Shown in pieces: positions 1 through 64,000 of a DNA stretch of 64,000 bases. The position numbers and the translations under genes are program-made. The stretch is from positions 62,001-126,000 of the forward strand of contig NZ_JABFDI010000008.1 in the NCBI RefSeq assembly GCF_013403915.1, read 5' to 3'. How positions within the stretch are numbered: the stretch's first letter is position 1; each line of letters starts with the position of its first letter. This DNA is from Winogradskyella pacifica (GTDB lineage: Bacteria; Bacteroidota; Bacteroidia; Flavobacteriales; Flavobacteriaceae). The notes below the pieces were generated by a model. The model was not told where the DNA came from. It saw only the letters and a program-made list of their open reading frames with translations, and ran no database searches.

Positions 1-1
1 T

Positions 2-223
2 AAAAATGTAAATAATCCTCAAAAAGTTGATATTGCTATAGCTGGTGCCATAGGTTATGATATTGGCAATGGACTAGTAATGTCTATTGGTTACAAACAA
101 GGTATAACAGATTTATTAGGTAGAAATGTAGATACGGGTAACGGTTATGAAACTACAGACGTTAGTGACTTAATATTAAATAACGTTATTCAACTAAGTG
201 TAGGTTATCAATTCAAATTATAA
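2..223 (+). CDS. C-terminal end of an outer-membrane beta-barrel protein (partial)
   Basis: An open frame enters from the left edge and stops with TAA at 221-223. The 73 visible residues alternate polar and hydrophobic positions and end in LSVGYQFKL, as expected for the last strands of an outer-membrane beta-barrel of the PorT/OmpA-like type in Bacteroidota. The start, signal peptide and most of the barrel lie outside the window. It stops four bases before the dehydratase gene, so it is probably in the same transcript as the pigment genes. The exact family cannot be decided from this fragment. Confidence 0.6.
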   Translation, partial: KNVNNPQKVDIAIAGAIGYDIGNGLVMSIGYKQGITDLLGRNVDTGNGYETTDVSDLILNNVIQLSVGYQFKL

Positions 224-227
224 ATAG

Positions 228-599
228 ATGCTAATTAAGGGTTTTTATACGGTCTTAAAAACAACTGTTGTTGATACAAACACAATTCATGTGACTATTA
301 AACTGAATAAGGATCACGATGTTTTTAATGGTCACTTTCCAGGTAATCCAATAACACCTGGTGTGTGTATGATTCAAACCATTAAAGAAATCACTCAAGA
401 TCATGTTAATAGCTCTTTATTCTTACAGACGATATCTAACATAAAATTCACGGCTTTAATTAACCCAAATAGTAATGCCGAACTCATTTTAGAGCTTTCT
501 ATTATAGAAGATAACAACAGGGTTAAACTTAAAAATATCACTAAATTTACAGATGGTACTATTGCGTTAAAATACAATGGCACATTTATCAAAAACTAA
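228..599 (+). CDS. FabZ/ApeI-like hotdog 3-hydroxyacyl-ACP dehydratase
   Basis: A 123-residue single hotdog-fold dehydratase, expected to remove water from beta-hydroxyacyl-ACP during polyene or fatty-acyl chain assembly. The signature HFPGNPITPGV lies at residues 36-46, with His36 as the expected catalytic base. The position four residues after the PGV valine, Glu in FabZ and Asp in FabA, is Gln50 here; the nearest acidic residue is Glu54. It is the first complete gene of a tight plus-strand operon with a glycosyltransferase, an MMPL exporter-acyltransferase and a phytoene-dehydrogenase-like oxidase. That setting is typical of aryl-polyene/flexirubin loci rather than core fatty-acid synthesis. 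Family assignment is strong; the pigment role is inferred from neighbours. Confidence 0.85.
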   Translation: MLIKGFYTVLKTTVVDTNTIHVTIKLNKDHDVFNGHFPGNPITPGVCMIQTIKEITQDHVNSSLFLQTISNIKFTALINPNSNAELILELSIIEDNNRVKLKNITKFTDGTIALKYNGTFIKN

Positions 600-638
600 G
601 AATTAGCCTAATCTTAGACACAATTCTCAATAACAAAA

Positions 639-1835
639 ATGAAGGATATTACCTCACATCATAAACTGAACAGCTTACAGTGTTGTGTAATTATACCAAC
701 CTTCAACAACCCTAAAACCTTAAAACGTGTTATTGAAGGCGTTTTAAATTATACCGAAAATATTATAGTTGTAAATGATGGCTCAACAGATACAACATCG
801 AAAATTCTTGAAGACTATTCGCTACTCGAACAAATTCATTTTGAAGAAAACAAAGGTAAAGGTCAAGCTTTGCGTGCTGCATTTAAACATGCTGAAAGTT
901 TAGGTTATGTATATGCAATAACTATAGATTCTGATGGGCAACATTTCCCTGAAGATATCCCTGTATTTATTGAGGCACTTGAAGCCTCTGAGGACAAAAA
1001 CCTCTTACTTATTGGTGCCAGAAATATGAGCCAAAAAAGTGTTCCAAAGAAAAGTAGTTTTGGTAATAAATTTTCTAATTTTTGGTATTGGGCAGAAACC
1101 GGCATTAAACTACAAGACACTCAATCGGGTTTTAGACTCTACCCTATTCAGCATCTAAAAAACTTGAAATTCTATACTTCAAAATTTGAATTTGAAATAG
1201 AAGTCATTGTAAAAGCAGCTTGGTCTGGTACTGTTGTAAAAAACATTCCAATTGAAGTGTTATATGATGAAGATGAACGTGTATCTCACTTTAGACCCTT
1301 CAGAGATTTCACACGAATAAGTATTTTGAATACATGGCTCGTCATTCTAACTTTACTCTATATAAAACCTCGTGATTTTTTCAGGAAATTAAAAAAAAAA
1401 GGATTTAAGCGTTTTATAACCGAAGATATTATCGGTAGTAACGATTCCCCTCAAAAAAAAGCATTATCCATAGCTTTAGGTGTTTTTATAGGTATTTCTC
1501 CACTTTGGGGTATTCAAACCATTACCGTTATTTTTTTAGCTTTGCTTTTGAAGTTGAATAAAACAATTGCTTTTGCTTTTTCAAACATAAGCCTTCCGCC
1601 TTTTATTCCTTTTATTATTCTTACGAGTTTTCAATTAGGAAATTTTATATTGGGCGAAAATGTAACATTTGATATCAATGAAATCATAGCAGGTTTCGAG
1701 GTTTTAAAACATGTAAAATCTTATATAGTTGGAAGTTTTGCTTTAGCAACATTAGCTGCTTTATCCTCAGGAACATTTAGCTATTTTCTTTTTCTGCTTT
1801 TTAGAAAGAAAAATGTAACCGCAACCAATGCATAA
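639..1835 (+). CDS. Glycosyltransferase family 2 fused to a DUF2062 membrane domain
   Basis: 398 residues. The N-terminal ~240 residues are a GT-A family 2 transferase: it opens with CVIIPTFNNPKTLKRV, has the nucleotide-binding stretch IIVVNDGSTD, and the metal-binding region TIDSDGQHFPEDI. The C-terminal ~130 residues match DUF2062: several hydrophobic helices with the motif ALGVFIGISPLWGIQT and a Pro-rich stretch SLPPFIPF. This GT2-DUF2062 fusion is common in Bacteroidota pigment and lipid loci and probably glycosylates a lipid-linked product at the inner membrane. The last eight bases overlap the start of the MMPL gene, which indicates translational coupling. Donor and acceptor are unknown. 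Confidence 0.9.
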   Translation: MKDITSHHKLNSLQCCVIIPTFNNPKTLKRVIEGVLNYTENIIVVNDGSTDTTSKILEDYSLLEQIHFEENKGKGQALRAAFKHAESLGYVYAITIDSDGQHFPEDIPVFIEALEASEDKNLLLIGARNMSQKSVPKKSSFGNKFSNFWYWAETGIKLQDTQSGFRLYPIQHLKNLKFYTSKFEFEIEVIVKAAWSGTVVKNIPIEVLYDEDERVSHFRPFRDFTRISILNTWLVILTLLYIKPRDFFRKLKKKGFKRFITEDIIGSNDSPQKKALSIALGVFIGISPLWGIQTITVIFLALLLKLNKTIAFAFSNISLPPFIPFIILTSFQLGNFILGENVTFDINEIIAGFEVLKHVKSYIVGSFALATLAALSSGTFSYFLFLLFRKKNVTATNA

Positions 1836-4800
1836 TATCTTTTATAACATATATCATTATTTTAATGCCAGAAAATGGTTTGGCTTTTGCATTTTAGGAT
1901 TTTTACTATTGGGCTTAGTATTCATTGCTTCTAAAATTGAATTTGAAGAAGATATCACGAAACTAATTCCTACTAATACAGAAAATGCGGAACTACAGAA
2001 GGTTTTAAAAAACGCCAACTTTACCGATAAAATCATTGTAAATATTACCAAAGGCACCGATGGTTCTGTTGAAGATTTAACGCAATATGCATCACAGTTT
2101 ATTGATAGCATCAACAATTCTTCTAGTTTTTATATAAAACAAATTCAAGGACAAATTGATGACAATGAAATTCAGAAAACAGCCAGTTTTATATATGATA
2201 ATTTACCGCTTTTTCTAAATGAAGCAGATTATAGCACTATTGCTAACAAAATTCAAAAAGATAGTATTGCTGCCATTACCTTAAAAAATTACAAAACGTT
2301 AATTTCACCATCAGGTATTGTTACTAAAGATTTTATTCTAAAAGATCCTTTAGGCTTATCATTTATTGCTTTAAAAAAACTACAAGAGTTAAGTTTTGGT
2401 GAGGATTTCACCTTACAAAACGGCTTCTTAGTGAGTAAAGACAAACAGCACATTCTGTTATTTATCACACCTGCTTTAGGTTCTAATGAAACGGCTAAAA
2501 ACACCCAATTTGTAAAAAACTTATACAATACCAACTCCAAACTAAACAATGCTTTTACAAATAAAGCAAGTGCCGAATATTTTGGCGGAACACTCATTGC
2601 TGTCGCTAATGCCAATCAAATAAAAAGCGACATTCAGCTTACTGTAGGTGTTGCGTTAACCGTACTTTTACTCATATTTATACTTTTCTATAAAAAAATA
2701 ACGGTCCCAATTATATTATTTATACCAACCATTTTTGGTGGACTTTTAGCTATTGCACTGCTTTTTTTAATCCGCGAAAAAATATCAGCCATTTCTCTAG
2801 GGATTGGTTCGGTGTTATTAGGTGTTACACTCGATTATTCCTTACACATTCTCACACACATTAGAAGCAACACTAATGTAAAACACTTGTATCAAGAAAT
2901 TTCGAAACCTATCTTAATGAGCAGTTTAACTACGGCTTTAGCATTTTTATGTTTATTATTTATCAACTCACAAGCTTTACAAGATTTAGGAATATTTGCT
3001 GCAGTTAGCGTTATTGGCTCTTCCTTTTTTGCACTACTTTTTATTCCTCAAGTGTATAAAGAGCAAACAAAACCATCCAAAAAAAGTACCGCTTTAGACC
3101 AAATTGCTTCTTACAACATTCATAAAAACAAATGGGTTATTATTGGTTTATTTCTATTGTGTTTTGGTAGTTTCTTTACTTATAACACTGTTATTTTTAA
3201 CAATGACCTAAGCGAGATGAATTACATGCCAAAAGACATTAAGGCAGCCGAATTACGCTTAGATAAACTAATTAATAGCACTTCAAAATCCATATACATT
3301 GCCGCCTACGGTGATTCGGAAGAAAGCACATTACAGGTTAATGATGCTATTTTAACCAAGCTTCAAAACTTAAAAGCAGAGAACAAACTGATTAACTTCA
3401 GTTCAATAAGCACTTTTGTCCATTCTAAAAAACAACAAACCCAACAAATTGAACGTTGGCAATCCTTTTGGACCGAAAACACCATTACAAACACAAAACA
3501 GAACATTACAGAAAGCGGAACAGCTATAGGATTTAAACCCGAAACCTTTAACCGTTTTTACACGCTTTTAAATACAACATTTAAACCCTTAGAAAGTAAA
3601 GATTACAAAGCCATAAGCACCTTTTCGGTGGACGACTATATGACGACTAAAGATGATTACACCACCATTACAACTTTAGTTAAAGTAGATGAAGCAAATG
3701 CCGTAATGAATGCTTTTAAAAAGGATTCTCATACTTTAGTGATTGATAGAAAACAAATGAACGAAACTTTTTTAGGTCATCTAAAAAACGATTTCAACAG
3801 TTTAATCGGCTATTCTTTAATTGTTGTTCTAATTATTCTATTCTTATTTTACAGAAGCTTATCGCTAACTTTAGTAACAGCCATTCCAATTTGTCTAACC
3901 TGGTTAGTAACCATTGGAATTATGGGATTATTTCATTTAGAATTCAACATTTTTAATATCATCATATCTACATTTATTTTTGGTTTAGGCATTGATTATG
4001 GCATTTTTATGACCAACGGGTTATTGCATGAATACCGAACAGGTGAAAAATCGTTAACCACACATAAAACGTCTATTTTACTTTCGGTGATCACCACTAT
4101 TTTAGGGGTCGGAGTTTTAATTTTCGCAAAACACCCTGCATTATATTCCATATCTTTAGTATGCTTAATAGGTATAACCTCAGCAGTACTTATAGCTTTT
4201 ACGGTTCAACCTTTACTTTTTAAATTGTTTATTGGTAGCAAAACTAAACGTCCAATATCATTAAGATTATTAATTTACTCCATTGTCTCATTTACTTATT
4301 TTGGCCTAGGCGGTATTCTATTATCCTTGTTTAGTGTTACCATTTTAAAAATCATTCCGCTTCCAAAGAAAACGAAAATGAAATGGTTTCATATTATGAT
4401 TTCAAAATTCATGAAATCGGTATTATACACCCATTTGTTTCTCGTTAAAAAAGTGATTAATGAACCTAAAGAAGATTTTAAAAAGCAAGCTATTATTATT
4501 GCAAATCACACATCGTTTTTAGATATTCTAGCCATTGGAATGCTACATCCAAAGATTATTTTCTTGGTGAATGATTGGGTTTACAACTCACCTGTATTTG
4601 GAAAAGCCGTACAATTGGCCGGATTTTATCCAGTATCAAGCGGTATAGAAAATGGACTAGACCATTTAAAGAAAAAAGTAGAACAAGGGTATACCCTAAT
4701 GGCTTTCCCAGAAGGTACACGTTCTAAAACCAATAAAATAAAGCGTTTTCATAAAGGGGCTTTTTATTTAGCAGAACAATTTCATTTAGATATTATACCT

Positions 4801-5508
4801 GTACTTATTCATGGGAATTCTGAAATCATTCCTAAAGGGGAATCCATGATAAGAGATGGTCATATTACTTTAAAAATTCTGGATAGAATTACACCAGAAG
4901 ATTCTCGTTTTAGTACCAATTACTCACAACGTGCCAAACATATTGGGGCTTATTTTAGAACAGAATTTAGTGCTTTTAGAAAAGAAAGAGAAGATGCAAC
5001 CTATTTTCACAATATCCTTTTAGATGAGTATAGATATAAAGGTGATGCACTATACAAAACTGTAAAAAAGGATATTAACACTAACAAAGAGCTTTACAAA
5101 AAAATTATAGATACCGTTGGTAAAAAAGACACTATCATACATTTATCTGACGATGCTGGTCAACTTGATTTTTTATTAGCCTTAGATGCTGTAGATAGAA
5201 AAATCATTTCATATATTGAAAATACGGAATATAGAACACTTGTTAAAAACAGTTTTATCACCAATTCTCGTAACATAAATTGTGTAGATTCTTTTGAGGA
5301 AACATTGTCTTTTAAGGCAAATACTTTAATAATCCGTGCGACTAACATTACGGAAGCACAACTAAAACCAATGATCCAGTCAGACTTAAATCATATCATT
5401 TTTTTAAAAGAAAGTAAGCATTTGTTAGCGACAAATACACTCGATTTAGGTTTTGATTGTACCTACCAAACAGAAAATATGACTATCTTATCAAAACAGT
5501 TTAAATAA
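1828..5508 (+). CDS. MMPL/RND-type exporter fused to a lysophospholipid-acyltransferase-like domain and a methyltransferase-like tail
   Basis: 1226 residues. Residues 1 to about 850 have the MMPL/RND layout: one N-terminal membrane helix, a large periplasmic loop, then two clusters of five to six helices (around 265-410 and 665-800) with a second loop between them. From about 870 follows a PlsC-like acyltransferase with NHTSFLD (His894 and Asp899, the HX4D pair) and PEGTRS (961-966). Residues ~1095-1226 look like a degenerate Rossmann/methyltransferase fold: DTIIHLSDDAGQLDFLLALD resembles motif I but lacks the Gly-rich loop. MMPL exporters of this kind move aryl-polyene or flexirubin lipids. 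It overlaps the GT2 gene by eight bases and ends two bases before the oxidase gene. The exporter role is inferred from family and context. Confidence 0.88.
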   Translation: MHNIFYNIYHYFNARKWFGFCILGFLLLGLVFIASKIEFEEDITKLIPTNTENAELQKVLKNANFTDKIIVNITKGTDGSVEDLTQYASQFIDSINNSSSFYIKQIQGQIDDNEIQKTASFIYDNLPLFLNEADYSTIANKIQKDSIAAITLKNYKTLISPSGIVTKDFILKDPLGLSFIALKKLQELSFGEDFTLQNGFLVSKDKQHILLFITPALGSNETAKNTQFVKNLYNTNSKLNNAFTNKASAEYFGGTLIAVANANQIKSDIQLTVGVALTVLLLIFILFYKKITVPIILFIPTIFGGLLAIALLFLIREKISAISLGIGSVLLGVTLDYSLHILTHIRSNTNVKHLYQEISKPILMSSLTTALAFLCLLFINSQALQDLGIFAAVSVIGSSFFALLFIPQVYKEQTKPSKKSTALDQIASYNIHKNKWVIIGLFLLCFGSFFTYNTVIFNNDLSEMNYMPKDIKAAELRLDKLINSTSKSIYIAAYGDSEESTLQVNDAILTKLQNLKAENKLINFSSISTFVHSKKQQTQQIERWQSFWTENTITNTKQNITESGTAIGFKPETFNRFYTLLNTTFKPLESKDYKAISTFSVDDYMTTKDDYTTITTLVKVDEANAVMNAFKKDSHTLVIDRKQMNETFLGHLKNDFNSLIGYSLIVVLIILFLFYRSLSLTLVTAIPICLTWLVTIGIMGLFHLEFNIFNIIISTFIFGLGIDYGIFMTNGLLHEYRTGEKSLTTHKTSILLSVITTILGVGVLIFAKHPALYSISLVCLIGITSAVLIAFTVQPLLFKLFIGSKTKRPISLRLLIYSIVSFTYFGLGGILLSLFSVTILKIIPLPKKTKMKWFHIMISKFMKSVLYTHLFLVKKVINEPKEDFKKQAIIIANHTSFLDILAIGMLHPKIIFLVNDWVYNSPVFGKAVQLAGFYPVSSGIENGLDHLKKKVEQGYTLMAFPEGTRSKTNKIKRFHKGAFYLAEQFHLDIIPVLIHGNSEIIPKGESMIRDGHITLKILDRITPEDSRFSTNYSQRAKHIGAYFRTEFSAFRKEREDATYFHNILLDEYRYKGDALYKTVKKDINTNKELYKKIIDTVGKKDTIIHLSDDAGQLDFLLALDAVDRKIISYIENTEYRTLVKNSFITNSRNINCVDSFEETLSFKANTLIIRATNITEAQLKPMIQSDLNHIIFLKESKHLLATNTLDLGFDCTYQTENMTILSKQFK

Positions 5509-5510
5509 GC

Positions 5511-7055
5511 ATGAAATCTCATTACGATGTTGTTATAATAGGAAGCGGTTTAGGTGGTTTAGTTTCTGCCAATATATTAGCCAAAGAAGGCTATAGTGTT
5601 TGTGTTTTAGAAAAAAACAATCAGTATGGTGGTAACTTACAAACCTTTGTTCGCGATAAAACTATTTTTGACACTGGAGTCCATTATATAGGAGGCTTAA
5701 ATAAAGGCCAAAATCTTTATCAATATTTTAAGTACCTCGATATTATTGATGATTTAAATCTAAAAAAACTAGATGAAGATGGTTTTGATGTTATTACTTT
5801 CGATAACGATAATCGCGAATACAAACATGCTCAAGGCTATGATAGATTCATTAAGAATTTATTAATTGAATTTCCAGATGAAGAAAAAGCCATTATTACC
5901 TATTGTGATAAGTTAAAAGAAATCTGTGACCAATTTCCATTATATGGTTTAAAATATGGAAAACCTTATTATGAAAAGACAGATATTTTTAGTTTAAAAG
6001 CTAAAGACTATATTGATTCCATTACTGATAATAAAAAACTACAAGCTGTACTCGCTGGCACCAATTATCTATATGCAGGTGATGCAGATCGCACGCCTTT
6101 TTATGTACATGCCTTAACCATAAATTCTTATATAGAAAGTGCTTATCGTTGTGTAAATGGTGGTAGCCAAATTTCTAAATTATTAATCCGACGTTTAAAA
6201 GAAAATGGTGGTGATGCTTTTAATCATCATGAGGTTGTTAAATTCGGATTTGAAGACAAAAATATCAGTTCCGTTTTCACCAAAAATGGCAAAGAAATTA
6301 AGGCCGATTTATTCATTTCTAATATTGAACCAAAGCTTACCATAAAATTAGTTGGTGAAGATAAATTCAGAAAAGTTTACACCAAGCGCATCAATAACAT
6401 TGAAAGTATTATCGCTGGATTTAGTCTGTATATTGTTTTAAAGCCGAACACCTTTAAATATCAAAACAAAAATATTTACCATATAAAAGACGCAAACAAA
6501 ATTTGGGACGGACAAGACTACACTGCTGAAACTTGGCCCGAAGGTTATATGGCATCCATGGGCATCAACAAAAAAACAGATAAGTATGGCGAGAGCCTAA
6601 CCGTAATGACTTATATGCGCTATGAAGAAGTGGAAGCCTGGGAAAACACGTTTAATACCGTAGCAAACAAAAATGATCGCGGACAAACCTATGAAGAATT
6701 TAAAGCTGAAAAAGCAGAAATACTCATTCAAGAATTAGAAAAAAAATATCCAAATATTAGAGATTGTATTCAAGAAATCTACACCTCAACACCATTATCT
6801 TATCGCGATTATATTGGTTCTCACAGAGGTTCTATTTATGGCTATGTTAAAGATGCTAATAACCCATTAGCTTCCTTTGTTTCTCCAAAGACTAAAATAA
6901 AAAACTTGCTTCTTACTGGACAAAGTTTAAATATGCATGGCATTTTGGGCGTTACTATTGGTGCTGTTCTTACGTGTTCAGAAATTGTAGGAATGGAACC
7001 TTTACTTAAAAAAATATTGGATGCTAATAAAACCGAAGAAAGCATCGAAAATTAA
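5511..7055 (+). CDS. Phytoene-dehydrogenase-like FAD-dependent oxidoreductase (CrtI/CrtN superfamily)
   Basis: 514 residues. The N-terminus carries the FAD dinucleotide-binding fold, VVIIGSGLGGLVSANILAKE, followed by VLEKNNQYGGN, the CrtI-type signature. The C-terminus has the second FAD-binding element LLLTGQSLNMHGILGVTIGA, in which His replaces the more usual residues of carotenoid desaturases. Members of this group desaturate, oxidise or isomerise long hydrophobic chains. In a flexirubin/aryl-polyene locus it probably acts on the polyene or its aryl head group, but the substrate cannot be read from sequence. It is packed between the exporter (two-base gap) and the C45 gene (five-base gap). 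Confidence 0.88.
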   Translation: MKSHYDVVIIGSGLGGLVSANILAKEGYSVCVLEKNNQYGGNLQTFVRDKTIFDTGVHYIGGLNKGQNLYQYFKYLDIIDDLNLKKLDEDGFDVITFDNDNREYKHAQGYDRFIKNLLIEFPDEEKAIITYCDKLKEICDQFPLYGLKYGKPYYEKTDIFSLKAKDYIDSITDNKKLQAVLAGTNYLYAGDADRTPFYVHALTINSYIESAYRCVNGGSQISKLLIRRLKENGGDAFNHHEVVKFGFEDKNISSVFTKNGKEIKADLFISNIEPKLTIKLVGEDKFRKVYTKRINNIESIIAGFSLYIVLKPNTFKYQNKNIYHIKDANKIWDGQDYTAETWPEGYMASMGINKKTDKYGESLTVMTYMRYEEVEAWENTFNTVANKNDRGQTYEEFKAEKAEILIQELEKKYPNIRDCIQEIYTSTPLSYRDYIGSHRGSIYGYVKDANNPLASFVSPKTKIKNLLLTGQSLNMHGILGVTIGAVLTCSEIVGMEPLLKKILDANKTEESIEN

Positions 7056-7060
7056 ATGTC

Positions 7061-8728
7061 ATGAAGATTATCTTAAGCATATATCACAAGCTTCTACTTC
7101 TTGTATTTATAAGTCTAACGTCATGCGGAATTACAAAATCCTTACATGATGTTCCGGATGTAAGCGCTTATAATCCAGTAATTCCTGAACGGGTTAAAAC
7201 ATCCGATTCTACATTCACCTTAGGAAACAATCATCTTAGTAAAAACAAACAAGGTTTGTGGGAACTTTATGTAGAAGGCAATCCGTATCGCAGAGGTCTA
7301 ATTACAGGGAGCCTTACAGAAGAGTTATTCCAAAACCAAGAAGCTATTTTTGTATCTAAAATAGATAAATTTGTACCCTCTAAAACCAAACAAGCTTTAT
7401 TAAGACGCTTTTTGGCTTGGTATAATCGAAAACTATATCTTAATGTCCCTTTAGAATATAAAACAGAAATTTTAGGCCTTTCCAAATATGCCTCACCGGA
7501 CTATAATTACATTGCAGAACCTTATTTAAGAGTTCTATATTTTCATGGAGCCCACGATATTGGGCATGCCTTACAAGATTTAGCCTTAGTGGGCTGTTCT
7601 TCTTTTGCCGCTTGGGATGACAAAACCGAGGACGGAAGTCTTATTATAGGTCGGAATTTAGATTTTTATGCTGGCGATGACTTTGCCCAAGAAAAAATTG
7701 TGTCCTTTACAAACCCCACCGAAGGCTATAAATTTATGTCGGTAACTTGGGCCGGAATGTTAGGCGTACTTTCGGGTATGAATGAGCATGGTCTAACGGT
7801 AACCATAAATGCTGGGAAATCTAAAATTCCATTGGTAGCCAAAACACCTATTTCTATTTTAAATCGTGAAATTTTACAATACGCAACCACTATTGAAGAA
7901 GCTATTGCAATTGCTAAAAAACGCCAAGTATTTGTTTCTGAATCTATTTTAGTAGGGAGTGCAGCCGACAGAAAAGCGATATTAATTGAAGTCTCACCTC
8001 ATAATTTTGGCGTTTATGACGTTGAAAATTCAAATCAACTTATCTGTTCCAATCATTTTCAGAGCGACGCTTATGCAAACGATAAAAATAATTTAAAGCA
8101 TATTGGAGAAAGTCATTCGCAATACCGTTACGAACGGATGGAAGAACTTTTGGACCAGAACCCTAAACTAACTCCAAAAATTGCAGTTGATATTTTAAGA
8201 AATAAAGAAGGTTTAAACGACAAAGCTATTGGCTATGGTAACGAAAAAGCTCTAAATCAACTATTAGCACATCATGCTGTTGTTTTTAAACCAGAACAGC
8301 GTTTGGTTTGGGTCTCTTCTAACCCTTATCAATTGGGAGAATTTGTGGCGTATGATTTAAATGACATATTTAAAAATCCTACCAAAAAGTCTCTTGCAAA
8401 TACAGAATTAAACATTGAAGAAGATCCATTTCAATATACAGAAGCTTATAAAAATTATCAAGCTTACAGGCAATTGAGACAAGAAGTACTATCAAAAATT
8501 GAAACCAAAAACGACATAGATTCAGAAACTCTTTCAAGATTAGAGAACTTAAATCCAAATTATTGGGAAGCCTATTATTTGGTTGGTAAATACTATTATA
8601 ACAAAGGCTATTATACCGCAGCATTAAATACCTTTGAAATCGCTAAAACCAAAGAAATTACAACCGTTCCTGACGAAGAACAAGTGGATACTTATATTAA
8701 AAAATTAAAAAGAAAGTTAGATTTATGA
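7061..8728 (+). CDS. C45-family (penicillin acyltransferase-like) Ntn-hydrolase lipoprotein with C-terminal TPR-like region
   Basis: 555 residues beginning with a lipoprotein signal (LLLLVFISLTSC, lipid-bearing Cys22). The central region matches the acyl-CoA:6-aminopenicillanate acyltransferase/C45 fold: GCSSFAAWDD with Cys179 as the likely nucleophile, then EDGSLIIGRNLDFY. In this family autocleavage exposes the Cys, which then transfers or hydrolyses an acyl amide or ester. The last ~90 residues contain a TPR-like helix pair (YWEAYYLVGKYYYNKGYYT). It is anchored in a membrane and could acylate or deacylate the exported pigment; this is inference. The 3' end overlaps the CoA ligase by four bases. 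Confidence 0.82.
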   Translation: MKIILSIYHKLLLLVFISLTSCGITKSLHDVPDVSAYNPVIPERVKTSDSTFTLGNNHLSKNKQGLWELYVEGNPYRRGLITGSLTEELFQNQEAIFVSKIDKFVPSKTKQALLRRFLAWYNRKLYLNVPLEYKTEILGLSKYASPDYNYIAEPYLRVLYFHGAHDIGHALQDLALVGCSSFAAWDDKTEDGSLIIGRNLDFYAGDDFAQEKIVSFTNPTEGYKFMSVTWAGMLGVLSGMNEHGLTVTINAGKSKIPLVAKTPISILNREILQYATTIEEAIAIAKKRQVFVSESILVGSAADRKAILIEVSPHNFGVYDVENSNQLICSNHFQSDAYANDKNNLKHIGESHSQYRYERMEELLDQNPKLTPKIAVDILRNKEGLNDKAIGYGNEKALNQLLAHHAVVFKPEQRLVWVSSNPYQLGEFVAYDLNDIFKNPTKKSLANTELNIEEDPFQYTEAYKNYQAYRQLRQEVLSKIETKNDIDSETLSRLENLNPNYWEAYYLVGKYYYNKGYYTAALNTFEIAKTKEITTVPDEEQVDTYIKKLKRKLDL

Positions 8729-10014
8729 TTCCTGAGATAGAATACGCTTCCAAAGCCGAAATAAATAGCTTTCAAGTTGAAAAACTAAAAAATCTTTTAC
8801 TGTATTTAAAGACCAACTCGGCGTTTTATAAGCGCTTATTCAGCACACATAAAATTGATATCTCAACTCTTAATTCGCTTGAAGATTTAACAACAATTCC
8901 TACCACATCTAAAGACGATTTACAACAGTATAACGACGATTTTATTTGCGTGCCTAAAAACAAAATTGTGGATTATGTTACCACATCAGGAACTTTAGGT
9001 GACCCTGTGCTTTTTGGGTTAACGGATAACGATTTAGACCGTTTGGCTTATAACGAAGCCATTTCGTTTGCCTGCGCTGGTATTGGTCCGGATGACGTCA
9101 TTCAGCTTATGACTACCATAGACCGACGTTTTATGGCTGGGTTAGCTTATTTTTTAGGGGCAAGAAAACTTGGTGCTGGTATTATTAGGGTTGGTAATGG
9201 TATTCCCGAATTGCAATGGGATTCTATTTTAAAATTTAAACCCACCTATATTATTGCCGTTCCTTCTTTTTTGTTGAAACTAATTGAATATGCCAAACAG
9301 CATCATATTGATCTCAACACCTCAGGAATTAAAGGTGCTATTTGCATTGGGGAACCCTTAAGAGCTCAAGATTTTTCATTAAACACCTTATCTAAAAAAA
9401 TAAAGGAACATTGGAATATTCAATTGTATTCCACCTACGCTTCCACCGAAATGAATACGGCTTTTACCGAATGTGAACAGCAACAAGGTGGCCACCAACA
9501 TCCGGAACTAATTATTACCGAAATATTAGATGATAATGATCAACCTGTAAGCGAAGGCGAATCTGGGGAACTTACCATAACTACTTTAGGTGTAGAAGGG
9601 ATGCCACTCTTACGATTTAAAACTGGTGATATTGTAAAAGCACATTATGAAATATGCAATTGCGGCAGAAACACCATGCGATTAGGACCTGTAATTGGTA
9701 GAAAAAAGCAAATGATAAAATATAAAGGCACGACTTTATATCCACCAGCAATGCATAATATATTAAACGATTTTAATGAGGTGGAAGCCTATATTATTGA
9801 ATTATCCCATAATAAAATTGGTACGGATGAAATCCTTATTAAAATTGCAGTAAAGCAACAAACCGAAGATTTATTAGAAAATATAAAAAATCACTTTAGA
9901 GCAAAATTAAGAGTACTTCCTAAGATTGAATTTAGTGATAGAAAGGAAATACAAAAATTACAGTTTCCTAAAATGAGTAGAAAACCAGTAATGGTTATTG
10001 ATAAGCGAAAATGA
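8725..10014 (+). CDS. PaaK-like AMP-dependent CoA ligase (phenylacetate-CoA ligase family)
   Basis: 429 residues, the usual length for PaaK-type acyl-adenylating ligases. Visible motifs are the phosphate-binding loop TTSGTLGDPVLFGLT, the adenine-binding region LYSTYASTEMN, and the hinge region LRFKTGDIVKAHY. A CNCGR motif follows (residues ~312-316), then a Lys-rich C-terminal lid (GRKKQMIKYKGTTLYPP). These enzymes activate aryl acids such as phenylacetate or hydroxycinnamate. As the last gene of the pigment operon it may activate the aryl starter acid, which is inference. It overlaps the C45 gene by four bases (ATGA) and is followed by a terminator at 10061-10088. Confidence 0.85.
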   Translation: MIPEIEYASKAEINSFQVEKLKNLLLYLKTNSAFYKRLFSTHKIDISTLNSLEDLTTIPTTSKDDLQQYNDDFICVPKNKIVDYVTTSGTLGDPVLFGLTDNDLDRLAYNEAISFACAGIGPDDVIQLMTTIDRRFMAGLAYFLGARKLGAGIIRVGNGIPELQWDSILKFKPTYIIAVPSFLLKLIEYAKQHHIDLNTSGIKGAICIGEPLRAQDFSLNTLSKKIKEHWNIQLYSTYASTEMNTAFTECEQQQGGHQHPELIITEILDDNDQPVSEGESGELTITTLGVEGMPLLRFKTGDIVKAHYEICNCGRNTMRLGPVIGRKKQMIKYKGTTLYPPAMHNILNDFNEVEAYIIELSHNKIGTDEILIKIAVKQQTEDLLENIKNHFRAKLRVLPKIEFSDRKEIQKLQFPKMSRKPVMVIDKRK

Positions 10015-10060
10015 TTTAAAAAATCAGTCTAAATAGCGTTACTTAAAATATAAAAACAAA

Positions 10061-10088
10061 AAAGCCTCTATCTTTCGATAAAGGCTTT
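10061..10088. terminator. Bidirectional intrinsic terminator
   Basis: Inverted repeat AAAGCCT (10061-10067) and AGGCTTT (10082-10088) with an inner TATC/GATA pairing and a TTTC loop. It is flanked by A-rich sequence upstream and T downstream, so it can end both the pigment operon on the plus strand and the tRNA-Leu transcript on the minus strand. Confidence 0.8.
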
Positions 10089-10091
10089 TAG

Positions 10092-10173
10092 TACTCAAGG
10101 CGGGAATCGAACCCGCACGTCTTGCGACATTGGATTTTGAATCCAACGTGTCTACCAATTCCACCACTTGAGC
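10092..10173 (-). tRNA. tRNA-Leu (anticodon CAA)
   Basis: Read on the minus strand, an 82-base cloverleaf starts GCTCAAG at 10173 and ends CTTGAGT plus discriminator A at 10092. The anticodon stem TTGGA/TCCAA closes a seven-base loop TTCAAAA, giving anticodon CAA for the TTG codon. The T-arm is GCGGGTTCGAATCCCGC, and there is a long variable arm (TGTCGCAAGACG), typical of class II leucine tRNAs. The first pair is G-U. The 3' CCA is not encoded. Confidence 0.97.
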
Positions 10174-10240
10174 AATTTCGGTTTGCAAAAATAGAAAAAT
10201 ATTTCTGTTCACCCATCAAAATTAGTAGGTTTTATCCTTT

Positions 10241-10267
10241 TTGTAGTAAAATAATTTTCTAAATTTG
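10241..10267 (+). promoter_or_regulatory. Putative Bacteroidota sigma promoter of prs
   Basis: TAAATTTG at 10260-10267 matches the Bacteroidota -7 element TAnnTTTG. A TTG at 10241-10243 sits at about the right distance for the -33 element. The start codon of prs is 49 bases downstream. Prediction from consensus only. Confidence 0.6.
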
Positions 10268-10315
10268 AACTGAACAAAAACAACAACACAACACCAACTA
10301 AATAACTGATAACAA

Positions 10316-11257
10316 ATGCCATACGAAACTACTGAAGCGAAAATTTTCGCGTGTTCACAAAGCACCTACCTTGCAGAACAAATAGCAGAAACCTACGGAG
10401 TTAAACTAGGTAACGTAATTACATCCACTTATAGTGATGGAGAATTTCAACCGTCTTATGAAGAATCAATCAGAGGTACACGTGTTTTCATTATAGGATC
10501 TACGCATCCTGGACCAAAAAATTTAATGGAAATGTTATTGATGATAGATGCTGCTAAACGTGCTTCTGCCAGACATATAACTGCTGTTATGCCATATTTT
10601 GGTTGGGCTAGACAAGATAGAAAAGACAAACCTAGAGTCCCTATCGCTGCCAAATTAGTTGCTAAAATGTTAGAAGCAGCTGGCGCAACCCGAATTATTA
10701 CAATGGATTTACACGCTGATCAAATTCAAGGGTTCTTTGAAAAACCAGTAGATCACTTGTTCGCATCAACCATATTTTTACCGTATTTAAAAAGCTTAAA
10801 TTTAGATAATCTTACCATAGCTTCACCAGATATGGGAGGTTCTAAACGTGCTTATGCTTATTCTAAAGCTTTAAAAAGTGATGTTGTAATCTGTTACAAG
10901 CAACGTGCAAAAGCAAATGTTATCTCACACATGGAACTTATTGGTGATGTTACAGGTAAAAATGTAGTATTAGTAGATGATATGGTAGATACGGCTGGTA
11001 CACTTACAAAAGCGGCTGATTTAATGATTGAACGTGGAGCATTAAGCGTAAGAGCTATTTGTACACACCCTATTTTATCTGGAAACGCTTACGAAAAATT
11101 AGAAAATTCTAAATTAGAGGAATTAATAGTAACTAATTCTATTCCGTTAAGACAAGAAAGTAAAAAGTTAAGAGTGTTGAGTTGTTCTACTCTATTTGCT
11201 GAAGTGATGTATAATGTACACCATAACAAGTCTATTAGTAATAAATTTGTAATGTAA
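10316..11257 (+). CDS. prs: Ribose-phosphate pyrophosphokinase (PRPP synthetase)
   Basis: 313 residues, full length for class I PRPP synthetase, which makes PRPP from ribose 5-phosphate and ATP for purine, pyrimidine, His, Trp and NAD synthesis. Motifs seen: the catalytic flexible-loop region PYFGWARQDRKDKPR, the metal-binding MDLHADQIQGFF, and the PRPP-binding loop VVLVDDMVDTAGTL. It has its own upstream promoter-like element and is followed after 207 bases by rplY, which has a separate -7 element. The prs-rplY order is common in bacteria. Nothing unusual in the sequence. Confidence 0.97.
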   Translation: MPYETTEAKIFACSQSTYLAEQIAETYGVKLGNVITSTYSDGEFQPSYEESIRGTRVFIIGSTHPGPKNLMEMLLMIDAAKRASARHITAVMPYFGWARQDRKDKPRVPIAAKLVAKMLEAAGATRIITMDLHADQIQGFFEKPVDHLFASTIFLPYLKSLNLDNLTIASPDMGGSKRAYAYSKALKSDVVICYKQRAKANVISHMELIGDVTGKNVVLVDDMVDTAGTLTKAADLMIERGALSVRAICTHPILSGNAYEKLENSKLEELIVTNSIPLRQESKKLRVLSCSTLFAEVMYNVHHNKSISNKFVM

Positions 11258-11410
11258 ACAGCTAATTAATAGAGAAAGTTACGGTTACAATCCTCTGTTT
11301 TTTGCATTACTATACTAAGATTATAAGACTAAAACTATTGACTTTACCATAAAACGTGTAGTCTCAATAAAAAAGCGCCATATAACACTAATATTCTCAT
11401 ATAAAATTTC

Positions 11411-11436
11411 TAAATTTGCAGCCCTCAAAATGAGGG
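11411..11436 (+). promoter_or_regulatory. Putative rplY promoter (-7 element) and 5' leader hairpin
   Basis: TAAATTTG at 11411-11418 matches TAnnTTTG. Directly after it is a perfect inverted repeat CCCTCA-AAA-TGAGGG (11422-11436). If transcription starts some five to seven bases after the -7 box, this hairpin would form at or very near the 5' end of the transcript. The ATG of rplY is 28 bases past the hairpin. No -33 TTG is obvious. Confidence 0.55.
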
Positions 11437-11464
11437 AATTAAAAATTAACAAATATTTCAAAAA

Positions 11465-12097
11465 ATGAAATCAATTACAATTAACGGATCTCAAAGAGAA
11501 AGCGTAGGCAAAAAGGCAACTAAAGCCTTACGTAATGCTGGTCAGGTTCCTTGCGTTATGTACGGAGGAGACAAAGCATTCCATTTCTCAGCACCAGAAT
11601 TAGCTTTCTCAAAACTTGTATACACACCTAACGCACACACAGTTGTGATTGCCTTAGATAACGGTGAAGAATACAATGCAGTTATGCAAGACATTCAATT
11701 TCACCCTGTAACAGACAGAATTACACACGTAGATTTCTATCAAATTTTCGAAAACAAAGAAATTACAATGGAAATCCCTGTGAAAACAGTAGGATCTTCT
11801 AAAGGTGTAATGAATGGAGGTAACTTAAGAATGCCATACCGTAAACTTAGAGTAAAAGCTATTCCATCAAAATTACCAGATTTTGTTGAGATAGATATTA
11901 CTCCATTAAAAATTGGAAGCAAGTTCTACATAACTGAACTAGCAAACGAAGATTACAAATTCTTACACCCAGATAACACTGTTGTTTGTCAAGTAAGACG
12001 TAGTAGATTAGCTGTAATAGCTGACGATGATGATGAAGAAGAAGTTGAAGCGGGTGATGTTCCAACAACTGAAACTGACGATACAGCTGCAGAATAG
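11465..12097 (+). CDS. rplY: 50S ribosomal protein L25/general stress protein Ctc
   Basis: 210 residues, the long Ctc-type L25 that binds 5S rRNA. The N-terminal L25 domain shows [20 protein letters not shown] followed by CVMYGG. The C-terminal TL5-like beta domain covers residues ~95-185 ([20 protein letters not shown] and VVCQVRRSR). The last ~25 residues are a strongly acidic tail ([12 protein letters not shown]), as in many Bacteroidota homologues. It is transcribed downstream of prs but with its own promoter-like box, and ends at a strong terminator. Confidence 0.96.
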
Positions 12098-12120
12098 ATA
12101 AAATCTATTTCAAATATTAA

Positions 12121-12156
12121 AAAGAGACTATTTTAAAAGATAGTCTCTTTTTTTTT
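12121..12156 (+). terminator. Intrinsic terminator of rplY
   Basis: Perfect 11-bp stem AAAGAGACTAT (12121-12131) with ATAGTCTCTTT (12140-12150), followed by a run of T to 12156. It lies between the convergent rplY and patatin genes and could also act on the minus strand thanks to the A-rich flank. Confidence 0.9.
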
Positions 12157-12174
12157 GACCAATAGACTAATTTA

Positions 12175-14412
12175 TTAGAACCAAAATCCAAGATTAAAAA
12201 CCCAATAATAATCACCAGTATCTGGCGAATAGGTGTACTTACCTTCTAAAGGTCCTAAAAATGTTTCTAAAGAATAACCAAGAGCATAGCCACTATACGT
12301 TTGAGACGTAAATAATTTACCCGATTCAAAAAGACCATCTTCAATATTGGCGTAGTTTGCAGCAAATAGAATATGATGGTTTTTAAAAACTTCGTAATCT
12401 AAGGTGAATGTTGCCTTCATAAAACTATCTCCCGTTAAGGCTAAATAATCATACCCATAAAATGAATAAAAATTATTTATAAAGTTAGAGCCATAACCCC
12501 CTATCGCAAACCCCAAGGCGCTTGTAGATTCATCACCAATTTTAAAACCTCCTTGTCCTTCTGTTTTTAGTGATAACTTATCGCTAAAACTAAAAGCATA
12601 ACCAATGTCTGCTTTAGCTATTGAAAAATTCAAAAAATCAGTATTAAAACCTGAAGCGTCTAGATATAAGTGAAAATTTCCGTTAAAATAAAATCCACTT
12701 TTCGGAAAATGGAAATTATCGTAACTATCATATTTTAAGTTACCAAAAATGCTGAGGTAATCTGTATTTTCGAAAACAATTCTATTTTCCTCATCCTCAT
12801 CTATAATAGTTTCTGATGTTATTTTAAGCCGTTTATGCTCCGCACCTATTCTTAATGCAAAATCCTTTTTAAATATCGTTTGTAGATATACTTGATTCGT
12901 AAAATCTGAAATTTCCGCATCAATTTTATTTAACCCAGAAAGTAAAGGTGAGTTGTCTTCTAAAGCTAATCTAGGATTAACATTTTTATTAAACTGATTG
13001 AAACGAGATTTAATCCCTAAACTGATATAAAATCCTTTATCAATAAAGTAATCAAAGTTATATCTTGAGTTATCGCCTAAAATGATGTCTAAGGAAGCAA
13101 TATCATTATTAAATAACAATTTCTTTTTTGTAAGATTAGCAAGTAGTGCACTTTTATAAAGTTGATCGAAATGAATACCTAACTTAAGGAAGGTTGTTGT
13201 TTCAGACTCTACAATATTACCTATAAGATTAAATTCAGATTCATTTTCTGTAGGTTCTAAATGATATCTAAATGTATCAAAATTATTAGTTGCAACAAGG
13301 CTATTTATGCCTTGCCTAAAATCTGAATAGCTCATCTTTTCATTACCCTTAAGCTTTAATCTCCCTAACATATAAGCTCTGGTGTAACGTTCATTTCCAT
13401 TTAAAGTAACGTTATTAATTTTTAGACTATCTAATACTTTTACCGCTGCTCTCGCCGTATAATTTGGCTGGTCTCTTTTTACATCTTGTAATTTAGACAA
13501 TTGCTTTCTTGCTGCTGTTTCACCATTAGCAATGATATCTTTTCCTTCATCAAATGAAATTACCGAAAATTCACTAATATCTGGTTTAATATAGATATCA
13601 GTTAATTCCGACTTGTTTTTCATAACATTTATAGTCCGGAAATTATTAATCTGTAAAAGAATGTCTGGTGCTGATTTTAAAGATTCGCGGTCTTTTAATG
13701 CATCTTGAACATCAACTCCGATAATAATATCCATGCCTTTAGCTCGTAATTCTTCTACAGGAAAATTATTAGTGACACCTCCATCAATTAAAATAGCATC
13801 GTCAATAATTACAGGTTGAAATAAAGATGGTAACGCTCCACTAGCCGAAACTGCCTCGGCCAACTTGCCTTTATCCATAATTAGAGATTCCCCTGTTTCT
13901 ATATCAGTTGCGATGCAAAAAAACGGAATTGGCAGCTTTTCAAAATCCGTAATATCATTTACAGGAAGCATTAAATGATACAATAAATTATAAACATTTT
14001 GCCCACGAGATAACGCTGAAGGTAGCGAAATTTTAAAATGCTCAAAAGGCAAATTAACAGCATATTTTTGAGCATTTTCTCGCTCGTAAAATGATTTAGA
14101 AGCTCTCGGAAACGCATCGTTAATTAAGACATCAAAATCTTGTGATTTGAACATTGCTTCCAACTCTTTCCCTGAATACCCCGAAGCATATAAGGATCCT
14201 ATAATGGCTCCCATACTCGTACCAGCCACATAATCTATTTTGATTCCTAGGCTATCAATAACTTTTAACACTCCTATATGAGCAAAACCTTTAGCACCGC
14301 CACCACTTAATACTAAACCTACTTTTGGTTCAGAGTTCGTCAATTTATTCTGTGCCTTTATTGGAAAAAGCGCAATTATGAATACGATTATAAAAACGTT
14401 TTTCAATCTCAT
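12175..14412 (-). CDS. Patatin-like phospholipase fused to a POTRA/Omp85 beta-barrel
   Basis: 745 residues with signal peptide (about 1-20, ending IKAQ). The patatin domain has oxyanion loop GGGAKG (37-42), nucleophile elbow GTSMG (Ser66) and catalytic Asp in DGGVTNNFP (around residue 210). It is followed by a POTRA-like segment (INNVTLNGNERYTRAYMLGR) and a C-terminal barrel of ~380 residues ending in FNLGFWF with a terminal Phe. This is the RssA/PlpD-like outer-membrane lipase layout common in Bacteroidota. It probably cleaves lipids at the outer membrane; substrate unknown. It begins 23 bases after the uvrC stop on the same strand, so the two are likely co-transcribed although their functions are unrelated. 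Confidence 0.92.
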   Translation of the reverse strand: MRLKNVFIIVFIIALFPIKAQNKLTNSEPKVGLVLSGGGAKGFAHIGVLKVIDSLGIKIDYVAGTSMGAIIGSLYASGYSGKELEAMFKSQDFDVLINDAFPRASKSFYERENAQKYAVNLPFEHFKISLPSALSRGQNVYNLLYHLMLPVNDITDFEKLPIPFFCIATDIETGESLIMDKGKLAEAVSASGALPSLFQPVIIDDAILIDGGVTNNFPVEELRAKGMDIIIGVDVQDALKDRESLKSAPDILLQINNFRTINVMKNKSELTDIYIKPDISEFSVISFDEGKDIIANGETAARKQLSKLQDVKRDQPNYTARAAVKVLDSLKINNVTLNGNERYTRAYMLGRLKLKGNEKMSYSDFRQGINSLVATNNFDTFRYHLEPTENESEFNLIGNIVESETTTFLKLGIHFDQLYKSALLANLTKKKLLFNNDIASLDIILGDNSRYNFDYFIDKGFYISLGIKSRFNQFNKNVNPRLALEDNSPLLSGLNKIDAEISDFTNQVYLQTIFKKDFALRIGAEHKRLKITSETIIDEDEENRIVFENTDYLSIFGNLKYDSYDNFHFPKSGFYFNGNFHLYLDASGFNTDFLNFSIAKADIGYAFSFSDKLSLKTEGQGGFKIGDESTSALGFAIGGYGSNFINNFYSFYGYDYLALTGDSFMKATFTLDYEVFKNHHILFAANYANIEDGLFESGKLFTSQTYSGYALGYSLETFLGPLEGKYTYSPDTGDYYWVFNLGFWF

Positions 14413-14435
14413 TACAAACCCATATGGTTTTTAAA

Positions 14436-16229
14436 TTATTCTTTGTGATAGTAATTATATACTTTATTTGCCCTCGAAACACCAACAACCGCCTCAAGTT
14501 CATCTAATTTGGCATTGGCAATACGCTTAACGGTTTTAAATTGTTTCATTAAATCTACAATTGTTTGCTCACCTACACCCGGAATATTTTCTAACTCAGT
14601 CGTTAACGCGCCCTTACTCCTTCGGTTTCTATGATGTTCTATACCAAAGCGGTGCGCTTCGTTTCTTAGTTGTTGTATGATTTTTAAGGTCTCACTTTTT
14701 TTATCTAAATATAACGGAATTGGATCATCTGGGTAAAATAATTCTTCCAAACGTTTTGCAATACCTATTATAGCGATTTCATTACGAAGTCCTAAAACAT
14801 CTAAACTCTTTAAGGCCGAAGATAATTGTCCTTTTCCTCCATCAATAATAATAAGTTGTGGCAACGGTTGCTCTTCTTCTACTAAACGTTTGTACCGTCT
14901 ATACACCACCTCTTCCATAGATGCAAAATCATCTGGACCATCTACAGTTTTGATATTAAAATTACGATACTCTTTTTTACTCGGTTTACCATTCTTAAAA
15001 ACAACACATGCGGCTACCGGATTTGTACCTTGTATATTAGAATTATCAAAACATTCAATATGTCGCGGCTCTTCAGATAAACGTAAATCCGCTTTCATTT
15101 GCGCCATTATTCTATTGGCATGGCGATCTGGATCTACAATTTTTACCTGTTTCAACTTATCCATTCTGTAATATTTTGCATTGCGAATAGACAGATCTAA
15201 GATACTTTTTTTATCTCCAAGTTTCGGAATTGTTATTTTTAATTCATCCCCTAAATTCACTTTAAAAGGCACATAAATTTCTTTAGAATTTGAATTGAAT
15301 CGCTGACGGATTTCAGTAATTGATAATTCTAATAATTGCAAATCTGTTTCCTGTAATTTCTTCTTCAATTCTAACGTATGAGATCTAATAATTGATCCAT
15401 GGCTTAACTGTAAGAAGTTAACATAGGCATAAGTTTCATCACTAATAATTGAAAACACATCGACATTATTAATCTTAGGATTTACAATGGTAGACTTTGC
15501 TTGGTAATTTTCTAAAACCTCTAATTTTTCTTTTATTTTCTGAGCATCTTCAAACTGCATAGCTTCCGCATGTTGACGCATTTGAATCCTAAATTGCTGC
15601 AAGGAATCTTTAAAATTCCCTTTTAGAATTTCTCTGATTGCCGTAATATTTGCAGCATACTCTTCTTCACTCTCATAGCCTTCACACGCTCCTTTACAGT
15701 TTCCTAAATGATATTCTAAACAGACTTTATACTTACCAGCTTCAATCTTAGCTTCAGATAAATCATAATTACACGTCCGTAATTGGTACAAACCTTTTAT
15801 TAAACCCAAAAGCGTCTTTACCGTTTTCATACTGGTATAAGGCCCAAAATACTCTGAACCGTCTTTAATTACACGTCGTGTTGGAAACACTCTCGGAAAT
15901 CGCTCTTTCTTAATACAAATCCAAGGGTACGATTTATCGTCCTTCAATAAGACATTGTATTTAGGCTTATATTTTTTTATGAGATTATTCTCAAGTAATA
16001 GAGCGTCATTTTCAGTTTCAACAACAATATGTTTTACCGAAGCAATATTTTTTACTAAAACACGAGTTTTTCCGTAGTCATGGTGCTTGTTAAAATAACT
16101 ACTAACTCGTTTTTTTATATCTTTAGCTTTTCCGACGTATATTAAACGGTCGTCCGCATCAAAGTACTGGTAAACTCCAGGTTGATGAGGAAGCGTTTTT
16201 ATCTGTATGTCTAGAGTAGATTCTGGCAT
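14436..16229 (-). CDS. uvrC: Excinuclease ABC subunit C
   Basis: 597 residues, full length. It makes the two incisions in nucleotide-excision repair with UvrA and UvrB. Visible domains are the N-terminal GIY-YIG nuclease (PGVYQYFDADDRLIYVGKAK), a Cys-rich central stretch, the UvrB-interacting UVR motif (~205-240, AEAMQFEDAQKIKEKLE), the RNase H-like second nuclease (HIECFDNSNIQGTNPVAACV, LIIIDGGKGQL), and a helix-hairpin-helix end (LENIPGVGEQTIVDLMKQF). It is divergent from rimB with a 90-base gap and followed by the patatin gene. Confidence 0.97.
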   Translation of the reverse strand: MPESTLDIQIKTLPHQPGVYQYFDADDRLIYVGKAKDIKKRVSSYFNKHHDYGKTRVLVKNIASVKHIVVETENDALLLENNLIKKYKPKYNVLLKDDKSYPWICIKKERFPRVFPTRRVIKDGSEYFGPYTSMKTVKTLLGLIKGLYQLRTCNYDLSEAKIEAGKYKVCLEYHLGNCKGACEGYESEEEYAANITAIREILKGNFKDSLQQFRIQMRQHAEAMQFEDAQKIKEKLEVLENYQAKSTIVNPKINNVDVFSIISDETYAYVNFLQLSHGSIIRSHTLELKKKLQETDLQLLELSITEIRQRFNSNSKEIYVPFKVNLGDELKITIPKLGDKKSILDLSIRNAKYYRMDKLKQVKIVDPDRHANRIMAQMKADLRLSEEPRHIECFDNSNIQGTNPVAACVVFKNGKPSKKEYRNFNIKTVDGPDDFASMEEVVYRRYKRLVEEEQPLPQLIIIDGGKGQLSSALKSLDVLGLRNEIAIIGIAKRLEELFYPDDPIPLYLDKKSETLKIIQQLRNEAHRFGIEHHRNRRSKGALTTELENIPGVGEQTIVDLMKQFKTVKRIANAKLDELEAVVGVSRANKVYNYYHKE

Positions 16230-16319
16230 TTAACCAAAGGTAATAATTCGTAAAAAGATATGTGTATAATTAATACACTTTATCATTACCTTGCGCCTCT
16301 TTTTTATATATTTAAGTTT

Positions 16320-16748
16320 ATGACAAAAAAAGTTTTGGGACGTGTAGACAAAGTCAATTTTCCCGAATTAAAACTAAACAACATCGATGTTAAAATAGAT
16401 ACAGGAGCTTATACTTCTGCAATTCATTGCTCTAAAATTAGAGAAGAAGGCGGTAAGCTTTATTGTATTTTTGAGAGTAAAGGCCATCCTAACTTTAAAA
16501 GCGAAGAAATAGCTTTCGACTCTTACACGTATACGGATGTAAAAAGTAGCAATGGACACAAAGAAAACCGCTACAAAATAAAAACTACCGTTGTATTCTT
16601 TGGTAAAAGCTATAAGATTAACTTAACTTTAAGCACTAGAGACGACATGAGGTTCCCTGTATTAATAGGCCGTCAATTTTTAAAACACAAATTTTTGGTC
16701 GATGTCGATTTACAAAATCAATCCTTTAAACAAAACATAATTAAATGA
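16320..16748 (+). CDS. RimK-associated retropepsin-like protease (RimB/PF05618 family)
   Basis: 143 residues from ATG 16320. The frame is open to an upstream ATG at 16260, but the extra 20 residues (Cys/Tyr/Leu-rich) are not family-like and the protein proper begins [17 protein letters not shown]. The motif [10 protein letters not shown] carries the Asp-Thr-Gly of aspartic proteases, and [13 protein letters not shown] closes the fold. This family, once called ATP-dependent zinc proteases, accompanies RimK and is thought to limit or reverse its glutamate ligation. It overlaps rimK by four bases (ATGA), indicating coupled translation. Confidence 0.85.
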
Positions 16749-17620
16749 ACATAGTAATTCTTTCACGCAATCCTGAACTCTACTCTACCCAACGACTTGT
16801 TGAAGAAGGTAAAAAAAGAGGTCATGCCGTTGAAATCATTGATCCTTTAAAATGCGACATCATTATAGAAAAGGAGAAACCTACCATATATTATAAAGAT
16901 CGTTACTTAGATTATGTTGATGCTGTTATTCCTAGAATAGGAGCTTCAATTACATTTTACGGCTGTGCAGTTGTAAGACAGTTTGAAGAAATGGGTATTT
17001 TCACCATTGCACCGTCAGACGCTATAACACGTTCTCGTGATAAATTAAGAAGCTTACAGCGCCTAAGTAAAGCTGGTATTGGAATGCCTAAAACCGTTTT
17101 TACTAATTATTCTAGAGACGTAGAAGAAGTTATTAATTATGTTGGAGGAACACCTGTAATTATAAAATTACTAGAAGGCACACAAGGCCTAGGTGTCGTT
17201 TTGGCCGAAACTAAAAATGCTGCTGAATCGGTATTAGAAGCCTTTAATGGTTTGCAAGCACGAGTTATTGTTCAAGAATTTATCAAAGAAGCTAAAGGTG
17301 CAGATTTAAGAGCTTTAGTTGTAGATGGGCAAGTTGTTGGAGCTATGAAGCGCCAAGGTAAAGAAGGTGAGTTTAGATCTAATTTACATCGTGGTGGTTC
17401 TGCCAACATTATAAAATTAGACGAAGACGAACTAAAATTAGCAATGAAAGCTGCTAAAGTTCTTAAGCTTCCTGTTTGTGGTGTAGATATGCTGCAGTCT
17501 TCTCGTGGTCCATTATTGTTAGAAGTTAACTCTACACCAGGATTAGAAGGTATTGAAGGCGCAACTCAAAAAAATATTGCTAAAGCGATCATTACTTTTA
17601 TAGAACGAAACACGATCTAA
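16745..17620 (+). CDS. rimK: ATP-grasp ligase RimK (ribosomal protein S6 glutamate ligase type)
   Basis: 291 residues. ATP-grasp ligases of this type add glutamates to the C-terminus of ribosomal protein S6 or make free poly-glutamate. Motifs seen: N-terminal [20 protein letters not shown], the central ATP-binding strand [40 protein letters not shown], and the metal-binding end [18 protein letters not shown]. It sits between the RimB-like protease (four-base overlap) and an M14-type deacylase/peptidase (four-base gap), a trio suggesting a controlled add-and-remove cycle. Whether S6 is the real substrate here cannot be seen. Confidence 0.93.
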
Positions 17621-17624
17621 AAAC

Positions 17625-18590
17625 ATGCCAAAAGATATTTTAAATATTTTAGGAGTCGAAGTCGCTCCTGGTAAAAGTGTAACTGTAACTTTTGAAGTCG
17701 CAAAATTACATACCAGAAACACCTTAGAAGTTCCTATTATAATTGAACGATCTAAAAAACCTGGTCCAACGGTTTTAATGACTGCTGGGATTCATGGTGA
17801 TGAAATTAATGGTGTAGAAATTATTAGGCAAATTATAGCCAAAGGTATTAACGTTCCTAAAACAGGCACCATTATTTGCGTGCCTGTTATCAATGTTTTT
17901 GGTTTTTTAAATATGGATCGTTTATTTCCAGATGGACGCGATTTAAATCGTTCCTTTCCCGGAAGTGCTAATGGTTCTCTTGCCAGTAGAGTAGCTCATT
18001 TTGTGATGACAGAATTAGTACCACACGTCGATTTTGCTATGGATTTCCATACAGGTGGTGCGGGACGATTTAATGCTGCTCAAATACGAATTGTAAGAGA
18101 TAATGAACGCCTCACAGAATTAGCCCATATTTTTGGAGCTCCTTTTATATTCTATTCTCAAAACCTAAATAAATCCTATAGAAATGCTTGTGATAAAGCG
18201 GGCATACCTATGTTATTATTCGAAGGAGGAAAGTCGTTTAATATTGATACTAATATTACCAATACAGGTGTTAATGGAGCCAAACGTGTTTTGCACCATT
18301 TAGGTATGCTGAGAACTAAATTTAAAGTCTCTAGACCTAAGGTTAACGCCGTAATCATTGAAGAGAGTAAATGGATAAGAGCTAAATATTCTGGGATGTT
18401 TAAAGCTACTGTAAATATAAATTCGCAAGTCACTAAAGGCCAAGTTTTAGGTAATATTACAGATCCATATGGTAGTTTCAACTATTTTGTAAAAGCACCA
18501 AATGCAGGTTATATTTTTAATGTAAATGAATCGCCTATAATTTATCAAGGTGATGCTATTTTCCATATTTCTACAGAGATTGAATCCTAA
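17625..18590 (+). CDS. Succinylglutamate desuccinylase/aspartoacylase-family metallopeptidase (M14)
   Basis: 321 residues. Zinc-binding motif GIHGDEINGVE puts His57 and Glu60 as ligands, with the third ligand in the region DFAMDFHTGGAGRFNAAQ. The C-terminal ~75 residues form the usual beta domain (SGMFKATVNINSQVTKGQV). AstE/AspA relatives hydrolyse N-acyl or C-terminal amide bonds of Glu and Asp. Placed directly after rimK, it plausibly trims the glutamate tails RimK adds, rather than degrading succinylglutamate: no arginine-succinyl pathway genes are near. It ends one base into the 5-formyl-THF cyclo-ligase start (TAATG). Confidence 0.88.
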   Translation: MPKDILNILGVEVAPGKSVTVTFEVAKLHTRNTLEVPIIIERSKKPGPTVLMTAGIHGDEINGVEIIRQIIAKGINVPKTGTIICVPVINVFGFLNMDRLFPDGRDLNRSFPGSANGSLASRVAHFVMTELVPHVDFAMDFHTGGAGRFNAAQIRIVRDNERLTELAHIFGAPFIFYSQNLNKSYRNACDKAGIPMLLFEGGKSFNIDTNITNTGVNGAKRVLHHLGMLRTKFKVSRPKVNAVIIEESKWIRAKYSGMFKATVNINSQVTKGQVLGNITDPYGSFNYFVKAPNAGYIFNVNESPIIYQGDAIFHISTEIES

Positions 18591-19153
18591 TGAGAAAACC
18601 TTTATTAAGAAAAAAATATAAAGATTTACGCAAAGCATTATCTAAAACTCAAGTTGAAGATAACAGTTTAGCCATTGCAAATAAGCTGTTATCACTAGAT
18701 ATTTGGAACAATACCTTTTACCATATCTTCTTAACGATTGAAGAACAAAAGGAAATTAATACCGATTATATTCTAAATATTCTATCAGGAAAGGATAAAA
18801 ATATTGTGATTTCTAAGAGTAATTTTGAAGATTACTCTATGACGCATTATTTATTAACTGATAATACTAAAATCATAAAAAACAACTATAATATTCCCGA
18901 ACCTATTGATGGTATTGAAATTCCATCGTCTCAATTAGAAGTCGTTTTTATACCACTTTTAGCTTTTGATAACACAGGACATAGAATTGGATACGGCAAA
19001 GGCTTTTACGATCGATTTTTAGCACAATGCAAACCTGAAACCATAAAAATAGGACTGTCATTTTTTGAAGCAGAAGCTGAAACTATTGAAGCTTCCGAAG
19101 ATGATATTAAGCTGGATTATTGTGTGACTCCGAATCGGGTGTTTCAATTTTAG
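18590..19153 (+). CDS. 5-formyltetrahydrofolate cyclo-ligase
   Basis: 187 residues, MTHFS family (YgfA/Fau), converting 5-formyl-THF to 5,10-methenyl-THF with ATP. Motifs: N-terminal basic MRKPLLRKKYKDLRKAL, and the ATP/folate signature FIPLLAFDNTGHRIGYGKG followed by FYDRFL. The start codon overlaps the stop of the M14 gene. The last 47 bases overlap the convergently transcribed lspA, so both 3' ends are coding on opposite strands. Confidence 0.92.
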   Translation: MRKPLLRKKYKDLRKALSKTQVEDNSLAIANKLLSLDIWNNTFYHIFLTIEEQKEINTDYILNILSGKDKNIVISKSNFEDYSMTHYLLTDNTKIIKNNYNIPEPIDGIEIPSSQLEVVFIPLLAFDNTGHRIGYGKGFYDRFLAQCKPETIKIGLSFFEAEAETIEASEDDIKLDYCVTPNRVFQF

Positions 19154-19778
19154 AAGGCTCATCATCAAAAGCTTTCTTATTAAAAACAATTAAAATTCCA
19201 ATACCAGAACTAATAGCCATATCGGCGACATTAAAAACAGGATCAAAAATCGAAAAGTATTTTCCTCCAATTAGTGGTAAGTTATCTGGCATTACACCAC
19301 TCCAAATCGGAAAGTGAAGCATATCTACAACATTGCCATGAAACACCTTGGCATAGCCACCGTCTTCCGGTAAAAATGTAGCAACTTGCATAACGCTATC
19401 ACTAAACAAAACACCATAGAATACAGAGTCTAGGATATTCCCTAAAGCACCAGCAAATATTATAGAAATCGCAAATATTAAAGTTTTAGACTTCTTCTTT
19501 TTCGTAACATCTATAAGCCAAAACGCAATACCTGTTACAGCGACAATTCTAAATAAGGTTAAAACTAATTTTGCTGTTTCATCCGAAATAAAACTTATAA
19601 AATCGCTTAGCTTTGTGCCCCAAGCCATGCCATCATTTTCTATAAAAGCAATTTTAAACCAAGAAAAAACGGTAACGTCCTCACCTAATTGAAAATGGGT
19701 TTTTATATAAATTTTACTGACCTGATCAATCAGTAGAATCATAAAAATAATAATTGAGGCTTTCTTTAAGGACATCAA
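19107..19778 (-). CDS. lspA: Lipoprotein signal peptidase (signal peptidase II)
   Basis: 223 residues with four hydrophobic helices. It cleaves prolipoproteins before the lipid-modified Cys. The catalytic Asp pair is seen in GNILDSVFYG (Asp117) and FNVADMAISSGI (Asp186). Compared with the ~165-residue E. coli enzyme it has a ~40-residue insertion between the two catalytic motifs (SVMQVATFLPEDGGYAKVF and following) and a hydrophilic C-terminal extension. Both are usual in Bacteroidota. The extension DEPSKIETPDSESHNNPA is encoded within the overlap with the cyclo-ligase gene. It starts 24 bases after the secreted protein gene and probably shares its transcript. Confidence 0.95.
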   Translation of the reverse strand: MMSLKKASIIIFMILLIDQVSKIYIKTHFQLGEDVTVFSWFKIAFIENDGMAWGTKLSDFISFISDETAKLVLTLFRIVAVTGIAFWLIDVTKKKKSKTLIFAISIIFAGALGNILDSVFYGVLFSDSVMQVATFLPEDGGYAKVFHGNVVDMLHFPIWSGVMPDNLPLIGGKYFSIFDPVFNVADMAISSGIGILIVFNKKAFDDEPSKIETPDSESHNNPA

Positions 19779-19802
19779 ATGGTTTTAAACAAAAATAAAG
19801 GA

Positions 19803-20465
19803 TTAATCTGGCTTTACAACCGTAATATTTCCATTAATAGACTTCAATTTCCATATTGAAGTTGCATTATAAAAACTAGCTATGGTAACTTTTCCATGAT
19901 TAGAATTAGCCTCTACAAAAGCGCTTTTAGTCACAACGCTAATATCACCATCTAAAGTATTAATCGTGGCCGTTTTCGATGTGCCTTCAACATCACATCC
20001 TCCTTGTAATAACTCAATATAAAGCGATTTAAAATCCCCTTTCATATCTACCGAACCAATATCACTTAAGATCTGTAACGAGAGGTCTTCTGGAATTTCC
20101 ATCCGCAATGTTGCTGCGATTACTTTGTGTGCATTTCGCTTATCATCTGGAATTTCTAAAAATGACAAATGCCCCAAGCCTAATGTCAATGTATGATTAT
20201 TGACACGACTTACAACCTGAAATTCATTTTGATATTCGCCATCTAAAGTCGATAGTATCTTAATTTTATCAGTCTTTGAAGTTGAAACTGAAATCTTAAA
20301 AATTTGATTACCATTGATTACAATCGTCTCTATATTTTCAACCGTTAGTTCCTTTTCTAAAATATTCTGAGCGCTTAAGATGGTAGTAATGAAAAGAAAA
20401 CCACAAAGCATAAAAAAAGCCTTGAAATTAAAATTCCAAGGCTTTATAAATTTATTAGTATTCAA
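19803..20465 (-). CDS. Secreted beta-repeat protein of unknown function (DUF4097-like)
   Basis: 220 residues. A basic N-terminus and hydrophobic stretch FFMLCGFLFITTILSAQ form a signal peptide. The mature part is mostly short beta strands with repeated small turns (IGSVDMKGDFKSLYIELLQG, GDISVVTKSAFVEANS, GNITVV), resembling the right-handed beta-helix of DUF4097/DUF2807 proteins. An alternative start is Met19 at 20411; the longer start is preferred because its three Lys residues supply the n-region of the signal peptide. Oddly, codons 8-18 encode a terminator-like hairpin (20416-20445). It lies upstream of lspA. No function is known. Confidence 0.6.
   Translation of the reverse strand: MNTNKFIKPWNFNFKAFFMLCGFLFITTILSAQNILEKELTVENIETIVINGNQIFKISVSTSKTDKIKILSTLDGEYQNEFQVVSRVNNHTLTLGLGHLSFLEIPDDKRNAHKVIAATLRMEIPEDLSLQILSDIGSVDMKGDFKSLYIELLQGGCDVEGTSKTATINTLDGDISVVTKSAFVEANSNHGKVTIASFYNATSIWKLKSINGNITVVKPD
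20412..20445 (-). terminator. Terminator-like hairpin inside the start of the secreted-protein gene
   Basis: Minus-strand stem AAAGCCTTG (20445-20437) with CAAGGCTTT (20424-20416), continuing into a run of seven T. It lies about 107 bases past the stop of the DksA-like gene and would end the ileS-dksA transcript, yet it is within the reading frame of the next gene. It may therefore act as a partial terminator or attenuator. Confidence 0.7.
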
Positions 20466-20552
20466 AATAAGGTTTCAAATTTAAGAGACTCTTTTATTAC
20501 AATTTCACTTCGGTTACAATTAGTAATCAGTGATCCATAAATTCACAGAGGC

Positions 20553-20936
20553 TTAAGATTGCATATTCTTAGCTTCAATGCTCAACGTTGCATGAGGTAC
20601 TAATTTTAAACGCTCTTTGTTTATTAGTTTTCCTGTAACACGACAAACTCCGTATGTTTTATTCTCAATACGGATAATAGCATTTTTTAAATCGCGAATA
20701 AACTTTTCTTGACGAATCGCTAGAGCAGAATTGGCTTCCTTACTCATCGTTGCACTTCCTTCTTCAAAAGCTTTGAAAGTTGGTGATGTATCATCAGTTC
20801 CGTTATCAAAATCATTCATATAAGCACTTTTAATAAGTTGTAAATCGTGCTCTGCCTTTTTTATTTTGTCTTGAAGTATAGCTCTAAATTCTTCTAAATC
20901 TTTATCAGAATATCTGTTGTTCGTCTCTGTTGTCAT
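20553..20936 (-). CDS. TraR/DksA-family transcription factor with degenerate zinc finger
   Basis: 127 residues from ATG 20936; an upstream in-frame ATG at 20981 would overlap the ileS end and add a hydrophobic stretch not seen in the family. The N-terminal half is a coiled coil (YSDKDLEEFRAILQDKIKKA), as in DksA, which inserts into the RNA polymerase secondary channel. The C-terminal half keeps the YGVC..TGKLI..ERL layout, but only one of the four zinc-binding cysteines remains: the final C-x2-C is replaced by SIEA. It starts four bases after the ileS stop and is evidently co-transcribed. Confidence 0.88.
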   Translation of the reverse strand: MTTETNNRYSDKDLEEFRAILQDKIKKAEHDLQLIKSAYMNDFDNGTDDTSPTFKAFEEGSATMSKEANSALAIRQEKFIRDLKNAIIRIENKTYGVCRVTGKLINKERLKLVPHATLSIEAKNMQS

Positions 20937-20940
20937 AATA

Positions 20941-23900
20941 TTAATGTTTTTGAATAAATAATTTGGTATTAACATCGTCAAATACGATTTCTATACCATT
21001 ATTTAAGGTGTCCATAATTTGTAATTCTTCGGTCAACGTTTCAGATTTAATATACGCCTCATTTGAAGAAATAGCCTCAACTATTTGGTCATCTTTCTGA
21101 AGTTGTACGTCAATTCTGTCAGTAACCTCAAATCCTGAATCTTTTCGTAAATTTTGAATACGATTTACTAGTTCTCTAGCAATCCCTTCTTTACGTAAAT
21201 CTTCGTTGATGGTAACGTCTAAAGCTACTGTTAAAGCACCTTCATTAGCTACAAGCCATCCTTCAATATCTTGCGATGTAATCTCTACATCTTCCAATCC
21301 TAAAGTAACGGATTTTTCTCCAATTTTAATATCTAATTGACCATTTTGCTCAATATTTTTAATCTCATCAGCACCAAATACAGCTACCGCACTAGCAATC
21401 AACTTCATATCCTTACCGAATTTAGGCCCTAAGGTCTTAAAATTAGGTTTTATCTGCTTCACTAAGATGTCTGAAGCATCTTCTAAAAGCTCAATCTCTT
21501 TGATATTAACTTCATGTTTAATTAAATCTGAAACCGCCTCAATCTCTTCCTTTTGTTGTTGATTATCAATAGGAATCATAATTTTTTGCAACGGTTGACG
21601 TACCTTAATTTTCTCCTTAGCTCTTAACGATAATACTAACGAACATATGGTTTGCGCACTTTCCATTTTTCGCTCCAATACTTTATCAATATTATTCGTA
21701 TTTGCGACAGGGAAATTTGCTAAATGTACACTTTCAAAAGTTTCCTTTTTAGTAACGGCATTCAAATCTAAATACAAACGATCCATAAAGAAAGGTGCAA
21801 TTGGTGCGCCTAACTTTGCAATGGTTTCCATACATGTATAAAGTGTTTGGTATGCCGAAATTTTATCGGTTTGGTAATCACCTTTCCAAAAACGTCTTCT
21901 ACTTAAACGGACGTACCAGTTACTTAAATAATCTTGTGTAAAGTCTGAAATTGCTCGCGCAGCTTTTGTTGGCTCGTATTCCGCATAATAATCATCTACT
22001 TTCTGAATTAAGGTGTTTAATTCAGATAAAACCCATCGGTCAATCTCTGGTCTTTCGTTTAATGGAATATCGGCTTCACTATAATCGAAACCATCAATAT
22101 TAGTATAAAGCGTGAAGAATGAATACGTATTATAAAGTGTTCCGAAAAACTTACGACTTACTTCAGCAATACCTTCGCTATCAAATTTTAAGTTATCCCA
22201 AGGATTTGCATTACTGATCATATACCAACGTGTGGCATCTGCACCGTATTTAGATAAGGTTTCAAAAGGGTCTGCTGCATTTCCTAAACGCTTAGACATC
22301 TTTTGACCGTTTTTATCTAAAACCAATCCGTTTGATACTACATTTTTGTATGCTACAGAATCGAAAACCATAGTTCCGATAGCATGTAATGTATAAAACC
22401 AACCTCTTGTTTGATCCACACCTTCTGCAATAAAATCGGCAGGATAGGCTTCCTTATTATCTATTAAGTTTTTATTCTCAAAAGGATAATGCCATTGTGC
22501 ATAAGGCATAGAACCAGAATCGAACCAAACATCTATTAAATCACTTTCGCGATTCATAGGTTGCCCTGATACCGAAACCAACACAATTTTATCAACTACG
22601 TTTTTATGCAAATCGATAGTATCGTAATTTTCTTCAGACATGTTATCTACTTCAAAATCCTTGAAGATATCTTGCGTCATAAAGCCAGCTTTAACCGACT
22701 TAGCCATCTCTGACTTTAATTCTTTTACAGATCCAATGCAAATGACTTCTTTACCATCCTCTGTTCTCCAGATTGGTAATGGAATACCCCAGAAACGCGA
22801 TCGCGATAAATTCCAGTCGTTTGCATTCGCTAACCAGTTACCAAAACGTCCTTCACCAGTTGATTTTGGTTTCCAGTTAATGGTGGTATTTAGCTCGTGC
22901 ATTCTCCCTTTTACATCTGTAATTTTAATAAACCAAGAATCTAATGGGTAATATAAAATTGGCTTATCAGTTCTCCAACAATTTGGGTAACTGTGCTTAT
23001 ATTTTTCAACCTTAAAGGCTTTGTTTTCTGTTTTTAATTGAATAGCCAATTCAACATCTATAGAACGTTCTGGCGCTTCACCATCCTCGTAATATTCGTT
23101 CTTCACATATTTACCTGCGTATTCTCCCATTTCTGGCCTGAATTTCCCTTGTAAATCTACCAATGGCACTAAATTACCATTGTCGTCTTTTACTAAAAGC
23201 GGTGGGATCTCTGGAGAGGCTTGCTTTGCAACCAAAGCATCATCTGCCCCAAATGTTGGTGCTGTATGTACGATACCTGTTCCATCTTCAATAGTTACGA
23301 AATCTCCAGATATGATTCTAAAAGCATTTTCAGGATTATCGTTTGGAAGCGCGTATGGTAATAATTGCTCGTAAGTGATGCCTACTAAATCTTTCCCAAT
23401 GAATTCTTTAACGACATAATAAGGGATTTTTTTATCTCCTTCTTTGTAGTCTATTAATTCTGGTTTAGTTTCAACGCGTTTAAATTTACCATCAAATTGT
23501 TTGTTGACTAAATTCTTAGCCAAAACGACATTCATGGGTTTAAACGTGTATTGATTATAAGTTTCAACTAAAACATAATCAATTTTTGGCCCAACGGTTA
23601 ATGCGGTATTACTCGGTAATGTCCAAGGCGTTGTTGTCCAAGCTAAGAAGAAAATATCTCCTTCATTTTGAAGAAAATCTGGTAATGAATCGGCATTAGC
23701 TTTAAACTGAGCGACAACTGTTGTATCCGTTACATCTTGATAGGTTCCTGGTTGATTAAGCTCATGCGAACTTAAACCTGTACCTGCTTTTGGCGAATAG
23801 GGCTGAATAGTATAACCTTTATATATTAAATCTTTTTCATAAATCTGTTTTAACAACCACCAAACAGATTCCATGTATTTAGACTTGTAGGTAATGTATG

Positions 23901-24345
23901 GATCGTCCATGTCTACCCAATATCCCATTTTTTGAGTAAGGTCATTCCAGATATCCGTATAACGCATCACCGCTTTTTTACAAGCTTGGTTATACTCTTC
24001 TACAGTGATTTTTTTACCAATATCCTCTTTGGTAATACCAAGTTCTTTTTCTACACCAAGTTCAACAGGTAAACCATGTGTATCCCAACCGGCTTTACGT
24101 TTTACTTGAAAACCTTTCATGGTTTTGTATCGTGGAAAAATATCTTTAATAGCACGTGCTAAAACGTGGTGCACACCAGGTAATCCGTTTGCTGAAGGCG
24201 GTCCTTCAAAAAACACAAATGGTGGTTTTCCTTCTCTTGAGGTTACACTTTTATCGAAGATATTATTAGCTTCCCAATAGTTACCGATTTCATCCGCAAC
24301 GTTTGACAAGTTAAGTCCTTTGTATTCAGGGAACTTTGTACTCAT
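20941..24345 (-). CDS. ileS: Isoleucyl-tRNA synthetase
   Basis: 1134 residues, the long class I enzyme charging tRNA-Ile. The HIGH-type motif appears as PPSANGLPGVHH, with the catalytic second motif GQKMSKRLGN. The editing domain lies between (WTTTPWTLPSNTALTVGP), and a long C-terminal anticodon-binding part follows, ending with a beta-rich tail. The length and C-terminal extension fit the eukaryote-like IleRS type found in many Bacteroidota; resistance to mupirocin cannot be judged here. It is followed by the DksA-like gene. No T-box or other leader riboswitch was recognised upstream. Confidence 0.96.
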   Translation of the reverse strand: MSTKFPEYKGLNLSNVADEIGNYWEANNIFDKSVTSREGKPPFVFFEGPPSANGLPGVHHVLARAIKDIFPRYKTMKGFQVKRKAGWDTHGLPVELGVEKELGITKEDIGKKITVEEYNQACKKAVMRYTDIWNDLTQKMGYWVDMDDPYITYKSKYMESVWWLLKQIYEKDLIYKGYTIQPYSPKAGTGLSSHELNQPGTYQDVTDTTVVAQFKANADSLPDFLQNEGDIFFLAWTTTPWTLPSNTALTVGPKIDYVLVETYNQYTFKPMNVVLAKNLVNKQFDGKFKRVETKPELIDYKEGDKKIPYYVVKEFIGKDLVGITYEQLLPYALPNDNPENAFRIISGDFVTIEDGTGIVHTAPTFGADDALVAKQASPEIPPLLVKDDNGNLVPLVDLQGKFRPEMGEYAGKYVKNEYYEDGEAPERSIDVELAIQLKTENKAFKVEKYKHSYPNCWRTDKPILYYPLDSWFIKITDVKGRMHELNTTINWKPKSTGEGRFGNWLANANDWNLSRSRFWGIPLPIWRTEDGKEVICIGSVKELKSEMAKSVKAGFMTQDIFKDFEVDNMSEENYDTIDLHKNVVDKIVLVSVSGQPMNRESDLIDVWFDSGSMPYAQWHYPFENKNLIDNKEAYPADFIAEGVDQTRGWFYTLHAIGTMVFDSVAYKNVVSNGLVLDKNGQKMSKRLGNAADPFETLSKYGADATRWYMISNANPWDNLKFDSEGIAEVSRKFFGTLYNTYSFFTLYTNIDGFDYSEADIPLNERPEIDRWVLSELNTLIQKVDDYYAEYEPTKAARAISDFTQDYLSNWYVRLSRRRFWKGDYQTDKISAYQTLYTCMETIAKLGAPIAPFFMDRLYLDLNAVTKKETFESVHLANFPVANTNNIDKVLERKMESAQTICSLVLSLRAKEKIKVRQPLQKIMIPIDNQQQKEEIEAVSDLIKHEVNIKEIELLEDASDILVKQIKPNFKTLGPKFGKDMKLIASAVAVFGADEIKNIEQNGQLDIKIGEKSVTLGLEDVEITSQDIEGWLVANEGALTVALDVTINEDLRKEGIARELVNRIQNLRKDSGFEVTDRIDVQLQKDDQIVEAISSNEAYIKSETLTEELQIMDTLNNGIEIVFDDVNTKLFIQKH

Positions 24346-24501
24346 TATTCTAGTTTCTTTTCGAGCAGCGAAAATAACGAATTTTAAGGAAATAATATGT
24401 TGTAATTAATGCAAAAGAGTAAATCTACTTGTAGCGATTTCTAGCAAATTAAATTTGGATTTAAACTACTCTTTATTTTTTTTTAGAATGAGTAAAATAG
24501 A

Positions 24502-24531
24502 AAAGGTCAGTATAAAATTACACTGACCTTT
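24502..24531 (-). terminator. Intrinsic terminator of the giant secreted protein gene
   Basis: On the minus strand AAAGGTCAGT pairs with ACTGACCTTT (24531-24522 with 24511-24502) around a ten-base loop, then TTTTCTATTTT follows. It begins three bases after the TAA stop, so only this gene can use it. Confidence 0.85.
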
Positions 24532-24534
24532 AGT

Positions 24535-27500
24535 TTATTTCATATTAACGATTACTTTTTTAGTGATCCATTGGTTGTTTTGATTCTCTATTTTCACAAT
24601 ATAAGTTCCGGTTGATACTTTAGAAATGTCAATACCATTACTTAATTCTTGTTGGTCTTTGTTGTGATATTGGTTAATGGTCTGTCCTAACATATTAATG
24701 ATACTGACAGATTTTGCTCCATTGACAAGTCCATTAATAAAGAGTTTTCGTTCTTTATTATTTACATATACCTGAACATCGTTTAATTGTGACTCTGAAA
24801 CATTAAGTGCATATTCATTTTGGAATACAATATCAAATCGATCTTCAAACAAACCTGGCTCACTCACAAAGCTGTAATCTGAATTTCTAATATCTGTATA
24901 ACTATTTTCATAATTATCTCTCAAATAAACGGCTTGAGAAGTATCAAAATCTTCAAAATCTGTTGCCGAAATAGTATATATCTGTTGTTCTGACGATTTA
25001 TAGATTAATGGCACTACTTTATCAGAAGCTATAGCTGAATACGCTTGTGTAACCATTGAACTGCCTTCAAACAACGTATAAAAATCATTTGCTTGCACAT
25101 CCGTCATTTTTCCATCATAACTATAATCAAAACCTTCTGAAGTAAAATCACTAAAACCAATAACCATTTCTCTACTAAATCCGTTATCTGCTTCAAATTT
25201 CAAATGAAGTTTTTGCATTATATCTTCAATCGTTTCTGAATCAGCGTTGTCTTCTGTTTCGGTATTGGCTGTTCTAAAAAAGACACTCTCCCCATTGGAT
25301 TGTTTCTTATAGATACGTTGACCGTTGTTAAATTCAATATGACCATCATTTATGACTTCTGTGAAAAAAGCCTGACCAACACTAATATACTGAGTGGGCG
25401 TTAGTGTTCCTTCTTGAGAACCATTGTTTGAGCTACTTAAACCGTCAAATTGATAAGCTCTTATTTTTGCCATTTTATTGATTATAGCATAACCACCTTC
25501 ATATTCACTTATGTAATGTGAGTTACCAGCCCATTGCTCCCACAGATATAATGTACCATCAATTACATCTTCATTATCATCAATAAATTGATGCGCATCT
25601 ATAGCAGAAGGATAAGGATTACCTACTAATGTCGTTGTAAGCGTTACATCTGGTTCACTCTCGTTAGCAGCGTCTCCATCAACGTCATCTGCGGCTATTA
25701 AAATAGTTCCGTTATTTGGTTTTCCTTCAAATATATAGACTTGTGTGGTTCCTGCATTACCAGTTCCTTTATGAATATAACCTACTCCAGGATTTAATTG
25801 AGTCGTTGGTGAGTAACTTTCCCAATCGTAATACGTAACCCCGTTTAAGAAGGTGTACATCCAACGCGTACTGATTTTCCCTGTTTCATTGTATGCTGAT
25901 GTAAATTCAACGGCATTAGCATTTCCTTCTTTTAATGTATTAATACCAAAAGTAGAATTGTTAACATTATTAAAGCTTGTATTATTATCTAAAAGTGTTG
26001 TTGCTCGTGCTGCTCCAATTGGAGAAGAAAAATAATTATATCGAAATGAATTGGATGTTCCTGTTTGGCGTCTTAATATTTTACCTGTTGCAGAGGTTAC
26101 TAAATCACTATTAACTCCTTGTATTAATTGAGAATCGTTTTTTAAGTCTAAGACTCCATTAAGTTCTAAATACCACGTATTATCAATTTCATTTTCTCCA
26201 TTAATTGTAAGTGTTTTATTAGCATCTACTATAAGTCCAAGTCTTGTATGAGAAGTTGCAGAGGTTATATCATTTTTGATATGTACAATGGACCAGTCTT
26301 TTTCAAATATCTCGTCTGAAACATCCCAAACATCTCCATGTAACCATGATTCTGGACTAGACCAATCTCCATCTGCACTAGTGACGTAAGGCAAAGGTGC
26401 TGTTTGCGGCTTTACCGTATTAATATTATGCATTTTTAAATCGTGGGAATTTGCTGATTCATCTAACAATTCTGATTTTAAAATATTAGACATAGGATAA
26501 TAAGCCTTAAGATTACCCCAAGCTACACGCTCTAAAGTTTGTGAATCCTGAATATTCTTAGGTATAATATTCCCCTTTACAATACCTTCATTATTTTCAA
26601 TCTCTTGACACATCATTTGTTGTATTTGTTGTGCAGAAAGAGCATCTTCAAAAATTCTTACTTCATCTATAGTTCCATTAAAATGGGCAGATCCAGATGG
26701 ACTTGTATTTGTTGGATAACGACCAATTGTAAATGGTCTACTTGAATAAATGTGATCAGTACCATTATAATTTTTGGTAAGTAGCGTTGAATTCAAATTA
26801 GCATCCGTTTCTGTATTTAACAGCTCTCCATTAAGATATACTTTTAAAGAGTTTGTTGCGGAATCAAAAACACCAGTGACATGATACCAAACATCATTTT
26901 CCATTTTTCTGTTATCCGTAGGCAGTTGTTCTACATTAAGACTACTACTTGGATAGTTACTAGAAGCAGTGACTTGTTCCTGAGTATAAACAACAAATGC
27001 AGGTTTTCTTCCTTTCGTTATAGTCAATCGCATGTTTTCCTGACCTGCAATACTATAAACAGAACTTAAATTCCCTGTTGCAGTATTAGCTTTAATTTTT
27101 ACCCAAGCCATAATGGTTCCTTCATTCCAATTTTCAATAAAAGAAGATGTGTCTAGGTAATCATCTAAACCATCAAAATCGACTGATCCTGAAGAAAAAT
27201 AAACATCAATATCATCTCTATAATCTAAATCTCCTCCTAGAGATAAATCGCCATCAGTATCCGGTAAAACAGATAAGTCTAATGGGTTCTCAATATCTTC
27301 ATTAATGTCTAAAACAGCATCATTAATATTCGTTGTTTCAAAGTTATCGTCTAAACCATCTCCGTCTGCATCATTTCCAGATAGCGTATTAGCCATTCCA
27401 TTTTCTTGAATGTCTGGAGTTCCATCATTATCACTATCTAAATCTATATAATCTGGGATATTATCACCATCAGTATCCTCTAAGTTTGTGAAACCAGATC

Positions 27501-30500
27501 CGTAATTATCATCTACACCATCGTTGTTTAAATCTACCATTGTTGCTCCACTACCACTCGGAGGAATATAACCACCTGTTGATTGCGCCTCTACATTATC
27601 TGGTATACCGTCATTATCTGAATCTATATCTAAATAATCTTGAATCCCATCATTATCTGTATCTGTACAAATATTTACTGACAATACAGAAAAAGGAATT
27701 AATCTTTTAGACATAGTTGCGCTAGAATAAGATACCGTTAAAGACTCTAATCCAGTTCTCTCATAAAATAATATAGTAATTGGGTAGATACCCGGAGTTA
27801 ATGCAATAGTTCCAGATCTTTCTTGTGCAGCATGATCCCCATCATTATTAACAATCTCATTGCCATCAATAAACAATTTAGAACCATCATCTGACCTTGT
27901 ATAAAACCTATATGTTTCTTCTGTGCTAATAGTAATAAAACCAGTATATCGAATGGCAAAACTATCGTGATCTCCAGGTGTAATCATAGTCCAAAGGGCA
28001 TCTACATCGAAATTAGACACAGTACCTGTTGCTGTAGCTCCAGTAGTAGGAATATTATCTACACTTGGTGAAACATTTATATCATAAAATTCATAAGACA
28101 AACCCTCGGTAATTTCAGTACATATAACACCTTCATTTACATTTAGTATACCATCATTATCACTATCTAAATCTGTAGTATCGCCTATACCATCACCATC
28201 CATGTCTGCATCTAAAGTAAGAGTAGCACTATTTTCGATTTGGATACACAAATTAGCTGTATGTGTTACTACTAAAGTGTACACACTACCATCTAATCCG
28301 GTAACATCCGAAATATTTAAACTAGCCGATGTGGCACCTGAATAAACACCTCCATTGGTTAGGTCTGTGCCATTTAATTGCCATTGATAGTTTAAGGCCG
28401 TACTTACATCAGTAGCGCTATTTGAATAATTTGGCACACCTTCTGTTGTAAATGTCGTTGTACTTTTCGCTGTTGCACTAGTTATAGTAAAACTTGTAGC
28501 TCCACCTATTACAACTAACTGATCGACCAAAGCTGTAGCATCTACTGTAGCTTCTGTTGCTGTAGTCACATTTGCAGTTGTACCTGTATATGCCGTTGAT
28601 ACACCCATAACTAAACCACTAGCATTAATCCCTGTACCATCTACGTGTCCGTCTGCATCGCTATCTGCATGGCCAGCCTCTATAACATCATCACAACCAT
28701 CACCATCACTATCTGTATTCTGAAAGTCGAAATTACCGTCACCAGAAGTGTCTATTGGTGTCGTAGCTTCAGCAGTGTCATCAGCGCCATTATTGTTATT
28801 ATCATTAAACGAAGCATCGTTGCTATCTATTACTCCATCGTTGTTGGTATCTAAACTTCCGTTACCTGCCTCATCAACATCGTAGATACCATCGTTGTCT
28901 GAATCTAAATCCAAATAATCTGGAATTCCATCATAATCTGTATCTGTACAAGTGTTTTCTGATAAAACAGAAAAAGGAATTAAGGTTTTAGAAATAGTTG
29001 CGCTAGAATATGACATACTTAAGAACTCACCTCCAGTTCTTTCAAAAAACAGAATCGTGATTGGATAAATGCCTTGGTTAAGGGCTACAGTTCCAGAAGT
29101 TTCTAGCATATCATGTAAACCATCGTTATCAACGACCTCGTTTCCGTCAATAAATAATTTAGAACCATCATCTGAACTTGTATAAAATGTATATGTCTCG
29201 GTTGTATTAATCTTAATAAAACCGCTATATCTAATGGCAAAATTCTCGTGATCACCTGGAGTAATAGAACCCCAAAGTGCATCTACATCAATTTCAGATA
29301 CACTCCCTGTTGCTGTGGCGCCTGTAGTTGGAATACCATCTACACTTGGTGAGACATTTATATCATAAAACTCATACGTCAGACTATTACTAATTTCATC
29401 GCACACAGAACCTTCATTTACATCTAGTATACCATCATTATCACTATCTATATCTGCATTGTCTGCAATTCCATCACCATCCATATCTGGCGCATCTAAT
29501 TCTCCACCAATATTAATGAGGTAATTTTCTACTTCTCCATTGCTATAATTATAATCACAAGACGTAAAATTTATACTAGTACCACCTCTAACACCAATAC
29601 GCACATTAGAAAGCGCTTCATCTGTAGTGCTTGGTAGCGTTATATTAACAGGAACGTTTACAATCTTAGTTCCACTTACGTTGTTGGTATCCTGAAATGC
29701 AAATACAAAACGTTCACCTGAATCTTCAAAATCATCATCCAAGCTTTCATTGAGGTTAATCCAAATAACCACTGTGTTTTCGTTGGTATTCCATCCATTT
29801 AATGTCACACTAATGGTGCCTTCAAGAGCCTGACCAATAGGAACATTATCTTCAGAAAAAGAAGAATAATTAGTAAAACTACCTGTTGTTCCTGTACTGC
29901 TATTCTCTATTCCCGCAAAAGAAACGTTAGAAACAAATAAAATATTATCGCTTTGTATATTTTCTGTTTCACAAAAATTAGGCTCACTATCTCCTGGATT
30001 ACCTTCATTATCTGACACAAAGAAAACCTCATAATCTTCAACTTCTCCTGCACTGTAATTATACTCACATGATGTAAAACTTGTATCGTTTCCAGATCTT
30101 AAACCAACACGCATTCTTGCAATACCAGCCTGTGCGCTTTCCGGAATAAGGATACTGATAGGAACTGTTACATTTTTTAGTCCGCCTACATTAGTGTTAT
30201 CTTGAAACGTAAATAAGAACTGCTCACCACTATCATCAAAATCATCATCGATTTCATTAAAATTAAACCACACAGCAACAGTATGAGTATTGGTATTCCA
30301 CCCATTAAGAGTTACTGTAATATCTCCTGTAACTGTGTCTCCAGCATTAATAGACGTTGGGGAAACGTCTGAATAATAAGTATACGAACCTTGACTACCT
30401 GAACTACTATTGTCTATTGTTCCAATATTTACATTAGATATATAGAAAGTCCAACCTCCATTCACCCCAATATTATCTGGGGTACAATATTGCGCATTAA

Positions 30501-30558
30501 CATTAAAAGTTATAAAAATTATTATAAATAATAGTCTGAAGTTATTTTTCACCATCAT
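24535..30558 (-). CDS. Giant T9SS-secreted multidomain adhesin-like protein (GEVED, PA14, TSP3, LamG)
   Basis: 2007 residues. Signal peptide 1-22 (NVNA|Q). Two GEVED-type domains follow, ending with SAGEVEDY (~169-176) and SNGEVENY (~339-346). Two PA14-like domains follow, starting [13 protein letters not shown] near residues ~396 and ~818 and almost identical to each other. Calcium-binding thrombospondin type 3 repeats (DSDNDGI) link them, and an Ig-like segment lies before the second copy. A LamG/concanavalin-like domain (~1120-1320, [18 protein letters not shown]) precedes a ~600-residue beta-rich region. The last ~85 residues are a T9SS type A sorting domain ([28 protein letters not shown]). 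It is probably secreted or surface-attached and may bind carbohydrate; ligand unknown. Confidence 0.92.
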
Positions 30559-30619
30559 AGCATTTCACATTACTTATTGATTTTCAAATACTTAAATAAA
30601 AATCAATATTTATTTGCGA

Positions 30620-30627
30620 CAAACATA
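30620..30627 (-). promoter_or_regulatory. Putative -7 element upstream of the giant secreted protein gene
   Basis: The minus strand reads TATGTTTG at 30627-30620, matching TAnnTTTG, 62 bases before the start codon. No clear -33 TTG was found at the expected spacing. The remainder of the 150-base gap to radA is A/T-rich with no other recognisable feature. Confidence 0.5.
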
Positions 30628-30708
30628 GGATAAAAAGTATAAAAAAAGCGATTAAATGCAAATTTTATCGTTTAAATGCATTTCTTTTTGTAAAAATTCA
30701 ACTATTAC

Positions 30709-32067
30709 TTACACCAGAAATCCAACCAAATCTTCAATTTTAGAAATCAATTGAATCTTAATAACCGTGTTTTTTAAAGCTATTTTATTGTATTTAGATA
30801 CAAAGATGGTTGTAAAACCTAATTTTTCGGCTTCAAGAATACGCTGTTCTACGCGTTGAACAGGTCTTATTTCTCCAGAAAGTCCTACTTCTGCAGCAAA
30901 ACAATAGGTACTTGGCAAAGCCACATCTTCATTGGAAGATAAAATGGATGCGACAACGGCTAAATCTATAGCAGGATCATCAACAGTAATACCACCTGTA
31001 ATATTTAAGAAGACATCTTTTGCGCCTAAACGGAAACCTGCACGTTTTTCTAAAACCGCTAATAGCATGTTGAGACGTTTGGCATTAAATCCTGTAGCAG
31101 ATCGTTGTGGGGTTCCGTAAACCGCTGTACTCACCAAGGCTTGTACTTCGATCATCAGAGGTCGTAAACCCTCTAAAGTAGCTGCGACTGCGTTACCAGA
31201 AAGTTCTTCGTCTTTTTCTGAAATCAGTATCTCGGATGGATTGGAAACTTCTCGTAATCCTGAACCTTGCATTTCGTAAATACCAAGTTCATTTGTAGAA
31301 CCGAATCGGTTTTTGTTGGCGCGTAGAATTCTAAATACATGATTTCGGTCACCTTCAAATTGAAGTACCGTATCTACCATATGCTCTAGAATTTTTGGAC
31401 CTGCAATGTGCCCATCTTTTGTGATATGACCTATTAATAAAACAGGTGTTGCTGTTTCTTTGGCAAACTTTATCAGTTCTGTCGTACACTCCTTTATTTG
31501 AGAAATACTTCCTGCAGACGACTCTATATAATCGCTATGTAAAGTTTGGATAGAGTCTATAACCACAATATCTGGCTCTAAAGCTTCGATTTGCTTAAAA
31601 ATATTTTGAGTTTTGGTTTCCGTAAGAATATAGCAATTACTGCTATTTGGGTTAATACGCTCGGCCCGCATTTTTATTTGTTTCTGACTTTCTTCACCCG
31701 AAACATAAAGCGTTTTGTATTGCAGCTTTAAGGCTATTTGAAGTAAAAGTGTACTCTTTCCTATTCCTGGTTCACCACCGAGTAATGTTAGAGAACCATG
31801 AACCATTCCTCCACCAAGTACACGATTAAATTCGCCATCTTGCATATCTAAACGTGCTTCTTGCGAGGTATCAATATCATTAATTAATAATGGTTTTGAA
31901 ACCCGTTTTGAAGTTGTCGTTGGTGTTTTCCAATTGCTCTTTTCTGGTTTTTGAATGACTTCTTCTGCAATGGTATTCCATTCTTTACAAGAGGTACATT
32001 GCCCTTGCCATTTGGCATATTGACTACCACAATTCTGACAAAAAAAAGTTGTTTTTACCTTAGCCAT
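30709..32067 (-). CDS. radA: DNA repair protein RadA/Sms
   Basis: 452 residues, full length. A RecA-like helicase that promotes branch migration in recombinational repair. N-terminal C4 zinc finger FFCQNCGSQYAKWQGQCTSC, Walker A GGEPGIGKSTLLL, Walker B region IVVIDSIQT, the RadA-specific KNRFG motif (ANKNRFGSTNELGIYEM), and a C-terminal Lon-protease-like domain (SVAG-type segment replaced by VVASILSSNEDVAL, AAEVGLSGEIRPV). It is the last gene of a minus-strand run starting at panC; the 204 bases before it hold no convincing gene. Confidence 0.96.
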   Translation of the reverse strand: MAKVKTTFFCQNCGSQYAKWQGQCTSCKEWNTIAEEVIQKPEKSNWKTPTTTSKRVSKPLLINDIDTSQEARLDMQDGEFNRVLGGGMVHGSLTLLGGEPGIGKSTLLLQIALKLQYKTLYVSGEESQKQIKMRAERINPNSSNCYILTETKTQNIFKQIEALEPDIVVIDSIQTLHSDYIESSAGSISQIKECTTELIKFAKETATPVLLIGHITKDGHIAGPKILEHMVDTVLQFEGDRNHVFRILRANKNRFGSTNELGIYEMQGSGLREVSNPSEILISEKDEELSGNAVAATLEGLRPLMIEVQALVSTAVYGTPQRSATGFNAKRLNMLLAVLEKRAGFRLGAKDVFLNITGGITVDDPAIDLAVVASILSSNEDVALPSTYCFAAEVGLSGEIRPVQRVEQRILEAEKLGFTTIFVSKYNKIALKNTVIKIQLISKIEDLVGFLV

Positions 32068-32271
32068 ATTCTCATTTCAGAATCCTAAATAATAGGATTA
32101 TTATAGTTTGAAACAGCTAAATTAAGACAATTTTAGTTGATGTCTTTAAACCAACCTATAATAGCTAAAACTTTTAATGCAACTAATTTTGAAGGCATAT
32201 TAGAAAATAAAAACGTTTTTGTTTTATCAAATAATGATTCAAAAAAATAGTCTGTAGACAATCTATGTTTT

Positions 32272-33459
32272 CTAGTTCTCTTCATCATCGTCGTCATTAT
32301 CATCAATCTCTTCATCTAAATCCGCTACAGTAAGTTCATCAATCTTAGAAAAGATAAAATCTCTATTAATATGACTTACATCGTTTAAGGTTAATGCAGA
32401 TTCATATAATTTTTTTGCTTTCTTTGTTTTACCAAGTTTTTCTGCAGATTGTGCTAAATAATACGTCCCCATTAAAGATTCTGGATGAAGTTTATTCGCT
32501 AACGCGCCTAATTTACCAAGTGATTTTAAATCTTCACGTTGTTCTGCAATTTTTATTACTTTTTCTATTTCAGCTTCACTAATTTCTTTTTTAATACCAA
32601 AAAGCTTTTCTATCCTTTTATAGCGATCCGTTAAGTAATTGTCTAAAGTCCCCTCATAAGGCAATACTTTTTCTTCAAGCTCTTTTTCTCTTAGTGGATT
32701 GTAGATATCGAAAATCTTTTCAAAAGATCTAGCCAAAGCACTTGTTACTAACGTATAGTGATTTTCATCTTTAAAATCATCAAAATAATAGGTTACGTTC
32801 TGGTTATCTAGTGCTTTAATTTGTGCGTTTGTAGACAATATACTTTCTCGAAGTTGTGGTATATCCTTTTCTGAAGTTGCTAAATAATAGAAAATATCAT
32901 CTTTGAAAAGTGCTAAACGTTTTGAAATAAAGTTATTTAACGACCCAATAAAATCTGGACTAATACAAACGTAAGCCTGAAAATCGAGCACCTCTTTAAA
33001 CAAATAAGAGTTAATTAAATTACCCATGTTATCATGACCAACAGCAACTCTAAACTTACTGGTGTTGTATTTTTTATCTATGTAAGGTAATAATTCGTCT
33101 GAAACAAAATCATGAAATCTAAGTCCCGATTCTGTTGGCAACCCTGTAGTCGGATCGTAATAACCATCATAAAAACGGTTTTCCCCTTGCATTATACCAA
33201 CAACTATAGAGCCTGGCATATTATCGAAATACGTTTGAAAGTCTATTTGACCAACTACGGGTTCAAATAGATAATCCCCATCGAATACAATTATTACTGG
33301 ATACTTTTCATCAGCATTTGCATCATAATTCTTTGGTAGTTTAACTTTTAATTTACGCACGGCGTTAAGTTTAGCCGAGGATATTTCCTGATAGGTGGTC
33401 TGCGCAAATGAAGAAGCGCAAATTAGACATGCAAGAACTAAAAAAATAGTCTTTTTCAT
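32272..33459 (-). CDS. Esterase-fold protein (PF00756-like) with Asp at the nucleophile position and TPR-like C-terminus, paralogue 1
   Basis: 395 residues from ATG 33459 (MKKTIFLVLACLICASSFAQ, a clean signal peptide); an ATG 33 bases upstream adds a non-signal-like leader and was not used. The alpha/beta-hydrolase core shows IIVFDGDYLFEP, the elbow AVGHDNMGNLIN, then CISPDF and DENHYTLV. Enterochelin-esterase-like enzymes have GHSxG at the elbow; here Asp143 replaces Ser and the Gly is shifted, while the His (234) is kept. Residues ~300-370 form TPR-like helices, and the tail is acidic. The downstream half of a tandem pair with the next entry, 76 bases apart. Catalytic activity is doubtful or altered. 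Confidence 0.8.
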   Translation of the reverse strand: MKKTIFLVLACLICASSFAQTTYQEISSAKLNAVRKLKVKLPKNYDANADEKYPVIIVFDGDYLFEPVVGQIDFQTYFDNMPGSIVVGIMQGENRFYDGYYDPTTGLPTESGLRFHDFVSDELLPYIDKKYNTSKFRVAVGHDNMGNLINSYLFKEVLDFQAYVCISPDFIGSLNNFISKRLALFKDDIFYYLATSEKDIPQLRESILSTNAQIKALDNQNVTYYFDDFKDENHYTLVTSALARSFEKIFDIYNPLREKELEEKVLPYEGTLDNYLTDRYKRIEKLFGIKKEISEAEIEKVIKIAEQREDLKSLGKLGALANKLHPESLMGTYYLAQSAEKLGKTKKAKKLYESALTLNDVSHINRDFIFSKIDELTVADLDEEIDDNDDDDEEN

Positions 33460-33535
33460 GATAAGTAGGTTTAGATTTGGGATACCAAACATACTAAATT
33501 ATCGCTATGTTGTCAATTTTTTTCGATGAAATGCA

Positions 33536-34681
33536 TCAATCTTTCATCTTATCCTGAATTTCATACATCTTATCGAGCATCATTTCCTTATCTACAGATT
33601 GGGATGGCTCTAATAATAAACCCGATTTATAACGCTGTAAAGCTCTTTTTAAATCGCCTTCTTTTTCATTATACATTCCTGAATAATAAGCACTTAACAT
33701 TGATTTCGGAAATTCTTTATTCACTAGCTTAGCTAATTTTTCTAAAGAATCTAAATCATCCTTTTTATTGCTAGCTGCTGCAATAGCTCTAATATCATTT
33801 TCAATTAATTTTTTTTCAAAACCATAGAAATGCTCTATGTCTTTATACTTTTTAATCAAATAATCGTAAGGGGATCCTTCAAAAGTTAACACTTTCTCTG
33901 AATATTCTTTCGCGTTAATAGGTTTAAAAAGGGCAAAAATCTGATTTAAAGCTTTTGGAATTCCTCTTCCAACTAAAGAATAGTGATTAGCGTCTTCAAA
34001 ATCATCAAATTTATAAAGAAGATTTTCATTTTCAATAGTAGAAAGAATAGCATCATTCTCTAAAATAGAACTTCTTATCGCTTTTATATCTGCATCTGCG
34101 GTGGCCATGTAATAAAATATTTCTTGTTGCAGAATAGATAAGCGTTGTTTTAATCGATGCATCATTTCTGGCGCAAAATCCGGACTTAAAGCTACATAAG
34201 CCCTAAATAGAGGCTCATCCTTAAACAGGTAATAATTTATAAAATTAGCACCTAAATCGTGCCCAACAATAATTCTAAAATTAGAGGCATTATAATTATC
34301 TTCAATAAATGGCAATAATTCGGCTGCCATAAATTCATAAAATGCAGCTCCATTATGCGAAGGAAAAAAGGACTCATTATCATAATAAAAATCATCTGTT
34401 CTTGTAGATGCTTGATTAATTCCTACAACAATACAATCTGGTATATCCTCCCAATAGGATTGATAATCAATATTACCAGCAATTGGCTCAAATAAATAAT
34501 CGCCATCTAAAACGATAATTAGAGGATAAGAACGTTTTTCTTCAGGGTTATAATTTCTAGGTAATTGAATTTTTAATTCACGTTCACCTTCAAGCTTATA
34601 AGAATCAATGGTTTTATATACTGCCTGAGAATGAATATTTAAACCTATAAAAAGAGCTAGAACTAAGTAAAAATTCTTCAT
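33536..34681 (-). CDS. Esterase-fold protein (PF00756-like) with GHDLG elbow and TPR-like C-terminus, paralogue 2
   Basis: 381 residues from ATG 34681 (MKNFYLVLALFIGLNIHSQA, signal peptide); ATG 34690 is an equally possible start giving three more residues. Same architecture as paralogue 1: IIVLDGDYLFEP, elbow IVGHDLGANFINYYLFK, ALSPDF, and EDANHYSLV carrying His233. The nucleophile position is Asp142, giving GHDLG, which resembles the Asp nucleophile elbow of haloalkane dehalogenases and epoxide hydrolases rather than a Ser esterase. The C-terminal ~110 residues are TPR-like. Secreted or periplasmic. It follows the flippase-like gene after 43 bases. Function unknown. Confidence 0.8.
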   Translation of the reverse strand: MKNFYLVLALFIGLNIHSQAVYKTIDSYKLEGERELKIQLPRNYNPEEKRSYPLIIVLDGDYLFEPIAGNIDYQSYWEDIPDCIVVGINQASTRTDDFYYDNESFFPSHNGAAFYEFMAAELLPFIEDNYNASNFRIIVGHDLGANFINYYLFKDEPLFRAYVALSPDFAPEMMHRLKQRLSILQQEIFYYMATADADIKAIRSSILENDAILSTIENENLLYKFDDFEDANHYSLVGRGIPKALNQIFALFKPINAKEYSEKVLTFEGSPYDYLIKKYKDIEHFYGFEKKLIENDIRAIAAASNKKDDLDSLEKLAKLVNKEFPKSMLSAYYSGMYNEKEGDLKRALQRYKSGLLLEPSQSVDKEMMLDKMYEIQDKMKD

Positions 34682-34724
34682 ATTATGCATAAATTAAAAA
34701 TTTAAAGTAAGGTAAAAAATATTT

Positions 34725-35684
34725 TTATAATGTTGTTTTCTTTCTGTTGAAAATAGGTAAATATAATAATGATAAACCACCAACAATGATAATAACTAAT
34801 GTTTGAGTTGACCATACTATCCACCCAAAAGCCCTACTCGGATCTTCTGCCATTCCAAATAATGAAAAGGCAATTACGACTGCTTCAGGAAACGAGCCAA
34901 TGCCCCCGTTAGTAGCTGCAATACTAAAACTAGACAAAATAAACCCGATAAGCACAGCGGCTAATGTTATGTTTTGTAATTCGGGCAAAGCAAATGTGGT
35001 AACATAAAACATGAGTACATACATAACCCATATAAATAAGGTGTGCCCTATAAAAGCCCATTTTTTTTTCATCTTGAAAATACTAAGCGCTCCTTCTAAT
35101 AATCCAACTACAAATCCTTTTACTTTAAGTGCAAACTTGGAAGTACTTTTCTTAATAAACAGAAACAACAGCAAAGCTCCTAAAAGCAATACTGAACCTC
35201 CTAAAATTAATGAGGTTGGGTTAAATTTCTCAGCAAAAAAATTATAAATGAACTCGAATTCTATAAAAAACGCTATAGCCACTATTGAAAGTAACATAAT
35301 AGTATCTGCAATGCGCTCTGCAACTATAGTACCAAAGCCTTTATCGAAAGGAATACCCTCATAATTTTTCAAAATAGATGCTCTTGCAACTTCACCTGCA
35401 CGTGGAATCGTAAAATTTATAAGATATGCCGAGTATACAGCCATTAAACTATTTCCAAATTTTGGCTTATAACCTAAAGGCTCTGCCATATACAGCCAAC
35501 GATAGGCTCTAGACACATGACTAAGAACACCGAGAGAAACACCTAGAATTATCCAACTATAATCAGCATCTTTAAAATACTGAACTAAAGTAGGAATAGA
35601 GATTTTAGACAACGAATACCATACCAAGCCAACTCCTAAGAGTAATGGCAATACAACTTTTAGGATGGATTTAGGTTTAGCCAC
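34725..35684 (-). CDS. Flippase-like integral membrane protein (lysylphosphatidylglycerol synthase TM domain/UPF0104 family)
   Basis: 319 residues with about eight hydrophobic helices. The family signatures are seen in RAYRWLYMAEPLGYKPKFGN, followed by NFTIPRAGEVARA, and near the C-terminus SSFSIAATNGGIGSFPEAVV. These proteins resemble the membrane half of MprF without the synthase domain and are thought to move lipids or lipid-linked molecules across the inner membrane. It lies four bases after panD and appears to share its transcript, a gene order also seen in other Flavobacteriia. Substrate unknown. Confidence 0.88.
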   Translation of the reverse strand: MAKPKSILKVVLPLLLGVGLVWYSLSKISIPTLVQYFKDADYSWIILGVSLGVLSHVSRAYRWLYMAEPLGYKPKFGNSLMAVYSAYLINFTIPRAGEVARASILKNYEGIPFDKGFGTIVAERIADTIMLLSIVAIAFFIEFEFIYNFFAEKFNPTSLILGGSVLLLGALLLFLFIKKSTSKFALKVKGFVVGLLEGALSIFKMKKKWAFIGHTLFIWVMYVLMFYVTTFALPELQNITLAAVLIGFILSSFSIAATNGGIGSFPEAVVIAFSLFGMAEDPSRAFGWIVWSTQTLVIIIVGGLSLLYLPIFNRKKTTL

Positions 35685-35688
35685 CTGT

Positions 35689-36039
35689 TTACTTTAGAAG
35701 ATTCGTGGCTTCGTCCGGAAATACTAATGACGGTTTAAACACCTTAGCTTCTTCAATATCCATAATCGCATAAGTAATAAGAATAAGCGTATCGCCAACA
35801 GCTACTTTACGTGCCGCAGCTCCATTAAGCGTAATTTCGCCGCTATTACGTGGACCAGGAATACAATAGGTTTCTAAACGTTCTCCATTGTCATTATTAA
35901 CAATTTGAACTTTTTCGCCTTGTATAATATTTGCCGCTTCCATTAAGTCTTCGTCAATAGTTATACTACCAATATAATTAAGTTTGGCTCCTGTAACCTT
36001 TACACGATGAATTTTAGATTTTACAACTTGTATTTGCAT
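35689..36039 (-). CDS. panD: Aspartate 1-decarboxylase (pyruvoyl-dependent)
   Basis: 116 residues, the usual length. It makes beta-alanine from aspartate for pantothenate. The self-cleavage site YIGSITID places the Gly24-Ser25 bond, from which Ser25 becomes the pyruvoyl group. Other conserved parts are the N-terminal [12 protein letters not shown], the segment [20 protein letters not shown], and [11 protein letters not shown]. It follows panC by 13 bases, so the two beta-alanine/pantothenate steps are made together. Confidence 0.97.
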
Positions 36040-36052
36040 ACCACAAAGATAA

Positions 36053-36904
36053 TTAATTTAAAGCGATATTATCTATCAATCTTATATCGCCCGCATACAC
36101 AGCTATAAATGCTCTATATGACTTTTTTGTTGATTTACGTTTTACCGGTTTTAAGGTCGCAATATCCGCAATAATAAAATACTCTAACTCTAAAAGTCCT
36201 TGTTTTTTAAATTGTGTATTGACCCATTCCGTTACATTCTGAGCACTTTTTGTGCCAAACTTTGTTTTGGCAGATATTAGTGTTTTATAAATAAATGGAG
36301 CATCAGCTCTATGCGCTGGTGACAGTCTTGCATTTCTAGAACTCATAGCCAATCCATCGGCTGCTCTGTGAATTGGACAACCAATAATCTTAACAGGCAA
36401 ATGATGCAACTCTACAAGTTTTCTAATAATTTGTAATTGCTGAAAATCTTTTTCGCCAAAATAGGCACGGTCTGGCTTAACAATTTCAAATAAACGTTTC
36501 ACAATGGTGCCGACTCCATCAAAGTGTCCTTCTCTAAAGGCACCTTCCATTTCATGCTCTAGGCCATCAAAATTAAATGCTTGAGATTGTATCTCACTAC
36601 CGTAAATATCTTCATTAGAAGGAGCATAAATAATGATGCGATCATCACCCACGGTGTTCAATAGCGTGAGATCTGCCTCTAAAGTTCTTGGGTACTTAAC
36701 TAAGTCCTCCTCATTATTAAACTGGGTAGGATTAACAAAAATACTAACAACCACAAAGTCGTTTTCTTTTAACCCTTTATTAACCAGTGACAAATGTCCT
36801 TTATGCAAGGCACCCATTGTTGGCACGAAGCCAATGGTGCTACCATGGTCTTTTAACGCACTTACATAATTCGATAATTCAGTTTTATTTTGAAAGTTTT
36901 TCAA
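36053..36904 (-). CDS. panC: Pantothenate synthetase
   Basis: 283 residues. It ligates pantoate and beta-alanine with ATP. Motifs: [15 protein letters not shown] (HIGH-type HKGH), [13 protein letters not shown], and the KMSKS-like MSSRNARLS. First gene of a minus-strand run panC-panD-flippase-like gene. It is divergent from the glycogen-synthase-like gene with a 109-base gap containing that gene's -7 element. No panB is in the window. Confidence 0.97.
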
Positions 36905-36968
36905 TGTCGTAACAAAAGTTTAACGCATGCAAACATAATATAATACTAGCAATCTGCCCAAATTTTTG

Positions 36969-36976
36969 TAATTTTG
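36969..36976 (+). promoter_or_regulatory. Putative -7 element of the glycogen-synthase-like operon
   Basis: TAATTTTG matches TAnnTTTG. Transcription would begin around 36981-36984, after the first in-frame ATG at 36978. This supports the second ATG (37014) as the translation start. No TTG is evident at -33. Confidence 0.55.
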
Positions 36977-37013
36977 CATGTTTTTTACTATTAATTTCAA
37001 AAGCAGCAGATTT

Positions 37014-37826
37014 ATGAAAGATAAACGAATATTGTATGTGTCCTCGGAAGTTGTTCCATATTTACCAGAAACTGAAATTTCTTCAATGTCATTTGAAGCA
37101 CCAAGAATGGTAAACAAACAAGGAGGTCAGATTAGAATATTTATGCCTCGTTTTGGAAATATTAATGAAAGAAGACATCAATTACATGAAGTTATTAGAC
37201 TTTCTGGTATCAATTTAGTCATTAATGATTTAGATATGCCTTTGATTATTAAGGTCGCTTCAATTCCTAAAGAACGTATCCAAGTTTACTTTATAGATAA
37301 TGAAGATTATTTTAAGAGAAAAGCAACATTAACAGACGAAGACGGCAAACTATTTTCAGATAACGACGAACGTGCGATCTTCTTTGCTAAAGGAGTTATA
37401 GAAACTGTTAAAAAATTGAATTGGGCTCCTGATATTATTCATGTTAACGGTTGGTTAGCGTCATTACTTCCATTGTACTTAAAAGAGTTTTACAAAACGG
37501 AACCTTTATTTACCGAAAGTAAAATAGTAACCTCTGTATACAATCAAAGCTTTGAAGGCACGTTAGATAAAGACATGATCTCTAAAGTGAATTTTGATGG
37601 ATTGGATGCGGAAACAACAAAATTATTAAATCAGCCAGATTACATTAATTTAATGAAAATTGCAATCGATAATTCTGATGCCATTATTAGAGGTTCTGAA
37701 GAATTACCAAAAGAATTAGATACGTATTTAAATGATTTAACAAAACCGGTATTAGATTATTACTCTATTGAAGAATTTGCAGATCCTTACACAGAGTTTT
37801 ACAACAATACTGTATTAAACAGTTAA
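37014..37826 (+). CDS. Half-length glycogen/starch-synthase-like protein (GT5 N-terminal domain only)
   Basis: 270 residues from ATG 37014; the upstream ATG 36978 probably precedes the transcription start. It aligns by eye with the N-terminal Rossmann domain of glycogen synthase: RILYVSSEVVPY, QIRIFMPRFG, and APDIIHVNGWLASLLPLYLK. Full enzymes are ~480 residues with a second domain that binds ADP-glucose; that half is absent. The N-terminal KTGGL loop is also missing (PETEI, residues 18-22). It is therefore probably not a glycogen synthase. It heads a plus-strand set with a DUF4270 lipoprotein and glmS, a conserved flavobacterial arrangement that suggests an envelope role (inference). Confidence 0.8.
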   Translation: MKDKRILYVSSEVVPYLPETEISSMSFEAPRMVNKQGGQIRIFMPRFGNINERRHQLHEVIRLSGINLVINDLDMPLIIKVASIPKERIQVYFIDNEDYFKRKATLTDEDGKLFSDNDERAIFFAKGVIETVKKLNWAPDIIHVNGWLASLLPLYLKEFYKTEPLFTESKIVTSVYNQSFEGTLDKDMISKVNFDGLDAETTKLLNQPDYINLMKIAIDNSDAIIRGSEELPKELDTYLNDLTKPVLDYYSIEEFADPYTEFYNNTVLNS

Positions 37827-37834
37827 TATTACCT

Positions 37835-39571
37835 ATGAAAAAAAATAAAATTGCCCTACAGTTTATATCCTTTGGTTTAATTGTTTTAAGTTTTATTGCT
37901 TGTGATAATGATTATGCAAGCTTAAAGTCTGATGTTCTCAATAGTGATATCGCAACAAATTTCGATATATTATCAGAAAAAGGATACAACGTTACAACAT
38001 ATACTAAAGCTTTAACACCAGTACAAACAAACTTATTAGGCTTAACAACCTTAGGTATCTACGACGATGCTTATGGAAGAACAACCTCGAGTTTTGTAAC
38101 TCAGTTAACACCTTCAACATACTCCCCAACATTTGGAGATGAAGCAAGGGTAGATTCTGTTGTTGTTACCATTCCATATTTTAGTACTGCAACAGGTATT
38201 GATGAAGATGGCAATACGACCTACAGTCTAGATTCTGTAATATCTAAAGGGGAAAACTACAATAACATAAAGTTAAGAATTTTTGAAAACAACTACTTCA
38301 TTAGAAATTTTGATCCTAGTGGTGGTTTTAATGAAGGTCAAGCTTATTTTTCAGATAAAACATCAACAACTGAAACAATATCAACGACAGCTTTAGAAGG
38401 CTCAGAATTTACTTTTGTAGATTATGATGAAATGGGTAGTAATATGTTCGTGGTTGACAATGAAATTGATATAAACGATAAAGGCTATAGCTTAAAAGAC
38501 GTTAATAATCTCGATGAAAATGGAGATAAAACCTTGTTATCAAACGAATCTCCAGGAATAAGAATCATGTTAGAACCTTCTTTTTGGGAGAATAAAATAC
38601 TAGCTAAAGAAGGAGATGCCGTTTTAAGTAATCTAAATAATTTTACAGAGTACTTTAGAGGTCTTTATTTTAAAGCGGAAACCGTAAACGATGATGGTAG
38701 TTTTCTTGTTTTAAATACAACAAGCTCTAATAACGCTAACATAACAATATACTACTCAAAATTAACAGAATCAACCACAGATGATGCAGAATTGAGAGAC
38801 AATTCTACATATGTTCTTACTTTTGGCTCAAATAAAATTAATTTTTTCGAGAACGACTTTACACTGCCTATTAATGACGGAGATGCAACTAATGGTGACA
38901 GTAGGATTTACCTAAAAGGAGGAGAAGGCGCTATTGCGGGAATAAAATTATTTGATGGTTTTGACACCGATGAAGGTATTAGCAATTTCGATAAATTCAG
39001 AAATGATTTTGTTAACTTAGAAAACAACAAATTTGAAAGCTCTAAACGATTAGTTAACGAAGCCAATTTGGTTTTTTATGTAGATAGAGAACAACTAGAT
39101 CTTTTAAATGAAGATCCGGACAACGAACCTAATCGCTTATATCTGTATGATGCACAAAATAAAACACCTTTAGTCGATTATTATTTAGATGCTGCTAACA
39201 CCAATTTACCTTCGTTTTCTAGAATTAGACATCTCGGCCCTTTACAACGTGTTGAAGATGAAACCGACGCTGACTATGAAAAAGGTATTAAATATAAATT
39301 AAAGATTACGGAACATATTAATAATTTACTATTAAGAGACTCAACAAATGTTGAGCTTGGTTTAGCTGTATCTTTAAATGTTAACATAGAAGACCCTAGT
39401 ATTAGCTTTTCTCAAAGTAAAGTAAAGACTGATGACGATTTAAATTTAACTGTACCAATAGGCTCTGTATTATCCCCAAGAGGAACTATACTGTACGGTA
39501 ATAACGTAACAGATCAAGACGAAAGTAAACGCGTGTATTTAGAAATCTATTACACAGAACCAAATTACTAA
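37835..39571 (+). CDS. DUF4270 outer-membrane lipoprotein
   Basis: 578 residues with a lipoprotein signal ending LSFIAC (Cys23). The body is beta-rich, with many Asp/Asn/Ser turns and stretches such as DSVVVTIPYFST, LEGSEFTFVDYDE and GIRIMLEPSFW. The end is SKRVYLEIYYTEPNY. This matches the DUF4270 family, a Bacteroidota-specific group of unknown function commonly found beside a short glycogen-synthase-like gene and glmS. It starts eight bases after the former and ends 11 bases before glmS, so all three are probably one transcript. Confidence 0.85.
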   Translation: MKKNKIALQFISFGLIVLSFIACDNDYASLKSDVLNSDIATNFDILSEKGYNVTTYTKALTPVQTNLLGLTTLGIYDDAYGRTTSSFVTQLTPSTYSPTFGDEARVDSVVVTIPYFSTATGIDEDGNTTYSLDSVISKGENYNNIKLRIFENNYFIRNFDPSGGFNEGQAYFSDKTSTTETISTTALEGSEFTFVDYDEMGSNMFVVDNEIDINDKGYSLKDVNNLDENGDKTLLSNESPGIRIMLEPSFWENKILAKEGDAVLSNLNNFTEYFRGLYFKAETVNDDGSFLVLNTTSSNNANITIYYSKLTESTTDDAELRDNSTYVLTFGSNKINFFENDFTLPINDGDATNGDSRIYLKGGEGAIAGIKLFDGFDTDEGISNFDKFRNDFVNLENNKFESSKRLVNEANLVFYVDREQLDLLNEDPDNEPNRLYLYDAQNKTPLVDYYLDAANTNLPSFSRIRHLGPLQRVEDETDADYEKGIKYKLKITEHINNLLLRDSTNVELGLAVSLNVNIEDPSISFSQSKVKTDDDLNLTVPIGSVLSPRGTILYGNNVTDQDESKRVYLEIYYTEPNY

Positions 39572-39582
39572 AAAACAAACCT

Positions 39583-41430
39583 ATGTGTGGAATTGTTGGA
39601 TATATTGGCCATAAACAGGCTTATCCTATTATTATAAAAGGACTTCAAAGATTAGAATACAGAGGCTATGATAGTGCTGGTATTGCCTTATACGATGGTA
39701 ATACCATTAAGCTATCAAAAACCAAAGGCAAAGTTTCTGATCTTAAAAACAAAATAGAAAGTGAGATTTCTACTGAAGGAACTCTAGGTATAGGTCATAC
39801 ACGTTGGGCTACACATGGTGTACCAAATGATGTTAATTCACACCCACACTATTCTAATTCTGGAGATTTAGTAATTATTCATAATGGTATCATTGAGAAC
39901 TATGATTCTTTAAAAAAAGAATTAATCAAGCGAGGATACACTTTTCAATCTGATACAGATACGGAAGTATTAATTAATCTTATTGAAGAGATAAAGAAAA
40001 ATGACAATCTAAAGCTAGGTAAAGCTGTACAACTTGCATTAAACCAAGTTGTAGGAGCGTACGCTATTGCCGTGTTCGATAAAAATAAACCTAACGAAAT
40101 TGTTGTTGCCAAACTCGGTAGCCCGTTAGCAATTGGTATTGGTGATGACGAATTTTTCATTGCAAGTGATGCGTCCCCTTTTATTGAATATACTAAGAAT
40201 GCTATTTATCTTGAAGATGAAGAAATGGCAATTATTAGAAGAGGTAAAAAAATAAAAGTTAGAAAAATTAAAAATGATATTTTAGTTGATCCATACATTC
40301 AAGAACTTCAACTTAATTTAGAACAAATTGAAAAAGGGGGTTACGATCATTTTATGCTAAAAGAAATCTATGAACAGCCAAGTGCTATTTTAGATACATT
40401 TAGAGGTCGACTTTTAAGTAAAGAAGCCATAATTAAAATGTCTGGTGTTGAGGATAACATGAAAAAATTCTTGGCAGCAGATCGTATTATAATCGTAGCA
40501 TGCGGTACATCTTGGCATGCTGGTTTAGTTGCAGAGTATATTTTTGAAGATTTAGCAAGAATACCTGTTGAAGTAGAATACGCTTCAGAATTTAGATACA
40601 GAAATCCAGTAATAACCGAAAAAGATATCGTTATCGCCATTTCTCAATCTGGTGAAACCGCAGATACTTTAGCGGCTATAAAATTAGCAAAATCTAAAGG
40701 TGCATTCGTTTTTGGAGTGTGTAATGTGGTTGGTTCAACCATTGCAAGAGAAACAGATGCAGGTGCATATACACATGCTGGTCCAGAAATTGGAGTAGCC
40801 TCAACTAAGGCATTTACAACACAAATTACTGTATTAACACTAATCGCTTTAAGATTAGCTAGAGCTAAAGGAACCATGTCTAGTTCAGAATTTAGACATC
40901 ACCTTATTGAGTTAGAAACTATCCCGAGCAAAGTTGAAGAAGCATTAAAATCTGACGCTTACGTAAAAACTGTGGCAGATATATATAAAAATTCTACTAA
41001 TTTCTTGTATTTAGGTCGAGGCTTTAATTTTCCTGTTGCACTAGAAGGAGCATTAAAATTAAAAGAGATTTCTTATATACACGCAGAAGGTTATCCTGCT
41101 GCGGAAATGAAACATGGACCAATTGCCTTAATTGATGAGCAAATGCCAGTTGTAGTAATTGCAACTAAAAAAGGACATTACGAGAAAGTAGTTAGTAACA
41201 TACAAGAAATAAAATCTAGAAAAGGTAGAATTATAGGTATTGTTACAAAAGGAGATACAAGTGTAAAGGAATTAGCAGATTATGTTATAGAAGTGCCTGA
41301 GACCCTAGAGTGTCTTACCCCCTTATTAACTACAATACCATTACAGTTACTTTCATACCACATTGCTGTAATGCTAGATAGGAACGTAGATCAACCAAGA
41401 AACTTAGCTAAATCAGTTACTGTAGAATAG
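39583..41430 (+). CDS. glmS: Glutamine-fructose-6-phosphate transaminase (isomerizing)
   Basis: 615 residues, full length. It makes glucosamine 6-phosphate from fructose 6-phosphate and glutamine, the first step to peptidoglycan and LPS amino sugars. N-terminal glutaminase with Cys2 (MCGIVGYIG), GHTRWATHG and HNGIIENY. Two SIS sugar-isomerase domains follow (ACGTSWHAGLVAEY, AISQSGETADTLAAI, EGALKLKEISYIHAEGYPAA), and the C-terminal end is DQPRNLAKSVTVE. No glmS ribozyme-like leader was seen; the gap to the previous gene is only 11 bases. Confidence 0.98.
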   Translation: MCGIVGYIGHKQAYPIIIKGLQRLEYRGYDSAGIALYDGNTIKLSKTKGKVSDLKNKIESEISTEGTLGIGHTRWATHGVPNDVNSHPHYSNSGDLVIIHNGIIENYDSLKKELIKRGYTFQSDTDTEVLINLIEEIKKNDNLKLGKAVQLALNQVVGAYAIAVFDKNKPNEIVVAKLGSPLAIGIGDDEFFIASDASPFIEYTKNAIYLEDEEMAIIRRGKKIKVRKIKNDILVDPYIQELQLNLEQIEKGGYDHFMLKEIYEQPSAILDTFRGRLLSKEAIIKMSGVEDNMKKFLAADRIIIVACGTSWHAGLVAEYIFEDLARIPVEVEYASEFRYRNPVITEKDIVIAISQSGETADTLAAIKLAKSKGAFVFGVCNVVGSTIARETDAGAYTHAGPEIGVASTKAFTTQITVLTLIALRLARAKGTMSSSEFRHHLIELETIPSKVEEALKSDAYVKTVADIYKNSTNFLYLGRGFNFPVALEGALKLKEISYIHAEGYPAAEMKHGPIALIDEQMPVVVIATKKGHYEKVVSNIQEIKSRKGRIIGIVTKGDTSVKELADYVIEVPETLECLTPLLTTIPLQLLSYHIAVMLDRNVDQPRNLAKSVTVE

Positions 41431-41457
41431 TTAAACCAGTTATTATAATCATATTTC

Positions 41458-41501
41458 AAGGCCTAAAAATTGAGGATTTTTCAATTTTTAGGCCTTATTT
41501 T
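41458..41501 (+). terminator. Intrinsic terminator of glmS
   Basis: A perfect 16-bp stem, AAGGCCTAAAAATTGA (41458-41473) with TCAATTTTTAGGCCTT (41481-41496), with a seven-base loop and T-rich downstream sequence. The stem continues AT-rich, so it could work in both directions. Confidence 0.92.
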
Positions 41502-41602
41502 TATAATAAAATGCTATGCACGCATAATTTTATGAGAATTTCTTATTGAATTTTCATATATTTAATTAAATTGCTCATCTAATTAATTAACTAATCTCTA
41601 AC

Positions 41603-44356
41603 ATGAAGACAATCTTAAAGCTTTTCACTATGCTTTTTTGCGTGGTATCATTTGCACAAACCACAATAAATGGTAAAATTATCGACAATACTGGCTTACC
41701 ATTACCTGGTGCAAATGTTGTTGTAGTAGGTACCAGTACAGGTACGGTATCTGACTTTGATGGGAACTATACCTTAACGGTTTCTCAAGAACCACCGTTC
41801 TCAATCCGTGTAAGTTATACGGGTTTCGAAGCTCAAACAATCGAAATTACTTCCAATAACCAAACGATTGATGTTACCTTAGCAGAAGGTAACGAACTCG
41901 ATGAAGTTGTCATCTCAGCGTCCCGTACTCCAGAACGTATTTTTGAATCACCGGTTACAGTAGAGCGCTTTGGATTAAAAGAAATTAAAAACACGGCTTC
42001 AGCAGATTTTTATGGAGGCTTAGAAAACTTAAAAGGTGTTGATGTAAATACCAGTAGTTTAACTTTTAAATCTGTTAACACAAGAGGTTTTGCTACCACT
42101 GCAAATACGCGTTTTATGCAATTAGTTGATGGTATGGATAACTCTACACCTGCTTTAAATTTCCCAATAGGAAACCTTGTTGGTATGGTTGAAACAGATG
42201 TACATAGTGTTGAACTATTACCAGGAGCATCTTCTGCATTATATGGTGCAAATGCATTTAATGGTATTCTATTTATGCGAAGTAAAAACCCTTTTGATCA
42301 CCAAGGAATTAGTGTTGCTATCAAAAAAGGTATCACCTCTCAAAAAGCGGCCGGAGATAATGAATATACAGATGTAAGTCTAAGTATGGCTTATAAATTT
42401 AGCGATAAATTTGCCGCGAAAGTAAACTTTGGTTATTTAGATGGTACAGATTGGGCCGCAACTAGCGAAGTCGATAGTGATATGTTTGGCGGCACTAGAG
42501 CGAGCAATTTAAACTATAACGGTATCAACGTTTATGGAGATGAAGTATCAGCAAACATTAATGACTTATCAGGAGGTACAGGTATTGTCCCAGATGTTTT
42601 TGTAAGTAGAACAGGATATAATGAACGTGACTTAACAGAACATAAAGCTCAAAGTATTAAGGCCGATTGGGGGTTATACTACCGTCCAATAACAGATAGC
42701 AATTTCGAAATACAATATGTCGGTAAAGTAGGTACTGGTACAACTATATACCAAGGTACTAACCGATATAATATTGATGGATTCTTTCAAGAACAACATA
42801 AACTAGAATTAAAAAACGACAATTATTTTATAAGAGGTTATGTTGTAGCTGACAAAGCTGGGGATTCTTATGATATGGTATTTACAGGAATCAACATTAA
42901 CAGAGCTTGGAAAAGTGATGCTGATTGGTTCGGTGATTATATAAATACATACGTAGCTGCAACTTTAGGAGGTGGTGCTACAGATACTCAGGCTCATGCT
43001 GCTGCAAGAGCTGCTGCTGAAAATGGGAGATTTGAACCAGGTTCAACAGAATTCAATAATGCATTCAATAGAATTATTAAAGACCCAGATTTAGCTACAG
43101 GATCACAATTCCAAGATGCTTCCAAATACTACCACGCAGATGGTAACTACAACTTTAGTCATTTAACTGATATTGCAGACATTCAAGTTGGAGGGTCTTT
43201 TAGACAATATAAATTAAATTCTTTCGGGTCTATCTACACGGATTATGATGGTGAAATTGACTATAGTGAGTTTGGTGTTTACACACAAATTCAAAAAGAA
43301 TTAGAATTAAATGAAGATATGAATTTAAAAATAACGGCTTCTGCACGTTATGATAAGTCAGAGTTTTTTGATGGATTTGTATCTCCTAGATTATCTGTAG
43401 GCTTAACGCTAAATAAAAATCATAACATTAGAGCTTCTGCTCAAACAGGTTTTAGAAATCCAACGACTCAAGATTTATTTATTGGATTAGATGCTGGTAG
43501 AGCAATATTAGTGGGTTCTGCCCCAGATAATTTAGATCGCTATTCTAGAGATTTCACAGCAAGTAACGGAACCGTATATACACAAACTGGTGCTGCTGCG
43601 TACAATAACTCTTATACTGAATCTTCGGTAAAACAACTAGCAGCAAGTGGAGATCCTACTGTTTTAACAGTAGCGAATCCAAACCTTGTATCACCAGAAA
43701 AAGTATCTTCTATAGAGGTTGGATATAGAGGAAAGTTTGATAAATTGACTATAGATTTTAGTACATATTATAATAAATATAAAGATTTTATTTCCTCAGA
43801 GGTTGTCATAGCACCGTTATATGGTGATGTTACTGCCCCTGAAGGTTCTGCTGAAAGAAATTTATCTGTTCTCGCAATAGAAAGTAGCGATTTCACTACT
43901 TATAGTGCATACACAAATTCTGACGTAGATGTTAATTCTTATGGAGCCTCAATAGGATTATCAACTAAAATAATGGGCGATTTTGATTTAGGTGGAAGTT
44001 ATACATTCACTAAACAAGATTTTGACCAAGCAGCTAATCCTAATTTTGAAACGAACTTTAATACACCAGAGCACAAGTTTAAAGCGCATTTTGGAAATAC
44101 AGAGTTATTTAAAAACTTTGGATTTAATGTAGCCTACAAATTTACGGATGATTATTTCTGGGAAGCAACTTTTGGTGATGGTATTGTACCAGAATTCCAC
44201 ACAGTGGATGCACAAATTAGTTACACTATTCCAACCTTAAAATCTACAATTAAGTTAGGTGGTACAAATATTGGTGGAAAAGAATATTTCACTGTATTTG
44301 GATCAGGTTATATAGGGTCAATGTATTATGCTTCTTTGACAATTAATAATTTATAA
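41603..44356 (+). CDS. TonB-dependent receptor with carboxypeptidase-regulatory-like domain
   Basis: 917 residues. Signal peptide 1-19 (FCVVSFAQ). A CarboxypepD-regulatory-like domain spans ~20-100 (NGKIIDNTGLPLPGANVVVV). The plug carries DEVVISASRTPERIFESPV, then LVDGMD and VELLPGASSALYGANAFNG. The C-terminal ~650 residues form a 22-strand type barrel with FRNPTTQDLFIG and a terminal MYYASLTINNL. It lacks a SusD partner. The gene 11 bases downstream encodes an SGNH-family lipoprotein, so receptor and hydrolase may form an uptake unit, perhaps for a lipid or ester substrate (inference). Confidence 0.93.
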   Translation: MKTILKLFTMLFCVVSFAQTTINGKIIDNTGLPLPGANVVVVGTSTGTVSDFDGNYTLTVSQEPPFSIRVSYTGFEAQTIEITSNNQTIDVTLAEGNELDEVVISASRTPERIFESPVTVERFGLKEIKNTASADFYGGLENLKGVDVNTSSLTFKSVNTRGFATTANTRFMQLVDGMDNSTPALNFPIGNLVGMVETDVHSVELLPGASSALYGANAFNGILFMRSKNPFDHQGISVAIKKGITSQKAAGDNEYTDVSLSMAYKFSDKFAAKVNFGYLDGTDWAATSEVDSDMFGGTRASNLNYNGINVYGDEVSANINDLSGGTGIVPDVFVSRTGYNERDLTEHKAQSIKADWGLYYRPITDSNFEIQYVGKVGTGTTIYQGTNRYNIDGFFQEQHKLELKNDNYFIRGYVVADKAGDSYDMVFTGININRAWKSDADWFGDYINTYVAATLGGGATDTQAHAAARAAAENGRFEPGSTEFNNAFNRIIKDPDLATGSQFQDASKYYHADGNYNFSHLTDIADIQVGGSFRQYKLNSFGSIYTDYDGEIDYSEFGVYTQIQKELELNEDMNLKITASARYDKSEFFDGFVSPRLSVGLTLNKNHNIRASAQTGFRNPTTQDLFIGLDAGRAILVGSAPDNLDRYSRDFTASNGTVYTQTGAAAYNNSYTESSVKQLAASGDPTVLTVANPNLVSPEKVSSIEVGYRGKFDKLTIDFSTYYNKYKDFISSEVVIAPLYGDVTAPEGSAERNLSVLAIESSDFTTYSAYTNSDVDVNSYGASIGLSTKIMGDFDLGGSYTFTKQDFDQAANPNFETNFNTPEHKFKAHFGNTELFKNFGFNVAYKFTDDYFWEATFGDGIVPEFHTVDAQISYTIPTLKSTIKLGGTNIGGKEYFTVFGSGYIGSMYYASLTINNL

Positions 44357-44367
44357 AAAATAGCAAA

Positions 44368-45987
44368 ATGAAAAATATAAAATATGTATTACTATCCGCT
44401 GTCCTAATTGGATTTACAGCATGTAATGATGAAGCAGATTTTGAGAGCCAATTAGATAATCCTACTACAGAAGTAACATTACCAGCATTAACACAAGGTG
44501 AAGCTGATTTCTCAAAGTACATTGCTGTAGGAGCTTCGTTTTCTGGAGGCTTCATGGATAACGCTTTATTTATTGCTGGTCAACAAAACTCATTTCCAAA
44601 TTTATTATCTCAAAAATTTGCTTTAGTTGGTGGAGGTAGCTTTACACAACCTTTAATGAATGATAATATTGGTGGATTTGTATCAGGAACTACAATAGTA
44701 GTAGCTCCTAGATTATTCTTTAATGGTAGTGGCCCTGCGGTTCTACCTGCAACTCCAACAACACAAATTTCTGATGTACTGTCAGGATCATTCAATAACT
44801 ATGGTATTCCAGGAGCTAAAAGTTTTCATCTTGGTATCGCTGGTTATGGTTCTTTAAATCCTTATTTTGGAAGAATGGCCTCAAGCCCTACGGCAACGGT
44901 TTTAGGAGATGCTGTAAGTCAAAACCCAACATTCTTTACCCTATCTGAAATAGGTGGAAATGATGTACTATCCTATGCAACTTCTGGTGGTATTGGAGTT
45001 GACCAATTAGGAAACATTGATCCTTCAACTTACGGATCAAATGATATAACGGATCCTAATGTATTTGCAGCGTCATTTTCAGCTACTGTAGATGCTTTAA
45101 CGGCAAATGGAGCAAAAGGTGTGGTTGCTAATCTTCCTTACATTACAACATTAGCACATTTTACAACAGTACCTCACAATCCATTAGATCCAACAAATGA
45201 AGCTTTCGGACCTCAAATTCCATTATTGAATTCAATTTTTGGAGCTTTAAATCCAATTTTTAATGCTGTAGATTCTAGTAGAGCCATCGTTTTTTCTGAA
45301 ACAGCTGCAAGTGCTGTAGTTATTAAAGATGAAACCCTTGATGATATTTCTGCTACAATTGCAGGAGCATTAAATGCAAGTCCAACATTCCCTGCTTTTA
45401 TTGCACAATTTGGATTACCTGCGCAAGCAGTGCCATTAGTAGCTAATTTATTAGGAAACACTTACGGACAAACAAGGCAAGCTACTGCTGCTGATTTATT
45501 AGTTCTACCTAGTAGTTCAATAATCGGTACTGTAAATGAAGATTATGCTGCTGCATTAGAATTACAAGGTTTACCTTCTGCACTTGCTGCTCAGTTTTCA
45601 GCAGAAGGAATTACACTTCCTTTAGCAGATAAGTGGGTATTAATTCCAAGTGAACAGTTCGCTATCAAAAGAGCAACAGATGCTTATAACGAAACTATTG
45701 ATGAAATAGCGACAAGTAAAGGACTTGCTTTTGTAGATTTTAAATCAATTTTAGAACAAGCATCTACAACAGGATTTGCTTCAGGTGATTTTATTCTTAC
45801 AACAGATTTAGTTTCTGGAGGATTAATTAGTTTAGACGGAGTTCATTTAACATCTAGAGGATATGCTTTAATGGCAAATGAGATGATGAGAGTTATAGAT
45901 ACAACGTACGGATCTAATTTTGAGGCTTCAGGTAATTTTGTAGATGCAGGAAATTATCCAACAAACTTTCCTCCTACACTACAATAA
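44368..45987 (+). CDS. SGNH/GDSL-like hydrolase lipoprotein
   Basis: 539 residues. Lipoprotein signal LIGFTAC (Cys19). Block I reads KYIAVGASFSGGF: the Ser is kept, but the usual GDSL or GNSL is GASF here. Block III is EIGGNDVLSYA, and block V DGVHLTSRGYALMANE supplies the Asp and His of the triad. A long insert between blocks III and V (residues ~215-440) is rich in small residues. Probably an outer-membrane-anchored esterase or lipase working with the TonB receptor just upstream. Substrate unknown. It is followed by a terminator at 46013-46040. Confidence 0.82.
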   Translation: MKNIKYVLLSAVLIGFTACNDEADFESQLDNPTTEVTLPALTQGEADFSKYIAVGASFSGGFMDNALFIAGQQNSFPNLLSQKFALVGGGSFTQPLMNDNIGGFVSGTTIVVAPRLFFNGSGPAVLPATPTTQISDVLSGSFNNYGIPGAKSFHLGIAGYGSLNPYFGRMASSPTATVLGDAVSQNPTFFTLSEIGGNDVLSYATSGGIGVDQLGNIDPSTYGSNDITDPNVFAASFSATVDALTANGAKGVVANLPYITTLAHFTTVPHNPLDPTNEAFGPQIPLLNSIFGALNPIFNAVDSSRAIVFSETAASAVVIKDETLDDISATIAGALNASPTFPAFIAQFGLPAQAVPLVANLLGNTYGQTRQATAADLLVLPSSSIIGTVNEDYAAALELQGLPSALAAQFSAEGITLPLADKWVLIPSEQFAIKRATDAYNETIDEIATSKGLAFVDFKSILEQASTTGFASGDFILTTDLVSGGLISLDGVHLTSRGYALMANEMMRVIDTTYGSNFEASGNFVDAGNYPTNFPPTLQ

Positions 45988-46012
45988 AAAAAACATAAAT
46001 ACTAGTATAGAT

Positions 46013-46040
46013 AACGCTCTCAATTTGAGAGCGTTTTTTA
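46013..46040 (+). terminator. Intrinsic terminator of the receptor-hydrolase pair
   Basis: AACGCTCTC (46013-46021) pairs with GAGAGCGTT (46027-46035) around AATTT and is followed by TTTTTA. It separates the SGNH gene from the atpD promoter 50 bases downstream. Confidence 0.9.
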
Positions 46041-46088
46041 TGCTTAAAAAAGCCATAAATTTTCATATAATATTTAAATTAAAACTCC

Positions 46089-47689
<1,601 letters not shown>

Positions 47690-47700
47690 TTGGTTAATAG

Positions 47701-47760
47701 TTTATAGTTGTTGGTTGCTAGTTTTCCAACAACCATCAACTAATAACAAACAACTATAAA
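47701..47760. repeat. Nested inverted repeat between atpD and atpC
   Basis: Outer arms TTTATAGTTG (47701-47710) and CAACTATAAA (47751-47760) are perfect reverse complements. Inner arms GTTGTTGG (47707-47714) and CCAACAAC (47726-47733) are also complementary. The whole element fills the atpD-atpC gap and ends two bases before the atpC start. It could be a REP-like insertion or an intercistronic processing structure. Confidence 0.65.
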
Positions 47761-47762
47761 AT

Positions 47763-48041
47763 ATGTACTTAGAAATTGTATCACCAGAAGACACATTATT
47801 TAGCGGAGAAGTTACTTCAGTAACTGTTCCTGGAGTAAATGGTGAATTTCAAATGTTAAACAATCACACCCCTATTGTCTCTATTCTTAAAGAAGGACAT
47901 GTAAAGGTTGATGGAACTAACATTCAATTAGAAAAAGAGGTTGAAGCAAAATTTACAAAATCGGATAAAGGATTTTGGTTAGCGATTAATTCTGGAACAT
48001 TAGAATTAAAAGATAATAAGCTAATTATTTTAGCAGACTAA
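47763..48041 (+). CDS. atpC: F0F1 ATP synthase subunit epsilon (short form)
   Basis: 92 residues containing only the N-terminal beta-sandwich domain (MYLEIVSPEDTLFSGEVTSV, VPGVNGEFQMLNNHTPIVSI). The C-terminal helical hairpin that inhibits ATPase activity in E. coli (subunit ~139 residues) is absent, as is usual for Bacteroidota. It follows atpD and ends at a strong bidirectional terminator. Confidence 0.95.
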   Translation: MYLEIVSPEDTLFSGEVTSVTVPGVNGEFQMLNNHTPIVSILKEGHVKVDGTNIQLEKEVEAKFTKSDKGFWLAINSGTLELKDNKLIILAD

Positions 48042-48061
48042 CACATCTTACTATAAAATAG

Positions 48062-48095
48062 AAAAGCGCGAAATATTTCATTTCGCGCTTTTTTT
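48062..48095. terminator. Bidirectional terminator between atpC and the S24 regulator
   Basis: Perfect 13-bp stem AAAAGCGCGAAAT (48062-48074) with ATTTCGCGCTTTT (48080-48092), then more T. The genes on both sides converge on it and the A-flank gives T on the minus strand, so it can end both. Confidence 0.92.
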
Positions 48096-48114
48096 ATGCC
48101 CAACAATAAAAATA

Positions 48115-48882
48115 TTATAGTCGTTTTACCGCCTCTAATTCAACCTTCAATTCTTGAAATAGCATCATAATACTACTCAATTTTAATTCTTTTTCATCGT
48201 ATTCTTGAGTATTAATACAGCATGTAAATTCCCATATTTCTAAGATGTTTTCGCGTGGAATTAAATAGGGTTGATACGTTTTATTATCTGAGCTTAACAA
48301 CAAATTTGAAATGTCTCCTTCAGGAATATAAATCCGCTTGTACACCAAACCATCATCCTTAGTTAGTATAATATACGTACGTCCGCTTTTAACATCTCTA
48401 ATATCGTCAACAAATTTTGCGACTATAAACGCACCATCTTTTACAGGTAACATAGAATCTCCTTTAATAGGAAATGCTCTGTGTGTCCCAGTTGGTAAAA
48501 ACGGTAATTTAATCTTTTGAAGCTGTTCTATATATTCCGGATCATCGTAACCCGACAAATAACCAGCGGATGCTTTTGCTGGGATAATTTCAATTAAATC
48601 CTCGTTATCTTCATTGACAGTTACAGGAAATAACACACGCTTGTTTCCGACTTCAATAAACGATGTGTCTTTGGCTTTACGCAAATCATTTTTTACTAAA
48701 ATATCAATAGGGATATCAAAGAAGTTAGATAAGTCTATTAAGCGGTCTATTGGCGGCTCTGAACGCCCTTCTTCATAAGAACCCACCATTGAGCGACTCC
48801 AGTTTAATTCATCAGCAAAGCGCTCTTGAGAGAGCTTTTTTAGAGTCCGTAAATGTTTTATATTAGCCTGAATCGGTTTCAT
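48115..48882 (-). CDS. LexA-like self-cleaving repressor (XRE helix-turn-helix plus S24 peptidase)
   Basis: 255 residues. Cro/CI-type helix-turn-helix at ~8-62 (LRTLKKLSQERFADELNWSR). The LexA-like domain carries a cleavage-site candidate ASAGY (Ala106-Gly107), catalytic Ser in KGDSM (Ser143) and Lys in YKRIY (Lys182). All parts needed for RecA-stimulated autocleavage are present. It is divergent from the dnaE-type polymerase with 382 bases between and upstream of dinB, so it most likely represses this mutagenesis set until DNA damage. The operator could not be identified with confidence. Confidence 0.88.
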   Translation of the reverse strand: MKPIQANIKHLRTLKKLSQERFADELNWSRSMVGSYEEGRSEPPIDRLIDLSNFFDIPIDILVKNDLRKAKDTSFIEVGNKRVLFPVTVNEDNEDLIEIIPAKASAGYLSGYDDPEYIEQLQKIKLPFLPTGTHRAFPIKGDSMLPVKDGAFIVAKFVDDIRDVKSGRTYIILTKDDGLVYKRIYIPEGDISNLLLSSDNKTYQPYLIPRENILEIWEFTCCINTQEYDEKELKLSSIMMLFQELKVELEAVKRL

Positions 48883-49012
48883 CTATAATTTTATTTTTAT
48901 TAGTCATGCATTAAAAAAAGCGACATGCTGGAAGTATAAATTCTCATTTCTTGTGTTAAAATTATCTCGAAAATCTCAGAATTAAATCATTTCAAACCAT
49001 CAAGTTTTACAA

Positions 49013-49054
49013 TAACTCTTCACTCCTAACTCTTCACTCCTAACTCTTCACTCT
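49013..49054. repeat. Three tandem 14-bp repeats in the 382-base regulator-dnaE gap
   Basis: The unit TAACTCTTCACTCC occurs at 49013-49026 and 49027-49040 and with one change (final T) at 49041-49054; a fourth begins TAACT. The gap 48883-49264 is otherwise non-coding and A/T-rich. It holds a small inverted repeat CTAC-ACATA-GTAG near 49094-49106 and the promoter-like pair described at 49213-49241. No open reading frame of interest was seen. Confidence 0.85.
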
Positions 49055-49212
49055 TAACTTTTTCAAATATTACTACAAATATAAGCAATAAAAACTACAC
49101 ATAGTAGCTAATTTTACAGTCTGCTCTTAGAAATAATCAAGGATAGAGAACTAATATTTTCGCCAATCTATTAACACCTGCTTGTCAGTTAGTTAAAATT
49201 ACGTCTTTGTTC

Positions 49213-49241
49213 TTGACTCTAAAAGCAAAGCGGTCTATTAT
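49213..49241 (+). promoter_or_regulatory. sigma70-like promoter of the dnaE-type gene
   Basis: TTGACT (49213-49218), a 17-base spacer and TATTAT (49236-49241) resemble the proteobacterial -35/-10 layout. No TAnnTTTG box was found at a comparable place. The ATG is 23 bases after the second hexamer. It may be coincidence in A/T-rich DNA. Confidence 0.4.
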
Positions 49242-49264
49242 CAAAAAAACAACGTTTTTTTATT

Positions 49265-52200
49265 ATGTATTTAAATTGTCACACCTATTACAGCCTTCGT
49301 TATGGAACCATAAAACCAGAACAACTCCTTGCTATTGCATCAGAAAATGGTGTTCAAACACTTGCGCTAACTGATATTAATAGCACGTCTGCGTGTTTGG
49401 ATGTTATGCGTTTATCAAAAAAATACAAAATAAAACCCGTGCTTGGTGTCGATTTCAGAAATGGTGTACAACAGCAATTCATTCTTATCGCCAAAAACAA
49501 TCAAGGGTTTCAAAATATTAACACCTACCTCTCTAAATTTCTTCACAATCACGATTTACAAATCCCAGAACGACCAGATGAAGACCTAGAGGATTGCTTC
49601 GTGATTTATCCCTATCAAAACCAAAATCATTTCGAATTAAAATCCAATGAGTTTTTAGGCATTACTCCTCAAGATCTTAATACCTTAAAATTCTCAAAAT
49701 GGAATGAATTCAAACATAAACTCGTGGTTTTAAAAACGGTGTCCTTTCAGAATAAAAAAGGATTCAACACCCATCGTTTATTACGAGCTATTGATAATAA
49801 CACCTTATTGAGTAAGCTTCCAAAGTCCGAAGAAGGTCACGAAAATGATATGATGCTACCGTATAACGACCTATGTGAGACCTATTCAGAATTTCCAAAA
49901 CTCATCAGTAATACAGAGCAACTTTTAGAAGACTGCACAACTACTTTTGATTTTGAAAACACCGAGCCTAAAAACCAAAAATGTCTAACTGAAAATGAAA
50001 CTTCAGATTATCAGTTACTGAAACAATTGACTTATGATGCCATTAACTATCGTTACGGCACTAAGGTGGAACAGAAGGTTTATGATCGTATTGAAAAAGA
50101 GCTTCATATCATTAAAAAAAAAGGCTTTGTCTCCTATTTTCTCATCAATTGGAAAATCCTAGAATACGCCCGAAGTAAAAATTATTACTACGTTGGTCGT
50201 GGTAGTGGTGCCAATAGTATTATTGCGTATTTACTACGAATCACAGATGTAGATCCTATTGAACTCGATTTATATTTTGAACGTTTCATCAATCTCTTTC
50301 GTCAGAATCCACCAGATTTCGACCTCGATTTTTCATGGAGAGATAGAGATGATATTACCAACTATATTTTTAACACGTTTAAACACACAGCCCTTATTGC
50401 GGTCTATAACACCTTTAAATTTAGAGCGTCTATTCGCGAATTAGGAAAAGTGTTTGGTTTACCGAAGTCAGAAATGGATAAACTAACCCGAGGAAAATAT
50501 AATCGTAATGAACTCGATCAATTATCGCAACTCGTCATTAAATACAGCACCTATATTGAAGGGTTTCCTAATTATTTAGGGATTCATGCTGGTGGTATTT
50601 TAATTTCAGAACAATCCATTCATTCGTATTGTGCCACATTTATGCCTCCAAAAGGTTTTGCGACGACACAATTTGATATGGTGGTTGCTGAAGATATTGG
50701 TCTGTACAAATTTGATATTCTGAGTCAGCGTGGTTTAGGAAAAATAAAGGAAGCAGTTGAAATAATTGATGCTAATCACAAAGACCAACCTCCAATTGAC
50801 ATTCACGATATTAAAGGGTTTAAAAAAGACGAACGCATTAAAGATTTGTTGCGTAACGCTAAAGCCATTGGTTGTTTCTATGTAGAATCTCCAGCCATGC
50901 GTATGCTATTAAAAAAATTACAAGTCGATAATTATTTGGGCTTAGTCGCTGCCAGTTCTATCATTAGACCTGGCGTTGCAAAAAGTGGTATGATGCGCGA
51001 ATACATTTTACGGTACCGTTATCCCGAAAGACGAAAAGAAGCACATCCTGTTTTACAGAAAATTATGCCAGAAACCTATGGTATTATGGTATACCAAGAA
51101 GATGTCATTAAAGTAGCTCACCTTTTTGGTGGTTTAGATTTGGGCGAATCAGATATGTTGCGTCGTGGTATGTCTGGAAAATTCCGATCGCGAGATGAGT
51201 TTGCCAAAGTGAAACAAAAATTCTTTGACAATTGTAAACACGATGGAAAACCTGAAGATTTGGTTGCTAATATTTGGCGACAAATTGAAAGTTTTGCTGG
51301 TTATGCGTTTGCCAAAGGCCATTCTGCTTCTTATGCCGTAGAAAGTTACCAAAGTCTATTCCTAAAAGCCTATTATCCGCTGGAATATATGACAGCGACC
51401 ATTAATAATTTTGGTGGATTTTACAACACAGAATTATATGTCCATGAAGCTAGAATGCACAATGGTATTATTGAAGCACCATGTATTAATAAGTCGTTTA
51501 CCCAAGCCGTTATAAAAGAGAAAACGATCTATTTAGGCTTTATGTTTTTACAATCCTTAGAAGCTAAAACCATAAATCGTATTCTTAATGAACGACAAGA
51601 ACATGGCAAATTTGAATCGCTCGACGACTTTATAGAACGTGTATCAATCTCTATTGAACAGATTTCGATTTTAATTAAAATCAATGCCTTTCGGTTTACA
51701 GGAATTAATAAACGTGAATTGCTTTGGGAAGCCCATTTAAAAATTAGTAAAACCGTCATTAAAGAAGACGTCGTTACACTGTTTAAAACCGAACGTATCA
51801 ATTACAGCACACCTGAACTACCTAGTACAGACCTAGAAAACGCTTTCGATTCGATTGAATTATTAGGATTTAGCCTTTGTAATCCATTTTATTTATTAAA
51901 AACACATTCGATTAGTAATTTACGCGCGAAACACCTCATACAACTAGAAAACAAACTCATTATCATTGAAGGCTACTTGATTACGACCAAAAACACCAAA
52001 ACGGCGAACGGAAAAATGATGCATTTTGGCACCTTTTTAGATCGTGATGGTGATTTTTTAGACACGGTTCACTTCCCTCCTATTGCAGCTAAATATCCTT
52101 TTAGAGGCAAAGGCATTTATAGCATTACAGGAAAAGTAATGGTAGAATTTGATTGTGTAACGATTGAAGTTTCAAAACTTGAAAGACTAGACATTATTGA

Positions 52201-52285
52201 AGACCCGCGTTATGCGGTAAAATCTTTGAATCCTACATTTCAGAATAAGAAAAGCTTTCAAGACCTAAAACAGGCACAAGCATAA
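49265..52285 (+). CDS. DNA polymerase III alpha subunit-like C-family polymerase (mutagenesis-cassette type)
   Basis: 1006 residues, shorter than the replicative DnaE (~1150 or more; over 1400 in many Bacteroidota). The N-terminal PHP domain begins MYLNCHTYYSLRYGTIKPEQ, in which the usual HxHS metal motif is altered to NCHTYYS. The polymerase core shows GRGSGANSIIAYLLRITDVD, the catalytic Asp pair in PDFDLDFSW, and YQEDVIKVAHLFGGLDL. A helix-hairpin-helix and OB-fold-like C-terminus follows. With the divergent LexA-like regulator and downstream dinB it resembles an inducible imuB-dnaE2-type translesion cassette. The replicative alpha is presumably elsewhere in the genome. Confidence 0.9.
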   Translation: MYLNCHTYYSLRYGTIKPEQLLAIASENGVQTLALTDINSTSACLDVMRLSKKYKIKPVLGVDFRNGVQQQFILIAKNNQGFQNINTYLSKFLHNHDLQIPERPDEDLEDCFVIYPYQNQNHFELKSNEFLGITPQDLNTLKFSKWNEFKHKLVVLKTVSFQNKKGFNTHRLLRAIDNNTLLSKLPKSEEGHENDMMLPYNDLCETYSEFPKLISNTEQLLEDCTTTFDFENTEPKNQKCLTENETSDYQLLKQLTYDAINYRYGTKVEQKVYDRIEKELHIIKKKGFVSYFLINWKILEYARSKNYYYVGRGSGANSIIAYLLRITDVDPIELDLYFERFINLFRQNPPDFDLDFSWRDRDDITNYIFNTFKHTALIAVYNTFKFRASIRELGKVFGLPKSEMDKLTRGKYNRNELDQLSQLVIKYSTYIEGFPNYLGIHAGGILISEQSIHSYCATFMPPKGFATTQFDMVVAEDIGLYKFDILSQRGLGKIKEAVEIIDANHKDQPPIDIHDIKGFKKDERIKDLLRNAKAIGCFYVESPAMRMLLKKLQVDNYLGLVAASSIIRPGVAKSGMMREYILRYRYPERRKEAHPVLQKIMPETYGIMVYQEDVIKVAHLFGGLDLGESDMLRRGMSGKFRSRDEFAKVKQKFFDNCKHDGKPEDLVANIWRQIESFAGYAFAKGHSASYAVESYQSLFLKAYYPLEYMTATINNFGGFYNTELYVHEARMHNGIIEAPCINKSFTQAVIKEKTIYLGFMFLQSLEAKTINRILNERQEHGKFESLDDFIERVSISIEQISILIKINAFRFTGINKRELLWEAHLKISKTVIKEDVVTLFKTERINYSTPELPSTDLENAFDSIELLGFSLCNPFYLLKTHSISNLRAKHLIQLENKLIIIEGYLITTKNTKTANGKMMHFGTFLDRDGDFLDTVHFPPIAAKYPFRGKGIYSITGKVMVEFDCVTIEVSKLERLDIIEDPRYAVKSLNPTFQNKKSFQDLKQAQA

Positions 52286-52333
52286 AGATTAAAACCTACT
52301 TATCACTACGGGTGACTTATGAGGCACGAGTAA

Positions 52334-52378
52334 ATTGTATCGAGAAGCATTTATTAATCAAAAGGTTCTCGATACAAT
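52334..52378. repeat. Perfect 13-bp inverted repeat downstream of the dnaE-type gene
   Basis: ATTGTATCGAGAA (52334-52346) and TTCTCGATACAAT (52366-52378) flank a 19-base loop and are followed by AATTTTTT. It is terminator-like for the dnaE-type gene, 49 bases after its stop. The TTCTCGATAC core followed by CTCGACCTGACG-like sequence also resembles a dispersed flavobacterial repeat (recalled, not searched). Confidence 0.7.
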
Positions 52379-52462
52379 AATTTTTTCCGCTTTAGCTCCA
52401 AAAATCGCCACTCGACCTGACGTGAACTACGCTTTTATAATAAAATTGTTAGTTGGATTTCA

Positions 52463-52610
52463 CACCCCTAAAGTCCCCTCAAGGGGACAGTCTCACTGTT
52501 GCGAATAAAAAAATCTAAAAGATTTTTTTATTAATTGTCCCCTTGAGGATTATCGAAATAAAAAGCGAATGCTTTTGTTGAAGATACCGAGCGAAGCTCA
52601 TTAGGGGTGT
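52463..52610. repeat. Fold-back dispersed repeat element between the dnaE-type gene and dinB (copy 1)
   Basis: Outer arms ACACCCCTAA (52463-52472) and TTAGGGGTGT (52601-52610) are exact reverse complements. The left part contains the palindrome TCCCCTCAAGGGGACA and the right part repeats TGTCCCCTTGAGG (52536-52548). Two small hairpins lie inside: AAAAAATC/GATTTTTT (~52508-52528) and AAAAGC-GAAT-GCTTTT (52561-52576). No coding capacity. A diverged relative is at 61291-61369. It fills most of the 361-base gap; the rest is the 13-bp inverted repeat region. Confidence 0.8.
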
Positions 52611-52646
52611 TTTTAAATCTCACAGGAAAGAAAACCCAAATTAAAA

Positions 52647-53864
52647 ATGAACAAAAACCGCAACATCGTACACATGGATTTAGACACGTTCTTTGTATCG
52701 TGCGAAAGACATACCGATAGTAGCCTTAACGGAAAACCGATTCTTATTGGAGGCACAAGCGACAGAGGTGTGGTGGCATCTTGTAGTTACGAAGCTCGAA
52801 AATTCGGCATTCATTCTGCGATGCCAATGCGTATGGCAAAACAGCTTTGTCCTGAAGCTATTATACTTAGAGGAAACTCTGGTGTATACACCAAATTTTC
52901 AAACGCTGTTACCGATGTGATTAAAGAAAGCGTACCGCTTTATGAAAAAACATCAATAGATGAATTTTACATCGATCTTACCGGAATGGATAAATTTTTC
53001 GGTTGCCACAAACTCGCTTCCGAATTACGTCAGAAAATCATCAAAGAAACTGGCTTACCTATTTCCTTTGGCTTATCACTTAACAAAACGGTTTCTAAAA
53101 TTGCCACAGGAGAAGCCAAACCCAATAACGAGATTCGGATTCTTTCTGGTACCGAAAAACCATTTTTGGCTCCACTTTCGGTTAAAAAGATACCTATGGT
53201 TGGTAATGTCACTTACAAAGCTTTGTGTGATTTGGGTGTAAAACGCATTCATACCATACAAGAAATGCCCATGGAACTCATGCATAAAGTATTAGGTAAA
53301 AACGGTCTTGTTATTTGGAAAAAAGCCAATGGCATAGACAATTCTCCTGTAGTACAGTACCACGAGCGTAAATCTATTTCTACAGAGCGTACGTTTAATC
53401 AAGACACTACAGATGTTACCAAACTTAAAGGGATGGTGGTTGCTATGACAGAAAATTTAGCCTACCAATTACGTCGTGGTCATAAGTTAACGGCTTGCGT
53501 CACGTTTAAGATTCGGTATTCCGATTTTCAGACGTACACGCAACAACAACGTATTCCCTATAGCGCCATGGATCATATGCTTATTCCTGTGGTATTAGAT
53601 TTATTCAAAAAACTATACCATCGCAGACTTTTGGTGAGATTGATTGGCGTAAAGTTTAGTCATTTGGTAGAAGGAGGCCATCAAATAAATCTGTTTGAAG
53701 ACAATGAAATGCACCTCAACCTCAGCAAAGCCATGGATAAAATGCGCGAACGTTATGGCGACAGAGCTGTAATGAGTGCTGCTGGTATGGAAGCAAAAAC
53801 CATTAGTCGTTTTAACCCGTTTAATGGCGAACCTCCTCCGCTATTGCCGAATCGACGTCGCTAG
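52647..53864 (+). CDS. dinB: Y-family DNA polymerase (DinB/Pol IV type)
   Basis: 405 residues. Translesion polymerase. Catalytic motifs VHMDLDTFFVSCER (first Asp) and TSIDEFYIDLTG (Asp-Glu pair), palm/finger region ASCSYEARKFGIHSAMPM, and helix-hairpin-helix thumb around VGNVTYKALCDLGVKRI. The C-terminal little-finger domain is complete (RLIGVKFSHLVEGGHQINLF), and a basic Pro-rich end may hold a sliding-clamp motif (INLFED). It lies downstream of the dnaE-type gene on the same strand, but 361 bases of repeats separate them, so it may have its own promoter. Probably part of the S24-controlled damage response. Confidence 0.92.
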   Translation: MNKNRNIVHMDLDTFFVSCERHTDSSLNGKPILIGGTSDRGVVASCSYEARKFGIHSAMPMRMAKQLCPEAIILRGNSGVYTKFSNAVTDVIKESVPLYEKTSIDEFYIDLTGMDKFFGCHKLASELRQKIIKETGLPISFGLSLNKTVSKIATGEAKPNNEIRILSGTEKPFLAPLSVKKIPMVGNVTYKALCDLGVKRIHTIQEMPMELMHKVLGKNGLVIWKKANGIDNSPVVQYHERKSISTERTFNQDTTDVTKLKGMVVAMTENLAYQLRRGHKLTACVTFKIRYSDFQTYTQQQRIPYSAMDHMLIPVVLDLFKKLYHRRLLVRLIGVKFSHLVEGGHQINLFEDNEMHLNLSKAMDKMRERYGDRAVMSAAGMEAKTISRFNPFNGEPPPLLPNRRR

Positions 53865-53952
53865 AAATTACAACCTCTCAGGTGACAAAAATTCGAAAAA
53901 CAAAACATATGAACGAGAAATTGTATTTTTATAACATACGAGAATTAAAACG

Positions 53953-54174
53953 ATGGATTTAGAAGCAAGAAAACAAAAGTTTATACAACAGCTATTTGAA
54001 GTCAATGAAACACTTTTAGATAAATTAGAATACGTCCTAAAAAATGGATTACAAAATTCTGAAAGAATTACTTTAGAGGACTATAATAAAGAGATAGATG
54101 AAGCAATTGAAGATATCGAAAAAGGAGAATTTTACACCCAAAACGAGGCTAAGAAAATAGCTGATCAATGGTAA
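53953..54174 (+). CDS. Antitoxin of a RelE/ParE-type toxin-antitoxin pair
   Basis: 73 residues, highly acidic and helical (MDLEARKQKFIQQLFEVNET ... LEDYNKEIDEAIEDIEKGEF), with no recognised DNA-binding domain, similar to short addiction-module antitoxins. The last seven bases overlap the toxin start, the classical arrangement that couples antitoxin and toxin synthesis. Assignment rests mainly on the neighbour. Two ACGAGAA direct repeats (53913-53919 and 53938-53944) just upstream could be an operator. Confidence 0.75.
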   Translation: MDLEARKQKFIQQLFEVNETLLDKLEYVLKNGLQNSERITLEDYNKEIDEAIEDIEKGEFYTQNEAKKIADQW

Positions 54175-54461
54175 AAATTGTTTGGCGGAAATTAGCATTA
54201 TTGCAATTAAAAGAAGCTTTCGATTATATAAAAAAAGACTCGTTGCAATCTGCTGAAAACGTAAGAAATGAAATCTTTTCTGCAACGAACAACTTAAAAT
54301 ACAATCCTGAAATTCATCCTTTAGACAAGTATCGCAAAAATAACGATGGAACCTTTAGTGCTTTTGAAATTTATTGTTACCGTATAGCCTATCAAATAAA
54401 CAAATCCGAAATTAGAATACTTCGTGTTCGGCATACGAAACAAGAACCTTTAGGATATTAG
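54168..54461 (+). CDS. RelE/ParE-family toxin
   Basis: 97 residues of the ParE/RelE fold: VKIVWRKLALLQLKEAFDYI at the N-terminus, the central YNPEIHPLDKYRKNNDGTF, and the C-terminal strand pair FEIYCYRIAYQINKSEIRIL followed by RVRHTKQEP. Either a gyrase-targeting ParE or a ribosome-dependent nuclease; the sequence does not decide. The partner antitoxin overlaps by seven bases. The module ends 31 bases before the convergent M61 peptidase gene. Confidence 0.85.
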   Translation: MVKIVWRKLALLQLKEAFDYIKKDSLQSAENVRNEIFSATNNLKYNPEIHPLDKYRKNNDGTFSAFEIYCYRIAYQINKSEIRILRVRHTKQEPLGY

Positions 54462-54492
54462 AAACCGCTAAAACACCTAAAGTTGTCAAACC

Positions 54493-56289
54493 CTACTTAC
54501 TTCCCAACCAAGCATCACGATTTGCTTTAGTCACTTCAGGTAAATCATCTAAACTTGAAATAGCATAAGACGTATCAGCATCTAAAGTGAGTTTTACAGT
54601 GCGTTGTTTTCCGAAGCGCTCATAAATCACATCGATTGTTTGGTTAGGTCTCACAGTACCTAAAATTTTATTTAAGTCTGAAGTTTCATTGAGTTCAACA
54701 CCATCGATTTTAAGTAATTTATCTCCTTTTTCGAGTCCTGCGGTATAAGCTCCAGAACCGACCATTGTATTACTTGTAATCACTTGATTATTTAAACGCA
54801 ATCCAAAAGCAGGCTGCTCCGTGTTTTGTTTTAATTGCACACCAACCGTTTTAAACAAGGTTTCAAAATCTGGCATGCCGCTTTTATAGATGTAATTGTT
54901 GAAAAAAGCATCACCAAATTCAGCACCAGCATAATCCTTTAACGTTTGCTGTAAATCCGCAATGGTATAATAGGTTTCCGTTTTTCCGTAGGTCTTCCAA
55001 ACCTGTTTCATATAATCGTCTAGATTCAAGTTTTCTGTTCTAAGTGATAAATCTAAAGCCAGACCTAGCATACTGCCATACGAATAATAGGAAATAAAAG
55101 TATTGTCGCGATTGATATCATCTACAGAACGTGCGGCATCTACAAATGGAGCTTGATAGCTCATTTCAATAGGATTAAAAAACTGTCGTCCTGGCGAATT
55201 CCAAACGTAATTAAAAGTGCCTGTCAATCCTTTTATATAATCTTCTTGTGCTATAAGTCCGGCTCTGGTTAAGGTTAAATCATCATAGTAACTGGTAAAT
55301 CCTTCAGCAAACCAAAGCTCTCCACTCATGTTGGCTTCTTCAAAATTAAAAGGTTCTAAACTTTGTGGTCGTATACGTTCTACATTCCAGCAATGAAAAA
55401 ACTCATGAGACACCGTCCCTATATTACGATCTGCTCCATCGGCTAAACTTCGCGTACTGGTGACAATGGTAGAGTTTCGATGTTCCATACCATCACCTGT
55501 GGCATTAGGAATATAACACCCTAAAAACGTGTATTCTCCGTAATCGAAGGTTGGTAATTCTCCAAAAACCGCTTTTTGTTGTAAGATTGTTTTTTTAACC
55601 TTTTCAAAATAGGCATCAAATTCAGCTGCGGTTCCATTATGGTGCAATGCAAAATTGATCTTTTGACCATCCACCTCAAACGAACGTACCATATGGTCGC
55701 TAATTTCAGTTGGACTATCCATAAAATACTGTAAGTTTTCAGCGGAATAAGTATTCCCTTCTACGAGCTTTAACTGCGTTGCAATTTTCCAGTTTAAGTC
55801 TTCGCGTGGTTTAAATTCAATGTTGAAAGTGTCATTCTCCAAACTCGGAGCATACATAAAGGTTGCAGGCATATTAAGATGCGCATGGGTTTCATCAACT
55901 TGCGCATACGTACCATCACCATGGTTAGCGTATAAGGTGTAATTAACTACTATAGTGCCATCGTGATTGTTTACGGTCCAAGAATACGGATCGGGACGTG
56001 TTGTTTCTAGCACATGGCCTTCACTATCTGTAACTTTTACGTTGTAAACATTCTTAGCAAATTCATGAATAGCATAGCGTCCTGGTGAACTTCTGGACAT
56101 TCTAAATACGGCTTCACCGGATTTTAAACCTTTAAAAGTAGCCGTGATTTCAGCTTCATGATGCACTGCATTTTCAAATGAAATGGTATAGTTTGAACTT
56201 ACTGTAGTTGTTAATTCTGTTTCAGAAGTTTTGTCTTCGTTGCAATTCACTAAACATAAAAATGACAGTAATAAAATTAGGCTTCGCAT
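54493..56289 (-). CDS. M61-family peptidase (glycyl aminopeptidase-like) lipoprotein with PDZ domain
   Basis: 598 residues. Signal LLLSFLCLVNC gives a lipid-bearing Cys17. The N-terminal ~220 residues are beta-rich. The catalytic zinc motif is SHEFFHCWNVERIRP (HExxH at 295-299), and GELWFAEGFTSYYDDL carries the downstream Glu ligand. A C-terminal PDZ domain (~470-560) has GLRLNNQVITSNTMVGSGAY and GDKLLKIDGVELN. M61 enzymes release N-terminal Gly or Ala from peptides; this one is probably in the periplasm or anchored in the outer membrane. Stands alone between convergent neighbours. Confidence 0.92.
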   Translation of the reverse strand: MRSLILLLSFLCLVNCNEDKTSETELTTTVSSNYTISFENAVHHEAEITATFKGLKSGEAVFRMSRSSPGRYAIHEFAKNVYNVKVTDSEGHVLETTRPDPYSWTVNNHDGTIVVNYTLYANHGDGTYAQVDETHAHLNMPATFMYAPSLENDTFNIEFKPREDLNWKIATQLKLVEGNTYSAENLQYFMDSPTEISDHMVRSFEVDGQKINFALHHNGTAAEFDAYFEKVKKTILQQKAVFGELPTFDYGEYTFLGCYIPNATGDGMEHRNSTIVTSTRSLADGADRNIGTVSHEFFHCWNVERIRPQSLEPFNFEEANMSGELWFAEGFTSYYDDLTLTRAGLIAQEDYIKGLTGTFNYVWNSPGRQFFNPIEMSYQAPFVDAARSVDDINRDNTFISYYSYGSMLGLALDLSLRTENLNLDDYMKQVWKTYGKTETYYTIADLQQTLKDYAGAEFGDAFFNNYIYKSGMPDFETLFKTVGVQLKQNTEQPAFGLRLNNQVITSNTMVGSGAYTAGLEKGDKLLKIDGVELNETSDLNKILGTVRPNQTIDVIYERFGKQRTVKLTLDADTSYAISSLDDLPEVTKANRDAWLGSK

Positions 56290-56333
56290 CTATTCAATTT
56301 TTAGACACCCAAGATACTAATTTTTAAAACCTT

Positions 56334-56540
56334 TTAATCTTCTACGTATTCTAGAATGTCACTAGGCTGACAATTTAAAGCTTTACAAATGGCTTCTAAG
56401 GTTGAAAACCGAATGGCTTTTGCTTTTCCTGTTTTTAAAATAGAAAGGTTTGCGGTTGTGATCCCAACTAGTTCAGCGAGTTCGTTACTCTTCATGCCAC
56501 GTTTGGCTAATATGATATCTAAGTTGACTATTATGGACAT
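56334..56540 (-). CDS. Small XRE/Cro-type helix-turn-helix regulator (YozG-like)
   Basis: 68 residues, essentially one helix-turn-helix domain: LDIILAKRGMKSNELAELVG, ITTANLSILKTGKAKAIRF, ending in LNCQPSDILEYVED. It starts two bases after the stop of the DUF2975 gene. Such HTH-DUF2975 pairs are common in Bacteroidota and Firmicutes; the membrane protein probably tunes the regulator's activity, though the signal is unknown. Confidence 0.9.
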   Translation of the reverse strand: MSIIVNLDIILAKRGMKSNELAELVGITTANLSILKTGKAKAIRFSTLEAICKALNCQPSDILEYVED

Positions 56541-56542
56541 AA

Positions 56543-57052
56543 TTAAACAGTTAAATCATTCTCTTCTTTTATTGCCTTAGTATCTCTAAGCACTGTACTC
56601 ATTAGCATTAAAAATAATCCCATCGCAATTATTAATAAATAGACCAATGTTTTTTCACTTAAGCCAAGTATAACTTGCCGTTTATAAAACATATTGCCAA
56701 TCTCATCAATAAACCATAAAGCTACTGAAGAAAGAATCATAAGTTTTCCAGAATTAAACATTCCACTTATAAGTTCGATATTATAAAAATCATTTTTTAA
56801 TAACAATTTTGTCGCCTTTCTTAATTTCCAAAGCGCATCGACAAAAACAGCATAAACCAAAAGCTCTAAAAAGGTAAAAATATAAAGCATTCTCTCTGTT
56901 TTAAAAACTAATGCATCGTGTTTTAAACCAATCAAATCCTGTTCTATACCAAATAGAACCATTGCTAAAACAAAAATTCCCAAACCAATACCAATTAGTA
57001 AAAGGAAAATAATAACATTTAGTATCGCATAAAGTGTCTTTGCAGAATTCAT
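56543..57052 (-). CDS. DUF2975 integral membrane protein
   Basis: 169 residues with four hydrophobic helices (around 8-33, 48-70, 95-115, 132-155). Matches the DUF2975 family by layout and by its partner, the small HTH regulator two bases downstream. Function unknown. It has an N-terminal start MNSAKTLYAILNVIIFLLLI without signal cleavage. Probably membrane sensor or modulator of the paired regulator (inference). Confidence 0.8.
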   Translation of the reverse strand: MNSAKTLYAILNVIIFLLLIGIGLGIFVLAMVLFGIEQDLIGLKHDALVFKTERMLYIFTFLELLVYAVFVDALWKLRKATKLLLKNDFYNIELISGMFNSGKLMILSSVALWFIDEIGNMFYKRQVILGLSEKTLVYLLIIAMGLFLMLMSTVLRDTKAIKEENDLTV

Positions 57053-57137
57053 AATTATCGTTTTACAATAACAAATATATAAAAATTATCGATAAACAAT
57101 AATTAAATATTAAGAAACGAAAAAAATTATAGTATTC

Positions 57138-57170
57138 AGATCTGTCCGGTTTTAAAAACCTGACAGGTCT
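57138..57170. repeat. Imperfect palindrome in the DUF2975-DUF2007 gap
   Basis: AGATCTGTCCGGTTTT pairs with AAAACCTGACAGGTCT around a central A, with two or three mismatched positions. It lies in the 144-base gap between divergent genes. The sequence resembles a repeat I recall as frequent in flavobacterial intergenic regions; only one copy was seen in this window. Confidence 0.65.
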
Positions 57171-57196
57171 CCACAAGAATACAGTACCTTTACCTC

Positions 57197-57613
57197 ATGC
57201 AAGACACCTTCGTTACCATAGCCAAATTTCAATATTCAACAGAAGCCGAAATCATAAAAGGCAGATTAGAGTCTGATGGCATCCAAGTATTCCTAAAAGA
57301 CAATATCACTATTGATACAGATCCCTTAGTAAGTAATGCTATTGGCGGTATAAAATTAAAAGTATTAGCTGCGGACGAAGCCAAAGCAAAAGATATTTTA
57401 AATTCCATTAAAGCCTATTCTCTAAATGATGACGGTGAAGCTATTGTCTGTCCCAATTGCGGAAAACATCGTATTGAGCTGTATTCTACCATTACCAATT
57501 TTAAATCCTTAGTCTCTTTTCTTATTGCTTTTATTACCGGAACACTACCTTTTAGCGCGCGCTACCAATACAAATGTGAGGATTGTAAGACGGAATTTCC
57601 CATTAAGAATTAA
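57197..57613 (+). CDS. DUF2007-type protein with split zinc ribbon and membrane segment
   Basis: 138 residues. The N-terminal ~70 residues match DUF2007, a small ferredoxin-like signal-transducing domain (TVAKF-like start VTIAKFQYSTEAEIIKGRLE, GGIKLKVLAADEAKAKDIL). It is followed by a zinc ribbon whose two Cys pairs, CPNCG (~residue 94) and CEDC (~residue 129), are separated by a hydrophobic segment LVSFLIAFITGTLPF. Role unknown; perhaps tethered to the inner membrane. Its 3' end overlaps the convergent MocR-type gene by 11 bases. Confidence 0.82.
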   Translation: MQDTFVTIAKFQYSTEAEIIKGRLESDGIQVFLKDNITIDTDPLVSNAIGGIKLKVLAADEAKAKDILNSIKAYSLNDDGEAIVCPNCGKHRIELYSTITNFKSLVSFLIAFITGTLPFSARYQYKCEDCKTEFPIKN

Positions 57614-59099
57614 GGACGTTATCATAAGCACGTTTCAGTTTTTTAATCACGATTTCTAATTCATCTTCATTTAAATGTCCAAAACCAAAACGAATGGCAC
57701 AAGTCGTTTTATCTTGATATAAAATCGTTTTTGGTAAGAACAAATCTAGTTTTTCAGCTTCTTCAGCCAGTTTCACCAAGGAAATGGTGTTCACAAATTG
57801 CAACCATAGCGCCAAACCACCTAAGGGTATATCCCAAGTAATAATACCTTCAAAATAATAGTTTAAATATTGACATAAACAATCACGTCGCTGTTTATAA
57901 GTGATAATATTTTTCTTCTTAAGGCGATAGATTTCACCTTCCGAAATAAGCTCAGATAACATTTGCTCTTGTATTAAATCTCCTTGCTTATCTAGTAATT
58001 GTAAATAGTTTTTGGCTTCAGAAATAAAGTTTTCGGGTGCGACTACAAACCCAGTATGAAAGCTAGGAAATAACGATTGCCCTAATTTACCGAGATAAAT
58101 CACCATCCCATCTGCATCTGCACTTGCCATAGGTAACATCGCAGAACCTTCAAATTGAAAATCGTAATCGTAATCGTCTTCGATAATAGCAAATCCGTAA
58201 GCTTTGGCAAGTTGCAACAATTGCAAACGGCGTTTGGCGCTCAAGGTTACCGTTGTCGGATAATCCCTATGCGCACAGATATACACACAGCGAATACTTT
58301 TCTTTACAAAATGGGTTTTTATATAATCCACATCTAAACCTTCATCATCAACCGGAATGGTCCGCATTGTCGCCCCAGCTTCCTGAAAAATCATATTAGC
58401 AGCATAATTACTTAACTGCCCAACCAACACCAAATCATCTTGTTTTATGAGCAGTTGCGATACCATATAAAGGCTCATTTCTGTGCTACGCGTATTTATT
58501 AAATGATGAGGATTGATATGAAAACCACGTGTGGCATTTAAATAATTACAGAGTTGTGTACTAAAAACCGAAGGTCTTAAAGCCGTCGTCCTATTCCATT
58601 TATTAATTAGCGGTTTCCGTTTCATGGCAGCACTATACCATCTCGAAAATTGGTGCACAGGATGCAAACGTAAATCGGGCTTACCATCATTTATAGAATA
58701 TTTAGCAGTCGTTTCTTGTGCTGTGGAAGCCAAATGAAACGATTTCTGAAACGGAAAACCAGCCACTTTAGGATACGAATACGCTTGTTGCAAGTGTTGT
58801 GTTGTGGCTTTTATTTTTGCCGTTGATTCTTCAGGCACCAAAACAAAAGTCCCTCTATTGGCTACAATATCTACCCAACCTTGTGAGGCTAATTCTTCGT
58901 AAATAGCAACAGCCGTATTACGATGAATGTTTAACAACTGACTAAAAACACGCGTCCCAGGCAACTTACTCCCTTTTTCTAAATAGCCACGTTGTATCGC
59001 ATTTACGATTTGTTGCGCCACTTGTACATACACAGGTTGCACAATACTTTTATCGAATGTGATAAGCTGTTTTAGTATTTGACTAACCGGACTATTCAT
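57603..59099 (-). CDS. MocR-type GntR/aminotransferase-fold regulator lacking the PLP lysine
   Basis: 498 residues. The N-terminal GntR winged helix (~15-85) includes VYVQVAQQIVNAIQRGYLEK and NIHRNTAVAIYEELASQGWV. The fold-type I aminotransferase domain begins near residue 130, with the Asp-containing IIEDDYDYDFQFEG (308-318) and C-terminal IRFGFGHLNEDEL. At the Schiff-base site, where MocR proteins read GTFSK-x-LFP, this one reads GKLGQSLFP (337-345): the Lys is Gln341. The following RLG is HTG. It is divergent from a TonB receptor, its likely target. Ligand sensing may therefore not use covalent PLP. Confidence 0.85.
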   Translation of the reverse strand: MNSPVSQILKQLITFDKSIVQPVYVQVAQQIVNAIQRGYLEKGSKLPGTRVFSQLLNIHRNTAVAIYEELASQGWVDIVANRGTFVLVPEESTAKIKATTQHLQQAYSYPKVAGFPFQKSFHLASTAQETTAKYSINDGKPDLRLHPVHQFSRWYSAAMKRKPLINKWNRTTALRPSVFSTQLCNYLNATRGFHINPHHLINTRSTEMSLYMVSQLLIKQDDLVLVGQLSNYAANMIFQEAGATMRTIPVDDEGLDVDYIKTHFVKKSIRCVYICAHRDYPTTVTLSAKRRLQLLQLAKAYGFAIIEDDYDYDFQFEGSAMLPMASADADGMVIYLGKLGQSLFPSFHTGFVVAPENFISEAKNYLQLLDKQGDLIQEQMLSELISEGEIYRLKKKNIITYKQRRDCLCQYLNYYFEGIITWDIPLGGLALWLQFVNTISLVKLAEEAEKLDLFLPKTILYQDKTTCAIRFGFGHLNEDELEIVIKKLKRAYDNVLNS

Positions 59100-59111
59100 T
59101 GTTTTAAAACT

Positions 59112-59147
59112 GGACTACTTTAATCGTCCGGAAAGTTACGACTTTTG
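59112..59147 (+). promoter_or_regulatory. Candidate MocR operator and receptor promoter
   Basis: An inverted repeat GGAC-N10-GTCC (59112-59129) lies in the 99-base gap between the divergent regulator and receptor genes. GACTTTTG at 59140-59147 is one base off the -7 consensus TAnnTTTG for the receptor; the inverted repeat would then cover its -33 region. Suggestive only. Confidence 0.35.
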
Positions 59148-59198
59148 CAGCGTTAAAATTAAACCACACAAAAACAAAGTATTACAAAACATAAATAG

Positions 59199-61031
59199 AT
59201 GAAAATCATAGTCTCACTTTTTACATGCATTTTAATGGCCACTTGCCAACTTAACGCGCAAGACACACAACCCATTATAAAAACAGATTCTTTAAAAGAG
59301 GTTATCATTACCTCAACGCGAATTGATTTACCCTTCAAAGACAATTCCCGAACCATAAACATTATTACCTCTGCAGATATTAAAAGTAGTGCTGCGGTCA
59401 CCATTTCAGATGTATTACAGCAAGTTGCAGGTGTCGATATTAGACGTCGTGGCACAGGAGGAAGTCAAGCCGATTTATTTATTAGAGGTGGTGGTTTTGA
59501 TCAGACACTTTTATTAATTGATGGTATTAAAATGGACGACGCACAGACAGGACATCACACTCTAAATGCGGCTTTACCTCTAGAAGTTATTGAACGTATC
59601 GAAATCATAAAAGGACCTGCGGCACGTGTTTTTGGACAAAATGCCTTTACAGGAGCTATTAATATTGTCACAAAATCGAGTTTAGATAATTCCGTATCTG
59701 CAAATCTTGAAACCGGTTCCTTTGGTCAACTTAATGGTTCAGTAACTGTTGGAAGTGAATTAGAAAACTCAACACACATACTTCATGTGGGAAAAATGAC
59801 GTCTGAAGGCTACCGAAACAATTCAGATTACGACAATTCTAATTATTTCCTAAAAAGTGTGTTCAATAAAAACGCCCAAGCTATTGAAATGATTGCGACA
59901 TTTTCTGAACGTAAGTTTGGTGCCGAAAATTTTTACACCACCAATCCTGCATATAATGAATACGAAGAAACGCAAAACAGCTTAATCGCATTCACCACAA
60001 AATTTCAATCTGAAAAATTCAAAATTCAACCGCGTATCTACTGGAAACGTAACCAAGATATGTTCCTTCTAAAACGTTTTGAACCTGAATTCTTCAGAAA
60101 CTTCCACCTGTCTAATAAAATTGGAGCCGAAGCTAATGCCTCATACACCTCTAAATTTGGAATTACAGGCTTTGGAATAGACCTCTCTAAAACCTATTTA
60201 AAAAGTAATAACTTAGGGAATCGTAACCGTTTTATGACCACTGTATTTTTAGAACACCGTTTTCAGTTTATCGATAACCGTTTAGATATTACACCTGGTG
60301 TTGCCGTCACCTATTTTTCAGATTTTAAATTTAATGGATTCCCAGGATTAGATGTAGGTTTCGATATTACGAATAACCTTAAAGCCTACGGAAACATTGG
60401 TTTTACGTATAGAATCCCCACCTATACCGATTTATATTACACGGATCCAAGAACAAACGGTAATGAAAATTTAGAACCAGAAGAAGCCTTTGCTCAAGAA
60501 ATTGGTATTAAATACAATTCCCAAAGCATTAGAGCAAGTCTATCTGTTTTTAATCGTGATGCCAAAAACCTGATTGATTTTATAAGACCAAACACTGTTG
60601 AAGAAATCTTTACAGCAACCAACATTGCAGAAGTCAATACCAAAGGCCTAGAAGTGGATGTGGCTTATAATTTTGACATGAATAGCTTCAATCAAACCTT
60701 AGCTTTTGGTTACGCCTATTTAGAAGATGATATTTTAGAGCAAAACGAAGAATTATCGCGCTATGCTTTAAACACCTTAAAGCATCATTACACCACGAGA
60801 TTAAGCACACAATTATTTAAAAATGTGAGCCAAAGTATTGTTTACAAATATGCCGAACGCACCACAGGACAAACCTATAACGTTTGGGATGCATCAATTA
60901 TGTTACAATTAAAACAAGTAGAATTATCCATAACAGCAAGCAACATTTTTGATGCCGACTATATCGAATCCGGTTTTACACCAATGCCACCAAGCAACAT
61001 ATTATTTGGTATGCGTTACAAATTCCTTTGA
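59199..61031 (+). CDS. TonB-dependent receptor (BtuB-like, single plug, no CTD-regulatory domain)
   Basis: 610 residues, the size of cobalamin or siderophore receptors. Signal peptide 1-20 (LMATCQLNAQ). TonB box region DSLKEVIITSTRIDLPF, plug with DVLQQVAGVDIRRRGTGGSQ, LLIDGIKMDDAQ and VERIEIIKGPA-like IERIEIIKGPAARVFGQNA. The barrel has FTYRIPTYTDLYYTDPRTNG and ends with FGMRYKFL. No riboswitch was seen upstream, so vitamin B12 as cargo is not supported by regulation. Divergent from the MocR-type gene, which suggests its uptake target is sensed by that regulator (inference). Confidence 0.92.
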   Translation: MKIIVSLFTCILMATCQLNAQDTQPIIKTDSLKEVIITSTRIDLPFKDNSRTINIITSADIKSSAAVTISDVLQQVAGVDIRRRGTGGSQADLFIRGGGFDQTLLLIDGIKMDDAQTGHHTLNAALPLEVIERIEIIKGPAARVFGQNAFTGAINIVTKSSLDNSVSANLETGSFGQLNGSVTVGSELENSTHILHVGKMTSEGYRNNSDYDNSNYFLKSVFNKNAQAIEMIATFSERKFGAENFYTTNPAYNEYEETQNSLIAFTTKFQSEKFKIQPRIYWKRNQDMFLLKRFEPEFFRNFHLSNKIGAEANASYTSKFGITGFGIDLSKTYLKSNNLGNRNRFMTTVFLEHRFQFIDNRLDITPGVAVTYFSDFKFNGFPGLDVGFDITNNLKAYGNIGFTYRIPTYTDLYYTDPRTNGNENLEPEEAFAQEIGIKYNSQSIRASLSVFNRDAKNLIDFIRPNTVEEIFTATNIAEVNTKGLEVDVAYNFDMNSFNQTLAFGYAYLEDDILEQNEELSRYALNTLKHHYTTRLSTQLFKNVSQSIVYKYAERTTGQTYNVWDASIMLQLKQVELSITASNIFDADYIESGFTPMPPSNILFGMRYKFL

Positions 61032-61076
61032 AAAAAGGAATCTCATAAATTGAAACTAAATGCCCATCACAACTAT

Positions 61077-61155
61077 CCTGCAAGGTCTTTTTTCGACCTT
61101 GTAGGTATAAAAATAACCACGAACCAAAATCTGCGAAAATCTTAAAGAATCTGCG
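61077..61155. repeat. Hairpin and short direct repeat after the receptor gene
   Basis: CCTGCAAGGTC (61077-61087) pairs with GACCTTGTAGG (61095-61105) with one G-T pair; it can end the receptor transcript although the T-run is in the loop. Just after it, AATCTGCG occurs at 61128-61135 and 61148-61155. Both motifs look like decayed dispersed repeats. Confidence 0.55.
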
Positions 61156-61290
61156 GGACACCAATAAAAACCAAATCATAATCAAAAAAACCAAAGCTAT
61201 TTGTAGGGTTGCCCCCTTCAGTATTAGCAAGAAACAAAATAGATCATTAGCACTAATTTTCATCTAAACTAAAATGTCTAATCTGTAGAT

Positions 61291-61369
61291 TGTCCCCTTG
61301 AGGGGACTTTAGGGGTGTTTAACGTTTATTAAAGCTACCAAGCGCAGCTCACTAGAGGCGTTGAGGTGT
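61291..61369. repeat. Dispersed repeat element (copy 2, partial and diverged)
   Basis: Begins TGTCCCCTTGAGGGGACTTT (61291-61310), the reverse complement of the left arm of the element at 52463-52610. It ends with AAGCTACCAAGCGCAGCTCA (61333-61352) and CTAGAGGCGTTGAGGTGT, close to AAGATACCGAGCGAAGCTCA and TTAGGGGTGT of copy 1. The internal hairpins of copy 1 are missing. Confidence 0.75.
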
Positions 61370-61672
61370 AATTAAAAAATATTCCCCAAATTTTTTGTAA
61401 CAAAATGCCTCCATCCACTACCTATATCTTGAAAGTGGTCCAAATCTCAAAACTTTTTTGAGGCTCAAAATAGTATAAAAACGACCGTACTTCAATAACC
61501 ATCAAAATACAATTAGTATTCCAAGCTTGAATTAGTATAATTCAAACGCGGCCTAAAACTGAGACTTCAAACGTCTGTCTGCTGGTTAAATTTGGGTCGA
61601 CTAACTTTCACAAAAAATTGCATACTATTACAATGGTCGTATATTTAGTAACTCAAATTTAAACGGCATCTT
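61370..61672. other. Non-coding stretch upstream of the NfeD-like gene
   Basis: About 300 bases with no convincing reading frame on either strand. AACGACCG near 61480 and GGTCGT near 61635 are short complementary words. Apart from the promoter-like pair at 61618-61647 I see nothing recognisable. Confidence 0.6.
61618..61647 (+). promoter_or_regulatory. Putative promoter of the NfeD-like/flotillin operon
   Basis: TTG at 61618-61620 and TATATTTA at 61640-61647 (one mismatch to TAnnTTTG) are 19 bases apart, within the spacing of Bacteroidota promoters. The start codon is 26 bases further on. Confidence 0.45.
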
Positions 61673-62293
61673 ATGGCAGAATGGTTTTCAAATCTAGAAT
61701 TTCTATCCCAACTCTATTGGTTAGTCGCTATTATTGGTTCTCTTATTTTTTCTGTAGTCATGGTAATGGCTTTTGCAGGTGGAGAAGCTGATGATATTGA
61801 TGGCGATATTGAAGCCGGATTTCAATTTATATCCTTTAAAAACCTCGTAGGCTTCTTTACTATTTTTGGCTGGAGCGGTATTGCTTGTATCGATGCCGGA
61901 CTCTCTACAGCACTGACCATATTTATATCTGTAATTTGTGGTTTGTTAATGATGGTGATTATGGCAGCACTCTATTTCTTTATTAGTAAACTTTCGGATA
62001 GTGGTACTTTAAATTACAAAAATGCGCTCGATGCTGTTGGTGAAGTCTATTTACCTATCGGAGCAGACCGTTCAAAAATGGGAAAAGTAAATGTAAGTGT
62101 GCAAGGCACAATGCGAGAACTCGATGCGCTTACCGATTCATTAACACCCTTAAAAACCGGGACAATAATAAAAGTCGTCGATGTCACCTCTAACGGCATT
62201 CTCATTGTAGATCAAACACGTAAACCGATAGAACCTTCAAAATTACATACGGAAGAATTACATGAAGGAAAAGACCGATATCTCAAAAATTAA
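61673..62293 (+). CDS. NfeD/YqiJ-like membrane protein with OB-fold domain
   Basis: 206 residues. Three membrane helices (around 12-33, 60-75, 82-108) precede a C-terminal OB-fold domain of ~75 residues (ALDAVGEVYLPIGADRSKMG, VSVQGTMRELDALTDSLTPL). Such proteins are encoded beside flotillins, as here with a 43-base gap, and are thought to help organise or anchor flotillin-rich membrane zones. The family is more YqiJ-like than the serine-protease NfeD: no protease part is present. Confidence 0.85.
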   Translation: MAEWFSNLEFLSQLYWLVAIIGSLIFSVVMVMAFAGGEADDIDGDIEAGFQFISFKNLVGFFTIFGWSGIACIDAGLSTALTIFISVICGLLMMVIMAALYFFISKLSDSGTLNYKNALDAVGEVYLPIGADRSKMGKVNVSVQGTMRELDALTDSLTPLKTGTIIKVVDVTSNGILIVDQTRKPIEPSKLHTEELHEGKDRYLKN

Positions 62294-62336
62294 GTCACAC
62301 TAATATTAAGCTTTATAACCAACCAATCAAATCTAA

Positions 62337-63767
62337 ATGACTATGAAATTACTAACCATTCAAAACAACTTTAATTTGGAAAGCATAGGCGGTCCCATGC
62401 TACTCATTTTTGTAGCCTTATTTGTAGTACTTACCTTAATTATTTTAATAAAACGCTACAAACGTTGTCCTTCAGATAGAATTTTAGTGGTCTATGGAAA
62501 AGTGGGTGGCGGACAATCGGCTAAATGTATTCATGGTGGAGCGGCTTTTATAATTCCTGTTATTCAAGATTATGAATTCTTAGAATTAACACCTATTTCT
62601 ATCGAAGTAAATTTGGTTAATGCCTTATCTAAACAAAACATTCGTGTTAATGTACCATCGCGTTTTACCATTGGGGTCTCTACAGAGCCAGGTATTATGC
62701 AAAATGCTGCAGAGCGTTTATTAGGATTGGGTCAAAATGAAATTCAAGATTTAGCACAAGAAATTATTTTCGGACAATTACGTTTAGTAGTGGCTTCAAT
62801 GGATATTGAGGAAATCAACAACGATAGAGATAAATTCTTAACCAACATTTCAGAATCTGTTGAAACCGAATTAAAGAAAGTAGGTTTAAAGTTAATCAAC
62901 GTAAACATTACAGATATCGTTGATGAGTCGGGCTACATTGAAGCACTTGGTAAAGAAGCTGCAGCACACGCTATTAACGCAGCACGTAAATCGGTTGCAG
63001 AAAAAACGAGAGATGGATCTATTGGTGAAGCGAACGCTGTACAAGATGAAAGAACGCAAGTAGCAGCAGCCAACGCTCAAGCTGTAGAAGGTGAAAACAC
63101 AGCAAAAATTGCCGTTGCAAATTCAGATTCATTACGTCGTCAACGTGAAGCGGAAGCAGAACGCGTGGCAAATGCGTCTGAAAAAGTACAGTCAGCAAAC
63201 GCCTTAGCAGAATCTTATGCTGCAGAGCAAATCGCAGAGACAGCAAGAGCGGAACGTGAGCGTTCGTCTCAAATGGCAGATGTTATTATCCCAGCTGAAA
63301 TTGATAAACGTAAAGTTGAAATTGATGCTGAAGCAGATGCAGAACGTATTAGAAGACGTGCAAAAGGTGAAGCAGATGCCATACTTTTTAAAGCACAGGC
63401 CGAAGCACAAGGACAATATGAAATCTTAACCAAGCAAGCTGCGGGTATGGAGCAAATTGTAAAAGCTGCCGGTAACAATAGTAGAGATGCGGTATTATTA
63501 TTAATTGCAGATAAATTACCAGAATTGGTAAGAATTCAATCGGAAGCGATTAAGAATATCAAAATCGATAAAGTAACTGTTTGGGATAATGGTAGCGGCG
63601 GAGAAGACGGAAAATCGTCAACCGCTAATTTCTTATCTGGCATGTACAAATCAGTACCACCTTTACAAGAAATGTTTAATATGGCTGGTATGGATTTACC
63701 AGAATATTTAAAAGGAAAAGACAAAAAAGAAATCGCAGCAGACGACGCGACTATAGATAAATTGTAA
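62337..63767 (+). CDS. Flotillin-family protein (YqiK/FloT-like)
   Basis: 476 residues from ATG 62337; MKLL two codons later is an alternative. One N-terminal membrane helix (LLIFVALFVVLTLIILI), then an SPFH/band 7 domain (~35-200, ILVVYGKVGGGQSAKCIHGG), then a long Ala/Glu/Lys/Arg-rich coiled coil (~200-350) with repeated EAxAER-type heptads, and a Gly-rich linker before the C-terminus. Flotillins scaffold membrane microdomains. Operon partner is the NfeD-like gene. The strong GC and Ala codon bias of the coiled coil explains the many long antisense reading frames here, which are not genes. Confidence 0.93.
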   Translation: MTMKLLTIQNNFNLESIGGPMLLIFVALFVVLTLIILIKRYKRCPSDRILVVYGKVGGGQSAKCIHGGAAFIIPVIQDYEFLELTPISIEVNLVNALSKQNIRVNVPSRFTIGVSTEPGIMQNAAERLLGLGQNEIQDLAQEIIFGQLRLVVASMDIEEINNDRDKFLTNISESVETELKKVGLKLINVNITDIVDESGYIEALGKEAAAHAINAARKSVAEKTRDGSIGEANAVQDERTQVAAANAQAVEGENTAKIAVANSDSLRRQREAEAERVANASEKVQSANALAESYAAEQIAETARAERERSSQMADVIIPAEIDKRKVEIDAEADAERIRRRAKGEADAILFKAQAEAQGQYEILTKQAAGMEQIVKAAGNNSRDAVLLLIADKLPELVRIQSEAIKNIKIDKVTVWDNGSGGEDGKSSTANFLSGMYKSVPPLQEMFNMAGMDLPEYLKGKDKKEIAADDATIDKL

Positions 63768-63785
63768 AATCAAAATTATCTTTTC

Positions 63786-64000
63786 TTGAGCATAATTAGC
63801 TACAAAAGACCAATACCTAAATTAAAATTCATTTATGGTATTGGTCTTTTTTTTATCGGAATACTAAGTATCGACACCTATTTTGGTGTGCTATTCTTGG
63901 GAGCAGGTGTTTTCTTTTTCTATACCGATGGTATTGAAATTGACCTCACAACAAAAAAACACCGGAATACCATTAACCTATTTGGCCTCACTTTTGGAAA
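63786..64000 (+). CDS. Partial small membrane protein with non-ATG start, runs off the window
   Basis: An open frame continues from TTG 63786 to the right edge without a stop: LSIISYKRPIPKLKFIYGIG, FFIGILSIDTYFGVLFLGAG, VFFFYTDGIEIDLTTKKHRN, TINLFGLTFGK. Two hydrophobic helices are followed by a charged GIEIDLTTKKHR segment, a pattern I associate with small flavobacterial membrane proteins of unknown function. There is no in-frame ATG in the visible part; TTG is the only plausible start. A terminator-like hairpin (63804-63850) lies within the first 22 codons. Codon use is like the neighbours. Confidence 0.55.
   Translation, partial: MSIISYKRPIPKLKFIYGIGLFFIGILSIDTYFGVLFLGAGVFFFYTDGIEIDLTTKKHRNTINLFGLTFG
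63804..63854 (+). terminator. Intrinsic terminator after the flotillin gene
   Basis: Perfect 14-bp stem AAAAGACCAATACC (63804-63817) with GGTATTGGTCTTTT (63837-63850), 19-base loop, then T to 63854. It stands 36 bases after the flotillin stop and overlaps the start of the next reading frame. Confidence 0.8.

Follow-up and report, generated by a model that had tools for sequence, protein, structure and literature searches.

Secreted esterase-fold proteins of Winogradskyella pacifica belong to a conserved flavobacterial family that lacks the nucleophilic serine

Two adjacent genes of Winogradskyella pacifica encode secreted proteins of the esterase fold in which the place of the nucleophilic Ser is taken by Asp, raising the question of whether this Asp is a new catalytic nucleophile or whether the proteins have abandoned covalent catalysis. 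The genes lie on the minus strand of the window, by which we mean the whole 64,000-nucleotide stretch that was analyzed (contig NZ_JABFDI010000008.1, positions 62,001 to 126,000). Gene B (33536..34681), the first copy after a gene for a flippase-like protein, encodes 381 aa counted from MKN, whose signal-peptide Met is at 34681, and gene A (32272..33459), its tandem paralogue, encodes 395 aa from MKK. The ORFs extend over 32272-33492 for A and 33536-34690 for B; the true start of A is probably the Met at 33459, where its homologues begin. Residues are numbered from the MKN Met in B and from the MKK Met in A. The two proteins are 41% identical, and an acidic C-terminal end is present in A. The closest named record to B, with 96% identity, came from W. 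psychrotolerans RS-3, a member of the Flavobacteriaceae.

Both proteins matched PF00756 above the Pfam cut-off of 22 bits (A, 4.3e-13 and 50.1 bits; B, 2.1e-12 and 47.8 bits), and at E 0.001 the domain was matched by 51/51 members of the family alignment (A1). At the nucleophile elbow, where an active PF00756 esterase has Ser, A bears D143 in GHDNM (codon 33031..33033) and B bears D142 in GHDLG (codon 34256..34258). The catalytic His of PF00756 and a candidate for its acid are both present. The triad His position is occupied by H234 of A (codon 32758..32760) and H233 of B (codon 33983..33985), with C-terminal His motifs NHYTLV and NHYSLV, respectively, and the acid position by D199 of A (codon 32863..32865) and D198 of B (codon 34088..34090), all six codons being on the minus strand. 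The triad acid of this fold usually stands right after a strand; D198 directly follows strand 188-197 of B and was aligned with a Glu of BES, and on this placement and alignment D198 and D199 are the putative triad acids. The two genes form a tandem pair, and their products belong to a single family of secreted proteins with the alpha/beta-hydrolase fold. ORFs, motifs and Pfam scores agree with the initial annotation, which had described two secreted PF00756-like paralogues with Asp at the elbow (residues 142 and 143, as we also count them for B and A) and the C-terminal His retained.

The initial annotation had called for a structural check of the Asp position, and we modeled both proteins with AlphaFold2 from alignments of the window and related-locus sequences (B, mean pLDDT 94.4 and pTM 0.88; A, 91.6 and 0.85). 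The models placed the Asp exactly at the nucleophile elbow in both proteins, D143 of A between strand 133-142 and helix 144-154, and D142 of B between strand 132-141 and helix 143-153. Because strand and helix flank the Asp in this way in both models, the candidate explanation that another Ser occupies the elbow was ruled out.

We compared the models with known structures by Foldseek and by a Z-scored search, considering the best 50 matches. The top match of both was 4w9r_B (A, Z 40.8, rmsd 2.2; B, Z 39.9, rmsd 3.8; 357 residues aligned in each case). Next, at Z about 19-28, came siderophore esterases (BES, 2QM0; the IroE-like 3GFF; EstA/EstB; Fes; PfeE) and feruloyl esterases, which have the same fold. 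Siderophore and feruloyl esterases of PF00756 are Ser enzymes, unlike the family described here, and structure-entry titles name the mutants S157A of PfeE and S148A, E211Q and H267N of EstB. The initial annotation had likened GHDLG to the GHDWG of haloalkane dehalogenases and epoxide hydrolases; this likeness proved to be local; after 4W9R, the closest structures are the Ser esterases. Neither haloalkane dehalogenases and epoxide hydrolases nor the dioxygenase HOD appeared among the best 50 structure matches listed, which is not evidence against kinship, and no sequence relation to any of them was seen among the matches from sequence and profile searches.

The best match, 4W9R (Coch_1243 of Capnocytophaga ochracea; CASP11 target T0852), belongs to the same family, with a profile E of 1.8e-78, and has the same two-domain architecture: the esterase-fold domain and helical tail match it over their full length in sequence, profile and structure. 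It differs from B in having Glu for Asp at the elbow, Val for the His, Ser for H141, Asn for S166, and Glu at the acid position. The structure has been solved since 2014. The passages on it in PMC5030136 describe the protein, on the basis of Pfam, as a putative esterase and give no function. Among the papers listed by our search of open-licence PubMed Central, none dealt with the function of the family, and 4W9R or Coch_1243 was mentioned only in that article.

We then examined the elbow residue across the family. Among 310 distinct members pooled, it was D in 205, G in 49, N in 30, T in 13, E in 8, K in 2, and A, R and S in one each, and the C-terminal His was present in 283; the sole Ser-bearing member lacks the His. 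The single Ala is the only hydrophobic residue seen at the elbow in the members read. In 160 sequences from loci L001-L120, the counts were D 104, G 44, N 9, E 2 and A 1, with His in 160/160; in 160 sequences from L121-L200, they were D 133, N 21, G 3, E 2 and K 1. Within the latter set, the 78 A copies had D 57, N 19, E 1 and K 1 (the E and K coming from short third copies), and the 82 B copies had D 76, G 3, N 2 and E 1. The weakest-scoring members, which in most cases lack the His, contributed T, R, K and the one S. These counts cover ORFs of at least 300 aa with matches above 150 bits in L001-L120, ORFs of at least 240 aa in L121-L200, and divergent members no weaker than E 1e-40, with identical sequences left out; the first two sets share species, and pooling dropped only rows identical over the compared region. 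The divergent rows were fitted into an alignment that was kept fixed, and individual residues in them may be out of place. With Ser absent from the elbow in 309/310 members, the statement in the initial annotation that the Asp is not a random mutation holds.

Its suggestion that A and B use Asp chemistry fared differently. According to this explanation, those lineages of the family that carry Asp, at least, with A and B among them, would be Asp-nucleophile hydrolases, and PF00756 would have evolved the chemistry of dehalogenases or epoxide hydrolases independently. In haloalkane dehalogenases and epoxide hydrolases the Asp is a conserved nucleophile, and GHD at the elbow is common to those enzymes and to A and B. 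Asp is also the commonest elbow state, with His and acid kept, and prevails among both A and B copies. However, orthologues at the same locus bear G, N, E or A in its place, Asn stands there in nearly a quarter of the A copies, and at least 15 changes between D and non-D occurred within the family. Furthermore, haloalkane dehalogenases have Trp after the nucleophile (GHDW), whereas A has N and B has L at that position and Trp was found there in 0/92 family rows. An Asp nucleophile would need to be conserved, and the elbow varies; thus, a new catalytic role for the Asp is very unlikely. The initial annotation had itself named free variability of the Asp among homologues as the observation that would speak against its idea, and we discarded Asp-nucleophile chemistry on the variability seen across the 310 members and in the trees.

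Several observations concern unusual copies. In L044, L046, L047, L048, L196 and L200, the full-length genes are accompanied by additional copies, shorter or broken, that are situated between them or next to them, and odd elbows occur in extra or short copies, namely GYE (L046 and L200) and GYK (L196). In His-bearing rows with Gly at the elbow, the next residue is acidic in 14/23, versus 3/60 of the His-bearing rows with an acidic elbow, so that the acid may perhaps have moved by one place in Gly-elbow members. As a compensation for the lost Asp, this shift was set aside, the pattern being confounded by clade.

To place the loss of Ser in the history of the family, we used 30 Ser-bearing relatives as an outgroup. 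Of these, 20 came from Flavobacteriaceae genomes and include tailed proteins of around 400 aa, and the remaining 10 came from different families within the order. All 30 matched PF00756 and had both Ser and His, and the Ser-bearing flavobacterial relatives share with the family the LDG, R..D and elbow frames as well as the His. A careful tree was built from 92 family rows and the 30 Ser rows, omitting the elbow column and rows at least 72% identical to a kept one. In this tree, Ser/non-Ser required one change, the elbow changed at least 19 times within the family (this being also the tree that gave the D/non-D count above), and the His was lost at least three times. In a quick tree of 122 family and 30 Ser rows, which took in more divergent members, there were at least 24 elbow changes within the family and at least four losses of His; one change again split the family from the outgroup, and Ser/non-Ser needed two owing to the single late Ser. 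Because one Ser/non-Ser change separates family and outgroup, a single loss of the nucleophilic Ser at the root of the family is most likely, and the Asp seen in the window is one of many residues to have followed it. N149, just after the elbow, is a marker of the family: it is present in 115/122 family rows (92/94 with His and 23/28 without) and in 0/30 Ser relatives.

The helical tail was already part of the picture given by the initial annotation, which had offered non-catalytic binding proteins with TPR tails as its other option. By Pfam, the tail of A resembles TPR weakly (19.0 bits, cut-off 27), and TPR_2 was matched by 2/51 members of the family alignment; in the models the tail is all-helical, and the family profile (A3) matches designed TPR proteins. 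TPR_2 was also matched by 12/30 Ser-bearing relatives; proteins that have kept the Ser thus share the two-domain layout, and the tail could not be used to argue for a new role.

The active-site positions are constrained in a manner that the initial annotation had not seen: in the main clade the His and the acid are near-invariant while the nucleophile varies. Among the 94 His-bearing rows of this clade, the His is present in 94/94 and Asp at the D198 position in 90/94 (Asp or Glu in 92/94), and the nucleophile column of the same rows has six states. The numbers of changes in these rows were 0 for the His, D59 and D97, 3 for D198, 4 for S166, 5 for H141, 15 for the elbow and 37 for the residue after it, with a median of 24 per site over 241 sites. 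The elbow rate was 0.62 versus a domain median of 0.88 (percentile 44); the elbow is neither invariant nor the freest site, and is not wholly free. The His is absent in 28/122 family rows, of which H141 is kept in 1, S166 in 3, D198 in 3, and Asp or Glu at D198 in 8. Five His-less rows (L217, L260, L261, L270 and L274) are still at the syntenic locus, so the gene has been kept without the His. The joint loss of His, H141, S166 and D198 suggests that these residues form one functional site; it is incomplete and represents three to four independent events, which leaves statistics on joint loss without power.

These patterns bear on a second explanation, that the family catalyzes without a nucleophile. 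Here the His-Asp pair would serve as the general base toward either water or a bound substrate, and the elbow would only shape the site, as in HOD, a dioxygenase with the alpha/beta-hydrolase fold. In that enzyme, as passages of PMC10548524 describe, a His-Asp pair deprotonates the substrate and the nucleophile is not essential, being Ala in some homologues. The resemblance to HOD-type cofactor-independent dioxygenases, which oxygenate heteroaromatic substrates and keep His-Asp with a dispensable nucleophile, is one of working and not of membership: in the main clade the pair is likewise kept while the nucleophile column varies, and 28/122 rows lack the His. The near-invariance of the pair in rows with six elbow states, and the fact that H141, S166 and D198 mostly vanish where the His is lost, as if they were one functional unit, would fit such catalysis. 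On the other hand, the gene persists in lineages that have lost the pair, the joint loss comprises only three to four independent events, and an acid is still there in 8/28 of the rows concerned. We regard nucleophile-free catalysis as possible but unlikely. A more specific form, in which the protein would be a core periplasmic enzyme of the Flavobacteriaceae with its triad reduced to a His-Asp base, an elbow tolerant of many residues and never a nucleophile, and in which this unit was later abandoned in several lineages that keep the protein as a scaffold, is rather doubtful.

We next considered how widely the family occurs and where its genes lie. The family was found in 250/299 genomes of the GTDB family Flavobacteriaceae (query B, 1e-30 or better), and in 224/249 when only genomes with a completeness of at least 90% and a contamination of no more than 5% are counted. 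In a profile search of the order, 40/148 genomes matched at 1e-20, matches outside the Flavobacteriaceae were only 4e-45 or weaker, and Ser is present in each of the ten proteins that were read from these more distant genomes. Loci were read from the 250 genomes in sets of 30, then 60 better-scoring, then 28 mostly weakest-scoring ones (out of 31 picks, the other three having been selected as non-carriers), the middle of the range being under-sampled.

In the window, the genes upstream of B are, all on the minus strand, a flippase-like membrane protein (PF03706 / TIGR00374; 34725..35684), panD for aspartate decarboxylase (PF02261; 35689..36039) and panC for pantoate-beta-alanine ligase (PF02569; 36053..36904). 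The downstream neighbor of A, also on the minus strand, encodes an ATPase (30709..32067), which we take from its domains to be radA-like. In 60 loci of single-copy relatives and 80 loci of near relatives, respectively, the flippase-like gene was present in 58/60 and 79/80, panD in 57/60 and 79/80, panC in 58/60 and 79/80, and the radA-like gene in 52/60 and 80/80, where some absences may be ends of contigs or stretches. In most loci read, the family gene lies between panC-panD-flippase-like and radA. The initial annotation had called this linkage unexplained; it is no quirk of one genome, as the locus is conserved across the Flavobacteriaceae. Among the 28 weakest-scoring members, within 1.5 kb on either side, panD, flippase-like gene and radA accompanied the family gene in 7, radA alone in 1, and none of them in 20. 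Two full-length copies were present in 78/80 near-relative loci (L195 and L199 have a single one) and in 0/60 single-copy-relative loci; in this sample, the full tandem is confined to a group around Winogradskyella, Psychroserpens and Gelidibacter.

Other features of the region were also recorded. Divergent from panC, a 282-aa protein on the plus strand (36978-37826), for which the only Pfam match is the starch-synthase catalytic domain PF08323, has counterparts in 77/80 related loci. A 2007-aa secreted protein on the minus strand (24535-30558) has GEVED, PA14 and laminin-G domains and a C-terminal secretion-sorting tail (PF18962). Matches to the promoter pattern of Bacteroidota in the window numbered 12 versus 14.9 expected, which is not above chance; minus-strand matches lie just upstream of A (33486-33516) and panC (36930-36961).

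The conserved neighborhood invites a third explanation, in which the protein would be a partner of the flippase-like neighbor and would control or sense the lipid that is moved, much as the periplasmic AcvB acts together with the Lys-PG synthase LpiA; PMC13197417 reports that AcvB and LpiA share an operon and interact. Such a partnership would suit the near-constant presence of the flippase-like gene at the locus and the 34 bases between the ORFs here, although this tight spacing may be mere operon packing with panC-panD. In seven genomes of one genus (code g147; L206, L207, L208, L210, L213, L214 and L216), panC, panD, the family gene and radA occur together. The flippase-like gene was found in 0/7 of them at E 1e-5, and the family gene still stands beside radA. 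In three further genomes (L218-L220), the family gene is away from the locus and the flippase-like gene is elsewhere. Because some genomes are without the flippase-like gene, this reading is weakened, and we consider it improbable.

On balance, we favor the explanation that the family consists of periplasmic pseudo-esterases, that is, ligand-binding or scaffold proteins of the cell envelope, their periplasmic place being suggested by the predicted signal peptide. The family would descend from Ser esterases of the siderophore or feruloyl type. Its nucleophilic Ser most probably disappeared in a single event at its base, and the residue standing there instead varies, with D, G, N, E and T the main ones observed. 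Judging by the residues, covalent ester cleavage by the protein would be gone. The old pocket (H141, S166, D198 and H233 in B) is kept in most lineages, most likely as a binding site, and the helical TPR-like tail would serve contacts. Also in favor are the retention of the gene in lineages whose pocket is lost, the Glu at the elbow and the Val for His in 4W9R, and the presence of the family in 250/299 genomes. Covalent ester cleavage depends on the Ser. With Ser gone from 309/310 members and the elbow Asp not conserved, the evidence points away from covalent ester cleavage and toward a binding or scaffold role, and non-catalytic proteins with TPR tails, the second option of the initial annotation, fit a variable elbow without Ser better than Asp chemistry does. 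Two findings count against a binding-only role: constrained His, D198, S166 and H141 in the His-bearing rows are also expected of a working active site, and the elbow evolves more slowly than the average site, which is at odds with a wholly free position.

Taken together, these findings do not support a new Asp chemistry; judged from its residues, the family bearing this Asp is a nucleophile-less group of the esterase fold. The family is real, well conserved and probably mislabeled as an esterase. Its gene occurs in the majority of the genomes sampled from a large bacterial family and is filed as a putative esterase despite the loss of Ser at its root; recognition of the protein as nucleophile-free would correct this label. 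It would also make testable what the kept pocket binds and whether the His-Asp pair alone does chemistry, and the lineages that have lost the His and kept the gene would serve as natural controls.
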